DNA of 64,000 bases from NCBI GenBank assembly GCA_009782775.1, contig WRIL01000012.1, positions 1 through 64,000 of the forward strand. Reading direction: 5' to 3'. Position 1 is the first letter of the stretch, and each line of letters starts with the position of its first letter. Below the pieces are notes generated by a model. That model saw nothing but the letters and a program-made list of their open reading frames with translations, was not told where the DNA came from and made no database searches. Position numbers and translations under genes: made by a program. The DNA is from Desulfovibrionaceae bacterium. GTDB lineage: Bacteria > Desulfobacterota > Desulfovibrionia > Desulfovibrionales > Desulfovibrionaceae. Shown piece after piece: positions 1 through 64,000 of the stretch.

Positions 1-1
1 G

Positions 2-502
2 GAACACGGGCTGACCATCCTCTCCTGCCGCGGCGGCCTGGGATTGAGCCACCGGCTCCGTTCCGATTCCGCCTCCCTGAATCACATCACCCGCGCCCTG
101 CTGAGCGAGATTCCCTGCGTGCGTACCCTGCGCGATCCCACCAGGGGGGGCCTAGCCACCACCCTGAACGAAATCGCCGTTCAGTCCCAAAACGTCTGCC
201 GGATCCGCGAGGAACTTCTGCCGGTCAATCCCGGCGTGGAGGAATGGTGCTCCATCCTCGGCCTGGATCCCCTGTACCTGGCCAATGAAGGCAAATTCAT
301 CTGCATCCTGCCCCAGGAGCAGGCCGAGGCCGCCCTGGACATCCTGCACCGCTTTCCCTTGAGCACCAGGGCCGCGCAAATCGGCCGGATAATCGCCCCC
401 GGTCCCCAGGCCAGGGCAGGGCAGGTCATCCTGCAAACCCGCCTGGGCGGGGAACGCCTACTGGGAATGCTTGAAGGGGAGCAGTTGCCGAGGATTTGTT
501 AG
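2..502 (+). CDS. hypE: Hydrogenase maturation protein HypE, 3' part only
   Basis: HypE makes the cyanide ligands of [NiFe]-hydrogenase: it dehydrates the thiocarboxamide that HypF places on its C-terminal cysteine. The frame is open from the window edge (base 2), so the N-terminal ATP-binding part lies outside. Seen are the family block RDPTRGGLATTLNEIA, the stretch GLDPLYLANEGK, and the diagnostic C-terminus GEQLPRIC, whose last cysteine is the modified residue. The ATG at base 44 is internal. The next gene, hemC, converges on it, so hypE ends its transcription unit. The intact C-terminus suggests a functional gene and a [NiFe]-hydrogenase elsewhere in the genome. Confidence 0.93.
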   Translation, partial: EHGLTILSCRGGLGLSHRLRSDSASLNHITRALLSEIPCVRTLRDPTRGGLATTLNEIAVQSQNVCRIREELLPVNPGVEEWCSILGLDPLYLANEGKFICILPQEQAEAALDILHRFPLSTRAAQIGRIIAPGPQARAGQVILQTRLGGERLLGMLEGEQLPRIC

Positions 503-629
503 GCTTTGCCAACAGCCAACAAATAAATTGCTTTTTGTGCTTGATGTGACAGGCATGTGGCGACAATGTATGACAAGAAGGCCACCTATTTCGCCGGTTT
601 TGTGATCTTGGCTGCTATCAGTGCCCCGT

Positions 630-1556
630 TTAACAGGCTTGGGTAAGGCTTTGCAGAATCTCGGTTCCGCCGGCGGCCTTGATTTCCTTGGCCAGACTTT
701 GGCCGAGGCCGACGGCTTGGGAGGCCGAACCTTGAATCCGCCTGCGAATGATACGCCGGCCGTCGGGCGTAGCCACCAGCCCGTCCAAGGTCAGGAGGGC
801 ATCTTCCAGGCGGGCGCAAGCGGCGATGGGGGTTTGGCAGCCGCCCTCCAGCTCGGCCAGAAAGGCGCGTTCGCCCTCCACCTGGCGGCGCGTAGGCGCG
901 TGGTCCATAAAGGCGAGTTTTTGGGCAAGGTCCTGGTTGTCCAGGCTATACTCCAGACCCAAGGCTCCCTGTCCAACGGCCGGAAGAAAATGTTCCGGAT
1001 TGAGGATTTGCTCCTGGGGGGCGGATAGACCTAGGCGGCGCAGTCCTGCCTGGGCCAGGATGATGGCCGCGAACTCGCCCTGCAGGAGTTTTTTCAGACG
1101 AGTGTCCACATTACCGCGCAGGCCGGACACTTGCAGGTCCGGACGCAAGGCCAGGAGCTGCGCCTGGCGGCGCAGGCTGCTGGTGCCTACCTTCGCCCCG
1201 GCGGGCAGGGCTTCCAGGCCGGGATAGTCCACGGAGAGTAGGATATCCTCCTGGGCCTCTCTGGGAGGAATCACCCCCAAGGTCAGGCCTAGCGGCAGGT
1301 CCACGGGGAGATCCTTGATGGAGTGCACCGCGAAGTCCGCCCGCCCGTCCAGCAGGGCTTCCTCAATCTCTTTTACAAAAAGGCCCTTGCCCCCGACCTT
1401 GGCCAGGGGGACATCCTGAATCACATCACCCCTAGTTTTCAGGATCAGCAGTTCGACGCGCAGGTCCGGCAGACGCTCAAGGATACGCGCACGGATATGC
1501 TCCGCCTGCCAGAGGGCCAGCCGGCTTCCACGAGTGGCGATGACTAGGCGAGCCAT
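630..1556 (-). CDS. hemC: Porphobilinogen deaminase (hydroxymethylbilane synthase)
   Basis: Polymerises four porphobilinogens into hydroxymethylbilane in the cytoplasm. The 308-residue length is normal. Seen: N-terminal [10 protein letters not shown], the catalytic-loop region KTRGD, the block [30 protein letters not shown], and [10 protein letters not shown], where the cysteine (about residue 240) carries the dipyrromethane cofactor. It is the last gene of a minus-strand run (glycosyltransferase, FmdB zinc ribbon, hemC), with only a 3-base gap to the zinc-ribbon stop. The product can feed siroheme, heme and cobalamin; precorrin-2 dehydrogenase and HemA are encoded near 58-60 kb of this window. 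Confidence 0.97.
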
Positions 1557-1559
1557 AGC

Positions 1560-1811
1560 CTAATTCCCGCAACTCGCGCAGTTGCCGCCGCCGCAGGAAC
1601 CACAGCCACAGGAAGATCCGCCTCCGCCGAAATCGTCGGAATAGTCATCCTCGTCACCCCCGCCCCGGCGTGAGCCGCTCCTGGCCGGGCGGGAAATGAT
1701 CTTTTCGGCGTCTTTGCCGCCGCACTGGGGGCAAAGCGGCGCGGACCCGCCAAAAACCAATTCCTCAAAAATATGCTGGCATTTCAGACATTGAAATTCG
1801 TAAATCGGCAT
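1560..1811 (-). CDS. FmdB-family small zinc-ribbon protein
   Basis: An 83-residue protein starting MPIYEFQCLKC with a second CPQC pair about 20 residues later, the one-zinc ribbon of the FmdB/CxxC-CxxC-SSSS family of putative regulators. The C-terminal half is a low-complexity Gly/Ser/Cys/Asp tail with many cysteines. An upstream ATG at 1838 exists, but the start at 1811 is preceded by AAGGAG at good spacing and begins exactly where family members begin. It lies between the glycosyltransferase gene and hemC in a minus-strand operon. The precise role of the family is not established. The Cys-rich tail might bind extra metal, which is inference. Confidence 0.85.
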   Translation of the reverse strand: MPIYEFQCLKCQHIFEELVFGGSAPLCPQCGGKDAEKIISRPARSGSRRGGGDEDDYSDDFGGGGSSCGCGSCGGGNCASCGN

Positions 1812-1846
1812 AAAAACTCCTTGCCATATTCCAAGCAAAATAGCTT

Positions 1847-2863
1847 TTAATCGTTTTTCGCGCCGACCGCAAGATAGGCTTGGCGCAAGACCGGATACGC
1901 CTCCAAGCTTTCCGCCAACAGCAAGTACATCAGGCGCAGGTTCTGGCGCAGTTGCCGGGCCTGGGCGAGCCGCTCCCGAATAAGAAGCTGATCCCGGCCG
2001 CTTTCCCGCCAGGCGCGCAGGCGATCGCTCAAAGCCGCAGCCCGGTGTCCGGCCAGATGCCCATGCATGACCTTTTGAAAACCGCTCCGGGCCACGCTCA
2101 CCCGCCGCTCCGGAGCGAGCAACAACCCCTTGGCCAAATCGGCCAATCCGACCGGATCTTCCTGGTCAAAGAGAAAAAGATCCTGGCCGTCGGTAAACAG
2201 GTCTTCCAGGCCGTGCCGCAAACGCGGGGTAAGCAGGCAAGCGCCGCTGCCCAAGGCCTCAAACACCCGGAAGTTCAGATCCCCGGAAATGCTATGGTTG
2301 AGCACCAGCCTAGCTTGGGGATACAGCCGGACGTAATCGCCCCGGCGATGGTGCAGACCAGGCAGAAAGTCCTTCAAGCGGCGCAGAAAATCCACCCGGC
2401 CGGGATTGACCGCCGGGTCAGCCTTGCCCACAAAAAGCAGATCCCACAATTTTTCAGCGGCTTCCGGCGCGTCCGGGCTGACCGGCCGGGTAAGCAGGCA
2501 AGGCGGCATCCAGAGCAACTGCTCCTCTCCAAGACGCCCCTTGCCGAAGTTCTCCAGGTTGTCCCGCAGGCTGACCAGGCAAAGATCAAATGCCTGGGCA
2601 TACAGGGGATGCCAGGAATGGATATGCGAATCCACCGAATAAAAAACCGTCAGGCAGGGAAAATTCTCCACTCCCAGAAGGGCCGGCGGCAAACTCTTGT
2701 CCGCAAGCACCAGGATGTCGTCAACGCCCAGATCCACCTTGCCCTGCAGGATCGGCCAGTCAAAATACTCTCCTGGCCCGAAATTCAGCCGGAATACCTC
2801 CCAGCCCGATTCCGCCAGCGACGCGGCAAAAAAAGGATTGCCCACCCAAACTATCCTGGACAT
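1847..2863 (-). CDS. CgeB-like glycosyltransferase
   Basis: A 338-residue protein resembling the CgeB/DUF3880 plus Glyco_trans_1_2 family, probably a GT-B fold sugar transferase acting on a surface glycan; donor and acceptor are unknown. Seen are an N-terminal Rossmann-like start (IVWVGNPFFAASLAESG), a central WDLLFVGKADP and, at the C-terminal nucleotide-binding half, NHSISGDLNFRVFEALGSGACLLT followed by LFTDGQDLFLF, the usual order in CgeB-like enzymes. It is the first gene of the run leading to the zinc ribbon and hemC and is divergent from murI across about 100 bases that must hold both promoters. Confidence 0.78.
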   Translation of the reverse strand: MSRIVWVGNPFFAASLAESGWEVFRLNFGPGEYFDWPILQGKVDLGVDDILVLADKSLPPALLGVENFPCLTVFYSVDSHIHSWHPLYAQAFDLCLVSLRDNLENFGKGRLGEEQLLWMPPCLLTRPVSPDAPEAAEKLWDLLFVGKADPAVNPGRVDFLRRLKDFLPGLHHRRGDYVRLYPQARLVLNHSISGDLNFRVFEALGSGACLLTPRLRHGLEDLFTDGQDLFLFDQEDPVGLADLAKGLLLAPERRVSVARSGFQKVMHGHLAGHRAAALSDRLRAWRESGRDQLLIRERLAQARQLRQNLRLMYLLLAESLEAYPVLRQAYLAVGAKND

Positions 2864-2965
2864 ACTCCACCGTAATTACGCTGAATGCAGCATCTTGTAT
2901 AGTCTGGGGCGTCCGAGCGAATTTTTGCGGCTTTCAAAAGCTGTCTTTTACTGGTATGCAAAGAA

Positions 2966-3787
2966 ATGATGGATACGAATCTGCCCATTGGTATATTTGA
3001 CTCCGGAGTAGGCGGGCTTACGGTGTTGCGGGAGATCGAGCGGCGGCTGCCCTGGGAGGATCTGCTTTACCTTGGGGATACGGCGAGGCTCCCCTACGGC
3101 ACGAAAAGCCGGGAAACCGTAACCCGTTATTCCTTACAGGCCGCAGCCCACCTAGTGGAGCGGAAAATCAAGCTGTTGGTGGTGGCCTGCAATACCGCGA
3201 GCGCCGCAGCCCTGGAGGATTTACAGGCTCGGTGGCCGGATCTGCCAGTGATCGGGGTAGTGGAGCCTGGGGCCAAGGCGGCCTGCGCGGCCAGCCCAAA
3301 CGGCCGCATTGCGGTGATCGCCACCGAATCCGCCATTGCCGGGGGGGCTTACCAGCGGGCCATCGAACGCATCAATCCCTGGGCCAGGGTGAACGGCCGA
3401 GGCTGTTCCCTCTTTGTCGCCCTGGCCGAGGAAGGCTGGCTGGACGGCCCCGTTGTCGAGGCGGTGGCCTGCCGTTACCTAGCCCCTTTTCTGGAGCCAG
3501 GGGAAAGACCTGATTGCCTGGTGCTGGGCTGCACGCATTTTCCGCTGCTCGTAGCCCCCATCCGCAAAATCATGGGAGCAGACGCAAAGATCGTGGATTC
3601 GGCGGAGTGCGCAGCCCTAGATGTGGAAAACACTCTGACCGGGATGCGAGCCTTGCGCCCAGGAACCGGGGGAAAAGGGCAGGCATTTTTCCTGACCACG
3701 GACGACCCGGCGCGCTTCGCGCGCACCGGAAGCCTGTTCCTGGGCCGGAATCTGCCCGAAGAACGCGTGGAGTTGATTAGTCTCTAA
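2966..3787 (+). CDS. murI: Glutamate racemase
   Basis: Interconverts L- and D-glutamate for peptidoglycan precursors. At 273 residues it is typical. Seen: GIFDSGVGGLTVLREI at the N-terminus, LGDTARLPYG, the first catalytic cysteine in VVACNTASAAAL (about residue 75) and the second in VLGCTHFPLL (about residue 190). Two consecutive ATG codons (2966 and 2969) can start it; I keep the first. The gene is divergent from the glycosyltransferase gene and is followed 81 bases later by the chorismate mutase/EPSPS-like gene. Nothing in the sequence suggests loss of function. Confidence 0.96.
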   Translation: MMDTNLPIGIFDSGVGGLTVLREIERRLPWEDLLYLGDTARLPYGTKSRETVTRYSLQAAAHLVERKIKLLVVACNTASAAALEDLQARWPDLPVIGVVEPGAKAACAASPNGRIAVIATESAIAGGAYQRAIERINPWARVNGRGCSLFVALAEEGWLDGPVVEAVACRYLAPFLEPGERPDCLVLGCTHFPLLVAPIRKIMGADAKIVDSAECAALDVENTLTGMRALRPGTGGKGQAFFLTTDDPARFARTGSLFLGRNLPEERVELISL

Positions 3788-3868
3788 AACATCTTACGCC
3801 TGAAATGCCGGTTTATAGGAATTATTTAGAACCTCTTGCTCCTATAACGACGCTTTATAGGAACTATC

Positions 3869-5587
3869 GTGAAGAAATTCTCGCAAGCCCCTGAAAGCGG
3901 AAAACCGCGGGCCGGCATGGGGCCGGCTGAGGAAGTCCTGGCCCTGGACCAGGAACTGATCCGCCTGCTGACCAAGCGCTCCGCGCTCTTGCGCAAGCTG
4001 CGCGGCGGCAAGCTCCTGGCCTCCACCCCGACAGCTAGTGCCCTGGAAAAACGTCTGCGCCAGGGCTGGGAAAGCGCGGCCGGCGGACTGAGCCGCAACC
4101 CGCGCTTCATCCGGGAGCTCTTTGACCTGCTCCAGGAACTGAACTTGCAGGCCCCGGCTGGAGAATGCGCCCTGGCTCCCTTTAACCTGGCCCCAGCCAA
4201 GCTGCCTGTGGAAATGGACCTTCCCGGTCCTACCCTGGAAACATCCGCCCAACTCTGGCTGGCCCTAGCTTCGTCCGCCGGCCGGAACATCCTGCTGGAA
4301 GGCGCGTCCCGCGCCGATGGACTGCAAGACAGCATCCGGGCCTTCACTTGGTGCGGAACACGCACGGAATGGCGCGCGGGCGCGGAGCCCTGGCAGGAGA
4401 CTCTGGAAGCGAACGGACCCGCCTCTGGCCTGGACATGGGACAAGGGGCCGTTCTGGTGGGGGACGACGCCCTGACTTTGTACCTGCTGGTCTTTCTCGG
4501 GCTGGGCAAACCCGGACGGGGGCGCTTTGTGGGCGGACCGCGCCTCAAGGCCACGGATCTGACCCCTCTGGCTCATTTCATCCCGAAACTGGGCGCCCGC
4601 TTAGCCTGGGTGGTGCCGGGCTCCAAAGGGCTGCCGGCCACCCTGGAATGTTCCGGGCTGCTGCCGGAAAAACTTAACGTGCCCGGAGACCTGCCCCAAG
4701 AAGCCCTGTCGGCCCTGCTCCTGGCCGCCCTGGCCTGGCCCGCACCCTGCCTCCTGGATCTCCAGGATTTGACGCCTGAAACGCGGCGGCAAGCTCTGGC
4801 CCCCATGCGCCAGATCTTCGACGCCCTAGGCGGAGGCGCACCCCAAGAGCGGGGAACGGGCCTGGCTTACCCGGGCATAGCCTCCTTGCCCGATCTGCCT
4901 GCCCGCGTTACCTTGGAAATGGATCAACGACTCTGCGCCTTCTGGCTCTGCCTGCCCTTGTTCACCGGCGGCAGCGTGCGTCTGCGCGGCCCCTGGCCCC
5001 AAACCCCCATAGCCGCTGAAATCAGGGATCTCCTGGGCCGACTCCCCCTGAGCCTCCAGGAGGGAGGCGATTATGTGAGCTGTACGACCGCTCCGGCACA
5101 GGGCTGGCCGGAGCGCCTGGAATTGGAACACCTGGACCCGGACCTACACCCTCTTTTCTGGGCCCTAAACGCCCGCTTGGCCCATAAAAACAAGGGCGCG
5201 GCCATAATCCGCGGTCTTCCCGAAGGCATGGATTCTTCCCTAGCCGAAGAATTTCTGGCCCAATCCGGTTTCAGCCTGGAACAGGACAAATCCGACTGGC
5301 GAGTTTGCCGCCTGGATATTGAAGCCTTCAAGGAGCGCGCCGCCAAAAAGCACGGCTGGTCCAGTCCCTCCCCCGGCTGGGCCCTGGCCCTCTCCCTTGC
5401 CGCCTTCCTGCGTTCAAACCTCAAGCTGCATAACCCGGACTGCGTCCGGGCCGTCTGGCCGAATTACTGGCAGATTTACAACCAACTGCCCGGCCAATCC
5501 CCCCAAACCGCCGCGTCCACGTCTCCGGCCCCGATCCAGCCCCGGCCTCCAGCCAGGAGAAGGATCATCGCGGACGCCCCCCGCTGA
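3869..5587 (+). CDS. Chorismate mutase-like / EPSP synthase-like fusion with eroded active site
   Basis: The 572-residue product begins with an AroQ-like helical segment (about residues 22-60, EEVLALDQELIRLLTKRS) and continues as an EPSP-synthase-fold protein. The fold is traceable: VPGDLPQEALSALLLAAL matches the usual VPGD(I/L)SSA block, and RLKATDLTPLAHFIPKLGA and PETRRQALAPMRQIFDALGG match conserved helices. Key residues are not: the PEP/S3P-binding Lys-Ser motif near the start, the Asn-Ser-Gly-Thr-x-x-Arg loop and the paired serines after VPGD are replaced. The GTG start has TATAGGA upstream. The gene lies 9 bases before plsY and away from other shikimate genes. It may be a divergent enzyme or a non-catalytic relative; EPSP synthase activity is doubtful. 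Confidence 0.7.
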   Translation: MKKFSQAPESGKPRAGMGPAEEVLALDQELIRLLTKRSALLRKLRGGKLLASTPTASALEKRLRQGWESAAGGLSRNPRFIRELFDLLQELNLQAPAGECALAPFNLAPAKLPVEMDLPGPTLETSAQLWLALASSAGRNILLEGASRADGLQDSIRAFTWCGTRTEWRAGAEPWQETLEANGPASGLDMGQGAVLVGDDALTLYLLVFLGLGKPGRGRFVGGPRLKATDLTPLAHFIPKLGARLAWVVPGSKGLPATLECSGLLPEKLNVPGDLPQEALSALLLAALAWPAPCLLDLQDLTPETRRQALAPMRQIFDALGGGAPQERGTGLAYPGIASLPDLPARVTLEMDQRLCAFWLCLPLFTGGSVRLRGPWPQTPIAAEIRDLLGRLPLSLQEGGDYVSCTTAPAQGWPERLELEHLDPDLHPLFWALNARLAHKNKGAAIIRGLPEGMDSSLAEEFLAQSGFSLEQDKSDWRVCRLDIEAFKERAAKKHGWSSPSPGWALALSLAAFLRSNLKLHNPDCVRAVWPNYWQIYNQLPGQSPQTAASTSPAPIQPRPPARRRIIADAPR

Positions 5588-5596
5588 ACTGAACCC

Positions 5597-6202
5597 ATGC
5601 CCGGTCCACTCGCGATCTCCCTTTTCTGCGTCCTGGCCTATCTGGCAGGTTCCATCCCCTTTGGACTGATCATCGCCAAGGGACTGTGCGGCGTTGACCC
5701 GCGCCGCGAAGGCAGCCGCAACGTTGGCGCCACCAACGTGGCCCGCCTCTGCGGACTGCCTTACGGCCTTCTGGCCTTGGCCGGAGATGCCTTGAAGGGT
5801 TTTCTGCCGGTCTGGCTGGCTCTGGGCCGGATGGAGTCGCAATGGGCAAGCCTGGTAGGTCTGGCCGCCCTTCTGGGACACCTCTTTCCCATCTTCCTGC
5901 GCTTCAAGGGGGGCAAGGCCGTGGCCACCACCGTCGGGGTCTTTCTGGCCCTGTACTGGCCGGCAATGCTCATTTCCGGCGCCCTCTGCCTCCTGGGCAT
6001 CGCCCTCTCCGGCTATGTCTCCCTGGGTTCCCTGCTCCTGGCCGCGGCCCTGCCCGTCTGCCTGGGCTTCCTGGGCCGCCCGGAACTCCTGCCCCTGTCC
6101 TTGGCCGTGCTGATCCTGATCTTCTCCAAACACCGCGAAAATATAAAAAGACTCCTGGACGGCCAGGAAAAAAGTTTTCTAAAAAACCGGCAAAAGAAAT
6201 AA
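5597..6202 (+). CDS. plsY: Glycerol-3-phosphate acyltransferase PlsY
   Basis: Membrane enzyme that transfers the acyl group of acyl-phosphate to glycerol-3-phosphate, the first step of phospholipid synthesis. The 201-residue length and several hydrophobic spans fit. Diagnostic blocks are AYLAGSIPFGLIIAK, GSRNVGATNVAR and FLRFKGGKAVATTVGV. The gene starts 9 bases after the fused AroQ/EPSPS-like gene, so the two are probably co-transcribed. The C-terminus is basic. A GGGGGC/GCCCCC hairpin follows shortly after the stop. Confidence 0.96.
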   Translation: MPGPLAISLFCVLAYLAGSIPFGLIIAKGLCGVDPRREGSRNVGATNVARLCGLPYGLLALAGDALKGFLPVWLALGRMESQWASLVGLAALLGHLFPIFLRFKGGKAVATTVGVFLALYWPAMLISGALCLLGIALSGYVSLGSLLLAAALPVCLGFLGRPELLPLSLAVLILIFSKHRENIKRLLDGQEKSFLKNRQKK

Positions 6203-6224
6203 AGAGCAGCGCCGGCAATTTGAA

Positions 6225-6241
6225 CGGGGGCGCTGCCCCCG
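6225..6241. repeat. GC-rich hairpin of a dispersed intergenic repeat
   Basis: A perfect 7-bp inverted repeat (CGGGGGC, loop GCT, GCCCCCG) in the 167-base gap between plsY and the aminotransferase gene. No T-run follows, so it is a poor intrinsic terminator. Similar GGGGCG...GCCCC palindromes occur near 17324 and 57234, each at a gene end, suggesting a dispersed intergenic element. Confidence 0.45.
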
Positions 6242-6369
6242 GCCGCCCGCCATGCGAAGGAGCGTGGTTCCTTTGTAAACCTGATTATTAAGGTTCCGCC
6301 GCAAAGCGGCTGGAATTTACAGTCAGGCCGCAACATGCTAGAAGTGCTAACGAACTTGGAGGTCGGGAG

Positions 6370-7548
6370 ATGCGTCTGGCGGATCGGCTTGTGCGGCTTA
6401 AGCCTTCGGCCACCATGGCGGTGAACGCCCTGGCCCTGGAACTGGCGCGCGCCGGCCGGGACATCATCAGCCTATCCATCGGCGAACCTGATTTTGACAC
6501 CCCTCCGTTGGCGCGGGCGGCCGGGATCAAGGCCATCGAGGAGGGTTTTACCAGGTATACGGCGGAAGCGGGAATTCCCGAACTGCGCTGGGCGGCGGCG
6601 GAGTATTTCAACCGTAATTACGGAGCCGGGGCGACGATGGAGAATATCCTCATCGCCAACGGCGGCAAGCAGGCCCTGTTCAACGTGTTCATGGCCCTGC
6701 TCAACCCCGGCGACGAAGTGCTGATTCCCGCCCCTTACTGGGTGAGCTACCCGGCCATGGTGGAGATTGCCGGGGGCGTGCCGGTGGTGGTGCGGACCGG
6801 GGTGGAAAAAAACTTCAAGGCCGGGGTTGAGGATCTGGAGCGGCATTTTACGCCCAAAACCAGAATCTGCGTGCTCAACTCCCCGTCCAACCCCACGGGC
6901 ATGGTCTATACAACGGCCGAAGTGGATGATTTGGCGGCCTGGGCCGTGGATCGGCAAATCCTTCTGCTGTCCGATGAAATATACGACCAACTTGTCTACG
7001 CTCCGGCGGCCTACAGCAGCCTATGCGCCTGGTGGAAAAAAAGTCCGGAAAATTTCGTGGTGGTCAACGGGGTGTCCAAAAGTTTCGCCATGACCGGCTG
7101 GCGCCTGGGCTATGTACTGGCCAGGGCGGATCTGATCCTGGCCGCGGGCAAGTTCCAGGGGCATAGCACTTCCAACGTCTGTTCCATCGCCCAGAAGGCC
7201 GCCCTGGCCGCCCTAAGCGGGCCGATGCCGGAGCTGGAATTTATGCGGGCGGCCTTTGAAAAACGCCGCCGGCTGACCATGGAGGCCGTCGCCTCCTGGC
7301 CGGGGGTGCGCTGCCCGGAGCCACAGGGGGCCTTCTATGTATTCCCGGATGTGCGCCAACTGTACACCAACGAACTTTCCGGCTCCACCACCTTCTGTAC
7401 CTTCCTGCTGGAACAGGCCGGCGTTGCTCTGGTGCCGGGCGAGGCCTTCGGCGATGACCATTGCATCCGCATTTCCTATGCCACAGAAGAAAAAACCCTG
7501 GTAAGGGGCCTGGAAAAAATCCGGGGAGTATTGTTTAAAAAAAACTAA
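6370..7548 (+). CDS. Class I PLP aminotransferase, aspartate aminotransferase type
   Basis: A 392-residue fold-type I aminotransferase of the AspC/AAT subgroup, exchanging amino groups between aspartate (or an aromatic or branched amino acid) and 2-oxoglutarate. Seen are SLSIGEPDFDTP, the cofactor-loop region NGGKQALFN, LNSPSNPTG, SDEIYDQLVY, the PLP-lysine block VNGVSKSFAMTGWRLGY, and the C-terminal RISYATEE with the carboxylate-binding arginine. The start has a GGAGG motif shortly upstream. It precedes pgi by 37 bases. Substrate choice cannot be settled from sequence alone. Confidence 0.9.
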   Translation: MRLADRLVRLKPSATMAVNALALELARAGRDIISLSIGEPDFDTPPLARAAGIKAIEEGFTRYTAEAGIPELRWAAAEYFNRNYGAGATMENILIANGGKQALFNVFMALLNPGDEVLIPAPYWVSYPAMVEIAGGVPVVVRTGVEKNFKAGVEDLERHFTPKTRICVLNSPSNPTGMVYTTAEVDDLAAWAVDRQILLLSDEIYDQLVYAPAAYSSLCAWWKKSPENFVVVNGVSKSFAMTGWRLGYVLARADLILAAGKFQGHSTSNVCSIAQKAALAALSGPMPELEFMRAAFEKRRRLTMEAVASWPGVRCPEPQGAFYVFPDVRQLYTNELSGSTTFCTFLLEQAGVALVPGEAFGDDHCIRISYATEEKTLVRGLEKIRGVLFKKN

Positions 7549-7585
7549 CCGTCTCATGCCTGGGATAAATTTCAAGGAGGTCGTT

Positions 7586-8935
7586 ATGGGCGCGCAAAAA
7601 CTGCATTGGGGACAGGCCTTCCGTGGACGGATGGGGCAGGCCGGGGATATATGGCCGCAAGGCCGGGCCGCGGCCCAAGAACTCCTGCCCAGGTTCAAAG
7701 AAGAACTGGCCGGCGGACGGCTGCCTTTTATCAGCATGCCTTACCTGGAAAGCCTGCGGACGGAACTGCCGACGGCCATGGAGCGTTTCGGGCATTGCCG
7801 GCACATGCTGCTCCTTGGGATAGGCGGTTCGGCCTTGGGGCCGAGGGCCTTGCAAAAGGCCTTTTTGCCGCAGCAGGACTGGCCGGGACATGCCGGACCC
7901 TGGCTGTGGATTGCCGATAACGTGGACGCCCCGGCCTTATCGGCCTGGCTGGACCGGCTGCCCCCGGAAAAAACGCTGGTGGCGGTCATTTCCAAATCCG
8001 GCGGCACCATTGAAACCATGGCCCAGTATTTCGTGGTGCGGGACTGGCTGATGGGCAAGTTGGGGCAGGACTGGAGCAAGCAGGTGCTGGTGGTAACCGA
8101 TGCCAAACAGGGGCCGTTACGCCGGGAGGCGGAAGAGAAAAAACTTGTTTCCCTGCCGGTGCCGGATCAACTGGGCGGGCGTTTCTCCGTGCTTTCGGCC
8201 GTGGGGATGGCCCCGGCCCATTTTTGCGGCCTGGACTGGCAAGGCTTTATGGACGGCGCTGCCTCCCTGTTCCGCCCCCTGGCCGCGAACCCTGAAAACC
8301 TGGAGACGCACCCGGCCTGGCGGCTGGCCTTCTGGGGCAAAACCCTGATGGCGCACAAGTACAGCCAGATGATCTTCTTCACCTATATTCCGGCCTGGGC
8401 CTGTTTCGGGCAATGGTTTGCCCAGCTCTGGGCCGAAAGCTTGGGCAAATCCGGCCAAGGGTCCATGCCCCTGCCAGCCACCGGGGTCACAGACCAGCAT
8501 TCTCTGCAACAAATGTTTCTGGACGGCCCCAAAGACAAAGCCTGCCTCTTCCTGGAGGGCCGGGGGCTGCCGCGCGGACCGCGCTTCAGCGACGACACTC
8601 CAGAGGAATGGGCCTATCTGCGCGGCCAGCGCTTCGGCGATGTGCTGGAGGCGGAGACCTTGGGCGCCTTAGGGGCCTTTGCCGCCAATGATATTCCTCT
8701 GATAAGGATAAGCATGGAGGCGCCCGGAGCGCAAGAAGCCGGACGGCTTATGGCCCTCCTGGAACTAGCCACCCTGTTCACCGGCTGGCTGCTGGGCATC
8801 AACCCCCTGGATCAGCCGGCGGTGGAATACGGCAAACGCCTTGCTAACGCCCGCTTGGGCGCGTCCGGATATACCAAGGAAGAACATGACCTGCGGGAGT
8901 TTTTAGCCGCTCCCGACGAAATTCAGGAGTTCTGA
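7586..8935 (+). CDS. pgi: Glucose-6-phosphate isomerase
   Basis: Interconverts glucose-6-phosphate and fructose-6-phosphate. I chose ATG 7586 (449 residues) because an excellent AAGGAGG lies just upstream; the ATG at 7556 has none. Seen: LLLGIGGSALGPRALQ, VISKSGGTIETMAQY (phosphate-binding SIS motifs), GRFSVLSAVG, and the C-terminal region with the catalytic lysine near GYTKEEHDL. The length matches the compact bacterial and archaeal-like Pgi group rather than the 550-residue E. coli type. It is followed within 5 bases by a histidine kinase gene, implying one transcription unit. Confidence 0.95.
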   Translation: MGAQKLHWGQAFRGRMGQAGDIWPQGRAAAQELLPRFKEELAGGRLPFISMPYLESLRTELPTAMERFGHCRHMLLLGIGGSALGPRALQKAFLPQQDWPGHAGPWLWIADNVDAPALSAWLDRLPPEKTLVAVISKSGGTIETMAQYFVVRDWLMGKLGQDWSKQVLVVTDAKQGPLRREAEEKKLVSLPVPDQLGGRFSVLSAVGMAPAHFCGLDWQGFMDGAASLFRPLAANPENLETHPAWRLAFWGKTLMAHKYSQMIFFTYIPAWACFGQWFAQLWAESLGKSGQGSMPLPATGVTDQHSLQQMFLDGPKDKACLFLEGRGLPRGPRFSDDTPEEWAYLRGQRFGDVLEAETLGALGAFAANDIPLIRISMEAPGAQEAGRLMALLELATLFTGWLLGINPLDQPAVEYGKRLANARLGASGYTKEEHDLREFLAAPDEIQEF

Positions 8936-8939
8936 GCAC

Positions 8940-10478
8940 GTGGGACGGGCCATGCCCCTTCGCGCCCAGGACGCAGATCAGGATGTCCTGGTCGTGTCCG
9001 GGGATCCCCCGGAGCTTATAAAAAACGCGGTCCTGGATCGTCCCAAGACGCTTTTTCGCTATCTGCCCTGGGTTTTTCTGCTGCTGATCTTCGGTCTGGC
9101 GATCTTTCTCTCCGTCATAATCGGAGATCGCGCCCGCGGTTTCATCCTCTCCAAACAATATGCCTTTGCCTCCCTGCTGGCGGAAAATCTCAACCACCAA
9201 ATTTACCGCCGCTTTATCATGCCCACCCTGGTCGGCTTCGGACAGGTGGATTTGAGCCGGCAGGAGCAACACGAACGCTTGGACCAGCTTGTCGAACAGG
9301 CCATTCACGGACTGAATGTGCTGGAACTGAACATCTTTGACCAAAGCGGACTGATCGCCTATTCCACCAATGAAAACCTCACGGGACGCGCCGGCCTGGC
9401 TTCGCCGGCGGTGCATCTGGCCATGGGCGGCGCGAATACGCTCTTCAATCTGGATATAAAAGTCCGGCCCTGGCAGGTTTTCTTTAATCCCAACCTGGAA
9501 GAAGGGGATATCATCCTGCGCGCCACCCATTCCTTGCGGGCGGAAAGCCGCCTGGCCCCCGGCACGGCCGCAGATTCTTCCATGCCGGTGCTGGGCGTGC
9601 TGGAATTCCGGCAGGACATCACCAATGACCTATTGAGCGTGCGGGGGTTCCAATGGAGCATCATCGGCATCACCCTGGTTTCCTGTGGGCTTATCTTCTC
9701 CCTGCTCTTCGCTTTCCTGCGCCGGGCCGAACAGGCCTTGGCCGCCAGGGCTGAAGAAAGGGACCGCTTGCAGACCAGGCTGCACCAAAACGAAAAACTG
9801 GCCGGCATGGGACGGGTCATGGCCGGCATCGCCCATGAAATCCGCAACCCTCTGGGCATCATCCGTTCCAGCGCCGAACTGCTCCTGCGCAGGGTGCGGA
9901 ACGAAGAGGAAAAAAATCCCGGTTCCCTCAGTCCGGACATCCTGCAAGCCATTCACGATGAGAGCCTGCGGCTCTCCAAGACCATGAATGATTTTCTGGA
10001 TTACGCGAGTCCCCGCGCCCCACGCCAGGAAAGCGTGGATTTGGGCGAAGTGATGGATCAGGCTGCGGCCTTCATGCGCTCTGAATTTGAACGCAGGGGC
10101 ATCCGTTTAAGCTGGCTTCCCCCGGAAAAAAGTCTTCTGCTGACCTTGGGCGACAAAGATCTGCTCTACCGGGCCGTCTACAACCTGCTCAGCAACTCCA
10201 TCCAGGCCTTGGAAGGACGGACGAACGGAGAGATCCGCATGGAAGCGGGACGGACGGACAAAGAAATCCGCCTGCGCATCCAGGATAACGGGCCGGGCTT
10301 TGCCCTGCAGGATCGCCGCAGCTACCTGGAACCATTTTTCACCACCAAGACCGGCGGCTCCGGCCTGGGACTGACCCTGGTGGAAAGCATCATCAAAAGC
10401 CACCACGGCCGCCTGGAACTAGACAATACCGATTACGGCGGCGCCTTGGTAACAATCTTTTTCCCCGTAGCCGAGTGA
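8940..10478 (+). CDS. Membrane sensor histidine kinase
   Basis: A 512-residue sensor with two membrane spans (about residues 41-63 and 239-260) flanking a 175-residue periplasmic region, then a HisKA domain with the phospho-acceptor His about residue 299 (AGIAHEIRNPLG). A HATPase domain follows: N box in YNLLSNSIQAL, DNGPGF, GGSGLGLTLVESI. The start is GTG 8940, with AGGAG overlapping the end of pgi; ATG 8952 is an alternative. The sigma-54 response regulator begins 5 bases after its stop, so it is the cognate partner. The layout resembles ZraS/NtrB-type sensors. The signal is unknown. Confidence 0.93.
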   Translation: MGRAMPLRAQDADQDVLVVSGDPPELIKNAVLDRPKTLFRYLPWVFLLLIFGLAIFLSVIIGDRARGFILSKQYAFASLLAENLNHQIYRRFIMPTLVGFGQVDLSRQEQHERLDQLVEQAIHGLNVLELNIFDQSGLIAYSTNENLTGRAGLASPAVHLAMGGANTLFNLDIKVRPWQVFFNPNLEEGDIILRATHSLRAESRLAPGTAADSSMPVLGVLEFRQDITNDLLSVRGFQWSIIGITLVSCGLIFSLLFAFLRRAEQALAARAEERDRLQTRLHQNEKLAGMGRVMAGIAHEIRNPLGIIRSSAELLLRRVRNEEEKNPGSLSPDILQAIHDESLRLSKTMNDFLDYASPRAPRQESVDLGEVMDQAAAFMRSEFERRGIRLSWLPPEKSLLLTLGDKDLLYRAVYNLLSNSIQALEGRTNGEIRMEAGRTDKEIRLRIQDNGPGFALQDRRSYLEPFFTTKTGGSGLGLTLVESIIKSHHGRLELDNTDYGGALVTIFFPVAE

Positions 10479-10482
10479 TCTT

Positions 10483-11862
10483 ATGGGCGAACAGGCGCAT
10501 ATACTGATTTTGGATGACGAACGCAACTACCTGCTGGTCTTGCGAGCCATCCTGGAGGACGCGGGCTACAAGACCACCGGGCTGAATGATCCGGAAAACA
10601 CCCTGGCTTTCCTGGAGGAATCAGAGGTGGATGTCCTGATCACGGATATGAAAATGCCACGGCTTTCCGGCCTGGAAGTGCTCTCTAGGGTGAAAAAAAA
10701 CTTCCCGCATCTGCCGGTGCTGGTAATGACCGCCTTCGGCAGCATTGAAAGCGCGGTGGAGGTCATGAAACTCGGAGCCTTTGACTATATCACAAAGCCT
10801 TTTGCCAACGATGAACTGCTGCTCTCGGTACAGAACGCGGTCAGTCTGGCCAGGGCGCATCTGCGTTACCGCCTGCTTTATGAAAATATGCGGGAACGCT
10901 TTGACCCGCAACAGATCATCATCGGCAAGAGCAAGGGCATCCAGGAGGTCTTCGCCCTGGTGGATCGGGCCGCTCCCAGCCGGAGCAATGTGCTGCTCAC
11001 CGGAGAAAGCGGCACCGGCAAAGAGCTCATCGCCAGAGCCATCCACCTGGGTTCGCCGCGCCAGGGCGGCCCCTTCATCAGCGTAAACTGCATGGCCCTG
11101 AACCCCAGCCTTCTGGAAAGCGAGCTTTTCGGCCATGAAAAAGGATCTTTCACCGGCGCGGTAGCCATGCGCCGCGGACGCTTCGAACTGGCCCACGGCG
11201 GCACGCTCTTTCTGGACGAAATCGGCGAACTCTCGCCGGACCTCCAGGTCAAGCTCCTGCGAGTATTGCAAGAGCGCAGGCTTGAACGGGTGGGCGGCAG
11301 CGAGGAAATTGCCGTGGACATACGTATCGTGGCCGCCAGCAACAAGGATTTGCTCAAGGAGGCGGAAAACAAAAACTTCCGCGAGGATCTTTACTACCGC
11401 CTGAACGTCGTGCATATCCACCTGCCCGCCCTGCGTGAACGCCGGGAGGATATCCCCTTGCTCATCCGCCACTTCGTAGAGAAGATCGCCGCCGAAAACC
11501 AAATGCAGACCAAAGTGTTCAGCCCCGCCGCCCTGAATTACCTCATGGGTTATGAATGGCCGGGAAATATCCGTCAACTGGAAAACATGGTGGAACGCTG
11601 CCTGGTCATGCAGCCCGGTGAGATCATCGATGCCGAGGCTCTGCCTCCGGAAATCCTGGACGAGGAAACCCAGTTCAAAAGCGTGGCCGACCTCCTGCCC
11701 CCTACCCTGGATTTGGCCGAAACCATGGATCGCCTGGAAGCGGTCATGGTGCGCCGCGCCTTAATCCGGGCCGACTTCGTGCAGGTCAAGGCCGCCGAGT
11801 CCTTGGGCATCTCCAAAAGCCTCCTGCAATATAAACTAAACAAATATAAAATCGGGCACTGA
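10483..11862 (+). CDS. Sigma-54-dependent response regulator (NtrC/ZraR type)
   Basis: A 459-residue three-domain activator. The receiver domain has phospho-acceptor Asp55 (VLITDMKMP). The AAA+ domain has Walker A GESGTGKE, the sigma-54 contact loop as GSFTGA (usually GAFTGA) and Walker B LFLDEIGEL. The C-terminal Fis-type helix-turn-helix reads VKAAESLGISKSLLQYKL. It is the output partner of the kinase encoded just upstream and should drive sigma-54 promoters; the targets are not visible here. RecD2 starts 4 bases after its stop, so the pgi-kinase-regulator-recD2 run is probably one operon. The Ala-to-Ser change in the GAFTGA loop is tolerated in many natural activators. Confidence 0.95.
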   Translation: MGEQAHILILDDERNYLLVLRAILEDAGYKTTGLNDPENTLAFLEESEVDVLITDMKMPRLSGLEVLSRVKKNFPHLPVLVMTAFGSIESAVEVMKLGAFDYITKPFANDELLLSVQNAVSLARAHLRYRLLYENMRERFDPQQIIIGKSKGIQEVFALVDRAAPSRSNVLLTGESGTGKELIARAIHLGSPRQGGPFISVNCMALNPSLLESELFGHEKGSFTGAVAMRRGRFELAHGGTLFLDEIGELSPDLQVKLLRVLQERRLERVGGSEEIAVDIRIVAASNKDLLKEAENKNFREDLYYRLNVVHIHLPALRERREDIPLLIRHFVEKIAAENQMQTKVFSPAALNYLMGYEWPGNIRQLENMVERCLVMQPGEIIDAEALPPEILDEETQFKSVADLLPPTLDLAETMDRLEAVMVRRALIRADFVQVKAAESLGISKSLLQYKLNKYKIGH

Positions 11863-11865
11863 GAG

Positions 11866-14199
11866 ATGCCCAAAGCCGGCAAAATCGCGCCCTTGGCCGA
11901 ATTTATGGAAAACCAAGCGCCGGACGTGCTTACGGGAACCCTGGAGCGGGTGGTCTTTCACAATCCGGAAAACGGCTACAGCATTCTACGGATCCGAACG
12001 CGCGGAAAGGAAGACCCGGCCACGGCCGTCGGCGTAATGCCCGCCCCCCAGGCCGGAGTCGGACTCGCGCTACGCGGTTCATGGGGCGAACATCACCGTT
12101 TCGGCCGACAATTCCAATTTAAGTTTTATGAAACCCTGCTCCCTTCCACCACCGAAGGCATCCGGCATTACCTCGGCTCCGGCCTGATTAAGGGCATCCG
12201 CCAGGCCACGGCCAAACGCATTGTGGAACGTTTCGGCGAAGACTCCCTGCGCGTTATGGAAGAAGAGCCGGAACGCCTGGCCGAGATCCGGGGCATCACA
12301 CTCAAGACCGTGCAGGCCATCAGCGCCTCCATGGAGGCGCACAAAAGCATCCGTTCCTTGATCATGTTCCTGCAGCCCCATGACATTTCCACCTCATATT
12401 CCGTGCGCATCTTCCGACATTACGGCCCCGCCTCCATAGAGGTGGTGCGGGAAAATCCCTACCGCCTAGCCATGGATATACCCGGCATCGGCTTTGCCAC
12501 CGCCGATCTGCTGGCCCGCAAACTGGGGGTGCCCCATAACAGCCCCCTGCGGGCCGAGGCCGGAGTGCTCTATACCCTACGCGGCCTGCACAAGGAAGGA
12601 CACGTTTATTACCCCCTGGATGAATTGCTGAAGCAGAGCACCGAAACCCTGGACCTGGACGAAACATCCGCCCGCGAGTCCGTGAATCGGCTCTGGCGCA
12701 CGAATCGGGTGGTTCTGGAAGATCTATACGACGCCAGGGACAATTTACTGCACCGGGCCGTATACCTGACCGCCAGTTACCACTGTGAACAGGGCATTGC
12801 CCGCTACCTACACAAAATTTTGCATTCGCCCAGGACAGACAGCTTTCCCGATGAGCGGGACTGCGTGAATTACGCCTGTTCCCAAAGCCCGGTGGAACTA
12901 GGACAAGAACAGGTGGAGGCCGTACGCTCCAGCCTGCGCGCCAAGATCATGATCATCACCGGCGGGCCGGGAACAGGTAAAACCACGGTAATCAACGCTA
13001 TCATCCGGGTCTTTGAACGCAACAAAAGTCACGTTGTCCTGGCCGCCCCCACCGGCCGGGCCGCCAAGCGCATGGCCGAAACCAGCGGCCGCGAAGCCAA
13101 AACCATCCACCGCCTCCTGGAGTACAGCCCGGCGGAGGAAGGTTTTCTCCGCAATGAACACCACCCCCTGGCCTGCGGCCTGCTGGTGGTGGACGAGGCC
13201 TCCATGCTGGATTCCATCCTGATGTTCCACCTGCTCCGGGCCGTGCCCCTGGGAGCCACGGTCATCCTGGTGGGGGACGTGAACCAGCTCCCCTCGGTGG
13301 GCGCGGGCAACGTGCTGCGCGACATCATGGACGCGGAAATCACGCCGGTGACCGAACTGACCGAGATCTTCCGCCAGGCCGCGGCCAGCGCCATAATTCT
13401 CAACGCCCACCGTATCAACCAGGGAATAGCCCCTTTCCCCCACCCCGAGGACGGGAGCCTGAGCGATTTTTACTTCCTCCGCCAGGAAGACCCGGAGAAA
13501 TGCGCCGAGCTGATCGAAGACCTGGTATGTAGACATATTCCACGCCGCTTCAGCTTGCACCCGGTAAACGAGATCCAGGTACTCAGCCCCATGCACAAGG
13601 GCAGCGCCGGGGCCGCAGCCTTGAACGCCCGCCTGCAAAAAGCCCTGAACCCGCAGACCATCTGTCTGCGCCGGGGGGAACGCCGCTTCTGCCTGGACGA
13701 CAAGGTCATGCAGATTCGTAATAATTACGAAAAAGACGTGTATAACGGGGATATCGGCCGCGTCTGCCTAATTGATCCCGAAGAAAACAGCCTGACCGTC
13801 CGCTTCGATGAAAGCAAAAACGTCTTTTACACCCAGGAGGAATTGGACGATCTGGTCCCGGCCTATGCCATCTCCGTCCATAAGTCGCAGGGGTCGGAAT
13901 ATCCGGCGGTGGTCATCCCGCTACTCACCCAGCACTATATGCTCCTGCAACGCAACCTGCTCTACACCGCGGTCACCCGCGGCAAGCAGTTGGTCGTCCT
14001 AGTGGGATCGCCAAAGGCTGTCCACATGGCCGTGCGCAACAACAAAACCCGCTTTCGCCACACTTGGCTGGCCCAGAGGCTGAACCCGGGAAAAGGCCGA
14101 ACCGGCCATTTGCCGTCTCCGGACGCCATGGGCAAAGACGACCCGGGCTTTGCCTGGGAAACTGTGAGCGATGACGATTTTGGAGACATAAATGAATGA
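11866..14199 (+). CDS. recD2: RecD2-type 5'-3' DNA helicase
   Basis: A 777-residue SF1B helicase of the RecD2 (RecD/TraA) family, acting in DNA repair without RecBC. An N-terminal OB-like region (TGTLERVVFHNPENGYSILR) and tandem helix-hairpin-helix motifs (LIKGIRQATAKRIVERFG, IPGIGFATADLLARKLG) precede the motor. Walker A is TGGPGTGKTT, motif II LLVVDEASMLD, motif III LVGDVNQLPSVGAG. The C-terminal motifs AYAISVHKSQGSEYPAVV and LLYTAVTRGKQ are intact. It starts 4 bases after the response regulator, with no room for its own promoter. Confidence 0.94.
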   Translation: MPKAGKIAPLAEFMENQAPDVLTGTLERVVFHNPENGYSILRIRTRGKEDPATAVGVMPAPQAGVGLALRGSWGEHHRFGRQFQFKFYETLLPSTTEGIRHYLGSGLIKGIRQATAKRIVERFGEDSLRVMEEEPERLAEIRGITLKTVQAISASMEAHKSIRSLIMFLQPHDISTSYSVRIFRHYGPASIEVVRENPYRLAMDIPGIGFATADLLARKLGVPHNSPLRAEAGVLYTLRGLHKEGHVYYPLDELLKQSTETLDLDETSARESVNRLWRTNRVVLEDLYDARDNLLHRAVYLTASYHCEQGIARYLHKILHSPRTDSFPDERDCVNYACSQSPVELGQEQVEAVRSSLRAKIMIITGGPGTGKTTVINAIIRVFERNKSHVVLAAPTGRAAKRMAETSGREAKTIHRLLEYSPAEEGFLRNEHHPLACGLLVVDEASMLDSILMFHLLRAVPLGATVILVGDVNQLPSVGAGNVLRDIMDAEITPVTELTEIFRQAAASAIILNAHRINQGIAPFPHPEDGSLSDFYFLRQEDPEKCAELIEDLVCRHIPRRFSLHPVNEIQVLSPMHKGSAGAAALNARLQKALNPQTICLRRGERRFCLDDKVMQIRNNYEKDVYNGDIGRVCLIDPEENSLTVRFDESKNVFYTQEELDDLVPAYAISVHKSQGSEYPAVVIPLLTQHYMLLQRNLLYTAVTRGKQLVVLVGSPKAVHMAVRNNKTRFRHTWLAQRLNPGKGRTGHLPSPDAMGKDDPGFAWETVSDDDFGDINE

Positions 14200-14330
14200 C
14201 GCGCCCGTTCCTGACGTAAACCTTGTCTAGACACCCATGCTAGCTCTGAATCATGTTCTCATTCTTTAAAAAATCGCGTATGCTGCGCCCTGTGTACAAT
14301 TACTCCGCTGAAAGATGGAGGAAGCCTAAA

Positions 14331-16436
14331 ATGGGAAAGAGCGTATATGTTGCCGCTGCGGAAAGCCAAAGCGGCAAATCGGTGGTCATGCTGGGCATTA
14401 TGCAGCTACTGATGAAAAATTTGCGGCAGGTGGCCATCTTCAGGCCGATCATCGGTCCCCAGACGCAAGGGGAGGATCATGACATTAACCTGCTCAGGCG
14501 GCATTTCAACCTGGATATCCCCTACGAAGATTGCTACGCCTACACCCTGGAAGAGGCCCAGGAACTGATCAACGCCGGGCAACGCACCCTGGTTTTGGAA
14601 ACTATCTTTAACAAATTCAAACAATTGGAAAAAAGATACGATTTTGTTCTGTGTGAGGGCGCTGACCTTTTGAGCCGGGATTCCGCCATTGAATTCGAGC
14701 TGAACATGGAGATTGCCGCGCAGTTAAGCTGTCCCATGGCCCTGGTAGTCAGAGGCGTTGACAAGCAGGCCGATGAGATCCTGGAATCCACCCGCTCGCT
14801 TCTGCACCTTATCCATGAAAAAGGGCTGGATGTGCCCCTTTGCCTGATTAACCGCACCGACATCACCCCGGAGGAACAGGACCGGATCCTGGCCTCCCTG
14901 CGTAGCCGGACATACCCCCATCCGCCGCTTTTCTGCATTTTGCCGGAAGAAACGCGCCTTGGGGCACCCACGATGGAAGATATACGCCGGAGCCTTGACG
15001 GGCTGGTAGTCTACGGGAGCAAACACCTGGATAACCTGGTCGAAGTATTCCTAGTGGCGGCCATGCAGGTGGGCAATTTTCTGCATCGCCTCAAACCGGA
15101 TTGCCTGGTGATCACTCCGGGCGACCGGGAGGATATTGTGCTGGCCTGCCTGAGTTCCCTGCAATCCTCGGCTTTTCCGAAAATATCCGGCATTGTGCTC
15201 AGCGGCGACATTCCCCTGCATGAGAGCATGAAGCTCCTGCTAGAACACTGGACCGGCGCCTGTGTCCCCATCGTGGCCGCCAAAGGGCACACCTTTCAGA
15301 TCGCCAACGCCATCACCAAAACCCGTAACAAAATAGACCCCTCTGACCAACGCAAGATCCACTCCGCCATCGGGCACTTTGAACAACATGTGAACAGCGC
15401 GGAACTGGCCAGGCGTTTTGTGGATCTCAAGTCCACCCGCATTACCCCCAGGATGTTCGAATACAACCTGCTGGAAAAGGCCCGGCAACAAAAAATGCGT
15501 ATCGTGCTCCCCGAGGGGCAGGATGAACGCATCCTGCAGGCCGCCGACGCCTTGTTACGCCGTGGAGTGGCGGACCTGATCATCCTGGGCGACCACGAAA
15601 TGATCAGCCTGGAAGAACGCCGGCTGGGTCTGGACCTAGGGCCAGCCCAAGTCGTCAACCCGGCCTATTTTTCACAGTTGGAAGACTATGTGCGCTCCTA
15701 CCACGAAATGCGCAAACACAAGGGACTGACCTACGAACAAGCCCGGGATATCATCCTGGACCCGACTTACTTCGGAACCATGATGGTGCAGAAAGGCCAG
15801 GCCGACGGCATGGTTTCCGGCGCGGCCAACACCACCGCCCATACCGTCCGTCCGGCCTTTGAGATTATCCGCACCAAAACCGCAGGAGCCACGGTGTCCT
15901 CGGTCTTCTTCATGTGCCTCCAAGACCGGGTGCTGGCCTTCGGCGACTGCGCCGTCATTCCCAACCCCACTCCCCAGGAACTGGCCCATATCGCGGTGGA
16001 TGCCGCGAGGACCGCTGCCATGTTCGGCATTGAACCGCGGGTGGCCATGCTCTCCTATTCTACCGGCAGTTCCGGCAAGGGAGAAGATGTGGACAAGGTG
16101 ATCACGGCCACGGCCCTAGCCAAGCAACTGGCCCCTGACCTTCTGCTGGAAGGGCCGCTCCAGTATGACGCGGCCATTGATCCCAAGGTGGCCAGCACCA
16201 AAATGCCGGACAGTCAGGTCGCCGGCCGGGCCACGATATTTATCTTCCCGGACCTCAATACCGGAAACAACACCTATAAAGCCGTGCAACGGGCCGCCAA
16301 CGCCGTGGCCATCGGCCCAGTGCTCCAAGGTTTGAAAAAACCGGTCAATGACCTGTCCCGAGGGGCCAACGTGGCCGATATCATCAACACCGTGGCCATC
16401 ACCGCCATCCAGGCCCAGCCCGAAAAAACCTCATAG
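14331..16436 (+). CDS. pta: Phosphate acetyltransferase, long form
   Basis: Converts acetyl-CoA and phosphate to acetyl-phosphate, linking carbon flow to ATP. ATG 14331 (701 residues) is preferred over 14253 because GGAGG lies 12-16 bases upstream and MGKSVYVAAAES is the usual start. Order: an N-terminal P-loop domain (ESQSGKSVVMLGI), a DRTGG-like domain and a C-terminal PTA_PTB catalytic domain (LPEGQDERILQAADAL, SGAANTTAHTVRPAFEII, MLSYSTGSSGKGEDVDKV). No acetate kinase gene adjoins it: the next gene converges and overlaps the pta stop by 6 bases. Confidence 0.95.
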   Translation: MGKSVYVAAAESQSGKSVVMLGIMQLLMKNLRQVAIFRPIIGPQTQGEDHDINLLRRHFNLDIPYEDCYAYTLEEAQELINAGQRTLVLETIFNKFKQLEKRYDFVLCEGADLLSRDSAIEFELNMEIAAQLSCPMALVVRGVDKQADEILESTRSLLHLIHEKGLDVPLCLINRTDITPEEQDRILASLRSRTYPHPPLFCILPEETRLGAPTMEDIRRSLDGLVVYGSKHLDNLVEVFLVAAMQVGNFLHRLKPDCLVITPGDREDIVLACLSSLQSSAFPKISGIVLSGDIPLHESMKLLLEHWTGACVPIVAAKGHTFQIANAITKTRNKIDPSDQRKIHSAIGHFEQHVNSAELARRFVDLKSTRITPRMFEYNLLEKARQQKMRIVLPEGQDERILQAADALLRRGVADLIILGDHEMISLEERRLGLDLGPAQVVNPAYFSQLEDYVRSYHEMRKHKGLTYEQARDIILDPTYFGTMMVQKGQADGMVSGAANTTAHTVRPAFEIIRTKTAGATVSSVFFMCLQDRVLAFGDCAVIPNPTPQELAHIAVDAARTAAMFGIEPRVAMLSYSTGSSGKGEDVDKVITATALAKQLAPDLLLEGPLQYDAAIDPKVASTKMPDSQVAGRATIFIFPDLNTGNNTYKAVQRAANAVAIGPVLQGLKKPVNDLSRGANVADIINTVAITAIQAQPEKTS

Positions 16437-17213
16437 GTCCGTCCAGGGCCGGACCGGCTGTTTCTCCGATAAATACTTCCAATATTTCCGAGGCATGCAC
16501 CGCTGCTGTTGGCGCTGATTCAGGCGTTCGCGCACAGCGCAGGCCGCGAAATAACTTTGCCATAGCCGCTGCAAAAACCTTTCGCCTTCCTCCAGCAAAT
16601 CCGGACGCAGACCTCCGTCACACAGCAGAGCCTCATCCACGGTAAAATCCCTGAAACCGCTTTTATCCCAAAATACGCCGTAATGCCGAACGGTATCATA
16701 GATGGCCCATGCCTGTCCCGCCAGACGCCCCGCGAAGTGCCTCTTCAGCAGCGGCAACAGGTTATGCCTTGGCTCAATCACCGCGAAATAGACCCCTTGC
16801 CCGGTTTTCTGAAAGCGCACAAAACCGGCGTAACGCTCCGCCTCACGGCCAATCTTGCGGGCCAGACGCCAGACCGCCAGCACATCTGGATCCCCCAGAT
16901 CCTTCTCCGTCCGCCCGCCGCTGTCCAGAGCCTTGTGCAGATAGCGAAAAAGCAGATCCTCGCTCCCTGTCTCTTCCGAAAGCCAGGCCATAAGGATCTG
17001 TTGCAATCCCTGGCGCGTCAGCTTGCGGCACAAGGATCTGAATACCCGCTCAACCTTGTCCGGACGCGTCTCCACCTGGTGCGCCCCCGGCGCGGCCAGG
17101 GCCGCCAACTCGCCCGAACCGCGCAAATGATCCGGAAAACGTTTCAGAATATAGGCGTCGTAAATCGCGCTCAACAAGCCTTCAAAAGTCTGATCGTAAA
17201 TAAAAATCACCAT
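16431..17213 (-). CDS. TIGR03915/DUF4130-type putative DNA metabolism protein
   Basis: A 260-residue protein of the family that is almost always paired with a radical SAM protein and is sometimes fused to a uracil-DNA glycosylase. Seen are the start MVIFIYDQTFEGLLSAIYDAY, the central FRYLHKALD and RFQKTGQGVYFAVIEPRHNLLP, and a C-terminal MPRKYWKYLSEK typical of the family. Start 17213 is favoured over 17222 because it removes MPP before the conserved VIFIYD. The partner gene lies immediately upstream on the same strand. The chemistry is not established; a role in repair or modification of DNA bases is inferred from the fusion partner. Confidence 0.83.
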   Translation of the reverse strand: MVIFIYDQTFEGLLSAIYDAYILKRFPDHLRGSGELAALAAPGAHQVETRPDKVERVFRSLCRKLTRQGLQQILMAWLSEETGSEDLLFRYLHKALDSGGRTEKDLGDPDVLAVWRLARKIGREAERYAGFVRFQKTGQGVYFAVIEPRHNLLPLLKRHFAGRLAGQAWAIYDTVRHYGVFWDKSGFRDFTVDEALLCDGGLRPDLLEEGERFLQRLWQSYFAACAVRERLNQRQQQRCMPRKYWKYLSEKQPVRPWTDL

Positions 17214-17265
17214 AGGCGGCATCCTTGGGCAGGCTCCGCTCCCCTGGCTCCTCCGCCAACGGGAC

Positions 17266-17340
17266 TCAGGCCCTTTGGAAACCCATTAATGGGGCTTGGA
17301 GGGCACGCCCCCAAGCTGGATTTGGGGCGGCAGCCCCGCT
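17266..17340. repeat. Copy of a dispersed intergenic repeat overlapping the radical SAM 3' end
   Basis: Contains CCCTTTGGAAAC (17271-17282) and the palindrome-like GGGGCGGCAGCCCC (17324-17337). The same two elements occur at 57271-57282 and 57234-57246 beside hisI. It appears to be a short intergenic element that has become part of the radical SAM coding end. Confidence 0.4.
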
Positions 17341-18540
17341 TTCTTCTCCCAAAAGCAAGGAGCGGACTTTGTCCGGGCCGAGGCTGTGAATATCGGTGGA
17401 GTGGCTCTCTTCCAGGAAAAAACGGGCTCTTTTCATCACAACGCCCAATTTGGCGAGGTGTTCCGGGTGAAGTTTGCGGCAGCGGCGGGCGGCGAGGATG
17501 CGCTTGGCCGATTCCGGCCCCAGGCCCGGGACGCGCAGGAGTTCCCGGTAGGACGCCCGGTTGGGGTTAAGGGGAAAAAATTCCGGGTGGCGCAAGGCCC
17601 AGGCGCTTTTGGGGTCCAGGTCCAAATCCAATTGCGGGTGAGGGTCATCAACAATTTCGCCGACCTGGAAGTGATAAAAACGCATAAGCCAGTCCGCCTG
17701 GTAGAGCCGGCGCTCACGGCGCAAGGGCGGCTCACTGAGGGCGGGCAGACGTGAATCATAGGCATTCACCGGGATAAAGCCGGAATAATAGACCCTTTTA
17801 AGCCCGGCACGCTGATAGAGCAGGGAAGAGAGGCGCAGAACATCCTGATCGTTTTCGTTGCTGGCGCCGATGATCAACTGGGTGCTTTGTCCGGCCGGGG
17901 CAAAGGCCGGACCGCGGCCGGCCGGACTTTCCGCCAGTTTATCGCGGATCAGGCGCATGGGCGCATATATGCTCTGATGATCCTTATCCGGGGCCAGCTT
18001 TTTCAGGTTTACGGCCGAAGGGATTTCCACATTCACACTCAAGCGGTCGGCCAGGCTCCCAGCCTGTAAAACGAGTTCCGGGCTGGCGCCTGGTATGCAT
18101 TTGGCATGGATGTATCCGGTAAAACGGTATTTGCCGCGCAGGAGACGCAAGGTGCGGACGATCCCTTCCATGGTGTCGTCAGGGCTACGATATACGCCCG
18201 AACTCAAAAATAGGCCCTCGATGTAATTACGCCGGTAAAATTCCATGGTCAGCCCGGCCAGTTCCTCGGGATTGAAGACTGCTCTGGGCAGATCGTTGCC
18301 GGCCCGGTTGAGACAGTAGGCGCAGTCATAGCGGCAATAGTTGCTGAGCAGCACCTTGAGCAGCGAAATGCAGCGCCCGTCATCGGCAAAGGAGTGGCAC
18401 ACCCCCCAGGAGGAAACGCTCCCCAGGCTCCCCGGCCATCCTTCCCGGCGGACTCCGCTGGAGGCGCAAGAGACGTCATATTTGGCGGATGCGCCCAGTA
18501 TTTGCAATTTTTTAAGGGTTTTTTCCGTGATCATGTTCAT
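17266..18540 (-). CDS. Radical SAM protein, putative DNA modification/repair (TIGR03916 type)
   Basis: A 424-residue radical SAM enzyme. The [4Fe-4S] motif is CX3CX2C at residues 69, 73 and 76 (SNYCRYDCAYCLNRAGND). Other cysteines near residues 25, 48 and 57 may bind a second cluster. The C-terminal part holds a helix-hairpin-helix DNA-binding motif (LLRVPGLGPESAKRIL) that supports action on DNA. It is co-directional with the DUF4130-type gene across a 50-base gap. The last 25 or so residues are encoded by a GC-rich dispersed repeat near 17270-17340 and may be a non-conserved read-through tail. Confidence 0.85.
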   Translation of the reverse strand: MNMITEKTLKKLQILGASAKYDVSCASSGVRREGWPGSLGSVSSWGVCHSFADDGRCISLLKVLLSNYCRYDCAYCLNRAGNDLPRAVFNPEELAGLTMEFYRRNYIEGLFLSSGVYRSPDDTMEGIVRTLRLLRGKYRFTGYIHAKCIPGASPELVLQAGSLADRLSVNVEIPSAVNLKKLAPDKDHQSIYAPMRLIRDKLAESPAGRGPAFAPAGQSTQLIIGASNENDQDVLRLSSLLYQRAGLKRVYYSGFIPVNAYDSRLPALSEPPLRRERRLYQADWLMRFYHFQVGEIVDDPHPQLDLDLDPKSAWALRHPEFFPLNPNRASYRELLRVPGLGPESAKRILAARRCRKLHPEHLAKLGVVMKRARFFLEESHSTDIHSLGPDKVRSLLLGEESGAAAPNPAWGRALQAPLMGFQRA

Positions 18541-18559
18541 TTATATAAACAAACCTGAC

Positions 18560-18607
18560 AAAAAGCAAGCCTTGGCAGAGCCTAGGTTTGACTGGAGGCG
18601 CTGCCAA
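18560..18607 (-). terminator. Probable intrinsic terminator downstream of metK
   Basis: On the minus strand an 11-bp stem with one mismatch (TTGGCAGCGCC paired with GGCTCTGCCAA) is followed by GGCTTG and a run of T. It lies after the metK stop and before the radical SAM gene. Confidence 0.6.
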
Positions 18608-18610
18608 TCC

Positions 18611-18655
18611 CTGAAATCCGCCCGAACGGGAGCCCCCCGTTCGGGCGGATTTCAG
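18611..18655. other. Long perfect hairpin spanning the metK stop codon
   Basis: Left arm 18611-18629 and right arm 18637-18655 are perfectly complementary (19 bp, extendable to 20, loop 5-7 bases). The right arm contains the metK stop codon (18652-18654). No T-run directly follows, so it looks more like an mRNA 3'-end stabiliser than a terminator; a terminator lies just beyond. Confidence 0.65.
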
Positions 18656-19824
18656 CCCTTAACCGCGCGGCGCAGGTCCTCGGTGGCGTCGGTTTTTTCC
18701 CAAGTAAATTCCGGCAATTCCCGGCCAAAGTGTCCGTAGCAGGAGGCTTTTTTATAGATTGGGCGTTTGAGTTGCAGGTGTTTGATAATGTGATAGGGCC
18801 GCAGATCAAAGACCTTGCGCACCGCCTTGGTGAGCAGTTCGTCGCTGATGGAGGAAGTCCCCAAAGAGGAGCAAAGCACGGAAACCGGTTCGGCCACACC
18901 GATACAGTAGGCGATCTGCACTTCACACTTGGGGGCCAACCCGGCGGCGACCACATTTTTGGCGATATAGCGCCCCATGTAGGCGGCGGAACGATCCACC
19001 TTGGAAGGATCTTTGCCGGAAAAAGCTCCACCACCGTGAGCGCCCATGCCCCCATAGGTATCCTGGATAATTTTGCGGCCGGTAAGCCCGCAGTCGCCCA
19101 TAGGGCCTCCCACCACAAAACGCCCGGTGGTATTGATCATGATCTGGCAATTATGAGGATCAAAGATCTCCGGGGGCAAGGTGGGGATGATCACCTGCCG
19201 GGTAATATCCGCGATAATCTGTTCCTGGGCGGCTTCCGGGGAATGCTGGCTGGAAACCACCACATTGTTTACCCGCGCCGGTTTCCCATCCACATATTCA
19301 AAAGAAATCTGGGTTTTGCCGTCAGGCCGCAAGTAAGGAATGCACCCCTGCTTGCGCACCTCGGTAAGTTTATGAGAAAGGCGATGAGCCCAGAAAATCG
19401 GCGCCGGCATGAGTGTGGGGGTTTCATCACTGGCAAAGCCGAACATCATCCCCTGATCCCCGGCCCCCTGACTTTCCGGGCTCGCGCGCTTCACCCCCTG
19501 GGCAATGTCCGGGGATTGTTTGTCAATAGAGGACATCACCGCGCAGGTCTGCCAGTCAAAGCCCATGTCCGAGCTGGAATAGCCTATTTCCCGGATCGTC
19601 CGGCGGACGATCTCCGACAGGTCGGCATAGGCCGCGGTGCTAATCTCCCCGGCGATGAATACCATGCCGGTGGTAACCAGGCTTTCACAGGCCACACGGG
19701 CTTCGGGATCCTGCTCCAACAACGCGTCCAGCACGGCATCGGAAATTTGGTCGGCCACCTTGTCCGGGTGTCCCTCGGTAACAGACTCGGAAGTAAAGTA
19801 ATACCTGCCCTTGGCCGGAATCAT
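18652..19824 (-). CDS. metK: S-adenosylmethionine synthetase
   Basis: Makes SAM from methionine and ATP. 390 residues, normal length. Seen: [20 protein letters not shown], the ATP-binding [12 protein letters not shown], the basic block [10 protein letters not shown], and the phosphate-binding [18 protein letters not shown] and the preceding [14 protein letters not shown] 19824 is preceded by AAAGGAG. The 110-base leader before the divergent neighbour is too short and lacks the folds expected for a SAM-I riboswitch. The gene ends inside a long hairpin (18611-18655). Confidence 0.97.
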
Positions 19825-19934
19825 GTCAGCTCCTTTATGTTTGGCGAATTATTATATCAATACATCCGGATATGCTGGTTTTGTCTTTCTACATACTATG
19901 CAAAGATGACTTTGTCCAGTATAAGGCCAAATTT

Positions 19935-20678
19935 ATGAACCTAAAACCTTATTATCAAGGTCAGCTTGATTATTTCTGCGCCATCTACGCCCTGATTAAC
20001 GCCCTGCGCCTGACCCGCGGACTCCAGTTGCACCAGGGACGGGACATTCTTGGCAGCGCTTTGCTGGAACTTTCCGCCCGGCCGCTTTTATGGCGCTCCC
20101 TGTTGCAGAACCGCACGGATTCTTATTGGTTGGTGGATTATCTTCTGGGGCGCTTTTGCCGGGATGGAGCACTGGCTCTGCGGGTGGGGAAGCTTCCCCT
20201 CCGATCATCCTCCCCAATAGGGGATCTCTCGCAAAAAGGCTTAGCCCAATGGCTGGAATTGCAAAGCCCGCAGCCCGTCTACCTGGAAGATTTGCGGGAG
20301 GAGGATCTGTATCGATCCACGGTATTTGAAGGCACGGGAACGGGGCTCCCCTGGAGCGGAGAAGATCTCCGACAGCTCCTGCGCCTCTGGCTGCCGGGCG
20401 GACTGCTTAGTTCCATTTCCAGCGGTCTCAGCTCCCGGCGCTGCCTGCTCCTGCGCTTTCACCGTTTTATCGCTCCGGAGACCCTGCTGATCTCCCATTG
20501 GAGCACCGGACGGGAATTCCAACGTCAGGGCATCACCCTCTTCGACTGTACTATCAGCCAAAAAGCCATACACCACCTGCCTTTACGCCGCTGCGCCTTC
20601 CACCCCGAAAAACTCGGACGAGAACGGCTGCTGGCCCTGGAACCGGAATCGCTGTATTTCCTGGAAAGCCGGCAGTAA
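19935..20678 (+). CDS. Unrecognised protein, possibly papain-like cysteine peptidase fold
   Basis: 247 residues from ATG 19935; a longer reading from 19872 adds 21 unlikely residues. The N-terminus YYQGQLDYFCAIYALINALR resembles the Q-x(n)-C-x2-YA-x2-NA signature at the active-site helix of C39/papain-like proteins, with the cysteine near residue 15. A late ISHWSTGREF followed by LFDC could supply a histidine. No signal peptide or membrane span is evident. It is divergent from metK and followed by a 200-base gap, so it stands alone. The peptidase assignment is a pattern-based guess; the protein is a conserved-looking orphan. Confidence 0.5.
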   Translation: MNLKPYYQGQLDYFCAIYALINALRLTRGLQLHQGRDILGSALLELSARPLLWRSLLQNRTDSYWLVDYLLGRFCRDGALALRVGKLPLRSSSPIGDLSQKGLAQWLELQSPQPVYLEDLREEDLYRSTVFEGTGTGLPWSGEDLRQLLRLWLPGGLLSSISSGLSSRRCLLLRFHRFIAPETLLISHWSTGREFQRQGITLFDCTISQKAIHHLPLRRCAFHPEKLGRERLLALEPESLYFLESRQ

Positions 20679-20880
20679 CCTTGCACCGCCGGTACCCTTT
20701 AATTATTGCCGCGCCAAATGTTAAATCACTTATTAAAAATTTCTTAACGCTTTAATAAAAACATTTGATCCGCCAGCGAACTGAAGCCCGGCTAGCAAGC
20801 CATTGAAAAAAATCTGTTCTTGAACTATGTTGCGGATTAATCGCCGGACGCCCCAAAAAATGCGCCCATGGGAGGCATAC

Positions 20881-20940
20881 ATGTTCCGTGAACGCCGGAT
20901 CGTGATTCCGAATATCTGTTCCCTGCCGGAGCGGCCGTGA
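20881..20940 (+). CDS. Coupled mini-ORF (leader peptide) before pgpA
   Basis: ATG 20881 opens a 19-codon frame, MFRERRIVIPNICSLPERP, preceded by a strong GGGAGG at ideal spacing. Its TGA (20938-20940) overlaps the GTG start of pgpA as GTGA. pgpA has no comparable ribosome-binding site of its own, so translation of the mini-ORF probably feeds ribosomes to pgpA. The peptide itself may have no function. Confidence 0.5.
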   Translation: MFRERRIVIPNICSLPERP

Positions 20941-21404
20941 ACGCCTGGAAAGACCGTCTGCTCCTGGCCTTCTGCAGGGTGGAGCCGGCCGGACTCAGCC
21001 CTTGGGCTCCCGGAACCATGGGGTCGATAGTGGCCATCATCCTGGCCCCTTTCATTTTTTTGCCGCTATCCCTGCCCTGGAAGATACTCTGCCTGGGCCT
21101 GCTCTTCGTTTTGGGCAGTCTGGCCTGTAGCCGGGCGGAAAAACTGCTGACTAAAAAAGACCCCGGGGAATTGGTTTTGGATGAAGTACTCGGCCAGTGG
21201 CTGACTATCCTGCCGTATAGTGATCTGCGCTGGTGGGAACTAGGACTGGCCCTGATCTTCTTCCGTTTTTTTGATATTCTCAAGCCTTGGCCCATCCGCG
21301 CTTCCGAAGACTGGCTGCCTGGCGGCTTCGGCATCATGCTGGACGACGTTCTGGCCGGGCTGTGCGCCATGATTGTGCTGGTTTTTACCAAGAATTTCTT
21401 TTGA
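20937..21404 (+). CDS. pgpA: Phosphatidylglycerophosphatase A
   Basis: Membrane phosphatase that removes the phosphate of phosphatidylglycerophosphate to give phosphatidylglycerol. 155 residues with several hydrophobic segments. Family marks seen: PAGLSPWAPGTMGSIVA at the start, the metal-binding DPGELVLDEVLGQWL, FRFFDILKPWPIR and GGFGIMLDDVLAG. It begins with GTG inside the stop of a 19-codon mini-ORF and is followed 10 bases later by a lipoprotein gene. The run pgpA-lipoprotein-coaBC-orphan-epimerase looks like one operon. Confidence 0.93.
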   Translation: MNAWKDRLLLAFCRVEPAGLSPWAPGTMGSIVAIILAPFIFLPLSLPWKILCLGLLFVLGSLACSRAEKLLTKKDPGELVLDEVLGQWLTILPYSDLRWWELGLALIFFRFFDILKPWPIRASEDWLPGGFGIMLDDVLAGLCAMIVLVFTKNFF

Positions 21405-21414
21405 CGAGGTCTGT

Positions 21415-21864
21415 ATGCCCTTCCCGGCCCTCCTCCTTCTTACGCTTTTGCTCCTGATTTGCGGATGCGCTACCGGGCAGGATTATGACACGGGGGAGAA
21501 TGCGTACTTTTTCGGCGTCTTTGGGGATATTCCTCTGCCCAGGGAGATGAATACCTGTATGGAAACCAGCGCGAGCGAAAGTGGCAAACTGAAGACCGGG
21601 ATGCAAGCCTTCCGCGGCAGGGTGGAAGCAGACTCCCTAGTGCGGACGCTGCGCAATTATTTAGGGCAAACCGGCTGGATTGCCCGCGGTCTGGCCCAAG
21701 GCGCAAACAGCTTCCTTTTGCTGTTTCAAAAAGCGAACCGCTACGTCGCGCTGCATATCACCGATGCCGCGCTGACCACGGAGTTGCGGATTTATGTCAG
21801 CGCGGAGGCCCCCTTCCACCCCGCTCCTCCGCTGGTTATCAATCTAAACCCGGCAGAAGAATAA
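21415..21864 (+). CDS. Small lipoprotein of unknown function
   Basis: 149 residues from ATG 21415. A hydrophobic signal (PALLLLTLLLLICGC) ends in a lipobox with Cys18, so the mature protein is probably lipid-anchored. The rest reads as a small alpha/beta domain (FFGVFGDIPLPREMN, LVRTLRNYLGQTGW, SFLLLFQKANRYVALHI), similar to conserved deltaproteobacterial lipoproteins of unknown role. Its TAA overlaps the coaBC ATG (TAATG), indicating translational coupling. Confidence 0.75.
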   Translation: MPFPALLLLTLLLLICGCATGQDYDTGENAYFFGVFGDIPLPREMNTCMETSASESGKLKTGMQAFRGRVEADSLVRTLRNYLGQTGWIARGLAQGANSFLLLFQKANRYVALHITDAALTTELRIYVSAEAPFHPAPPLVINLNPAEE

Positions 21865-23084
21865 TGGAAAAGCACTTCCCCCAAGCCCCATTTGCGGGCA
21901 AACGCATTCATCTGGGCGTCTGCGGATCCGTGGCCGCCTATAAGGCCCTGGATCTGCTGCGGGCTTTTTGCAAGGTCGAACTTCGCGTCACGGTCACCAT
22001 GACAGAGGCGGCCACACGTTTTGTCACCCCCTTGTCCTTCCAATCCCTAGGCGCGGAGCGGGTTTACGGCTCCATGTTCGGTGAGGGGCGGACGGGAGAC
22101 CCCTTCGGGCATCTCCGGCCCGGCCTGGAGGCCGAAGCTTTTCTCGTCGCTCCGGTCAGCGCCACCACTCTGGCCCGGCTGGCCTGCGGCCTGGCGGATG
22201 AAATGCTCGCTGGGCAGGCCCTAGCCTGGCCCGGCTCCTTGCTTCTGGCCCCGGCCATGAATCCCAGGATGTGGAACAACCAAGCTACCAAGGACAACAT
22301 CGCCGCGCTGGAGAGGCGCGGACACCTGGTTATCGCCCCGGAAACAGGTCCTGTGGCCTGCGGCGAGGAGGGAGAAGGGCGTTTTCCGGACCTGCGAATC
22401 ATCTGTCTGTACGCCTTGCGCTCCCTGAGTCCGCAGGATTTGGCCGGGCAGCGGGTCTTGATTACCTTGGGCCCCACTAGGGAACCATGGGATTGCGTAC
22501 GCTTCTGGAGTAACCATTCCAGCGGCCTGATGGGAGCGTCCCTGGCTGTCGCAGCTTGGCTGCGCGGGGCGGATGTGCAGGCGCTACGCGGGCCGGTTGC
22601 CCCTTGGCTGCCTCCCCAGATCCAAACCCGGGAAACTCCCACCGCCCAGGAGATGCTGCGGACAGCCGAAGAACTCTGGCCGGACATGCACCTGGGCATC
22701 TTTACCGCGGCCGTGGCCGACTTCGCCCCTATCCCCTTCGGCGCGGAAAAATTCAAAAAAACCTCCTCCACCAAGGGTTTTAACCTGTCCTTCCAGCCCA
22801 ACCCGGACATCCTGGCTACCCTAGCGCGTAGCAAAAAAGCGGGGCAGCGCATCATCGCCTTTGCCGCCGAGAGCGAAAACCTGGAAAAAAACGCCCACTG
22901 CAAGCTCCAGACCAAAAACGCCGACCTGCTGGTAGCCAACTTGGTCGGGGGTGAAGACTGCGCTTTCGCCTCCCCCAATAACACAGCGCTGATCCTTGAC
23001 CATAACGGCGGGTTGCTGCGTCTCCCCACTCTGCCCAAGGGAGATCTGGCCTGGAGGATCCTGGATTGCCTGTCGTCACTCTAG
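21864..23084 (+). CDS. coaBC: Phosphopantothenoylcysteine decarboxylase / phosphopantothenate-cysteine ligase
   Basis: Bifunctional coenzyme A biosynthesis enzyme, 406 residues. The N-terminal flavoprotein CoaC part shows GVCGSVAAYKALDLLR, AEAFLVAPVSATTLARLACGLADEML and the substrate-binding APAMNPRMW. The C-terminal CoaB part shows VLITLGPTREPWDCVRFWSNHSSGLMG and AVADFAPIPFGAEKFKK, where CoaB normally has the lysine-rich site. It starts within the upstream lipoprotein stop, and its own stop overlaps the TTG start of the next gene. Confidence 0.95.
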   Translation: MEKHFPQAPFAGKRIHLGVCGSVAAYKALDLLRAFCKVELRVTVTMTEAATRFVTPLSFQSLGAERVYGSMFGEGRTGDPFGHLRPGLEAEAFLVAPVSATTLARLACGLADEMLAGQALAWPGSLLLAPAMNPRMWNNQATKDNIAALERRGHLVIAPETGPVACGEEGEGRFPDLRIICLYALRSLSPQDLAGQRVLITLGPTREPWDCVRFWSNHSSGLMGASLAVAAWLRGADVQALRGPVAPWLPPQIQTRETPTAQEMLRTAEELWPDMHLGIFTAAVADFAPIPFGAEKFKKTSSTKGFNLSFQPNPDILATLARSKKAGQRIIAFAAESENLEKNAHCKLQTKNADLLVANLVGGEDCAFASPNNTALILDHNGGLLRLPTLPKGDLAWRILDCLSSL

Positions 23085-23734
23085 CCCTCTCGCCGGATCT
23101 GCGGGCCTGGCACGACTTGGGCCTGACTTGGCTCCATTGCGATGTGTCCATCGCTTGCGCTGGCCATGACGCCCTACAGTCCGATTTGCCCACGAGGCTA
23201 CCAGATCTGCCCAAAGAAGAAGCACCTCCGGCACCCACAAGTCCTGACGCCGAATTCGTCACCCGGCTCCCGGCTCTCTGGCGGCAAATTCTCAACCGCC
23301 TTAAGCCCGCTCCGCTGGTCTGGAGCTATGCCGAGCTTGGACAGGACCTCCTGGAAAAAGGCGACCCCCTGCGCAGCCAACTTTTGAAGCAGCTCCTGGG
23401 AGGCCTAGATCTTCCGCGCGGCAGCAGCGCCTTCCTCCCCCTGAACCTGCCGGGCATTAGTCCGGAAGAGCAGGAACGCGAAATCTTCGCCCGGATCCTC
23501 CACTTCCTGAACGGTCGCATGCTGATTCTTCTGGGGCAGAAGGCCCTGGATCTAAGCCCCTATGCCGCAAGCCGCCTGCAACCCTATCAAGCACAAATCA
23601 TTGACGGCCGGCTCCTGATTCTCTTGCCGGACATGCGCGCTCTGCAAGAGGATCCCGCGCGGATCACGGCAGCCACTGCCTATCTGCGCTCTTCCCTGGC
23701 TAAAATCAAACTGCCCGGCCTGAGACAGACCTGA
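23066..23734 (+). CDS. Unrecognised protein with faint uracil-DNA-glycosylase-like layout
   Basis: 222 residues. The TTG start at 23066 is supported by GGAGG eight bases upstream; it overlaps the coaBC stop by 19 bases. A proline-rich linker (about residues 48-65) separates a short N-terminus from a C-terminal domain. The order of PLNLPGISPEEQEREIFARIL, ILLGQKALDL and LLPDMRALQEDPARITAATAYL recalls family-4/5 UDG proteins (a GxxA strand, then HPS-x-L-x-x-P), but the catalytic residues are absent. I would call it an orphan; the UDG link is tentative. Confidence 0.5.
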   Translation: MPVVTLALSPDLRAWHDLGLTWLHCDVSIACAGHDALQSDLPTRLPDLPKEEAPPAPTSPDAEFVTRLPALWRQILNRLKPAPLVWSYAELGQDLLEKGDPLRSQLLKQLLGGLDLPRGSSAFLPLNLPGISPEEQEREIFARILHFLNGRMLILLGQKALDLSPYAASRLQPYQAQIIDGRLLILLPDMRALQEDPARITAATAYLRSSLAKIKLPGLRQT

Positions 23735-23745
23735 AGGAGAATTTT

Positions 23746-24726
23746 ATGCATGTATTGGTAACCGGAGCTGCGGGCTTTATCGGCTTTTTCCTGTGCCGGG
23801 CTCTCTTGGAGCAGGGACATAAGGTATGCGGCCTGGACAATTTGGACGCCTATTATGACCCACGCCTAAAGCAGGATCGCCTGGCCCTGCTCCAGCCCTA
23901 CCCGCATTTCCGCTTTCAGGAGCAAGATTTGAGGGATGGCCCAGCCTTGCGGCAGCTCTTTGCTTCTTCTTCCTTTACCCATGTCGTCAATCTGGCCGCC
24001 CAGGCCGGGGTACGCTACAGTCTGGTCAACCCGGCGGCCTATCTGCAAAGCAACCTCATGGGCTTTGGAGAACTTCTGGAGGCCTGCCGGAAATATCCGG
24101 TGGAACACCTAGTCTATGCCTCTTCCAGTTCCGTTTATGGAGCAAGCCATTACATCCCCCTCAGCCTTTCCGCGCGCACGGACAGCCCGCTGAACCTGTA
24201 CGCGGCCAGCAAAAAGGCCAATGAACTCATGGCCCAAGCCTATAGCCACCTGTACCGTATCCCGGCCACCGGCCTGCGTTTCTTCACTGTTTACGGCCCT
24301 TGGGGCCGGCCGGACATGGCCTATTTTTCCTTCGCCCAAAAAATTCTGGCCGACGAGCCGGTGCAACTCTTCAATCATGGCCGTTTACAACGCGATTTCA
24401 CCTATATTGATGATATCATCCAGGGACTCGTGGCCTGTCTGTGGCGCCCCCTTCAAGCGAATTCCCCCAACGAGGTTCCGCACAAAATCTATAACCTAGG
24501 GAATAACAAAGCCGTTGATTTGGAATATTTTGTGACAGTGCTGGAAAATTGTCTGGGCCGCAAGGCCCAGATTGAATACCTGCCTATGCAACGAGGAGAT
24601 GTTTATGTCACCTGCGCGGATATCGCGGACAGCGTCCGGGATCTCCACTTCTCCCCGAGTACTGATATCGAGGTCGGCCTGATGCATTTTGTCTGCTGGT
24701 ATAAAGATTACTATCGTATTTCCTGA
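23746..24726 (+). CDS. NAD-dependent nucleotide-sugar epimerase, UDP-glucuronate 4-epimerase-like
   Basis: A 326-residue extended short-chain dehydrogenase. Rossmann motif GAAGFIGFFLCRALL at residue 7, LDNLDAYYDPRLK (typical of the CapI/UDP-glucuronate epimerase branch), catalytic Ser/Tyr/Lys in ASSSSVYG and YAASKKANELM, and FFTVYGPWGRPDMA. It probably epimerises UDP-glucuronate to UDP-galacturonate for surface polysaccharide. AAGGAG precedes the ATG. It closes the pgpA-coaBC run, and the first parS-like site starts one base after its stop codon. Confidence 0.9.
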   Translation: MHVLVTGAAGFIGFFLCRALLEQGHKVCGLDNLDAYYDPRLKQDRLALLQPYPHFRFQEQDLRDGPALRQLFASSSFTHVVNLAAQAGVRYSLVNPAAYLQSNLMGFGELLEACRKYPVEHLVYASSSSVYGASHYIPLSLSARTDSPLNLYAASKKANELMAQAYSHLYRIPATGLRFFTVYGPWGRPDMAYFSFAQKILADEPVQLFNHGRLQRDFTYIDDIIQGLVACLWRPLQANSPNEVPHKIYNLGNNKAVDLEYFVTVLENCLGRKAQIEYLPMQRGDVYVTCADIADSVRDLHFSPSTDIEVGLMHFVCWYKDYYRIS

Positions 24727-24727
24727 A

Positions 24728-24743
24728 TGTTTCACATGAAACA
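24728..24743 (+). promoter_or_regulatory. parS-like centromere site 1
   Basis: TGTTTCACATGAAACA differs at one base from the conserved ParB-binding palindrome TGTTTCACGTGAAACA. It lies one base after the epimerase stop and about 220 bases before parA. Confidence 0.85.
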
Positions 24744-24765
24744 ACCCTCATTCCAGACTTAAAAA

Positions 24766-24781
24766 TGTTTCATGTGAAACA
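24766..24781 (-). promoter_or_regulatory. parS-like centromere site 2
   Basis: TGTTTCATGTGAAACA is the exact reverse complement of site 1, with centres 38 bases apart. Each departs from the consensus at the central CG. Together they form the ParB loading zone next to parA-parB. Confidence 0.85.
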
Positions 24782-24870
24782 AGAGAAATCCCTTTCACCT
24801 TCCCTGGAAACCTGTATGTTCCAACGGTTTTAACCGGCCTCAAGCCTCGTCTCAAAAAATTCTAGACCTG

Positions 24871-24899
24871 TTGACAACTATTAAATTTTCTCTTAGAAA
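24871..24899 (+). promoter_or_regulatory. Probable sigma-70 promoter for parA
   Basis: TTGACA (24871-24876), 17-base spacer, TAGAAA (24894-24899), about 65 bases before the parA GTG. The spacer is A/T rich. It lies about 90 bases from parS site 2, so autoregulation by ParB spreading is possible. Confidence 0.5.
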
Positions 24900-24964
24900 T
24901 TCTGGCAGGTGCCTCCGCTCATCTTCCCGGCGTACTGGAAAACCCGCAGGCAAAGGAAAAACTT

Positions 24965-25747
24965 GTGACCAGAATCATTGCCATTGCCAACCAAAAAGGC
25001 GGAGTGGGAAAGACCACCACTGCCATAAACTTGGCCGCCTCCCTAGCCGTGATGGAAAAAAAAGTCCTGCTGGTGGACTGCGACCCCCAGGCCAATTCCA
25101 CAAGCGGCCTAGGCTTGGAACACCAAATCCTCAAAGAAAACCTATATACTGTGTTCTACACCCCCCAAGAGGTTTGTAAGGCCATCCACCCCACTTACAC
25201 CCCTTTTATGGACCTGTTGCCTTCGAGTACGGATCTAGTGGCCGTGGAATTGGAGCTAATCAATGAAATCAGCCGCGAATCTTACCTGGCTGAGGTGCTT
25301 AACACCGTAAAGGCCGACTACGAATTTATATTGTTGGATTGCCCTCCTTCCCTAGGGCTAATTACCATTAATTCCCTCTGCGCGGCCAAGGAACTGCTCA
25401 TCCCCCTGCAGTGCGAATTTTTCGCCCTGGAAGGATTGGTCAGCCTGCTACGCACCACCGAGCGGATCAAAAACCGCCTGAACCCGGATCTTTCCATAAC
25501 CGGCGTGGTGCTGACCATGTATGACAATCGCAACAACCTGGCCCGTCAGGTTAAGGCAGAGGTGCGTAAGCACTTTCAGGACAAACTGATGGAAACGGTC
25601 GTGCCGCGCAATGTCCGCCTTTCAGAAGCTCCCAGTCACGGCAAGTCCATCATTCGCTACGATATTAAATCCAAAGGCGCGGACGCATATATTTCGCTGG
25701 CCCGGGAGCTGATTATGCGCAACCCGGCAAAACAGAACAAAAACTGA
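24965..25747 (+). CDS. parA: Chromosome-partitioning ATPase ParA (Soj)
   Basis: A 260-residue Walker-type ATPase that moves ParB-parS complexes and segregates origins. The deviant Walker A is KGGVGKTTTAINLAA at residues 10-24, with the signature first lysine. Walker A' is VLLVDCDPQAN and Walker B FILLDCPPSLG. The GTG start has AAGGA upstream; no better ATG exists. parB follows 14 bases after the stop. Two parS-like sites and a sigma-70-like promoter lie upstream. The short N-terminus lacks a helix-turn-helix, as in chromosomal Soj proteins. Confidence 0.96.
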   Translation: MTRIIAIANQKGGVGKTTTAINLAASLAVMEKKVLLVDCDPQANSTSGLGLEHQILKENLYTVFYTPQEVCKAIHPTYTPFMDLLPSSTDLVAVELELINEISRESYLAEVLNTVKADYEFILLDCPPSLGLITINSLCAAKELLIPLQCEFFALEGLVSLLRTTERIKNRLNPDLSITGVVLTMYDNRNNLARQVKAEVRKHFQDKLMETVVPRNVRLSEAPSHGKSIIRYDIKSKGADAYISLARELIMRNPAKQNKN

Positions 25748-25761
25748 ACCAGGAGACTGTC

Positions 25762-26667
25762 ATGGCTGTAAGCCCCAATCGTCTCGGCCGCGGACTCGGC
25801 ACAGACATCCTCTTCGCCCCCAAAGAGTCCGCGGCCTCCACGGAACTGGCCAAGCCCCTCCCTCTGGCGCAGATTACCCCCAATCTCAAGCAGCCTCGCC
25901 AGAATTTCAACCAGGAAACCCTGGAGGAGCTCGCCGAATCCATCCGCCAGCAGGGAGTGTTGCAGCCCATCATGGTACGCGGAGTCAAGGAAAGTATGCC
26001 TTTCCGCTACGAGATCGTGGCCGGTGAAAGACGCTGGCGGGCCGCCCAACTGGCCGGACTGGCCGAAATACCGGCCATTGTGCGTGATTTGGATGACCGC
26101 GAGGCCCTGTTCGTGGCTCTGGCCGAAAACCTGCAACGGGAAAATCTCAACCCCCTGGAAGAAGCTCTCGGCTTTGCCCGTCTGAAGGAAGAATTCCAGT
26201 TGAGCCAGGACGAAATCGCCAACATGTTGGGCAAAAAGCGCAGCACCATTGCCAATAGCCTGCGCTTGCTCAATCTTGGCGAAAACTCCCGCAAAGCCCT
26301 GGCCGAAAACCGGATCAGCGCCGGGCATGCCCGGTCGATCCTGGCCCTACCGGATGCGGTCAGCCAGGACGCCCTGTTGGAGCGCATCCTGGGTGAACAG
26401 TTAACGGTGCGCGACAGCGAAGGACTGGCCGCCATGCGCAAAGGCGGCGAAGAACCTGAAGGCGCGCCTCCGACCGGAACGGCGGCCTCCGCGAAGCGCC
26501 CCCAAAGCGCCATCCTGCTGCGCCTACAAAGCCGAATCGCCGAAGAAATCAGCCTGCCGGTCAAAATCAGCGGGCAGGAAGACCGCGGACGGGTAAGCAT
26601 CAGTTATGCCACTAAAGAAGAGCTTGCCTCCCTGTTGAAAAAAATGGGGCTGGAGACGGCATTATAA
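25762..26667 (+). CDS. parB: Chromosome-partitioning protein ParB (Spo0J)
   Basis: 301 residues. ParB binds parS, uses CTP to form sliding clamps and activates ParA. Seen: N-terminal RLGRGLGTDILF (ParA-contact region), a ParB/Srx domain with QPRQNFNQETLEELAESIRQQGVLQPI and the CTP-box GERRWRAAQLAG, and a helix-turn-helix LSQDEIANMLGKKRSTIANSLRLL. A low-complexity linker then leads to the C-terminal dimer domain (RLQSRIAEEISLPVKI). The stop overlaps the next ATG by one base (TAATG). Confidence 0.96.
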   Translation: MAVSPNRLGRGLGTDILFAPKESAASTELAKPLPLAQITPNLKQPRQNFNQETLEELAESIRQQGVLQPIMVRGVKESMPFRYEIVAGERRWRAAQLAGLAEIPAIVRDLDDREALFVALAENLQRENLNPLEEALGFARLKEEFQLSQDEIANMLGKKRSTIANSLRLLNLGENSRKALAENRISAGHARSILALPDAVSQDALLERILGEQLTVRDSEGLAAMRKGGEEPEGAPPTGTAASAKRPQSAILLRLQSRIAEEISLPVKISGQEDRGRVSISYATKEELASLLKKMGLETAL

Positions 26668-27692
26668 TGAACGAACCTCTGCCACGGCCCGAAGAACTCC
26701 TTGCGCGGCTTTCCTGCCTGGAGAGCTCCAAGGTGCTGATCGTCGGGGATCTCATCCTGGATGAATACCTCCTGGGCGACGCCGGGCGCATTTCGCCGGA
26801 AGCCCCGGTGCCTGTAGTCCTGGTGGAAGAAGAACGCTTCATGCCTGGCGGAGCCGGAAACGTGGCCCGCAACATCCTCGCCTTGGGCGGACAGCCCCAC
26901 CTGATCAGCGCGTGCGGCGACGGACACAACAGTGCCCTGCTCAGGCAAATTCTAAATAAAAACTCCTTGGCCGCGGACCTAGTCCCTCTGCCAGGACGCC
27001 CGGCCACCACCAAAACCAGGATCATGGCCCGAGGGCAGCAAGTGGTGCGCGTGGACCGCGAGGATGCCTCCCCTATCCCCCGTGAGGCCAGCCGTCAAAT
27101 CCTGCAAATCCTGTCCGGAATATGGAATGATTACCCGGTACTGGTGCTCTCCGACTATGACAAGGGAGTCATCAACCGGGAATTTATGGACGGATTGCAA
27201 GGGCTACGCCAGGAAAAAACGCAAAAAAAACTGGTACTGGTGGACCCCAAGCCCCGCAATTTTTCTCTCTATCAAGGCCTGGACCTGCTCACCCCCAATG
27301 CCTCGGAAACTGCCGCCGCCGCCGGCATGCCCGCACATACCCCGGCGGAAATCCTGGCCGCCGGACGGACCATCTTTTCCCGGAATAACTGCGGATCCCT
27401 GCTGAGCACCCTGGGGAGCAACGGCCTGGCTCTGTTCCAGGGGCCTGACAATGTTCTGCACATCCCAACCGTGGCCCAAAAGGTCTTTGATGTCAGCGGC
27501 GCCGGCGACACCGTGATCGCCACCCTGGCGCTAGCCCTAGCCAGCGGCCTGAGCCTGCTGGAAGCCAGCATGTTGGCCAATTTCGCCGCCGGCAATGTGG
27601 TCGCCGAGGTCGGCGCGACCACCACCACCATGCCTCAGATCGCCCAAGCCATCCAAACCCTAGGGCGTCTCCCTCTGGAACGCTGGCTCTGA
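26667..27692 (+). CDS. rfaE1: D-glycero-beta-D-manno-heptose-7-phosphate kinase
   Basis: A 341-residue PfkB-family kinase matching the N-terminal half of HldE. It phosphorylates heptose-7-phosphate at C1 on the way to ADP-heptose for lipopolysaccharide. Seen: VLIVGDLILDEYLLGDAGRISPEAPVPV, PGGAGNVARNILALG, RVDREDASPI, LSDYDKGVI, and the ATP/Mg motif DVSGAGDTVIATLALAL with the catalytic Asp. The C-terminal adenylyltransferase domain of HldE is absent, so that step must be encoded elsewhere. It is coupled to parB (TAATG), a linkage more likely positional than functional. Confidence 0.92.
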   Translation: MNEPLPRPEELLARLSCLESSKVLIVGDLILDEYLLGDAGRISPEAPVPVVLVEEERFMPGGAGNVARNILALGGQPHLISACGDGHNSALLRQILNKNSLAADLVPLPGRPATTKTRIMARGQQVVRVDREDASPIPREASRQILQILSGIWNDYPVLVLSDYDKGVINREFMDGLQGLRQEKTQKKLVLVDPKPRNFSLYQGLDLLTPNASETAAAAGMPAHTPAEILAAGRTIFSRNNCGSLLSTLGSNGLALFQGPDNVLHIPTVAQKVFDVSGAGDTVIATLALALASGLSLLEASMLANFAAGNVVAEVGATTTTMPQIAQAIQTLGRLPLERWL

Positions 27693-27737
27693 ACCTTGGT
27701 GTAATACTTGAACTCTAAGAATTGAACCAGAAAATTC

Positions 27738-29990
27738 CTATGAACAACGGCTGAAAGCGCAGCCCATGCAGATCAGGCATCCTTCCTGGAAGCGCAAACT
27801 GTTTTGCCCGCATTCAGGGCAGACATTGTGCAGGCTTTCTCCTTGTTCGTTCTCCACCCGGCATTCGGGGTACATATCCTCCAGAACCCAGGCGATGCCG
27901 TCCGGGATGGACTGGATATTGCCCTTTTTACCTTGCTGAAAGACCGGGCTGTCGCCGCCGATCCCCCTGATCTGCCTAGCGATATCCTTTATCGGGGTAC
28001 CGCCGCGCAGACAGAGGGAGATGAGTCGCCCTATGGCTTCGGCCTTGGCCATGATGGAATATCCGGATTTGCCGATGGTGGCGAAAACCTCAAAGGGTTT
28101 GCCGTCAAGTTCATTGACCGTGACATACATGGTGCCGTGCCCGGTATTAACCTTCTGGGTGATGCCGGTGAGGCGTCCGGGCCGGCTGAGGACAGCGGCG
28201 CTGTGCGGCAGCTCGGGCATTACATCCAGCAGCGGGTCCTTGGCGGTCCCCGCCGTGAGCACCTGGCTGCTGCGTGAGCCGTCTCGATAAACCGTGACCC
28301 CCTTGCAACCGAGATCGTAAGCCAAATGATAAATCCGGCGCACATCTTCCACGCTGGCCGAGGCCGGCAGATTCACTGTCTTGGAAACGGCATTGTCCGT
28401 GTATTGCTGAAAGGCTGCCTGCATACGCAAATGCCACTCCGGCTCAATGTCCATGGCGGTCACAAAAATCCGGCGCATTTCCACCGGCAGTTCCTCAAAA
28501 GAGACGATGCTGCCGGCCATGACGATCCTCTCCAACAGTTCCGGGGTGAAGGCCGGATCGTTTTGCAGGACTTCGGCAAAAACCGGATTGATTTCCTTGA
28601 GGTTTTCACCGTCCATAACCATCCGGTCAAAACTCAAGGCAAAAAGAGGCTCAATACCCGAGGAGCATCCAGCCAAAATTGACAGGGTGCCGGTGGGGGC
28701 TATGGTAGTCAGGGTGGCGTTGCGCAGGGGAGGGAATCCCATGGCTTTCAGGGCTGAACACTCGTAGGCCGGGAAGGGGCCTCGTTCCTCCGCCAAGGCC
28801 CTCGAGGCTTCGCGGCTCTCTTCGCGGATGAAGCTCATGAGCTTTTGGGCGAGCTCAATCCCTTCCTCACTGTTATAAGGGATACGCAGCATGAAGAGCA
28901 AATCCGCCCAGCCCATGACCCCCAGGCCGACCTTGCGGTTGGCCAGCACTCTTTCGGTAATCTGCGGCAAGGGGAAGACCGAGGCTCCCACCACGTTGTC
29001 CAGGAAGCGTATCGCCAGATGGATGCAGTCCTTGAGCCCTGTCCAGTCTATGCTCCCATGCCCACTGTTCTGGGGCGGCTGGTAAAACTTGGTGAGATTG
29101 ACAGATCCCAAATTACAGGCCTCAAAGGGGAGCAGGGGCTGTTCGCCGCAGGGATTGGTGGACTCAATATCTCCCTGTTCCGGGGTAGGATTATCCCGGT
29201 TGATGCGATCAATGAAGATAATCCCCGGCTCGCCGCTCTGCCAAGCCTTGAGCACCAACAGTTCGAAAACCTCCCGGGCATTGGCCCGGCCGCTTTCGCC
29301 AAAGGATAAGGGGTTGATCAGGGGGTAATCCCCGCCCTGGTCCACGGATTCCATAAATCTCTCGGTCAAGGCCACCGAGAGGTTGAAATTGTTGTATTCC
29401 CCGTCTTTTTCCTTGGCCTGGATAAAATGCATGATATCCGGGTGGTCCACGCGCAAAATGCCCATATTGGCCCCGCGCCTGGTGCCCCCTTGTTTGATCT
29501 GCTCCGTGGCCGTGTTAAAGATGCGCAGAAATGAAAGGGGGCCAGAGGCCACCCCGCCGGTGGATCCGACCCGACTGTCGCGGGCCCGTAACCTGGAAAA
29601 GGAAAACCCCGTGCCTCCTCCGGATTTATGAATCATCGCCGCATGTTTTACCGCGTCAAAGATCTCCTCAATAGAGTCTCCAACCGGTAGCACAAAGCAG
29701 GCCGAAAGCTGCCCCAGGCCGGTCCCGGCGTTCATCAGTGTCGGGGAGTTGGGCAAAAACTTCCAACTAGTCATCAGGCGATAGAATTCTTCGGCCAAGG
29801 CTTCCGCCTTAAAACGCGAGCCCGGGTACCTATTCTCTTCGGCGGCCATGGATAAAGACACCCGCCAGAACAAACCCTTGGCATCCTCCACCGGGCTCCC
29901 GTCAGGTCCCTTAAGGTAGTAACGTTTCGCCAGCACAACAGCGGCATTGGGGTTTAACTCGACAGAATTCAGCATTGAAGAATTTTTCAT
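27738..29990 (-). CDS. nrdJ: Adenosylcobalamin-dependent ribonucleotide reductase, class II
   Basis: 750 residues. It reduces ribonucleotides using coenzyme B12 to generate the thiyl radical. Family blocks seen: the N-terminal NAAVVLAKRYYLKGPDGSPVED, FLPNSPTLMNAG, KSGGGTGFSFSRLR, ESTNPCGEQPLLPFEACNLGSVNL (active-site cysteine region), and the C-terminal domain with a four-cysteine zinc-ribbon-like end (CPEC ... CLICMGC) carrying the redox cysteines. It converges with the heptose kinase gene and points away from dnaA across a 274-base gap. No NrdR box was recognised upstream. Confidence 0.95.
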   Translation of the reverse strand: MKNSSMLNSVELNPNAAVVLAKRYYLKGPDGSPVEDAKGLFWRVSLSMAAEENRYPGSRFKAEALAEEFYRLMTSWKFLPNSPTLMNAGTGLGQLSACFVLPVGDSIEEIFDAVKHAAMIHKSGGGTGFSFSRLRARDSRVGSTGGVASGPLSFLRIFNTATEQIKQGGTRRGANMGILRVDHPDIMHFIQAKEKDGEYNNFNLSVALTERFMESVDQGGDYPLINPLSFGESGRANAREVFELLVLKAWQSGEPGIIFIDRINRDNPTPEQGDIESTNPCGEQPLLPFEACNLGSVNLTKFYQPPQNSGHGSIDWTGLKDCIHLAIRFLDNVVGASVFPLPQITERVLANRKVGLGVMGWADLLFMLRIPYNSEEGIELAQKLMSFIREESREASRALAEERGPFPAYECSALKAMGFPPLRNATLTTIAPTGTLSILAGCSSGIEPLFALSFDRMVMDGENLKEINPVFAEVLQNDPAFTPELLERIVMAGSIVSFEELPVEMRRIFVTAMDIEPEWHLRMQAAFQQYTDNAVSKTVNLPASASVEDVRRIYHLAYDLGCKGVTVYRDGSRSSQVLTAGTAKDPLLDVMPELPHSAAVLSRPGRLTGITQKVNTGHGTMYVTVNELDGKPFEVFATIGKSGYSIMAKAEAIGRLISLCLRGGTPIKDIARQIRGIGGDSPVFQQGKKGNIQSIPDGIAWVLEDMYPECRVENEQGESLHNVCPECGQNSLRFQEGCLICMGCAFSRCS

Positions 29991-30264
29991 AATAAAATAT
30001 ATGGTTAAAGATAAATAGCGGCAATGTCATTCCGTAAAAATCCGGAAAAATAATTAACCCAAGCGGCGGGCAATGGGAAGGCGAGCAAAAAAAAATTATG
30101 CCTTAACCAACAATATTTACTTTATATTTTTTTTATTCGTTGTCTTTACGCTTATATAGGCAAAAGCCGCCCCGCCTCGAAAATAGTTCATAAGGCGATG
30201 GTGGCAGCCAAAGTATAAAGTTAGGGATTGGAGCGGAAAGCCCCAGCACTATCGGCAGGCCAAC
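29991..30264. other. nrdJ-dnaA intergenic region, candidate origin segment
   Basis: 274 bases between the divergent nrdJ and dnaA genes. It holds A-runs and T-runs (30088-30097, 30110-30135) and three GGTTAA/TTAACC hexamers spaced near 50 bases (30003, 30054, 30103). Reading both strands I found no TTATNCACA DnaA box. Both promoters must lie here. The in-frame TAG at 30184 shows that dnaA cannot extend upstream. Confidence 0.5.
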
Positions 30265-31179
30265 ATGAACCTCGGGTCTTTCCTATATAACCGCAAAAAT
30301 GCGGCGGCGGTCCGGGCCGCTGAAAACTTCTCCAGGGGCTCTCTGGACGAGCCTCTTATTTTTCATGGTCCGCCAGCCTGTGGCAAAACCTGCCTTCTGC
30401 TGTCCATACACTCGGCTCTGGAAAATATTTCTCCGAGTTCCTCTTATTATTTTAATATGTTAGAAGGATACTTTCCTTGCACGAAAAATCAGGAAAAACT
30501 GGATAAACCTGACTTTTTACGCTATGTTCTTCTGGACAACGTTGAGGCCGACAAACTGGCGGAAATAGCGGCCTGCGGTAAAGAATCCAAAGGGCTAATT
30601 CTGGCTATGAGGTCCGGTCGGCAACCTGATGAAATTTCGGTGGCATTTGCAGACAAAAAACCTGAAATACATGCACTTGTCATGCCGGATCTTGATATCC
30701 GCCTCCGCTGGCTGCTACGGAAAGCGCATGAGCTTGGAATTACTCATGATAACCGGCATATATTGAAATTAGCCTTAAACTATCAGGATTTGGAATCAGC
30801 TTCAAAACACCTTAACAAAAAAGCCGCTGCTTTTATGGTGAACGTCCGGGCAAGACCTCTAACCCCGGAAGAAATCATTCAAAAGGTGGCGAATTTTTTT
30901 GGCATCGATCCCGAGCAAATCCTGGGAAACAGCCGGGTCAAGAAAATAAACCTAGCACGGCAACTGGCCATGTTTTTATGCCGGGATCTCCTTAAGGCCA
31001 ACCTTAAATTCATAGGAGACTGTTTTCACGGAAAAAATCATACCTCTGTTTTATACTCATTAAATAAAATAAGCATATTATGTAAGAAAAATCAAGATAT
31101 ACACAATTTGGTAACAAGACTGAAACAAAATATCACCCAACAGGCGAGCACACGGACGGCCACAAGAAAAAATTCCTGA
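30265..31179 (+). CDS. dnaA: Short, divergent DnaA-type replication initiator
   Basis: 304 residues against about 450 for normal DnaA. It starts at the beginning of the AAA+ domain, so domains I and II are missing; an in-frame TAG at 30184 with no start codon between rules out a longer form. Walker A is GPPACGKT (35-42). Walker B reads LLDN (Asp91, then Asn instead of an acid). The segment expected to hold the arginine finger (about 126-132) has none, and sensor II reads NYQDLE, where Arg is usual. Domain IV is clear (IIQKVANFFGIDPEQILG, ARQLAMFLCRDLL), but its signature is HGKNHTSV (255-262) instead of GGRDHTTV. Position before dnaN-gyrB-gyrA supports the name; function as sole initiator is uncertain. 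Confidence 0.8.
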   Translation: MNLGSFLYNRKNAAAVRAAENFSRGSLDEPLIFHGPPACGKTCLLLSIHSALENISPSSSYYFNMLEGYFPCTKNQEKLDKPDFLRYVLLDNVEADKLAEIAACGKESKGLILAMRSGRQPDEISVAFADKKPEIHALVMPDLDIRLRWLLRKAHELGITHDNRHILKLALNYQDLESASKHLNKKAAAFMVNVRARPLTPEEIIQKVANFFGIDPEQILGNSRVKKINLARQLAMFLCRDLLKANLKFIGDCFHGKNHTSVLYSLNKISILCKKNQDIHNLVTRLKQNITQQASTRTATRKNS

Positions 31180-31186
31180 CCAAGGG

Positions 31187-31262
31187 TATAAAAAAAACAT
31201 TATTGTATAAATTATTATTAAATAATATAATATATTATTTATATTATATACAAAAAAACAAA
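31187..31262. other. Extreme A/T tract between dnaA and dnaN, candidate unwinding element
   Basis: Only 4 of 76 bases are G or C, and 31206-31250 is an unbroken 45-base A/T run. It lies between the dnaA stop and the dnaN ribosome-binding site (TAAGGAG). Such a tract next to dnaA is what a DNA-unwinding element looks like; it could alternatively be the dnaN promoter region only. Confidence 0.55.
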
Positions 31263-31293
31263 CCACTCTTCTACCACTAATAAGGAGATTTTT

Positions 31294-34883
<3,590 letters not shown>

Positions 34884-34901
34884 CCCCAAAGAGAACACGC
34901 G

Positions 34902-37346
34902 GTGTCTGAAAATCAAGTCAACATAGAGCAGGAACTGCGCCAGTCTTATCTGGAGTATTCACTTTCGGTGATTATCGGACGGGCCATCCCCGACGCACGT
35001 GATGGGCTGAAGCCGGTGCACCGACGAGTGCTTTACGCCCAGAGGCGCATGTCTAACGTCTTTAATCGGCCTTACACCAAGTCCGCCACCGTGGTGGGCG
35101 AGGTCATGGGCAAATTCCACCCGCACGGGGATGCGGCCATTTATGATGCTATTGTGCGCATGGCCCAGGATTTTGCCATGCGCGAACCCCTAGAGGACGG
35201 GCAGGGCAACTTCGGTTCCATTGACGATGATCCGCCGGCGGCCATGCGTTACACCGAGGTGCGCATGAGCCGGCTGGCCGGTGAATTTTTGGAGGATATT
35301 GACAAGGACACTGTGGATTTTCGCCCGAATTTCTCCAACACCATCCAGGAGCCTACGGTTTTGCCCACCAAGGTTCCCAATCTCCTGCTCAATGGTTCCT
35401 CGGGCATTGCCGTGGGCATGGCCACCAACATTCCACCGCACAACCTGGGCGAGCTTTGCGACGCCTTGCTGCTGGAACTGGATAACCCGGATTGCGGCAT
35501 TGATGAGTTGATGACCCTGATCAAGGGGCCGGATTTTCCCACCGGAGGTTACGTCTATGTTGGCAGGGGGCTCCTTGACGCCTTTCACACCGGACGCGGC
35601 TCCATCAAAATCCGGGGTCGGGTGGAGATGGAATCGCGTCGCAAGGGCGGCGAGTCTCTGGTGATCAGGGAAATTCCTTATAACCTTAACAAAGCCTCCC
35701 TGGTCAAAAAAATAGCCCAACTGGTGAACGAGCGTAAAATTGACGGGATCACCGACCTGCGTGATGAATCAAACTACAACGGCATTCGCGTGGTTTTGGA
35801 TTTGCGGCGCGGGGTGAATCCGGACATCGTCATCAACAGCCTCTATAAATTCACCGCCCTGGAGAGTTCTTTCGGTTACAATATGCTGGCGGTGGTCAAC
35901 AAGCGCCCGCGCCTGCTCACTCTCAAGGAATCCTTAAGAATATTCCTGGAACACCGGCGGGAGGTGATCATCCGCCGGACCCGTTTTGACCTGGGGGAAG
36001 CCGAGGGCAGGGCGCATATTGTTGAAGGGCTGCGTATGGCCCTGGACAATATTGACGAGGTGGTTGCGCTGATCCGGGGTTCCGGCACACCCCAGGAGGC
36101 CAGAGAGAAACTCCTGGCGCGTTTCGGCTTCAGCCAGGATCAGGCCCAGGCCATTCTGGATATGCGTCTGCAAAAGCTTACGGGACTGGAGCATGAAAAA
36201 CTGCTGGAGGAATATCGGGAACTAATCCGTAGCATCACCTATTTCAAGTCCGTGCTGGAGGATGAAGGCGTCCTGCGCGGGGTCATCCGCCAGGAGCTGG
36301 CGGCTCTTAAAGCCGGGTACGCCGCCCCTAGGCGTAGCGAGATCATCCTGGAAGATCCGGTAGGCATCGAACTGGAAGACATCATCCCGGACGAGGAAGT
36401 AGTGATCACCCTTTCGCGCCGAGGCTACATCAAGCGCACCACCCTGGACAATTACCACCAGCAGAAACGCGGCGGCAAGGGCATTGCCGGCCTGCACACC
36501 GGTGATGATGATTTTGTGCAGGATATGCTGCTCACCTCTAACCACCAGTTTCTGCTCATTTTTACCAACAAGGGGCGCATGCACCAGATCAAGGCGCATC
36601 AGATCCCGGAAGGCAGCCGCACGGCCAGGGGGGCGCATATCGCTAACATGTTGCCCATGGAAAAAGAGGAAAGCGCGGCGACCATTCTGGGAGTGCGCGA
36701 CTTTACCCCGGAAAAGACCTTCTTTTTCGCCACCAGGCAGGGCATGGTTAAGCGTTCAGATACCCAGCTCTATGCTAAAGCGCGTAAAGGCGGCATCCAG
36801 GCCATCGGCCTGCGCGAGGATGACGAACTCATCTCCGTGCGGATGGTGGATAACCGGGACCAGGTGATTCTGACCACCGCCAGCGGCATGGCCATCCGCT
36901 TCAGTTGCCGGGATGTGCGACCGATGGGGCGCAATGCCTCCGGGGTCAAGGGCATCGCCCTGCGTAAGGGCGACCAGGTGGTCGCCTGCGTGACCTTGCG
37001 TGAAGACGATAATGTATCCACCATCATGACGGTCTCCGGCAAAGGGTACGGCAAGCGTAGCGGGGTGGATCTTTACCGCATCCAGTCAAGGGGCGGCAAG
37101 GGCATCATCAATTTCAAGATTAATTCCAAGACCGGCAAGGTCATTGGGGCTACCATCGTGGCGGATCACAATGCCCTGCTGCTCCTGACCTCGGCCAACA
37201 AAATTCTTCGTCTGTCAGTCAGGGAAGTGAGCAACTTGGGCCGAGCCACCCAAGGGGTGCGCTTGGTGTCCCTGGATGAAGGTGGATATGTGGTCAGTTT
37301 TGACCGCATTGACGATAATGCCCAGGATCAGGATGAACATGGCTGA
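34902..37346 (+). CDS. gyrA: DNA gyrase subunit A
   Basis: 814 residues, GTG start. Breaks and rejoins DNA through the tyrosine in [11 protein letters not shown] (about residue 117). The quinolone-resistance region reads [17 protein letters not shown]: the residue matching E. coli Ser83 is alanine (residue 78), while the Asp matching Asp87 is kept. The GyrA box is present as QKRGGKG in the C-terminal beta-propeller, which confirms gyrase rather than topoisomerase IV. The stop overlaps the start of the TPR lipoprotein gene. Confidence 0.97.
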
Positions 37347-38220
37347 AGCGGTCAGAGACAAGGATTCGGCACGTATGTGTAAATTCGGCGCGCTCTTGTT
37401 GATCCTGGCCTGTAGCCAACTTTGGGGTTGCCTGGAAGAGCGCCGGGAACCCGGCGATGATCTGGCCCTGGCCCGCGTCCATATGCTGAACCGCGACTTT
37501 ATGGAGGCGGAGAAGTCCTTTGAGCGCTATCTGCGCGCCAATCCTGCCGGAAACCAGCGTTGGGAAGCCTGGAATGAGCTGGTGGACTTGGCTTTGAACG
37601 TGCGCTATGACCGCAACGCGGCCATTGAGCTTTTGCTGGCTATGCAGCAGGAATATGCCCAGCGGGAGTATGACCGGGTACCGGGGGCGGATCAGCGTCG
37701 CCGCCTTATTATAGATAGGCTGGCCCAGCAGTATGAGCAGTCGCGCCACTATGACGGCGCGGTGGAGCTTTGGGGGAGACTGGCCCAGGATCCGGAAAAT
37801 CCGCTGGTCCAGAGGGCGGCCAGTCTGCGTAATCTGGCCCGTATCTATATGCGCCGTCTGGAATTTGAACCGGCTAAAAGAGCTTTGACCGTCTGCATGG
37901 AAATGGAAATTACCCAGTCCGCTAAGTCCGACTGCCGGTACGACATGGCGGACCTATATATGATCATGGACGATATGGACGCAAGCATTCGGGAATTGCG
38001 CGCCCTGCTGGAGCAGGGCGAGATGGATGACGACAAGCGCATCCTGTCCATTTTCATGCTGGCCGATGCCCTGGAACAGCAGGGTAACCGCGAAAGCGCC
38101 CTGGGCCTTTTTGAAACCATCCGCTATAGCTATCCCAATAACCGGGTGGTGGAATCACGTATAGAGTACCTGAAGAATTATTCCAGAATGCAGTCTTCCA
38201 GGGCGGATCAGGGGGAGTGA
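37339..38220 (+). CDS. TPR lipoprotein
   Basis: About 293 residues from ATG 37339, which overlaps the gyrA stop; ATG 37375 gives a cleaner signal peptide (MCKFGALLLILACSQLWGC) with a lipobox cysteine. The rest is helical repeats of TPR type (LALARVHMLNRDFMEAEKSFERYL, RQLAQDPENP-like repeats, MLADALEQQGNRESALGLFETI). It is probably a periplasmic or outer-membrane lipid-anchored scaffold. It ends the dnaN-gyrB-gyrA run and overlaps the convergent DUF116 gene by 13 bases. No specific partner can be named. Confidence 0.82.
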   Translation: MAEAVRDKDSARMCKFGALLLILACSQLWGCLEERREPGDDLALARVHMLNRDFMEAEKSFERYLRANPAGNQRWEAWNELVDLALNVRYDRNAAIELLLAMQQEYAQREYDRVPGADQRRRLIIDRLAQQYEQSRHYDGAVELWGRLAQDPENPLVQRAASLRNLARIYMRRLEFEPAKRALTVCMEMEITQSAKSDCRYDMADLYMIMDDMDASIRELRALLEQGEMDDDKRILSIFMLADALEQQGNRESALGLFETIRYSYPNNRVVESRIEYLKNYSRMQSSRADQGE

Positions 38221-39023
38221 TGAAGGGACGCCTCCTTGTCAGTGTCAACTGGGGGGGGACTGAGGAAGCGGCGCAGGGCGAATTCCACCCTGGCCAGGGG
38301 CACGCGGGTGTCCCGGCAGGGGCCGTGCGGCCGTTCGTTCAGAATTCCATACACCGGCAAAGGGTAAGTATCCTGAATGCCGCTGGAAAGATCCCGCTCA
38401 CAGGCCACGGCCAGGATCAGCCCCGGATGTTTATCCACCACAATGCGCCTAGCGATGGTGCCGCCGGTGGCGATGGCGACTTGCGCGCCGTATTGCTCGA
38501 CCAGTTGGAGCAGGCTCCCGAGGCAGCAACGCCCGCAACGCTCGCAATTGTCCAGGCTCAGGCTGAGTCGGATGGAGCAAAGGCTGTTCTGGATGCAGTG
38601 AGGGAGAAGGACCAGCAGTTTGTCAGGGGTATAATGACGGCGCTGCTTCAGGATCATGTCGTTGTTCACCTGAATGAAGGAGCGGCGGATGTCTTGGGCC
38701 TTAAGTCCCAGGAGTCTTCCCAGACCCTCGCTGATCGGCAGAAAGAGCTTGATGGCTAGGCCGCGGGCCTGGCCGCCGAAGATGTTCCGGCCGCTGAGGA
38801 TTTGCAGTACCAAACCGATGGCGCTCCAGGCGATGATCGCCACTATCAGGATGAGCAGCCCGCCGGTGATATACGGCAGGGCCGGATGAATGTTGCCGAG
38901 TCCGACATATGGAACCCCCCAGCCGAAGATCAGCGCGCCGCACAAGACTGCGGCCGCCCCGCAGATTAGGCCGACAAACAGGCGTTTGCTGCCGATGCGC
39001 ATGAAGTCTTTATCTTTGGACAT
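38208..39023 (-). CDS. DUF116 membrane protein with cysteine cluster
   Basis: 271 residues. Two membrane spans near the N-terminus (about residues 14-35 and 46-72) precede a soluble DUF116 domain with the cysteine signature CERCGRCCLGSL, an earlier HCIQNSLC and a later VACERDLSSGI. The domain typically contains such Cys motifs, suggesting metal or Fe-S binding; its function is not established. Its first 14 bases overlap the end of the delta-prime-like gene, so it is the last member of the minus-strand run purA-delta prime-DUF116. Confidence 0.87.
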   Translation of the reverse strand: MSKDKDFMRIGSKRLFVGLICGAAAVLCGALIFGWGVPYVGLGNIHPALPYITGGLLILIVAIIAWSAIGLVLQILSGRNIFGGQARGLAIKLFLPISEGLGRLLGLKAQDIRRSFIQVNNDMILKQRRHYTPDKLLVLLPHCIQNSLCSIRLSLSLDNCERCGRCCLGSLLQLVEQYGAQVAIATGGTIARRIVVDKHPGLILAVACERDLSSGIQDTYPLPVYGILNERPHGPCRDTRVPLARVEFALRRFLSPPPVDTDKEASLHHSP

Positions 39024-39984
39024 GGGGGCGATCCTGGGCGAACATCAGAAAAATTCTGGTGACCAGCCAGTCCATGACCAAGGCGGTGTTGACCTTGTAT
39101 CTTAGACTGTCCTGGGCTTCGGCCAGAGTCTCATATAAAAGCCGAAGGTTTTTGTCGCTCAGGCGGGCCAGGGAAGCAATGAGAGCGTTCTCTGCGGGAT
39201 GCCGCTTCGCCTGTGGCTCGCGCAATGCCGAAATCAGGTTTCTTTGCAGTAGGAGCAATACGGCGGAGGCCAAATCTTCTGTCAGGGCACCTCTTTTTCC
39301 GGCGCGTTCCATCCAGCCCCGGCCGCTTTGGATAAAGTTCCCCAAGGCCGCGCACCATTCCCGGATCTGGGGGTCTTGCGGGTCTTCGGCCTCCCCTTCC
39401 CGTGGCCAGGGCAGGGTGATGGTCCAGGACCGGGACACTAGGGTAGGCAGCAGCCTTTCCCGTTGCGGGGCGGTTAGTACAAAGATATTTCCCGGCCCCG
39501 GCTCTTCCAGGGCCTTGAGCAGGGCGTTGGCCGCCGGAGCCAGCATAGCCTGGGCCTCATAGAGCACGTTGGCCCGCCAGTAGGCCTCGCCTGGTTTTTC
39601 CCAGATAAGTCTGCGCAAAGCGCGCACGTCGTCTATGGCGATGTTGCCGGAACCGCCGTCCAGGAACAAGAGATCCCGGTGCATCAGGCATAAGAAACGC
39701 ATGCACGACGAACAGTTTAGGCAGGGTCTCCCGGACTCCGGGCTGGAATGGGCGCAGTTGATCATGGAGGCCCAGTACAGGGCCGCCTGGCGGCGTTCAC
39801 GTGAGTTGCCCCCTTCCACCAGGAGACAGGTCGGCGGCGTAGGGGCGAGCGAGCGCAAGGTCCGCATAAAGGCCTCCCGCCGAGGCTCCCTTGCGAAAGC
39901 CCTGGCCAGGCGCAGGGTGCCTTGCAGCTCTTCAGCCTCTGGAGGCAGGGTTTCCTTGTCTGTTTCCGGACTTTTTTTTCCCAT
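39010..39984 (-). CDS. DNA polymerase III delta-prime-like clamp-loader subunit
   Basis: 324 residues from ATG 39984, just after the purA stop; a longer start (40035) overlaps purA. The AAA+ delta-prime fold is suggested by a degenerate P-loop (VEGGNSRERRQAALYWA), a zinc module CAHSSPESGRPCLNCSSC and the trans-acting block EAQAMLAPAANALLKALEEPGPGNIFVLTA, which matches the usual ANALLKxLEEPP motif. ATP-binding residues are lost, as in delta-prime proteins. It is coupled to purA upstream and DUF116 downstream. holB is the likely name, but it is divergent. Confidence 0.82.
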   Translation of the reverse strand: MGKKSPETDKETLPPEAEELQGTLRLARAFAREPRREAFMRTLRSLAPTPPTCLLVEGGNSRERRQAALYWASMINCAHSSPESGRPCLNCSSCMRFLCLMHRDLLFLDGGSGNIAIDDVRALRRLIWEKPGEAYWRANVLYEAQAMLAPAANALLKALEEPGPGNIFVLTAPQRERLLPTLVSRSWTITLPWPREGEAEDPQDPQIREWCAALGNFIQSGRGWMERAGKRGALTEDLASAVLLLLQRNLISALREPQAKRHPAENALIASLARLSDKNLRLLYETLAEAQDSLRYKVNTALVMDWLVTRIFLMFAQDRPHVQR

Positions 39985-39991
39985 ATTCCGG

Positions 39992-41266
39992 CTAATTGAT
40001 GATGGTTTGTTCCCGATCCGGGCCGACAGAGACAAATTTTACCGGCAGGCCGCAGAGTTCTTCGATGTATTTCAGGTAGTCGCGGGCGGCCCCGGGGAGT
40101 TCCCCCAGGCTCCTGGCCTCGGAAAGCGGCTCGGCCCAACCCGGCATCCCGACATATACAGGTTCGACGGCGGCTAGGTCATGTTCCTCCGGCGGGTAGA
40201 GTATTTTTTCCCCGCGCTGGTTGTAGGCGGTGCATATTTTTACCTCCGGCAGACCGGAGAGCACATCCAGTTTGGTGATGGCTATTTCCGTAAGTCCGTT
40301 AAGGCGCGTGGAGTTACGCAGGATCACCGCGTCCAGCCAGCCGCAGCGCCGTGGTCGGCCGGTTACCGTGCCGAACTCGGCCCCCTGTTCACGCAAATGC
40401 TGGCCGTTCTCATCCATGAGTTCAGTGGGAAAAGGGCCGGCCCCCACCCTGGTGCTGTAAGCCTTGCTGATGCCGAGGATCTTGGTGAGGCGCCAGGGGG
40501 CGATGCCGCTACCCGTGGCGGCGCCGGAAGCCACGGTATTGGAGGAGGTCACAAAGGGATAGGTTCCGTGGTCAATATCCAGATGGGTGCCTTGGGCCCC
40601 TTCAAATAGCGCCTGACCGCCCTTTTGCCAACATTGCCTGATGATCTCCGGAACGTCCGCCAGAAAAGGACAAAGCTGCTCGGCAGCCGGGAGGATTTTT
40701 CCCAGCGTTTCTTCCAGACCTAGGGGGGGCTGCCGGTAAAGCTGCGTTAATAAAACATTTTTTTCTTTTAAGGCCGCACGGATTTTGTCACGGAGCAAGT
40801 CCCGGTCCTCCAGATCCCCGAGACGGATGCCGATACGGGCGGCTTTATCCTCGTAACAGGGGCCTATGCCGCGGCCGGTGGTTCCGATCTTGTCTTCGCC
40901 CAAGCTGCTCTCCCTGGCCTGGTCCAGGGTTTTGTGATAGGGCATGATCAGGTGGATTTTACGGCTGATGTGCAAATTATCCGGGGTGATGCGCACCCCT
41001 TGTGCGATAAGGGTATCCATCTCCCGGCAGAATTCCTCAGGGTCGAGCACCACGCCGTTGCCGATACAGCATTTTTTATTTGGATGCACGATGCCCGAGG
41101 GTATTAGGCTGAGCACATATTTGACCCCGCCAGCGCGCACGGTGTGCCCGGCGTTGTTACCGCCCTGGAACCTGACCACCACGTCAAAATCCGGGGCCAA
41201 CATATCCACAATTTTTCCCTTGCCTTCGTCACCCCATTGAACGCCGACCACCACCATGCCGGACAT
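39992..41266 (-). CDS. purA: Adenylosuccinate synthetase
   Basis: 424 residues. Joins IMP and aspartate using GTP, the first committed step to AMP. Seen: [17 protein letters not shown] (GTP P-loop with catalytic Asp), [44 protein letters not shown], and [11 protein letters not shown]. Only 23 bases separate it from the small protein gene upstream. The delta-prime and DUF116 genes follow. purH lies just beyond on the other strand, so purine genes are grouped here although in two units. Confidence 0.97.
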
Positions 41267-41289
41267 GGCAGAACTCCTCGTGTTGAGCG

Positions 41290-41661
41290 CTATTTTTCCC
41301 CAGGATCAAACAGGACGACGGAACAGCGTTTTCCGGAGCTGACTTTGGGGGCGTGTGCCTTGCCCCTGGACTCGCGCTCTTGCTTGTATTGCATGTAGAA
41401 AGGCTGCAATTCGGGAGCAAGCTCATTCAAGACGCCGTCTTTGCCCTGGCCGCGGCGGGTGCCGGCGGCCATCTCGGCATTGTAAAGCTGATTTTTCCAG
41501 TACACGGCCTGAATAAGGCAGAGCGCGAGGGCCGCCTCCTCCCAGCGCTGGCTGGGCTCGAAATGTGCCACTTTACCCATGTAGCTCCGCCATAAATTCA
41601 ACAGCGAGGCCTCGTCATACGAGTTGAGCTGTCTGGCCAGATTGATTAACGCGGCTTCCAT
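41290..41661 (-). CDS. Conserved-looking small protein upstream of purA
   Basis: 123 residues, not recognised beyond its position. It starts [31 protein letters not shown], then a helix rich in aromatic residues ([21 protein letters not shown]), and ends with a basic, mixed-charge tail. It is predicted soluble and helical, with no cysteine or metal motif. The short gap to purA implies co-transcription. Confidence 0.65.
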
Positions 41662-41792
41662 CTTTTGCGCCTCCGCCAGCTTTGTATAATGCTTTGCGGT
41701 TTACCGCAAGCAGCAAGGCCATTTGAGGCAGCTTCCCCAAATAGCTTTGCTTTAAGCGCGGAAGGTTGCTATGTTACAGGCGGAGGGCGGAG

Positions 41793-43058
41793 ATGTCGTT
41801 AAAAAACATATACCATACCCTGCTGAAAGAGGAGTTCCCTGAAGATCTTCGTTTGCGTCTTGGGGAGACCGCGCTCCTTTTCAGGAAGCGGAGCTGGCTG
41901 CTGGAGGGGGAATCCAGGGGGCTACGCTACGGGGAAAATCCGGACCAGCCGGCTGCCCTGTATGAGCTGGTCCAAGGGGAAGCGGCCATAGGCGGCACTC
42001 TGTTACGCGCCCCCGGTCAGAGACTGGTCTCGTCCTTGGGCGAGGCGGATTTTATCCAGTCCGGCAAGCATCCGGGCAAGATCAACCTTACGGATTTGGA
42101 CAGCGGCATAAGCATCCTGCAATATCTTTGCGCCCGCCCGGCGGCGGTAATCCTCAAGCATAACAACCCCTGCGGCGTGGCCTGGAGCGAAAAGGGCCTA
42201 GCCGTGGCTCTGGAAAAGGCCTTCTGGTGCGACCGCATCGCGGCCTTCGGCGGCACGGTGGTCTTGAATCGTCCCCTGGACAAGGGGGCGGCGGCGATCA
42301 TTTCTTCGGCCTACTTCGAGGTGGTCGCCGCCCCGGAGTATGAGGAGGGGGCCGAGGCCCTGCTGAAGAAGCGTAAAAATTTGCGTGTTTTCCGTATGCC
42401 CGGTCTCGCGGACCTGACCGCGCTGGCCGCGCGTCCCTTTCTGGAGATCAAATCCCTCGCCGATGGCGGGTTGATCCTCCAGCAATCCTTTATGAACCGT
42501 ATACGCCGGGTGGAGGATTTTCTGCCGGCCGAGGCTGAGCATGCCGGCCGGATTTACCGGGCGCGTCCCCCTTCCGTGCGGGAAGCCGAGGATTTGCTCT
42601 TCGCCTGGGCTGTGGAGAGCGGGGTTATCTCCAATTCCATTGTCTTCGTCAAGGACGGAGCCACGGTGGGTATCGGAGCCGGGGAGCAGGACCGGGTAGG
42701 CTGTGTGGAACTGACCATTTTTAAAGTCTTTTCCAAGTTCGCGGATCGTCTGGCCTTTGAGGAGCATGGCCTTTCACTTTATGAGTTGCGGCATCAGGCC
42801 CGCGCCGACAAAAAGCGGGCGCAAATCCTGGCCGATATTGAGAACAGGGCCAAGGAGTCCAGGGCGGGGCTGCCGGGCAGCGTCATGGTCTCCGACGGTT
42901 TTTTCCCGTTCCGTGACGGCGTGGATCTGGCCCTGGATCAGGGAGTGACAGCCATCGCCCAGCCGGGAGGCTCCCTGCGCGATTACGAAGTCATCCAGGC
43001 CGTGGATGAGCATAAGGCGGGCATGGTATTCACCGGGCAGCGATCCTTCAGGCATTGA
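41793..43058 (+). CDS. purH: AICAR transformylase (PurH without the IMP cyclohydrolase domain)
   Basis: 421 residues from ATG 41793, which has GGCGGAG upstream (41766 does not). It matches only the AICAR formyltransferase part of PurH: LRYGENPDQPAALY, KINLTDLDSGISILQYL, AVILKHNNPCGVA (catalytic Lys-His pair), FWCDRIAAFGGTVVLN, SNSIVFVKDGATVGIGAGEQDRV, and the end SDGFFPFRDGVDLALDQGVTAIAQPGGSLRD. The N-terminal MGS-like cyclohydrolase domain (about 200 residues) is absent, so ring closure to IMP needs another enzyme or this family carries out both steps. It is followed 15 bases later by the RNB gene. Confidence 0.9.
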   Translation: MSLKNIYHTLLKEEFPEDLRLRLGETALLFRKRSWLLEGESRGLRYGENPDQPAALYELVQGEAAIGGTLLRAPGQRLVSSLGEADFIQSGKHPGKINLTDLDSGISILQYLCARPAAVILKHNNPCGVAWSEKGLAVALEKAFWCDRIAAFGGTVVLNRPLDKGAAAIISSAYFEVVAAPEYEEGAEALLKKRKNLRVFRMPGLADLTALAARPFLEIKSLADGGLILQQSFMNRIRRVEDFLPAEAEHAGRIYRARPPSVREAEDLLFAWAVESGVISNSIVFVKDGATVGIGAGEQDRVGCVELTIFKVFSKFADRLAFEEHGLSLYELRHQARADKKRAQILADIENRAKESRAGLPGSVMVSDGFFPFRDGVDLALDQGVTAIAQPGGSLRDYEVIQAVDEHKAGMVFTGQRSFRH

Positions 43059-43073
43059 TTTAAAGGGGATTTT

Positions 43074-45188
43074 GTGGCGGGACTGGCGAGTTTTCCCGGA
43101 TCGGGCTGTGTGGTGGAATTCATGCAGGGTAATCAGCCTTTGCAGGCTTGGGTACTGGAAGAACGGGAGGCGCAACTGCGCCTCTACACGGTGCATAAGC
43201 GGGAACTTAAGCTGTCCGCTTCCCGCCTTTTGCCCTGGTCCGGTCCGGTGTATGCCCAGATGAGCAGCCGGGCGGATATGCAATCCAGGCTGGAAGAGCA
43301 CCGGGCCAGGCGTAGCGAGCTTGCGGCCGGGGTGGATGTGCAGGCTCTGTGGGAACTGGTGCAGGGCGAAGAGGCCAGGGGCGAGGCGTTTTGGCTGGCC
43401 GGTTTTCTCTGGCCGGATCCGGACGCGGACCAGGTGGCCGCCCTGGGACAGGCCTTGTTGGCCCGCAAGACCCATTTTAGATTCTCTCCGCCGTTTTTTG
43501 ATATTTTCACCGCTTTGCAGGTGGAGCAACGTTTGGAGAGGCAGGCAAGGGAGGAGCGGCAACAGGGGCTGCTGCGGGCCGGGGCGGAATTTTTCCGCAA
43601 GCTGCATGAAGCCGCTGGGAAGAAGCTTACGCTTGCCGCCGAGGATCTTCCGTCTCCCGAAATGGCGGAGAATTTGCGGAATCTGCTGCTCTCCAGGATC
43701 GCCGACCCGGAGGCTCATGACCCTGATAATCTCTGGAAGATGCTGGTCAAGGGCCTGGGTGAGAGACGCGCCCAGACGCCCTCTGCCGCGGAGGATGATC
43801 CGCATCTGCCCTTGCGCTTGGCCGTAAGCTGGGGGATACGGCCTGAACACCATAACTATATGTTGGATCAGGCTGGCTATGCCGTGGGAGAGGATTGGGC
43901 CGATGCCGAAAGCCTCAGCCGTCTGCGCCGGGAAACAGGGGATCGTCTGGCGTTTTTGCCTGAAACTCCGGAAGATCTGGTCAGTATTGATCCGGCCAGC
44001 ACCCGGGACTGGGATGACGCCTTGGGGGTGAAGGCTGGAAATGGGCATTACACTTTGACCATCGCCATTGCCTGCCCCGCTCTGCCCTGGTCCTTTGGAA
44101 GCGCCCTGGATAAGTCCGTGCTGCGTCGTGCCTCCAGTCTGTACCTGCCGGAAGGCGACTTGTGCATGCTGCCGGAGGCGATCTGCCGGGATCTTTTCAG
44201 CCTGGAAGCGGGGGAGGATCGCCCGGCCCTGCTTTTACGCCTGCGCATAGACGAGCGGATGAATATCCTGGATTTTGCGCCCATCCTTTCCAGGGTTCGT
44301 CTACGTTCCAATATCGCCCTGGCCGGGAGTGAGGCGGTTTTGGCGGATGAAGTAGTGGCCGGAGAAGACGGAGAGGCCGGGCTAAAGACCCTGTACCGCC
44401 TGGCCCTGATCCTGCGGCAGAAACGCCTGAGCAACGGGGCCATTATCACGGAACGGGAGGACCAGGAGATCAGCCTGGAAAAGGATGGTCAGGGAAGCGT
44501 CGTGGTGCGGATTTCTCCAGGGCGGGATTATGGACGCAGCCACACCCTGGTGGGCGAGTTTATGATCCTGTATAACGCGCTTCTCGCCGAATGGGGGCGC
44601 GAGCGGGGTATCCCCCTGATCTATCGGGTGCAAACCGCCTCCTCCGGGGAGCACTCCGGTGTGTGGGGCACGCCCTTGGAGATCAGTCGCGCCCTACATG
44701 GGTTGCCGCCGGCCAAACTCTCCGTGGAACCGAGGCCGCATGCCACGGTAGGGTTGCCTCTCTATTCCTCCTTCACCTCCCCTCTGCGTCGCTATCTGGA
44801 TCTCCTGAATCAGGGACAGATTGTCCACTATCTTACGGAAGGCCGCCCGCGCCTGACCCGCGAGGAACTGTCCGCCCTGCTGCCCCTGGTAGGCAGTCGC
44901 CTGGAAAGCGTAAATCAAATCCAGCGTTTCCGCACCCGATACTGGAAACTGGTTTACCTGCAACAGGAGCAGAAGCGTCAGGGAGGGCAGGTTTACTGGC
45001 CGGCCTCCATTATTGACGAAATAGGCAACCAGGTGGGCATCCACCTGGATTTGCCGGACTTGTACCTGCGCGGTCAGCGTGCTCTTTTCGGCGAACGCGT
45101 CCAGCCGGGCGTCCGTATAAGAGTCCGCCTGGGCAAAATCAACCCGTTGCGTAATGATCTGCAGATTATGGAAGTGACGGAAGAGTGA
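43074..45188 (+). CDS. RNB-domain exoribonuclease (RNase II/R family)
   Basis: 704 residues, GTG start 15 bases after purH. The N-terminus (about 1-70) looks like a small SH3- or OB-like domain (FPGSGCVVEFMQGNQPLQAWVLEE). A helical middle region with low conservation leads to the RNB catalytic domain: LVSIDPASTRDWDDAL (metal-binding aspartates), LPEGDLCMLPEAICRDLFSLEAGEDRPALLL, and SSFTSPLRRYLDLLNQGQI with the conserved arginines. The usual Phe in the DFDD motif is Trp here. A C-terminal S1-like barrel is weak (ALFGERVQPGVRIRVRLGKI). It hydrolyses RNA 3' to 5'; the substrate is unknown. Confidence 0.9.
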   Translation: MAGLASFPGSGCVVEFMQGNQPLQAWVLEEREAQLRLYTVHKRELKLSASRLLPWSGPVYAQMSSRADMQSRLEEHRARRSELAAGVDVQALWELVQGEEARGEAFWLAGFLWPDPDADQVAALGQALLARKTHFRFSPPFFDIFTALQVEQRLERQAREERQQGLLRAGAEFFRKLHEAAGKKLTLAAEDLPSPEMAENLRNLLLSRIADPEAHDPDNLWKMLVKGLGERRAQTPSAAEDDPHLPLRLAVSWGIRPEHHNYMLDQAGYAVGEDWADAESLSRLRRETGDRLAFLPETPEDLVSIDPASTRDWDDALGVKAGNGHYTLTIAIACPALPWSFGSALDKSVLRRASSLYLPEGDLCMLPEAICRDLFSLEAGEDRPALLLRLRIDERMNILDFAPILSRVRLRSNIALAGSEAVLADEVVAGEDGEAGLKTLYRLALILRQKRLSNGAIITEREDQEISLEKDGQGSVVVRISPGRDYGRSHTLVGEFMILYNALLAEWGRERGIPLIYRVQTASSGEHSGVWGTPLEISRALHGLPPAKLSVEPRPHATVGLPLYSSFTSPLRRYLDLLNQGQIVHYLTEGRPRLTREELSALLPLVGSRLESVNQIQRFRTRYWKLVYLQQEQKRQGGQVYWPASIIDEIGNQVGIHLDLPDLYLRGQRALFGERVQPGVRIRVRLGKINPLRNDLQIMEVTEE

Positions 45189-45206
45189 GCCTTGTAAAAA
45201 AATTCT

Positions 45207-45234
45207 TGTCTAACCAAACAAATAGGTTATATCC
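45207..45234 (+). promoter_or_regulatory. Possible sigma-70 promoter before the 45.3 kb orphan
   Basis: TTGTCT (45207-45212), 16-base spacer, TATATC (45229-45234), in the A/T-rich gap between the RNB gene and the orphan gene starting at 45286. Confidence 0.4.
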
Positions 45235-45285
45235 GAAGTAAATTTCAAACTGTCGGCATCGCTATCTGTTTTTCAGGGGGATTGA

Positions 45286-46548
45286 ATGCGTGGGGTGGTT
45301 TTTAGCTGTGTGGGCGATTTTTCCTGCTCCAGGGAAAAAATGCGGGAAGAGTTGATGCATTTCATGGCCGGCTTGGAGTTGGCCATTTACATCGACGCTA
45401 TTTCGGCACCCACGGGCAGCGATGATATTCTGGAGGGCAGCACTTTTTTTGCTTATCCGCCAGCCCGTTTTCATATGCGGGAAAAGCGCCTACTGCTGGA
45501 GGTGGACAGCTCCATGACCGGCCCTGGCTACCATGTGTCTATGCTAGACTTCATGGAGGACCTGGAAAAATATACCTCCCTGCGTTGGGATCGCGGAACT
45601 TTGCGTGATGACTCTGGCTATTATGCGCACCGTGATTTCAAGCGGCTGCAGAATTTCATGCTGGACTGGCTGATGGAATACAGCCGAGAACTGCTTAGCC
45701 TGCCAGAGCAGGATTTGCCTGTCTGCACCAACCTGACCATGCCTTACGCCATGTTGCCACAGGAGCATGAAGGGCGGATCTGCCACAGCACAGGGCGCTT
45801 TGACCGGGAATTCCTCGCCGCCTTGCGCAGGCGGAAGGACAAGGAGCTTCTTTGCCGCGCCTTTTTCATCTGGTGGGAAGAGGGGCGGAGCCCGGAATTT
45901 TACCTGAAGTGCGCCCTGAATATGATCTGGTGCCATATCAATTGGTTGCCGCCGGAACTTGAGAGGGAGATAGTGAATTACGATCTGGCCCTGAAATCTC
46001 TGGACATGGCCTGGAAAGGCCGGCGGGATATGGATTTTCCGGTGCCGGAGTGGTTTGAGATGGCGGAGCTGACCCAGGATAAAGAACTGCTGGGGGAGCT
46101 GGCGGAGCGTTTCCCCGCCGGGGCGGGGGGGACGTCTATTCAGGGCTACCGCCGTTACAACATCCTGCATACCCTGGGTAAGGATAACTGGCGCATCGCC
46201 TTGCCTGGCAAAATGCACCGGATGTTTAACGAGGAAGGCATGTTCTTCTGGGATGACCAGCGGCGCTCCATCAGTATTTCCACCTCCCACAGCCTGGATG
46301 CAGACGGGCGTCCGCTTCCAGCCATGACGCTGCTGGAAAATATCCTGGGCGGGCTTCCGGCGGAAAGGCGCGGGCTGCCTTTCGCTCCAGAAACGCCGGC
46401 CTATATCCTGCATGAAGAAGGAGAGAGTTGCGCCACCACCCTCTTTGCCGCCCAGCCCGGGCACGTGGTGGTCGTTGACGTAAAATACCCGGAAAGTTCC
46501 CAAAGGGACTGGGCCACGGCTCTGTGTGACTCCCTGAAGGCGATATGA
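45286..46548 (+). CDS. Unrecognised 420-residue protein
   Basis: ATG 45286 is preceded by AGGGGG at good spacing. The protein starts MRGVVFSCVGDFSCSREKMREEL with no clear signal peptide and shows no motif I know. It reads as a globular mixed alpha/beta protein with many Trp, Tyr, Met and acidic residues. Segments such as FYLKCALNMIWCHINWLPPELEREI and TLFAAQPGHVVVVDVKYPESSQRDW may be core elements. It has its own probable promoter and is followed by a convergent methyltransferase gene 22 bases later. Composition matches the neighbours, so there is no sign of recent transfer. Function unknown. Confidence 0.75.
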   Translation: MRGVVFSCVGDFSCSREKMREELMHFMAGLELAIYIDAISAPTGSDDILEGSTFFAYPPARFHMREKRLLLEVDSSMTGPGYHVSMLDFMEDLEKYTSLRWDRGTLRDDSGYYAHRDFKRLQNFMLDWLMEYSRELLSLPEQDLPVCTNLTMPYAMLPQEHEGRICHSTGRFDREFLAALRRRKDKELLCRAFFIWWEEGRSPEFYLKCALNMIWCHINWLPPELEREIVNYDLALKSLDMAWKGRRDMDFPVPEWFEMAELTQDKELLGELAERFPAGAGGTSIQGYRRYNILHTLGKDNWRIALPGKMHRMFNEEGMFFWDDQRRSISISTSHSLDADGRPLPAMTLLENILGGLPAERRGLPFAPETPAYILHEEGESCATTLFAAQPGHVVVVDVKYPESSQRDWATALCDSLKAI

Positions 46549-46570
46549 AGCACGGCCTTTTGGGGCGGAA

Positions 46571-47485
46571 TTACGCCTTTTTGCCCACGGCAAAGGCATA
46601 AACATACATGCCGGCCGCGTTAAGGCGCGCGTCTAAGCCGATCATCGTCACCAGGGAGTCTGGGGTAAATTTTACAGGTTTGCCGGTAAACCCGACGAAA
46701 TATAATGCTCCCCCCAGCGGGATCCACAGGGCGTCAGGGAAATAGCGCAGCAAGGCATCTTTGATCCTGCCTGAATCAGCCGCTTCCGTTGGGTCTATTC
46801 TTTCAAGCTCCTGCGCGTCCGTCTTGCATGTCGGAGGCACACCGAAATAGCTCACCATCTCATTACACATGCTCAATAATTCCTCATCCCATTGAAAACG
46901 GCTCGGCCCGACAAAATCATTCACCACCAAGGCGCCGCCGCGCTTAAGGCGCCGTTTGCTCCAGGAAAGTGCGGCATGCGCGTCCATCATATGGTGCAGG
47001 GCGTTATCCCAATATACCATATCGAATTTGCCGCGTTCGTCACGGAAGGCGTCCGCGCGGACAAGGCGCAACGCATCCGTGAGTCCGGCCTTTTCCGCGC
47101 TTGCGCGCACCTTGTTGAGCGCTTCTTGGGAAATGTCATATAAAGTGAAATGCTTGACGAGACCGTTTTGCAATAAGGAAATTTCCTTGTTGCCGGCCCC
47201 GCACCCGACGGAAATAGCGCGTTCAAAGGGTATATCCCGCGCGCAATACTTTTTTATGCCCAGTACAGGCAGGTCCGCCACGCGGTCGCAAGCTTCGCCG
47301 CAGATCAATTTCGCCAGATAATTCGCAATCGCCGGTTCGCTCCACCAGCTCCACAAGGGCGAGGTTTGCTTCTTCCCATGCTCCGCGTCCCATTTGGCCG
47401 CAGCGATGTCGAGGTTTTTATTCAGGCCTGAGGAGCGTTCGTCCAAGGCATCAGCTTGGTCATCGGTCATTTTTTTCATTTCCAT
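46571..47485 (-). CDS. Class I SAM-dependent methyltransferase of unknown substrate
   Basis: 304 residues from ATG 47485; other starts at 47470 and 47551 are possible, and none has a strong ribosome site. The SAM-binding core is clear: motif I FERAISVGCGAGNKEISLL, acidic loop LYDISQEALNKV, RADAFRDERGKFDMVYWDNALHHMMD and the strand LKRGGALVVNDFVG. The N-terminus (SPLWSWWSEPAIANYLAKLICG) recalls methyltransferases of natural-product or glycan clusters. It stands next to a decayed phage-like patch. Convergent to the 45.3 kb orphan. The target cannot be predicted. Confidence 0.8.
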   Translation of the reverse strand: MEMKKMTDDQADALDERSSGLNKNLDIAAAKWDAEHGKKQTSPLWSWWSEPAIANYLAKLICGEACDRVADLPVLGIKKYCARDIPFERAISVGCGAGNKEISLLQNGLVKHFTLYDISQEALNKVRASAEKAGLTDALRLVRADAFRDERGKFDMVYWDNALHHMMDAHAALSWSKRRLKRGGALVVNDFVGPSRFQWDEELLSMCNEMVSYFGVPPTCKTDAQELERIDPTEAADSGRIKDALLRYFPDALWIPLGGALYFVGFTGKPVKFTPDSLVTMIGLDARLNAAGMYVYAFAVGKKA

Positions 47486-47657
47486 TAGCCGAAAAAACGC
47501 GGCTGGCGAGGGCGCGGTTCTTTGCTTGAACGGGCAATCCCTGAAAATCAAAATCCGCCAAGGTTTTTGTGAACCTCAGCGGGTTTTGCGATGCACCGAT
47601 ACCGAACACATGACATAATATAGTGTATTTATTGTGTAAAATAGGCGGGCATTTTTG

Positions 47658-47680
47658 AAATACCAGCAAAAATACCAGCA
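47658..47680. repeat. Two direct copies of AAATACCAGCA
   Basis: Copies at 47658-47668 and 47670-47680 (period 12) in the gap between the methyltransferase and the small HTH gene. They could be a binding site or a recombination (att) remnant. Confidence 0.4.
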
Positions 47681-47707
47681 TTTTTTTCCGGTGTCCTATG
47701 GGCAAGG

Positions 47708-47944
47708 TCACTCTTTTTTCTTCTTTTTGCTAGGTGGGAGAGCTTCCCCAGATGGTTTTTTATCCTGGGCATCCTCATGCATCTGGCGTATCACGGCATC
47801 AACCTCCGAAGCATGCCAACGAAAACAGCGTCCGCGCCCCCAGCCGAGGTCAATGGGATTCACACCATGTTCGGACAATATATTTCTGGCGATGTCCGGC
47901 GTTGTACTCATGCGCTCGGCGATTTGATGTTTATTTAGAAGCAT
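47708..47944 (-). CDS. Small phage-type DNA-binding (excisionase-like) protein
   Basis: 78 residues from ATG 47944, preceded by GAGGGA; the upstream ATG at 47983 adds 13 unlikely residues. The sequence LLNKHQIAERMSTTPDIARNILSEHG then GWGRGRCFRWHASEVDAVIRQM is the winged-helix pattern of MerR-like excisionase/AlpA proteins, in which a helix-turn-helix is followed by an RW-x(n)-EVDA element. A lysine run ends the protein (KKKKKE). It lies in a patch with terminators and gene debris, so it is probably a remnant of an integrated element. Confidence 0.65.
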   Translation of the reverse strand: MLLNKHQIAERMSTTPDIARNILSEHGVNPIDLGWGRGRCFRWHASEVDAVIRQMHEDAQDKKPSGEALPPSKKKKKE

Positions 47945-47979
47945 GGTTTCCCTCGGTTGTGGGCATTGTATTACCTGTA

Positions 47980-48194
47980 TCAAATACTGGCCGTTGTATG
48001 GGCAACATTGCCCGTATTTTTTTTAAAAAACAACCCCCGCCTCCAGGTGAGAGACGGGGGCATGGTGAACCGGGGAAGTCCATAGCCTTGATATTCACAG
48101 CGGCGTCAAGCCGGTCCAGAAGCTCTTCAAGCCTTGCGGCGTGTTTCGCCTGTAATCGGACAAGGGAATCATCAAAACGGAGACAACTGTCAGA
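47980..48194 (-). pseudogene. Possible decayed coding fragment without a start codon
   Basis: An open minus-strand frame between TGA codons at 48195-48197 and 47980-47982. Its part RLQAKHAARLEELLDRLDAAVNIKAMD looks like real protein (coiled-coil-like), but no ATG, GTG or TTG start with a ribosome site precedes it, and the terminator hairpin at 48034-48060 lies inside it. Probably a phage-gene remnant; it may also be chance. Confidence 0.25.
48025..48060 (-). terminator. Intrinsic terminator in the phage-like patch
   Basis: On the minus strand, CCCCCG and GAG arms pair with CTC and CGGGGG around a short loop, followed by TTGTTTTTT. The loop and arm sequence (GCCTCCAGGTGAGAG on the plus strand) recurs with one change at 48671-48699. 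Confidence 0.6.
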
Positions 48195-48336
48195 TCAAGT
48201 CTAAACTACTACAGCTAAGCGCACCGTGTTCGGTGAAGACATACGGGGCATAACGCCGTCCGCCCCAACTTGAGGTTCCATTTTTTGACCTCAAATTTAG
48301 GGTACCCATCCTCGCTCCTTCACCCGTTACCACGGT
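48195..48336. other. Non-coding debris with one inverted repeat
   Basis: No supportable gene. The only structure is TTGAGGT (48270-48276) with ACCTCAA (48288-48294), an 11-base loop containing six T. It may be an operator or recombination remnant. Confidence 0.35.
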
Positions 48337-48528
48337 CTACTCCGTTTTTTCAGCCCGCCTGTCCTTGCCCGAGCGCCGTTCAGCCTTTCGCCTGTCCTCA
48401 TCCGTGTGTGCTATATACAACATTTGGTCATACCGCTGTTTTTCTTCTTCAGATAGCTTCTCCCCAAACATGTCATGCATCCGTCTTGTCTTCTTCCGCC
48501 TGCTGGATATCCGCTTTTCTTCACTCAC
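48337..48528 (-). CDS. Small basic/acidic protein of unknown function
   Basis: 63 residues from GTG 48528, which has GAGGGAGG upstream; a TTG at 48546 is a weaker option. The protein is highly charged: KRISSRRKKTRRMHDMFGEKLSEEEKQRYDQM, ending RRKAERRSGKDRRAE. The RR-x(n)-DRR end resembles a motif common in small deltaproteobacterial proteins of unknown role. It is predicted soluble and helical. It sits alone between the phage-like debris and the chemoreceptor gene. Confidence 0.5.
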   Translation of the reverse strand: MSEEKRISSRRKKTRRMHDMFGEKLSEEEKQRYDQMLYIAHTDEDRRKAERRSGKDRRAEKTE

Positions 48529-48836
48529 CGCTGTTCCCTCCCTCAATATTCTTTTACTACATTCGCTTTCTTTCCACGGCCTGTTCCACTAACTTAAACT
48601 TGGCATATCAAAAGGGGTAGGCCAAAATTATCAGGATCCGCATTTCCGTTCAAGTTCACGGCAAATTAAAAGCCCTGCCTCCAAGTGAGAGGACAGGGCG
48701 GGGTCAATAGGATTCCACCTGAAAGTATATCCGGCAGACCGCAAAATCGGCTTTTCGGCGCGATTAATTACTCCGCGCCTATACGGGGAGAAGCCTAGTC
48801 ACGCTTGATCCGGATTTGAGACGGCTTATAATAAGC
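48529..48836. other. Gap between the small charged protein and the chemoreceptor gene
   Basis: About 300 bases with no supportable gene. It contains the terminator-like hairpin at 48663-48699 and, closer to the chemoreceptor stop, no further clear structure. Confidence 0.5.
48663..48699 (-). terminator. Terminator-like hairpin downstream of the chemoreceptor gene
   Basis: On the minus strand GCCCTG and CCTC pair with GAGG and CAGGGC (one bulged base), then TTTTAATTT. It is positioned to end the chemoreceptor transcript and closely resembles the hairpin at 48025-48060. Confidence 0.55.
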
Positions 48837-51248
48837 TTAACGCAGTTCACCCATAACCGTGTTCAGTTCCTGCGCCATCTGGGAAAGTTCCTGCACGGAG
48901 GCAGCCGCCTGAACCATGCCTCCGGCGGTTTCTCCGACTATCCGGTTGATTTCCTCGATGGCGCGGCTGATCTCCTCTGAGGTGGCGCTCTGTTCCTCCG
49001 CGGCGGCGGCGATGGAACTAACTATCACAGAGTTGTCCAAGGCCAGATGGACGATCTCCCCTAGGGCCTTACCGGAGGTATTGGCCAGATCCGTGGCCTC
49101 AATGATGGCCTCCCCTGCCCTGTTTACCTCATCAATGTTGGTGCGCGTGGAATGTTGGATGGCCGTAATGTTGGCCCCTACTTCCTGGGTGGCGGACATG
49201 GTTTTTTCCGCGAGTTTCCGCACTTCGTCGGCCACCACCGCGAAGCCGCGCCCGGCTTCGCCGGCGCGGGCCGCCTCAATGGCCGCGTTCAGCGCCAGGA
49301 GGTTGGTCTGATCCGCGATGTCGGAGATGACGTTCATCACCCCGCCGATGTTTTCCGCCTGGTTTCCCAACTCCCGCATGCTCGTCTGCTGGGCCGCAGC
49401 TACATCGTTCACCTGGTTGATGGCCCGCACCACCTTGTCCACTAGGGTGGCTCCATCGTTGGCCTTGGCTTTGGTCATTTCAGACTGCTCTGAAGCCTGG
49501 CCGGCGTTTTTCGCTACCTCTATCACCGTGGAATTCATTTCCGCCATGGCCGTGGCCGTTGATTCCACCCTGGCGCGCTGCACCTCCGCCCCGCGCGAGA
49601 CCTCTTCCACCTGGGCTGAAAGCTCTTCGGCGGCCACGGCCACCCGGTTGGAGATGGAGGCCGCCTGTTGGGCCACATTATGGATGACGCGCTGGGTCTG
49701 CTTGATGGCGGTGAGATCTGTGATCAACTGGAGCACGGAGGCGAGTTTTCCCTCATGATCGAGCATGGGAATGGCCGTATAGCTGACGTCCATGTCTATG
49801 CCATGCGGATGGGCCCGAGTTTCGGCGGAGGCTGGCCGCAGGCTCTCCACGGCCTGCTTAAGGGCGTCAGCGGGGCTGCCGAAATCTTCACGCTCCATGA
49901 GTTGCTTGCAGGTTTTGCCTTTGTACTCCTGGCCGGCGATCTTCCGGCCGACGGCGTTCACATAGCTGGCATAGAGTTTCTTGTTCAGCATCACCACGGG
50001 GGAGGGAATATTTTCCAGCACCAGGAGAAAACGGCTTAAAATCATGTTGGTGCCTTCTACCAGCGTGGCAAAACCTCCCTTGTACACGGCTGGGTTGCCC
50101 TGGGCATCCAGATCTCCGGCCTCGATCCTATCTCCCAGAGCCCGGTAGTCATTGAGAATGGACTGCAAGACAGAAGTGATCTGCCGCATGGCCGCCAGCA
50201 GGGCGCCTATTTCTCCTTTCTCGCGGCTGACCGGCTGGGCTTGGAAATCGCCCTCGGCAATGGCTCCGGCAAAACGGCTCAGGCCGCGCAGAACCCGGAT
50301 CAGTCCGGCGATGATGAATAACGCCAGCAGGCCTCCGATGATTATCCCGGCGGTAGCGGTGGAGATCATGGAATTTTGGGCTGACTGGTTAATCCGCATA
50401 GCGCGCTCGCCCTGATCATCCTGTTGGAGCTTCACGTTGTCGCTGATCTCCTTGACGTGATCCTCAATTTCATTATTCATTTCCAGCAGGATCTCGTTCT
50501 GCTGTATGGCGTTAAGCACGGCCGTGCGCATGGAGGCGGTGGCGGCGATCATTTCGTCGTGGGCCTTCCTGGCCTTGGCAAAGACCTCGCGCTCCCTGAA
50601 CGAAGTCAACATGGAGACCATTTTGTCCACATCCCTGGTGACGGCCGCCATCGCCAGCATGACCTCATCCGCGTTTTCCAGCGTGCGATTGAATACGAAG
50701 CGGGAATTTGCCGCGCGGGCAGCCGCGAAATTGATCATGGTTTTGCCTGACATATGCAAGGCCGCGTTATTGTCGCCAGTAGCGAACATGTCGAGCATTT
50801 CACCGATTGCCACGCCGAAGGCTTCAATCGCGGGTTGCTGGATTTTCCCATAAAGATCCATCACGCCAACCAGAGCTTTTTCCAAGGCGGTGATGGCGGC
50901 GATCTGCTCGTCGGAGCGCGCATGCACTTCCTCAAGGATGTCCATGGTCTCCTTGCGCTTCACAAAGATCTTGGCTTCTCCTGAAAGAGACTTATTGCGC
51001 TTGATGAAACTCCGGGACTCGTTCATGAGACCAGGCTCCATGGAGATGCGGAAAAGCCGCACGGCCGCGGCGGAAGCATGCTGATTGATGAGAAGTTCGG
51101 CATAACGCGTGTTAAGCCTGGCCACGCGGCGGTATTCGGTGAAGGCACCGGTCGCGTTGTTGACGCTGACATAACCGATGCCGGCGACGACGCCTACCAG
51201 CAGAATCATGAAGACAAATCCCGTGATGATTTTCCATTTTGTAGTCAT
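48837..51248 (-). CDS. Methyl-accepting chemotaxis protein with long sensor and PAS-like insert
   Basis: 803 residues. The first membrane span is at about residues 7-28, then a long helical periplasmic region of about 290 residues, and the second span at about 300-320 ([19 protein letters not shown]). A HAMP-like segment ([26 protein letters not shown]) is followed by a PAS-like part ([24 protein letters not shown]). The signalling tip is canonical: [40 protein letters not shown]. No C-terminal receptor-methylation pentapeptide is seen. It is divergent from the Crp-type regulator gene, and the ligand is unknown. Confidence 0.95.
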
Positions 51249-51404
51249 AGCGTCCCTCGTATTTGCTATATTAGTGCGTGTACAAACATTTTTTATTGTG
51301 CGACTATAAGAATAGCCCTATGAAAAAAATGGTCTGTTTCGTAGGCAACATTTTTGCAAAATTTTTTACCCGCCCGGAGGATTACAGACACGGAGGACGG
51401 CGGC

Positions 51405-52088
51405 ATGAGGAAAACAATGAATAAAGTAAAAGGCAAAAGCGAGCCCAGCCTAGCTTTCAGAGACATGAAGGATATTAACTCTTCCTGGCGTTCGATATTG
51501 TCCCTGGCCAGACAAAGCAGGCGGGTAAAAGGAGAATATGTGCGGCAAGGGGAGGAATTACTGTTTCTGGAGCGCGGCCGGGTGCGCCTAACTTATCAAA
51601 ACCGGGACGGCGCGGAAAAAATCCTCTGGCATATCAGCGCGGGCTGCCTTTTCGGCGAGGTTCCTTTTTTTGATCCCATAGAGAACGAAGCTGTGTTTAC
51701 CTGTATAAGCGATTGCGTTATCTACGCGTTCTCCGCGCAGACCGTTGAGCGGGTCTGCAAGGAACGGCCGGATTTATTGCTAAATCTGCTCCGGTCCATG
51801 TCGCGGAAAATGCGAATCATGTCGTACCACGCCTCATCGCTGTATCTGGACGATGTGCTGGTGCGCATATGCAAATTTCTGGCGCAACGGCTGGTGCCGG
51901 ACAGCAATCCTTTGACAGCGAAGCTCGGCGTTTCGCGGCAAGAAATGGCCAGCCTGCTCGGAATACACCGAGTCTCGCTGTACAAGGCGTTGCGCCATCA
52001 GGAGGAGCGCGGCCTGTTCGGCCCCATTACGGGCAAGACCATGGAGATTTTGCGGCCGCGCGAGTTTTATGAGCTGGCGGAGAAATGA
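51405..52088 (+). CDS. Crp/Fnr-family transcription regulator
   Basis: 227 residues from ATG 51405, which has GGAGG nearby; the longer 51354 frame lacks one. An N-terminal cyclic-nucleotide-binding-like beta barrel (GEYVRQGEELLFLERGRVRLTY, LWHISAGCLFGEVPFF) leads through the dimer helix to a winged helix (LGVSRQEMASLLGIHRVSLYKALRHQEERGLF). The FGE block is kept, but the Arg-Ser cAMP-phosphate pocket is not, so the effector is not cAMP-like by sequence, and no N-terminal Fe-S cysteines are present. It is upstream of and convergent with the MurF-fusion gene, and divergent from the chemoreceptor. Target genes are not visible. Confidence 0.85.
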   Translation: MRKTMNKVKGKSEPSLAFRDMKDINSSWRSILSLARQSRRVKGEYVRQGEELLFLERGRVRLTYQNRDGAEKILWHISAGCLFGEVPFFDPIENEAVFTCISDCVIYAFSAQTVERVCKERPDLLLNLLRSMSRKMRIMSYHASSLYLDDVLVRICKFLAQRLVPDSNPLTAKLGVSRQEMASLLGIHRVSLYKALRHQEERGLFGPITGKTMEILRPREFYELAEK

Positions 52089-52210
52089 ATGAAAAGCGCC
52101 CGCTGGGAGCATCGGGATTCTGTTGCTGTTTTTCACAACAACCGGCTCCAATACTTTTTTCCACAGGAAACACGACTGATGCAAGCCGCTTTTTAAGCGG
52201 CGGCAAGGCT

Positions 52211-54508
52211 CTATTTCCGGCGAAGAAAATAACCAGCCAGTTTATGCAAACCCGCGCCATGCGAACCTTTTATAAGTATCACATCGTTATCCGCTATCCA
52301 GTTGGATATATCTCTGATGAGCCCGACCGCATCGGCATACCAGCGCCCTGAATAGTCGTCAGAAATTGTCTCCCACAGATTAAGCATTTCTTCGCCGCAG
52401 AGGAGCACGCGATCCGGATCCGCCTTGCGCACATGTTCCTCAAGTTCGCGATGGTATGCAACAGAACCTTCGCCAAGTTCCAGCATATCCCCCAATATCA
52501 GGACGCGGGAGGATTTACGGTGTCTTTCTTCGGAAAACGCCAGCAACGTCGCACGCACCGAAGCTGGATTGGCATTATAGGACTCATCTATTATGGTGAT
52601 CTCCTTATTTTCAAATATGATCTTATGCCTCATTCCTCTTCCGGCAATAGGCGGCAAGGACGCGATATCGGCGCAGCTTTTTTCATGAGGCAGACCGAAG
52701 GCCAAAAGCACGCCTAAGGCCGCTAGGGCGTTCATGGCCGTATAATGCCCATAACCAGGAAGTTTTACTAAGTACTGTTTATCATTATAAATAAATTCCA
52801 TATCGTCATTAATACATTTTACAAGGCGCAAGGTGGAATTCGCCCTTTCGCCGAAGGTAATGATCTTTTCGGTCTTCTGTAGCGCTTCCTCTTTAAAAAG
52901 ATCAAACATTTCCATATCGTGATTGATCACGGCGTGCCCGCCGGGGCGCAGTCCGCTGAAAATTTTGCTTTTATAGAAAGCGAGATTTTTCACGGTTCTC
53001 CAATATTTCAGGTGCCCGGCCGAAACATTTAGGGCCACAGCCACATCCGGACCGGCAAGAGAGGCGCTGTTGCGCATTTCAGGCACAGCCAGCTCCAGAA
53101 CCCACCACCTGGAGGTCAGATCCATGGCTGCCATATTCCAGGCCATTCCGTAAAAGGTGTTGGCGTTAAGCTGGGTCTGTGAAACCGTTCCATAGCGCGC
53201 CAGCAGATAGGCGATCAGGGCTACGGTGGTGGTTTTTCCGCTGGTACCGGTCACCGCGACCACTTTCCCTCTGAAAAGTCCACGCGCCGTGGCGGCCAGC
53301 GCGAATACCGCGTCTGATATGCCGTTTACCTTCAGTACCGGCAACCCGCTGTTCACCCAGGGATCGGGATCTGTACAAATGATCCCGGCGGCGTCAGCGG
53401 CTAATTTTTGGGCGGCCTTTCGGGATAGCCCCCGTTTTTCCTCTGCGCTTCTCGCCATGAGCATGTCGCCGGGTTTAAAAGATTCCCACCAAGCGCACAT
53501 GCCTACGGCGCTCCAATCAGCTGGAGACGGTATAATCCACTCTCCCCCCGTGGCTTCGGCCAATATCTCCGGCGTCCACACTGGAGCTTCCTCGCGCGGA
53601 ACATCAGCGGATTCCATGCTGGGCTTCTTATTTTCAGCTAGAGAAACCAACTCCATCTCTCTTGTCGTTGTCACCTTGACGTAAAAAAGCTTTTTCCAGG
53701 TCTCCGCGTCGCGATGTTCCAAAGGGTTCAGGGTCTTGCCGATAAAATCGAAAATCTGATCCTCCCGTACCGGCATCATGGCCCCGGCATGATGCAGCAA
53801 ACCGAAGTAATCCAGTTTATTGATCTCATCCAGAGAAGAAAATAGCAATTTTCTTAAACTATCTTCAGATTTCCATATTATTGTCTGTGATGCTCCTGAT
53901 GCAATAGTACAATATGAATATTGCTGATATTTATCGTGTATCGCAAGTACGGTCTTAAATACATCGCCATGCCAAAAATTAACCGCGATACCGGCCATAC
54001 GCCGATATTTTACAGATAGGTTTTCATCAGGTATGCTGCTGTATGGATCACATGGAACAGTAGCGTTCAAAATAAATAGTGTCTTGTTGTGCGCATATCG
54101 CATGCTATTTTCAAAATCACGAAAAGACTGCGAAAATGTGTGCGTTCCATTGATAAATATAATGTCAAATGAAGGTTTTCCAAATATACTCGTTACTAAT
54201 GATGCTGTCCGGGAACCTGGAAAGGCCATTTGCGTAAAAAATGCGTCTGAAGACATCTTGCAAAATAATATCCCCGCGGCTGGGTTAGCCTCAGTAAAGT
54301 CCGCATGAGGGCTGACGGCCAGCTTCTTGGGAACTGCTACCTCGGAAAAATTTTTCCCCCTGAGCCGGCCTATCTCAAGATAAGACTTGGCCTCATACCG
54401 CTTGGCCAGATAATTGATACGCCCGGTAAGGCCCTTTGGAAAATCCGCGCTCATAAGCTGCCCCTGTGTTCCATCGGTAAAGCAATACGCCAAAACGATC
54501 CGGATCAC
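52211..54508 (-). CDS. Fusion: methyltransferase-like domain plus MurF-type Mur ligase
   Basis: 765 residues. Residues about 30-215 have the SAM-methyltransferase 24 layout (SYLEIGRLRGKNFSEV, FDIIFINGTHTFSQSFRDFENSM), but the usual IDGxH aspartate is Asn and the later HDxxP reads NATVP. From about 312 the protein is a Mur ligase: WTPEILAEATGGEW, P-loop VTGTSGKTTT (421-428), FYKSKIFSGLRPGG with the carbamylated-lysine position, GRGMRHKII, DESYNANPASVRATL and LGDMLELG, which place it with MurF. No other peptidoglycan genes adjoin it. A role in ligating an amino acid or peptide to a surface glycan precursor is inference. It is divergent from the hydrolase-like gene. Confidence 0.82.
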   Translation of the reverse strand: MIRIVLAYCFTDGTQGQLMSADFPKGLTGRINYLAKRYEAKSYLEIGRLRGKNFSEVAVPKKLAVSPHADFTEANPAAGILFCKMSSDAFFTQMAFPGSRTASLVTSIFGKPSFDIIFINGTHTFSQSFRDFENSMRYAHNKTLFILNATVPCDPYSSIPDENLSVKYRRMAGIAVNFWHGDVFKTVLAIHDKYQQYSYCTIASGASQTIIWKSEDSLRKLLFSSLDEINKLDYFGLLHHAGAMMPVREDQIFDFIGKTLNPLEHRDAETWKKLFYVKVTTTREMELVSLAENKKPSMESADVPREEAPVWTPEILAEATGGEWIIPSPADWSAVGMCAWWESFKPGDMLMARSAEEKRGLSRKAAQKLAADAAGIICTDPDPWVNSGLPVLKVNGISDAVFALAATARGLFRGKVVAVTGTSGKTTTVALIAYLLARYGTVSQTQLNANTFYGMAWNMAAMDLTSRWWVLELAVPEMRNSASLAGPDVAVALNVSAGHLKYWRTVKNLAFYKSKIFSGLRPGGHAVINHDMEMFDLFKEEALQKTEKIITFGERANSTLRLVKCINDDMEFIYNDKQYLVKLPGYGHYTAMNALAALGVLLAFGLPHEKSCADIASLPPIAGRGMRHKIIFENKEITIIDESYNANPASVRATLLAFSEERHRKSSRVLILGDMLELGEGSVAYHRELEEHVRKADPDRVLLCGEEMLNLWETISDDYSGRWYADAVGLIRDISNWIADNDVILIKGSHGAGLHKLAGYFLRRK

Positions 54509-54606
54509 AACAGATATCCATGCAAGAAATTTAAACTTTTCCCGATGACAAGTTAAAACAATTTTGTTACAGACCGGAAATAAAGCATAGCTTCAGGAGA
54601 AAGATA

Positions 54607-55941
54607 ATGACAACATCTGGTGGAGTCAGTGCGATATTGGCGGATGAGATCGTGGAGAAAGCTTTTGAGGAAGAACGTCTTTGCGATGGTTGCATTATCC
54701 GGAAAAATCCCAATTCTCCACATGTATTATTTGTTTTTTGCGCGATAGACGTTCCCTTTGGCGCTGTTCCCGGAGGAAATAACTTGTTTGTTGCAGAAAA
54801 ACTTGATGCAAATATTGTCATTTTAAATGACCGCAAAAAAATATGGTACCTAGAAGGCATTGAAGGACTCGGGACAGATATGCACAGCACCGCTGCCCGC
54901 CTGGCGGAAATCCGGAATACGCTTTTGCAGACTGGAGGAATAGCGCTGACCTATGGCAATTCCATGGGGGCGTTCGGCGCTTGTCTTTATGGCGCCTTAT
55001 TGAATGTTGACATGGTGATTGCGCCCGGGGCGCAGCTTTTGGCCCCCAATCCGGTAGGGGTCTTTCAGCATTATGCAGGGAAAAGGATTGACATCAAGTC
55101 GATCATGGCCTCTTCATCAGCTTTTTTCCATCTGCTTGTAGGGGAATGCTTTTTGGGGGATATTATCGGTTGCCTCCTGGTTATGGATTTGCCTAATGTA
55201 TATATACAAACTGTGCGCAACTTCGAACATAGCGTCACAGGATATATGCAAATAAGACATAATATCATAAAAATTATTAATAAATATATTAAAATTACAA
55301 CATATAGAAAGCAAAAAAACTTGGAACTAGATAAAGAAATAGGTGTTTTTTTTATAAATCTTGTCGATTCAAGAGATTCAGGATATATTATTTGTAATAA
55401 ATATGCTGCTCTATATATTTATACAACAGAAATTATGCTCAAATATAAAAAAGGCAACCACATAAAAAGATTGCATAAAATGATTGAAATATCAAATAAT
55501 ATTGAAAATAAAGTAATAAAAAGTTATATTTATTATTATATAGCAATGATTTTTTATTCATTCAATAACAAAACAAGATATCTTCAACGTATATATAATT
55601 ATGCTGAAAAAGGATTTATATTAAATAATACAAGCCTGCGTATTTCACAATTCTTGTCAACATTCTGCTATACACAAAAATGGTGGGAAAAATGCCTATA
55701 CTGGAGCCAGATGGCCATAGCTTGCAGACATGGAGATATGGCCAGACATTTCTATCACAACAATCTTTGCTATGCCGAACAGGTTGAAAGCCTTCGTCAG
55801 CTCGGCGCAACTGGCGCAGCCCGCATTGTTGGTGAACAGTATAAAATTGCCACACTTAACCGGACCCTCAACAGATGCATTGCGGATTATGCCGCCCTAA
55901 GTGAGGCTGTGGAGCGTTGCGGGAATAAGGACATCAGATGA
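54607..55941 (+). CDS. Alpha/beta-hydrolase-like protein with very A/T-rich C-terminal half
   Basis: 444 residues. The N-terminal 200 residues look like an alpha/beta-hydrolase: VLFVFCAIDVPFG strand, LEGIEGLG, and the nucleophile elbow TYGNSMGAFGACLYG with Ser119 (G-N-S-M-G). The C-terminal 240 residues are helical, with Lys, Ile, Asn and Tyr repeats of TPR flavour (YNYAEKGFILNNTSL, LYWSQMAIACRHGDMARHFYHN). Base composition drops to about 12% G+C in 55261-55320 and again in 55501-55560, unlike all neighbours, then recovers. It overlaps the convergent hisG end by 8 bases. Function unknown; linkage to the MurF-fusion gene suggests glycan or peptide processing. Confidence 0.65.
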   Translation: MTTSGGVSAILADEIVEKAFEEERLCDGCIIRKNPNSPHVLFVFCAIDVPFGAVPGGNNLFVAEKLDANIVILNDRKKIWYLEGIEGLGTDMHSTAARLAEIRNTLLQTGGIALTYGNSMGAFGACLYGALLNVDMVIAPGAQLLAPNPVGVFQHYAGKRIDIKSIMASSSAFFHLLVGECFLGDIIGCLLVMDLPNVYIQTVRNFEHSVTGYMQIRHNIIKIINKYIKITTYRKQKNLELDKEIGVFFINLVDSRDSGYIICNKYAALYIYTTEIMLKYKKGNHIKRLHKMIEISNNIENKVIKSYIYYYIAMIFYSFNNKTRYLQRIYNYAEKGFILNNTSLRISQFLSTFCYTQKWWEKCLYWSQMAIACRHGDMARHFYHNNLCYAEQVESLRQLGATGAARIVGEQYKIATLNRTLNRCIADYAALSEAVERCGNKDIR

Positions 55942-56812
55942 CTTTATTCAGCGGGTACTCAATGATACCCTGAGCCCCGGCCTCCACCAGGCGCGGGATA
56001 AGATCACGCACGGTCTGCACCGAGACCACGGTCTCCAGGGCGTGCCAGTCGGAGTCGCGTAGGGCGGAGATGGTGGGTGAATTCAAAGACGGCAGCAAGG
56101 CCAGCACAGTGGACAGGCGGGCGCCTTCCACGTTCATTTTCAGCCCCACCAGGGTTTCGGCTTTAAGAGCGCCTTGCAGGAGCAGATTAATCTGTTCTAT
56201 TTTACTGCGCTTTACGGGGTCGTTCCAGGCCGCCGGATTGGCGATAAGCTGGGTGTTTGTTACCAGCACCTCGTCAATGATGCGCAGGCCGTGGGCGCGA
56301 ATGGTAGTCTCGGTCTCGGTGACCTCCACCACGGCGTCGGCCAGCCCTTCAACCACCTTGGCCTCCGTGGCCCCCCAGGAGTATTCCACCTTGACCTGGA
56401 TATTTTGGGCTGCGAAATAACGCTCGGCCAGCCCGGTGATTTCCGTGGCTATACGCCGGCCTTGCAGATCTTCCGGCCGCTGGTACGGCGAATCCCCGGC
56501 CACGGCCAGCACCCAGCGGGCTGGCCGGCTGCTGACCTTGGAATAAATGAGGTCGGAAACCACCTGGACCCGGGCTTGGGTTTCCAAAATCCAGTCCTTG
56601 CCGGTAAGCCCGGCATCCAGCACTGCATCGGCCACATAGCGGGGCATTTCCTGCGGCCGGCAGAGACGGGCGCCAATCTCAGGGTCATTGATTTCCGGGA
56701 AATAGTTGCGGGCGCGCATACTGATTTTCCAGCCGGACCGCGCGAACAGGGAAATGGTGGCTTCTTCCAGCGAGCCTTTGGGAATGCCGAATTTAAGGAT
56801 GGTTTCAGACAT
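55934..56812 (-). CDS. hisG: ATP phosphoribosyltransferase, long form
   Basis: 292 residues from ATG 56812 (MSETILKFGIPKGSLEEATI); the track-like start at 56839 overlaps hisI. It catalyses the first step of histidine synthesis. Seen: AVLDAGLTGKDWI, the PRPP-binding EYSWGATEAKVVEGLADAVVEVTETE, and a C-terminal regulatory ACT-like domain (ALKAETLVGLKMNVEGARLSTV), so this is the long form with feedback inhibition by histidine and no HisZ needed. It begins one base after the hisI stop region and is co-transcribed with hisI. Confidence 0.95.
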   Translation of the reverse strand: MSETILKFGIPKGSLEEATISLFARSGWKISMRARNYFPEINDPEIGARLCRPQEMPRYVADAVLDAGLTGKDWILETQARVQVVSDLIYSKVSSRPARWVLAVAGDSPYQRPEDLQGRRIATEITGLAERYFAAQNIQVKVEYSWGATEAKVVEGLADAVVEVTETETTIRAHGLRIIDEVLVTNTQLIANPAAWNDPVKRSKIEQINLLLQGALKAETLVGLKMNVEGARLSTVLALLPSLNSPTISALRDSDWHALETVVSVQTVRDLIPRLVEAGAQGIIEYPLNKVI

Positions 56813-56813
56813 A

Positions 56814-57203
56814 TTATTTATAAACCTCTCTGGGATCAAATATCATGGGAGAACATTCGCGCGCGCCGCCCTCATGCAGTTCCCGGTAAAAACAACTGGT
56901 CCGTCCGGTATGGCAGGCCGCGCCGCCCACCTGGTCCACCAGCAGGAGCAGGGCATCTTCATCGCAGTCCAGACGTAAAGCCCGGACCTTCTGCACATGG
57001 CCGGAACTCTCCCCCTTGTGCCAGAGGGATTGGCGGCTGCGGCTGTAGTAATGGGCTTCACCCGTGCGCAAGGTGGCCAGGAAGGCCTCTTCATTCATGT
57101 AGGCCAGCATGAGCACCTCGCCGCTGTCCGCGCTTTGGGCAATGGCCGGAATCAAGCCTCCGGCCTTGGAAAAATCCGGGCGAAAATCCTCAGGCAGGTC
57201 CAT
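56814..57203 (-). CDS. hisI: Phosphoribosyl-AMP cyclohydrolase
   Basis: 129 residues, single-domain HisI. Hydrolyses the ring of phosphoribosyl-AMP in histidine synthesis. Seen: [84 protein letters not shown] with the zinc cysteines. The separate HisE pyrophosphatase domain is absent. It is the first gene of the hisI-hisG pair and is divergent from the precorrin-2 dehydrogenase gene. Confidence 0.95.
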
Positions 57204-57229
57204 GTTTTATCTCCAAAATCGCGAATGTC

Positions 57230-57290
57230 CAGCGGGGCGCCGCCCCAACCACCTCCCCAAAAGCCCGCAGCCCTTTGGAAACTCCAAATG
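57230..57290. repeat. Copy of the dispersed intergenic repeat near hisI
   Basis: Holds GGGGCGCCGCCCC (57234-57246) and CCCTTTGGAAAC (57271-57282), the same elements as at 17266-17340. The surrounding 191-base gap between hisI and the precorrin-2 dehydrogenase gene is otherwise unremarkable. Confidence 0.4.
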
Positions 57291-57360
57291 GCTTCTAACC
57301 TTATACTGCTTGTTCCGCAAGTCATACTTCGCCCTCTTTTTCGGCAAGGATAGAACTCTC

Positions 57361-57389
57361 TTGCTGGATTCTCCGGCTGGCGCTATAAA
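57361..57389 (+). promoter_or_regulatory. Possible promoter of the precorrin-2 dehydrogenase operon
   Basis: TTGCTG (57361-57366), 17-base spacer, TATAAA (57384-57389). The predicted start site falls at or next to the ATG at 57395, which would give a nearly leaderless mRNA; a different promoter is possible. Confidence 0.35.
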
Positions 57390-57394
57390 GGCCC

Positions 57395-58084
57395 ATGCAT
57401 TATTATCCCCTGTTTCTGGATTTAAGCCAGGCGCGGATCCTGCTGGCCGGGGCCGGAGAAGTGGGCCGGCGCAAGGCCGGGGATTTGCTGGCGGTCGGAC
57501 CCAAGGCTTTATTATGGCTGGACCCGGCGGTGCCGCCCCAGGATCTGCCTGCGGATTTGGTCGCGCACCCGGCCCTGGAATATGCGCAACGCGAAGCCAG
57601 GCCAAGGGATCTGTCCGGCCGCGCCTTGGTGTTCGCGGCCACGGGATCGGCTGAGGCCAACCTGCGCCTGGCCCGGCAATGCCGGGAGCAAGGCATTTTC
57701 TGCAATGTGGCGGATGCCCCGGACGAGGGCAATTTTATGGTTCCCACCCACTTTTACCAGGACGGCTTCTGCCTGGCCCTGTCCACCGCCGGTCAAAGCC
57801 CGGCCCTGGCCCGCCAGATGCGGCGGGAACTGCAGGACTGGTACCAGGACAGGTACAGCGCCATGCTTACCCTGCTGGGACGGCTGCGTCCCTTGATTTT
57901 GCGACAGATACCGGGCAAAGAAAACAGCGGCTGCCGGGCGGAACTGTTCCGGAATCTGGCCCAATCCGCTCTGACGGAAGCCCTGCAGGACAAGGACCGC
58001 GCCGGGACGGAACGCCTCCTGCGGGATCTGCTGCCTGAAAAGCTGCATAAGCAGATTGAGGACTTGCTGCATGATCTTTACTAA
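57395..58084 (+). CDS. Precorrin-2 dehydrogenase / siroheme ferrochelatase-like protein
   Basis: 229 residues matching the N-terminal (CysG-B, Met8/SirC) part of siroheme synthase. It oxidises precorrin-2 to sirohydrochlorin with NAD. Seen: YYPLFLDLSQARILLAGAGEVGRRKAGDLL (Rossmann), LVFAATGSAEANLRLARQC, NVADAPDEGNFMVPTHFYQDGFCLALSTAGQSPALARQMR. The methyltransferase half of CysG is not present. Iron insertion may be by this protein or a separate chelatase. It overlaps the CcsA-like gene by 14 bases and heads the operon with hemA, in keeping with siroheme-based heme synthesis in sulfate reducers. Confidence 0.93.
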   Translation: MHYYPLFLDLSQARILLAGAGEVGRRKAGDLLAVGPKALLWLDPAVPPQDLPADLVAHPALEYAQREARPRDLSGRALVFAATGSAEANLRLARQCREQGIFCNVADAPDEGNFMVPTHFYQDGFCLALSTAGQSPALARQMRRELQDWYQDRYSAMLTLLGRLRPLILRQIPGKENSGCRAELFRNLAQSALTEALQDKDRAGTERLLRDLLPEKLHKQIEDLLHDLY

Positions 58085-58913
58085 GCTGCTTGCTTTGCTG
58101 GTGACTTGTCTATACGCCCTAGGGAGCGTGGGGGTATTCTGGGGCATCCCGGCGGGGCGCCAGAGGGTGAAAACCGCAGGCATCCTGTTCACCTGTGGAG
58201 GGTTTGCCCTGCATACCCTTCTGGTGGTGGGCATAGTGCTGCTGACCCCGCCAGAGGAACTCTCCCGCGGCTACTTTATGCAGCTTCTGGCCTGGTGCAT
58301 ACTCCTAGCCTATTTTGTCGGCTGGCGGTTGCTCAAGTCCAACTTCCTGTCCCTGACCGCCGCCCCCCTAGCCCTGCTGCTCTTCATTCTGGCCTACAAG
58401 GTGGGCGCGGCTCAGTTGGAATTGCCGGAAACCTTGCAGGCGCTTTTTCTCCTGCTGCACATCGCCCCCATGTTTACCAGCCTAGGGTTGCTGACCCTTG
58501 CCTTCGGCGCGGCCCTGCTTTTTCTGCACATGGACCGAAAACTCAAGGCCAAGGCCAAACTGACGGAATTTGACCGGGATCTGCCGGCCTTGGGAGCTTA
58601 TGACCGCATCAACCACCTGGCCGTTATCCTGGGCTTTCCTCTTTACACCCTGGGGATCGCAGCGGGTTTTATCTGGGCGCCTTTGACTTGGGGAACCGGC
58701 ACCTGGGACCCCAAGGAAATATTCTCCCTCTTTGTCTGGTTTCTCTATGCCCTGACCTTTTATCTGCGCATCCTGCGCGGCTGGCGCGGGCGCAAGGCCG
58801 CCCTGCTGATCCTCGGAATCTTCGGCATCTCGGTCTTTTCCCTGCTGGGCGTGAATTTACTGCTGCCCACCAGGCACGGTTTCAGCTTCCTATCCCTGGT
58901 GGCCCATGCATAA
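58071..58913 (+). CDS. CcsA/HemX-like cytochrome c assembly membrane protein
   Basis: 280 residues from ATG 58071, overlapping the upstream stop; an alternative start is 58056. It has about eight hydrophobic spans and the heme-handling tryptophan motif as APLTWGTGTWDPKEIFSLFVWFLYAL, typical of CcmC/CcsA/ResC-type proteins. The gene order with hemA matches HemX-hemA pairs in many bacteria. It probably supports heme transport or HemA regulation in the membrane. It overlaps hemA by 8 bases, and the whole set is translationally coupled. Confidence 0.88.
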   Translation: MIFTKLLALLVTCLYALGSVGVFWGIPAGRQRVKTAGILFTCGGFALHTLLVVGIVLLTPPEELSRGYFMQLLAWCILLAYFVGWRLLKSNFLSLTAAPLALLLFILAYKVGAAQLELPETLQALFLLLHIAPMFTSLGLLTLAFGAALLFLHMDRKLKAKAKLTEFDRDLPALGAYDRINHLAVILGFPLYTLGIAAGFIWAPLTWGTGTWDPKEIFSLFVWFLYALTFYLRILRGWRGRKAALLILGIFGISVFSLLGVNLLLPTRHGFSFLSLVAHA

Positions 58914-60219
58914 AAGCATCTGTCTGCTCGGCCTGAATCACCGCACCGCCGGGGTGGACATCCGCGAGGCCTTTGCCCTCCAGGACAGCGCCTTCCTGGA
59001 ACAATTATTGCCCGCAGGGCACGCGGAAACGCCGGTGCGGGAGGCCATGCTCCTATCCACCTGTAACCGGGTGGAAATCCTGGCCGCCGGGAGGGAAGGA
59101 AGCGAGCTTGCGGAACTGCTACTGTGCCGCTGGGCGGAAACCAGGGGCAGGTCCCCCGAGGAACTGCGCCAAGTGATCTATACCCACCGGGATGACAAGG
59201 CTGTACGCCACCTCTTTACCGTGGCCTCCAGCCTGGATTCCATGATCTTGGGCGAGCCGCAGATCCTGGGGCAGATCAAAGAGGCCTATAAAAAGGCCCA
59301 GGAGCAAGGCAAAACCGGTGCCATCCTCAACCGGCTGCTGCACCGGACCTTCTTTGTAGCCAAAAGGGTGCGCAGCGAGACCCGCGTGGCCGCCTCCGCC
59401 GTCTCCATCAGCTATGCCGCGGTGGAACTGGCCAAACGCATCTTCGGCAACATGGGCGACTACAAGGCCATGCTCATCGGCGCGGGGGAGATGGCCGAAC
59501 TGGCCGCCACCCACCTCATGCACGCGGGCATCCAGTCCATCTGGGTGGCCAACCGCACCCACGGCCGGGCTATTGAACTGGCCGCCCGCTATAACGGACT
59601 GGCCGTGCCCATGGAACAGCTTTTCAGCCGCCTGCCGGAAGTGGACATCGTCATCAGCTCCACCGGCGCCCCCGAGGCGGTCATCCGCGCCTCGGACATG
59701 GCCGGGGTGATGAAAAAACGCCGCAACCGTCCCATGTTCCTGATTGATATAGCCGTGCCCCGCGACATCGACCCGGATGTGAACAGCTTGGATAATCTCT
59801 ACCTATATGACATTGACGACCTCAAAGAGGTGGTGGAAGAAAATCTGGCCCTGCGCCGTGAAGAGGCCGTAAAGGCCGGGGGCATCGTAGAGGAGGAAAC
59901 GCAAAATTTCAGCCGCTGGCTTGACTCTCTGGCCTTACAGCCCACCATTGTGGAGCTGATTCGCCGTTCCGAGCAAATCGCGCGCCGGGAATGGGAGCGC
60001 AGCGAAAGACACCTGCGCCTGGATGCGCGGCAGGCCAAGGCTCTGGAACAGATGCTCGGCGCCATCGTCAAAAAGATAAACCACCAGCCGATCACTTTTC
60101 TCAAAAAACACGCGGAAGCCGAACACGGTCCCCAATATCTGCACCTAGTCCGCAGCCTGTTCGTTCTGGACGAAGCGGAAGACAACCTGGAAACGAATGA
60201 ATTGCAAGGAGAAAAATGA
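58906..60219 (+). CDS. hemA: Glutamyl-tRNA reductase
   Basis: 437 residues. Reduces glutamyl-tRNA to glutamate-1-semialdehyde, the entry step to all tetrapyrroles. Seen: LLGLNHRTAGVDIREAFAL, the catalytic cysteine in MLLSTCNRVEIL, SLDSMILGEPQILGQIKEAYKKA, the NADPH Rossmann MLIGAGEMAELAATHLM, and VDIVISSTGAPEAVI. The stop TGA overlaps the next ATG (ATGA), so the HD-domain gene is coupled. hemC of the same pathway lies near 1 kb in this window. Confidence 0.97.
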   Translation: MHKSICLLGLNHRTAGVDIREAFALQDSAFLEQLLPAGHAETPVREAMLLSTCNRVEILAAGREGSELAELLLCRWAETRGRSPEELRQVIYTHRDDKAVRHLFTVASSLDSMILGEPQILGQIKEAYKKAQEQGKTGAILNRLLHRTFFVAKRVRSETRVAASAVSISYAAVELAKRIFGNMGDYKAMLIGAGEMAELAATHLMHAGIQSIWVANRTHGRAIELAARYNGLAVPMEQLFSRLPEVDIVISSTGAPEAVIRASDMAGVMKKRRNRPMFLIDIAVPRDIDPDVNSLDNLYLYDIDDLKEVVEENLALRREEAVKAGGIVEEETQNFSRWLDSLALQPTIVELIRRSEQIARREWERSERHLRLDARQAKALEQMLGAIVKKINHQPITFLKKHAEAEHGPQYLHLVRSLFVLDEAEDNLETNELQGEK

Positions 60220-60788
60220 CCATGCGCATGGAGATCACCCGGGATAAGGCGTGGGAATTACTGTGCTCTTACAACCATGAAGATTTTCACCTGCGTCATG
60301 CCCTGACCCTGGAAGGGGTGATGCGCTGGTTCGCGGTGGAACTGGGCTACGCGGCGGAACAGGATTTTTGGGCCCTCGTCGGTCTCCTGCACGATGTGGA
60401 TTTTGAACGCTTCCCCGAGGAACACTGCCGCAAGGCCCCGGACATCCTGCGGCCGGCCGGAGCCGGAGAAGAGCTGATCCACGCGGTATGCAGCCACGGC
60501 TACGAGATCTTCTCCCAGGTCAAACCCGAGCATGAGATGGAAAAGGTGCTCTACGCCGTGGACGAACTGACCGGGCTCATCGGCGCGGCGTCCCTCATGC
60601 GGCCCTCCAAAAGCGTGCGGGACATGGAAGTGAAATCCCTGCGAAAAAAATTCAAAACCCCCGGCTTTGCCGCTGGCTGCTCCCGGACAGTGATCGAAAA
60701 AGGCGCGGCCATGCTGGGCTGGGATCTGGACGAACTCATGGGCAATACCATGCGGGCCATGCGGGCCCTCGAAAATGAATCTGGATAA
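60216..60788 (+). CDS. HD-domain phosphohydrolase-like protein
   Basis: 190 residues. An HD metal-binding pattern is visible: HLRHALTLEGVM (first His), LLHDVDFERFPEEHC (His-Asp pair), then AVCSHGYEI. The family hydrolyses phosphate or nucleotide substrates; here the compound is unknown. AAGGAG precedes the ATG (60216), which overlaps the hemA stop as ATGA. The conserved coupling to hemA in this operon suggests a role near tetrapyrrole or tRNA metabolism, but that is inference. It is convergent with the next gene, one base from its end. Confidence 0.85.
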   Translation: MTMRMEITRDKAWELLCSYNHEDFHLRHALTLEGVMRWFAVELGYAAEQDFWALVGLLHDVDFERFPEEHCRKAPDILRPAGAGEELIHAVCSHGYEIFSQVKPEHEMEKVLYAVDELTGLIGAASLMRPSKSVRDMEVKSLRKKFKTPGFAAGCSRTVIEKGAAMLGWDLDELMGNTMRAMRALENESG

Positions 60789-60789
60789 T

Positions 60790-61464
60790 TCAAAATCTGG
60801 TCAAAGCCGGGGCTTGAGCGCGTAAGGTGAGGGTCGCCGGGGTATTCAGGCGGCCTTCCATATCCCAAGAATAGATGTAGTTGCTGCCCGTACGGCTGAC
60901 CTTATGGGCGTTATGTCGGATAACCCGGCAGTCGGTTTCCACGGAGAAAACACCCCGCTGGCTGACTTTCAGCCTGGCCATCTTGGCCTTCATATCCTCG
61001 TCCACCAGAAAGGCCCGGATAGTATATTCCCCTGAAGAGCCGTCCTCTCCAGGGCCGGAGTGTTCCCGGATCTCCACGAAGAAGGGACTGTTTTCGGACT
61101 GAAAGAAAGAGAGGTCCTCCGCAAAGGAGGATTTCACCTGTTGCTCGGCGGCAAAACGGTTGCCCCCCAGATAGCGCAGGGAGCGGAACTGGCGCTCGCC
61201 CAGAGCGCTTTTATCATTCTCCAGGATGGTCTGTTCAAGCTCCTTGAGCTTCCTGTCGGTTTCTCTCTGTGAAGACTTTTTATCCTGCACCTCCAGGGCC
61301 GCGTCCGCCACCAGCACATTGCCCTTGAAATTAAATTCCACATAGCCATAATTGGCCAGGAATTTAAGGCTGGATTCAAAACGTTCCGGGATCAAGCTTA
61401 TGCAGGAGCTGTGGATGAGCAAAAACAGCCCGGCCAAAAACGCGGCCCTGGTTCTTGTGGACAT
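60790..61464 (-). CDS. Putative lipoprotein of unknown function
   Basis: 224 residues from ATG 61464, chosen because it gives a signal peptide (TRTRAAFLAGLFLLIHSSC) with a lipobox cysteine; longer frames run to 61566. The mature part has charged helical stretches (LEVQDKKSSQRETDRKLKELEQTI) and mixed beta-like segments (RQFRSLRYLGGNRFAAEQQ, VSRTGSNYIYSWDMEGRLN). No family recognised. It is divergent from the NlpC/P60 gene across 227 bases that must carry both promoters. Confidence 0.65.
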   Translation of the reverse strand: MSTRTRAAFLAGLFLLIHSSCISLIPERFESSLKFLANYGYVEFNFKGNVLVADAALEVQDKKSSQRETDRKLKELEQTILENDKSALGERQFRSLRYLGGNRFAAEQQVKSSFAEDLSFFQSENSPFFVEIREHSGPGEDGSSGEYTIRAFLVDEDMKAKMARLKVSQRGVFSVETDCRVIRHNAHKVSRTGSNYIYSWDMEGRLNTPATLTLRAQAPALTRF

Positions 61465-61691
61465 GACTTTTCTCGAAATTGCTTTATACCTGAGGGCACT
61501 CATAAAAAGCCCTAATTTCTCCTCTGCCGGCGGCCAACTGCGGAGAAACACGCCCTGACGGCACACCAGGTGCCTGCTTTGTCAGGCCATATGGCAAAAG
61601 CAGAAACTCTGGACTTTGGGCTTCTACATGATAAACAGAAAATGTGTCAAGTAATTTCAGCATGTTAAAACCATAATGACAATATATTGCA

Positions 61692-63170
61692 ATGAACGAT
61701 AGTTTTCAAAAATCAAAGACGCGGGCAATGCTCCATGGAGCATTGCTGCTGCTGGCGGCCTGGGTGTTTTGCACATCCGGCTGTGCCCGGCCGGCCGACG
61801 GGCTGGCGGCCTGGACCCTGCCGGATGCGGAGCTGGCCCTGGATCTGGCCCAGGTACCGCAAGATCTCTTCTGGTTCGCGACCAAGGCTGAAGAAGAGGC
61901 CGCCTTCGCTCCTTTGGCCGGAGCGGAAGAACAGGCCGCGGCCGCGGCCAGGGCCGCCGGTCTGCTCTTCAGTCCCTGGCTCGCGCCCGGCCCGATCCGT
62001 TCCCTGGAGGAGATCCGCATTGAGCTGGCCCGCTTTAAAGCAGAAAAAGGCTTTATGGAGAACCTGCGCCCCTTCTCCCCGGCGCGCTGGGATGAAATTC
62101 TGGGGAACTGCGCCCTGGAGGCTTACCCCGGACTGAACCTTCCGGCCATTACCGTGCGCGTCTGCGATTTACGCCTCCTGCCCACTAGGCAGCCTTATTT
62201 TCTCAATCCCGCCCGTCCGGGAGAAGGTTTTCCCTTTGATTACCTACAAAATTCCAGCCTGCCTCCAGGCACGCCCGTGCGCCTTACCCACCTTTCCGCG
62301 GACCAAGCCTGGGTTCTGCTGGAAAGCCCCTCGGCCAAAGGTTGGGTGGAACTGGAAAACCTGGCTCTGGCAAGTCCCCGCTTCATGCTGGACTGGCTCA
62401 GCAGGCCCATGGCCGCCCTGCTGGAAGAAAAAATCCCCCTACGTCCACGGACGGACGGACGGGCCATGCCGGACCAGCCTCTACCAACGCTGCCTTGCCT
62501 GGCTTCCATTGGGACCATCTTGCCACTGGAAAGCAACCCCCGCCTCCACGGCCCCCTGGAAAAGGGGCAAACGGCCCTGTATTTTCCTGAGCGCGGGACG
62601 GACGGCTATGCCCATATGCGCTTGGCCGTCCTGCCTTCCCGACAGGCCGCCGCCTGGCCCCTGCCCTTAAACCGCAAGACCCTCGCCGCGCTGGGCATGC
62701 ACATGCTCGGCCAACCCTATGGCTGGGGAGGTTCCGGCGGCAACCGGGACTGCTCTTCCACCCTGCGCGACCTTTTTATGCCCTTCGGACTCTGGTTGCC
62801 CCGCAATTCCCTAGCCCAGGCCTCCCTAGGGCATCCTCTGGACCTCTCCGGCTTGGAACCTGAACAGAAAGAAGCCTTGATCCTCCAACAGGGCCGCCCC
62901 TTCCTATCCCTCATCGGCCTGCCCGGACATATCTCCCTCTATCTGGGACAACATCAGGACCGGGCCATAATCTTCCACAATATCTGGGGATTGCGCATCG
63001 CCCTCCCAGGCAGTTCCCTTCAAGGACGAGCAATACTAGGCAAGGCCGTAATTACCACCCTCACCCCCGGCCGGGAACGGACGGATCTGGCCCAGACACT
63101 GCTGGAAAACACGCGTAGCCTGAACCGACTCCTTGCTCCCCTTCCTCTTGCTCGGAACGGCGGAGAGTGA
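61692..63170 (+). CDS. SH3-containing NlpC/P60 peptidase lipoprotein
   Basis: 492 residues. Signal and lipobox around residue 31 (AAWVFCTSGC); ATG 61728 is an alternative start. The order matches the N_NLPC_P60, SH3, NLPC_P60 family: an N-terminal helical domain, SH3-like segments (DLRLLPTRQPYFL, LSADQAWVLLESPSAKGWVELENL), then the catalytic domain with the cysteine in GSGGNRDCSSTLRDLF (about 353) and the histidine in GLPGHISLYLG (about 413). It is expected to hydrolyse the peptide of peptidoglycan in the periplasm. It is not part of a larger operon. Confidence 0.9.
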   Translation: MNDSFQKSKTRAMLHGALLLLAAWVFCTSGCARPADGLAAWTLPDAELALDLAQVPQDLFWFATKAEEEAAFAPLAGAEEQAAAAARAAGLLFSPWLAPGPIRSLEEIRIELARFKAEKGFMENLRPFSPARWDEILGNCALEAYPGLNLPAITVRVCDLRLLPTRQPYFLNPARPGEGFPFDYLQNSSLPPGTPVRLTHLSADQAWVLLESPSAKGWVELENLALASPRFMLDWLSRPMAALLEEKIPLRPRTDGRAMPDQPLPTLPCLASIGTILPLESNPRLHGPLEKGQTALYFPERGTDGYAHMRLAVLPSRQAAAWPLPLNRKTLAALGMHMLGQPYGWGGSGGNRDCSSTLRDLFMPFGLWLPRNSLAQASLGHPLDLSGLEPEQKEALILQQGRPFLSLIGLPGHISLYLGQHQDRAIIFHNIWGLRIALPGSSLQGRAILGKAVITTLTPGRERTDLAQTLLENTRSLNRLLAPLPLARNGGE

Positions 63171-63231
63171 TAATAAAACACAGATTTTTTAACGTGCTTC
63201 CGGCGGCACACATACATATAAGGAGGCAAAA

Positions 63232-63639
63232 ATGCTTGAACTGACCAAAGACATGGAAACCGGCGTGCCTAAAATTGATGAACAACACAAAGAACTGATC
63301 AACAGAATCAACATGGTTTTATCTCTCGGGTCAAAATCTGTTTCACAGGAAGAAACCAAAAAATCCATTGATTTTTTGGACGCGTATATCATCAAACATT
63401 TCGGAGACGAGGAATCTCTGCAAAGACAGAGCAAATACCCAAAATACGAATGGCACAAGGATCAGCACAAGTTTTTTGTTGCCGAGTTCAAAAAATTGAA
63501 AGAAGAATTCGCGGCCAACGGGCCTTCGGCAAAATTCACCGTGGGCATAAACAATTTTATTATCGGCTGGATAGTCAAACACATAAAAACCGTTGATGTG
63601 GAATTGGGCGCGCATTGCCGGGGGCAGGCGGCGAGCTGA
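63232..63639 (+). CDS. Bacteriohemerythrin
   Basis: 135 residues with a complete hemerythrin di-iron ligand set: DEQHKEL, KHFGDEE, KYEWHKDQHKFF and WIVKHIKTVD. It binds O2 reversibly, or acts as an O2 sensor or scavenger, which suits an anaerobe. TAAGGAGG precedes the ATG. It has no signal peptide, so is cytoplasmic. A strong intrinsic terminator (63666-63713) follows. C-terminal residues (ELGAHCRGQAAS) are non-conserved. Confidence 0.95.
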   Translation: MLELTKDMETGVPKIDEQHKELINRINMVLSLGSKSVSQEETKKSIDFLDAYIIKHFGDEESLQRQSKYPKYEWHKDQHKFFVAEFKKLKEEFAANGPSAKFTVGINNFIIGWIVKHIKTVDVELGAHCRGQAAS

Positions 63640-63665
63640 AAAACCAGGAACCCGGCCGAAACGCG

Positions 63666-63713
63666 CGACAAGGCTGAAAATCCGGTGCGGGTTTTCAGCC
63701 TTGTCGGTTTTTT
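63666..63713 (+). terminator. Strong intrinsic terminator after bacteriohemerythrin
   Basis: A perfect 15-bp stem (63666-63680 with 63692-63706), short loop, then GTTTTTT (63707-63713). The stem is long and A/T/G/C mixed, and it is well placed 27 bases after the hemerythrin stop. Confidence 0.85.
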
Positions 63714-63788
63714 GCAGGAAGCAATTCCGCCGGTAGGCCGCCAAAGATCGCAGGTTGCTCCAGGCCTTGACATGGCGCATACAACAAT

Positions 63789-63862
63789 ATACACCATCAG
63801 AAATACACCAGAATACACCATCAGAAATACACCCCAATATCTACTGGAGCACACTGGTGTAT
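63789..63862. repeat. Iteron-like array of ATACACC heptamers
   Basis: ATACACC occurs at 63789, 63803, 63813 and 63827, forming two 21-base direct repeats (63789-63809 and 63813-63833, period 24). The inverse GGTGTAT lies at 63856-63862, just before the small DNA-binding gene. Such arrays are operators or replication/transfer iterons of mobile elements. Confidence 0.6.
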
Positions 63863-63876
63863 AAGGCTGTTAAACC

Positions 63877-64000
63877 ATGGCACAGCTAACTATTTCCGCA
63901 TCAGCGCGGGCAGTAGGCAAGGACAGGAGCACGCTCAAACGCTACATATCCGCCGGGCGTCTGAGTGTTTCCAAAAGCGTGACCGGGCAGCCGCAAATTG
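63877..64000 (+). CDS. Truncated small DNA-binding protein, 5' part only
   Basis: 41 residues visible from ATG 63877 to the window edge: MAQLTISASARAVGKDRSTL then KRYISAGRLSVSKSVTGQPQ. This is a MerR-like or resolvase-like helix-turn-helix (residues about 8-30) resembling plasmid or phage DNA-binding proteins such as entry-exclusion/mobilisation regulators. The iteron-like array directly upstream suggests autoregulation. The rest lies outside the window. It marks the likely edge of a mobile element. Confidence 0.6.
   Translation, partial: MAQLTISASARAVGKDRSTLKRYISAGRLSVSKSVTGQPQI

Follow-up and report, generated by a model that had tools for sequence, protein, structure and literature searches.

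The Desulfovibrionales generally carry two DnaA proteins, a fast-evolving one encoded next to dnaN (DnaA-N) and one encoded at a distance from it (DnaA-U), and the 304-residue DnaA found in the 64,000-nucleotide stretch of DNA analyzed in this study (the window) is, judged by its sequence, an extreme DnaA-N. In the termite-gut lineage of sulfate reducers from which the window comes, replication is most likely initiated by a full-length DnaA encoded at another place in the genome. The reading that we favor, and that we consider probable, is that DnaA-U initiates in trans, with the short DnaA-N serving as an accessory or regulatory predicted DNA binder that takes no part in melting or helicase loading. 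The original prediction needs amending in that the window DnaA is not an isolated case, two DnaAs being normal across the order.

The window locus reads nrdJ (divergent), dnaA-N, dnaN, gyrB, and gyrA (Table 1). The open reading frame is as originally described, with 304 codons from 30265 to 31179, domains I and II absent, and an in-frame TAG at 30184. A frameshift concealing domains I and II, or a domain I hidden in another frame, was ruled out by a search with a domain I profile derived from relatives: no remnant scored in any of the six frames between 29700 and 31400, while the same profile recovered two full-length DnaAs, run as controls, with E values of about 1e-32. Stop codons occur in all three forward frames of the nrdJ/dnaA-N gap, and the codon-position GC of dnaA-N (0.51/0.36/0.45) is similar to that of the adjoining dnaN. 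A sigma-70 promoter scan gave matches no more numerous than in shuffled sequences.

Table 1. Coordinates of the features at the dnaA-N locus of the window
Feature	Position	Strand	Remarks
Intergenic region, divergent nrdJ/dnaA-N	29991..30264	.	274 bp
In-frame TAG	30184..30186	+	bars N-terminal extension of the short DnaA-N
Short dnaN-linked DnaA (DnaA-N class)	30265..31179	+	304 aa, domains III-IV only
Walker A GPPACGKT	30367..30390	+	residues 35-42, intact
Place of the initiator-specific motif	30460..30516	+	residues 66-84, degenerate; no helix; pLDDT <50 at 74-82
Walker B YVLLDN	30523..30540	+	residues 87-92; D91 conserved, Asn in place of the second Asp
Arginine-finger position	30664..30666	+	R replaced by E134
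Sensor II position	30793..30795	+	R replaced by E177
Domain IV (PF08299), DNA-binding domain	30865..31071	+	well conserved; profile, alignment, structure match
DnaA signature HGKNHTSV	31027..31050	+	residues 255-262
dnaA-N/dnaN intergenic region	31180..31293	.	17.5% GC; likely origin/unwinding region
dnaN	31294..32472	+	
gyrB	32469..34883	+	

The encoded protein belongs to the DnaA superfamily and, within it, to the DnaA-N clade of the Desulfovibrionales, but is diverged and truncated. Its domain IV is matched by PF08299 (4.7e-23, 81.4 bits, cut-off 31.5), and neither PF00308 (DnaA ATPase) nor PF11638 (DnaA_N, domain I) matches anywhere in the protein. The DnaA equivalog profile TIGR00362 scores 96.4 bits, under its cut-off of 343.9, and the Hda profile TIGR03420 hits residues 3-193 weakly (34.3 bits against a cut-off of 194.8). 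The AlphaFold model folds well (pLDDT 87.5); domain III superposes on 2z4r with a Z score of 17.0, despite the missing PF00308 match, and domain IV on 3pvp (M. tuberculosis DnaA-DNA) with a Z score of 18.8 and an rmsd of 0.9 Å. Common features with the bacterial initiator DnaA (for example, E. coli DnaA; PDB entries 1l8q, 2hcb, and 8btg) are the domain III-IV fold, the Walker A motif, the first Walker B aspartate, and the helix-turn-helix of domain IV; the locus, too, resembles known DnaA loci in its dnaA-dnaN-gyrB order and its position at the GC-skew minimum. On the other hand, domains I-II, the initiator-specific motif, the arginine finger, and the sensor II arginine are all missing; the window protein lacks most of the defining features of an initiator DnaA. 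A short DnaA-family protein without domain I and with a probably regulatory role is reminiscent of Hda. However, Hda has no DNA-binding domain IV, and the presence of this domain means that the window protein is not Hda. The smallest DnaA named in a review has 399 residues (PMC5448010), compared with the 304 of the window protein.

Residue changes were counted across 48 aligned dnaN-linked DnaAs (the window protein plus 47 relatives); G35, G40, K41, and D91 are retained in the window protein. The defects listed in the original prediction proved real but unequal in weight. The Walker B aspartate is indeed followed by asparagine (D91-N92), yet the same asparagine occurs in the full-length DnaA-N of both genus-mates G034 and G082, and the change is thus not peculiar to the window protein. 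The reported absence of the two arginines, by contrast, is borne out: the finger column holds R in 46/47 and the sensor II column in 44/47 relatives, where the window protein has E134 and E177. Both are substitutions and not a simple shift of the residues, with the reservation that a different alignment has gaps in the finger column. What had been overlooked is a stronger defect, the loss of the initiator-specific motif. The positions of E. coli V211, F222, K243, and R245 are altered or deleted, and the loop that follows Walker B has lost nine residues. This loss extends beyond the window: F222 is found in 13/13 phylum outgroup sequences and 35/35 DnaA-U proteins but in only 6/39 DnaA-N proteins, K243 is found in 12/13 and 30/35, respectively, and varies in DnaA-N, and position 211, which is V or I in 13/13 of the outgroup, likewise varies in DnaA-N. 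On these counts, loss of the initiator-specific motif for single-strand binding is a property of the entire dnaN-linked class.

The DNA-recognition signature has changed less. Within the base-contact trio of E. coli DnaA, D433-H434-T435, only D433 is altered in the window protein. Among the dnaN-linked relatives, the lysine occurs in 25/47, asparagine in place of aspartate in 3/47, and the serine in 13/47 signatures, and because the changes lie mostly inside this class variation, the alteration in DNA recognition is real but mild. The HGKNHTSV motif and its altered D433 stand as originally noted, whereas its Lys and Ser changes are ordinary for the class, and the suggestion that the protein reads a different box is weak, all the more as DnaA-U itself has replaced Asp433 in nearly all members, often by Arg.

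Another contig of the same genome (C29) encodes the counterpart of the short protein, a DnaA of 471 residues in which domains I, III, and IV are all present. Two PF08299 proteins are present in nearly every good genome of the family, a pattern that reaches other families of the order. DnaA-N and DnaA-U form two order-wide clades (SH-aLRT 100 each) on long branches from ordinary DnaA; the order-wide residue pattern was drawn from loci L064-L103 and L244-L263. The window protein groups with the DnaA-N of G034/G082 on the longest end branch (2.18), and given this long branch and an SH-aLRT of 86 in one quick maximum-likelihood tree, this placement has support, though some doubt attaches to it. 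The DnaA-U class retains the single-strand motif and sensor II, and its Walker B Asp235 has become Glu; the 471-residue protein scores 112 bits against PF00308, compared with 252 for E. coli. A second canonical dnaA had been predicted elsewhere in the genome, and a full-length one was found; by its PF00308 score it is itself derived, and with Asp433 replaced in nearly all members and the Walker B Asp turned into Glu, class U is not simply canonical. The contrast between a DnaA-N class without the initiator-specific motif and a DnaA-U class that keeps it, with changes at Asp433 and Asp235, makes a division of labor possible. DnaA-U was not detected in four drafts that do contain DnaA-N, namely G011 (98% complete), G024 (99%), G064, and G168 (range 91-99%). 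These cases might reflect assembly gaps or true losses, and DnaA-U might not be universal.

By GC skew, the replication origin likely adjoins the window dnaA-N, as the cumulative minimum of the window falls at 31277, inside the dnaA-N/dnaN gap. Two closed genomes, G047 and G039, have their skew switch at the locus linked to dnaN rather than at DnaA-U, and in G039 a short DnaA-N and the origin share one locus. No DnaA box TTATCCACA was found with up to one mismatch near the window origin, nor in the nrdJ/dnaA-N gap. About 10 relatives with Desulfovibrio-type loci (L225, L188, L187, L204, L205, and L212, among others) carry a conserved inverted TTTTCCACA/TTATCCACA pair that flanks some 180 bp in front of dnaA-N, its two boxes lying approximately 207 and 27 bp from the gene, and this pair is absent upstream of the window gene. 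A de novo k-mer search upstream of DnaA-N recovered the same box together with coding-biased words. That no DnaA box is recognizable near the window origin weighs against our favored reading, as do the missing DnaA-U in drafts G011 and G024, the N-less loci that show no clear skew switch at dnaN, and the loss of the gene from the sister lineage G079, which a relic would lead one to expect.

DnaA-N appears to be dispensed with altogether in part of the order, being wholly missing from at least seven genomes that retain DnaA-U. Among 80 named dnaN loci, 68 have a full-length DnaA-N and six clearly have none (at least 5.5 kb of upstream sequence being present), the rest being cut by contig ends or ambiguous. 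The six N-less genomes, with an intact dnaN locus in each case (L178, L180, L210, L215, L220, and L232), have a single DnaA, which belongs to class U. Genome G006 (1.5 Mb, 100% complete) has no DnaA-N upstream of dnaN either, and its sole DnaA is a DnaA-U. Both G006 and G059 have dnaN still at the skew switch despite the loss of DnaA-N, whereas their DnaA-U locus shows no switch, which suggests that DnaA-U initiates in trans there. DnaA-N is also lacking from the termite-gut MAG Iy174_bin43 (G079), which comes out next to the window genome, as its sister, among the DnaA-U sequences of the tree and in which hldE-nrdJ adjoins the dnaN locus as in the window. Neither G079 nor the Mailhella-type N-less loci show a clear skew switch at dnaN, so the origin may have moved in these genomes. 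At the position of dnaA-N, G079 carries genes for a MerR-like regulator and a heavy-metal-resistance-like protein (L117:6505-8080).

Shortening of DnaA-N, on the other hand, is not confined to the window. All six genomes of genus g39 (G039, G067, and G165-G168, one of them closed) have a short DnaA-N with frames of 331-351 residues. These sit on a different branch of the N clade from the window protein, and domains I-II have therefore been lost at least twice, independently. The usable, not fully saturated comparisons within g39 give dN/dS values of 0.11-0.19, like DnaA-U; saturated pairs were excluded, and the value of 0.46 for the closest pair (G165/G039) is based on too small a number of changes. 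The short DnaA-N gene of g39 is under purifying selection. For the window gene a direct dN/dS estimate is impossible, its nearest DnaA-N being about 35% identical. Branch lengths for domains III/IV are 2.35/0.70 for the window protein and 0.38/0.33 and 0.52/0.34 for its full-length genus-mates, so that on the window branch the divergence of domain IV is smaller than that of domain III by a factor of 3.4; an asymmetry of the same kind marks the g39 stem branch (1.56 for domain III versus 0.55 for domain IV). The domain IV score of the window protein (84.7 bits) exceeds those of the full-length genus-mates (75.2 and 69.4 bits), and the 304-codon frame is intact, although 0.3-0.7 neutral changes per site should have introduced some 11-27 stop codons. 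This indicates that selection kept the C-terminal DNA-binding domain over most of the window branch, though decay may have set in very recently.

Our favored reading links these observations as follows. With DnaA-N beside the origin and DnaA-U distal, the genome holds two paralogs, of which the window DnaA-N has been reduced to a P-loop domain and a DNA-binding domain. Helicase recruitment would have gone with domains I-II, the grip on single strands with the initiator-specific motif, and the ATP-dependent filament with the arginine finger and sensor II. From its distant locus, DnaA-U would melt the origin and load the helicase in trans, while the short DnaA-N may bind double-stranded DNA at the origin or close to it, probably in the dnaA-N/dnaN gap and perhaps at its own promoter. 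Its role might be, for example, site occupation, autorepression, or a limit on DnaA-U assembly. Recruitment of DnaB is the task of domain I, which cells require in vivo; an E. coli DnaA stripped of domains I-II can still unwind oriC in vitro but does not support viability (PMC5448010). The claim that the ori-proximal DnaA has no domain I route to DnaB is thus supported by the absence of domains I-II, and with the initiator-specific motif and the arginines of the ATP filament gone as well, unwinding by the window protein is not expected either. "Helper or regulator", as it had been put, is its best-supported predicted role.

The main rival is a decaying relic, a superfluous DnaA-N that has shed domains I-II and its ATPase residues and is heading for the loss already seen in G079. 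The sister relationship with this N-less genome, where hldE-nrdJ sit next to the locus, the lack of DnaA-N in several other genomes, the very long window branch, and the replacement of two key arginines by Glu all speak for it; yet the frame has stayed open against the expected number of stops, domain IV outscores that of the full-length genus-mates and has diverged less than domain III, and a parallel short form is kept throughout g39. We regard decay as possible though on balance unlikely. A draft assembly in 36 contigs with 84.6% completeness, the single one of its species seen, invites the suspicion that a frameshift or misjoin removed domains I-II. Such an error is hardly credible, as no frame has a domain I signal, nrdJ starts a mere 274 bp away and lies with hldE on the same side of dnaN in G079, a frameshift cannot produce the residue changes of domain III, and the same truncation recurs in six g39 genomes, including the closed one.

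It is very improbable, too, that the window DnaA-N is still a working initiator whose helicase is loaded by a route independent of domain I. The GC-skew minimum next to dnaN and the retained Walker A and domain IV would fit, whereas the initiator-specific motif, finger, and sensor II are all gone, the same genome has a full-length DnaA, and G006/G059 keep dnaN at the skew switch with DnaA-U only. A wider scheme, which we find doubtful, would make the order's initiator a split one: DnaA-N would read double-stranded sites, DnaA-U, with its rewritten recognition helix, would grip single strands, and the two would assemble together at a shared origin. In lineages in which DnaA-U had come to suffice by itself, DnaA-N would have shrunk (window, g39) or vanished.

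Compared with its closest counterparts, the DnaA-N of G034, G082, G008, and Nitratidesulfovibrio (L165), the window protein shares the orthologous position, the clade, the lost single-strand motif, and a GGKDHSTV-like signature; unlike it, these retain domain I, and most retain the finger and sensor II. With the short DnaA-N of g39 it has in common the missing domains I-II, a fast ATPase domain, a conserved domain IV, and the linkage to dnaN, but both Walker B aspartates persist in the g39 proteins, and those of G039 and G067 retain the sensor II arginine as well. Usually, recognition and melting of the origin fall to one and the same DnaA protein. The whole order appears to have divided DnaA in two, with the melting motif missing from the copy at the origin, which has repeatedly been truncated or lost, and present in the distant one. 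These proteins are natural "deletion mutants" for asking which parts of DnaA an origin requires, and Desulfovibrio vulgaris, whose two dnaA genes would be DVU0001 (beside dnaN) and DVU2252, is genetically tractable. They also caution that a dnaN-linked dnaA is not automatically the initiator. Waddlia (Chlamydiales) has two DnaA genes as well, neither linked to the GC-skew minimum (PMC2878342), unlike DnaA-N, which lies at it. The open-licence literature on Desulfovibrio dnaA and dnaA duplications yielded no description of a DnaA split or a short dnaN-linked DnaA in the Desulfovibrionales, and the main text of a TnSeq essentiality paper does not mention dnaA (PMC10102598).

Two further genes of the window deserve mention. 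The minus strand at 52211-54508 encodes a 765-residue protein in which, by eye, a putative Mur-ligase (MurF-like) domain follows an extra N-terminal domain. The open reading frame at 54607-55941 has an extremely AT-rich middle (13% GC near 55477) between ends of ordinary GC, as if its center were of foreign or relaxed composition.
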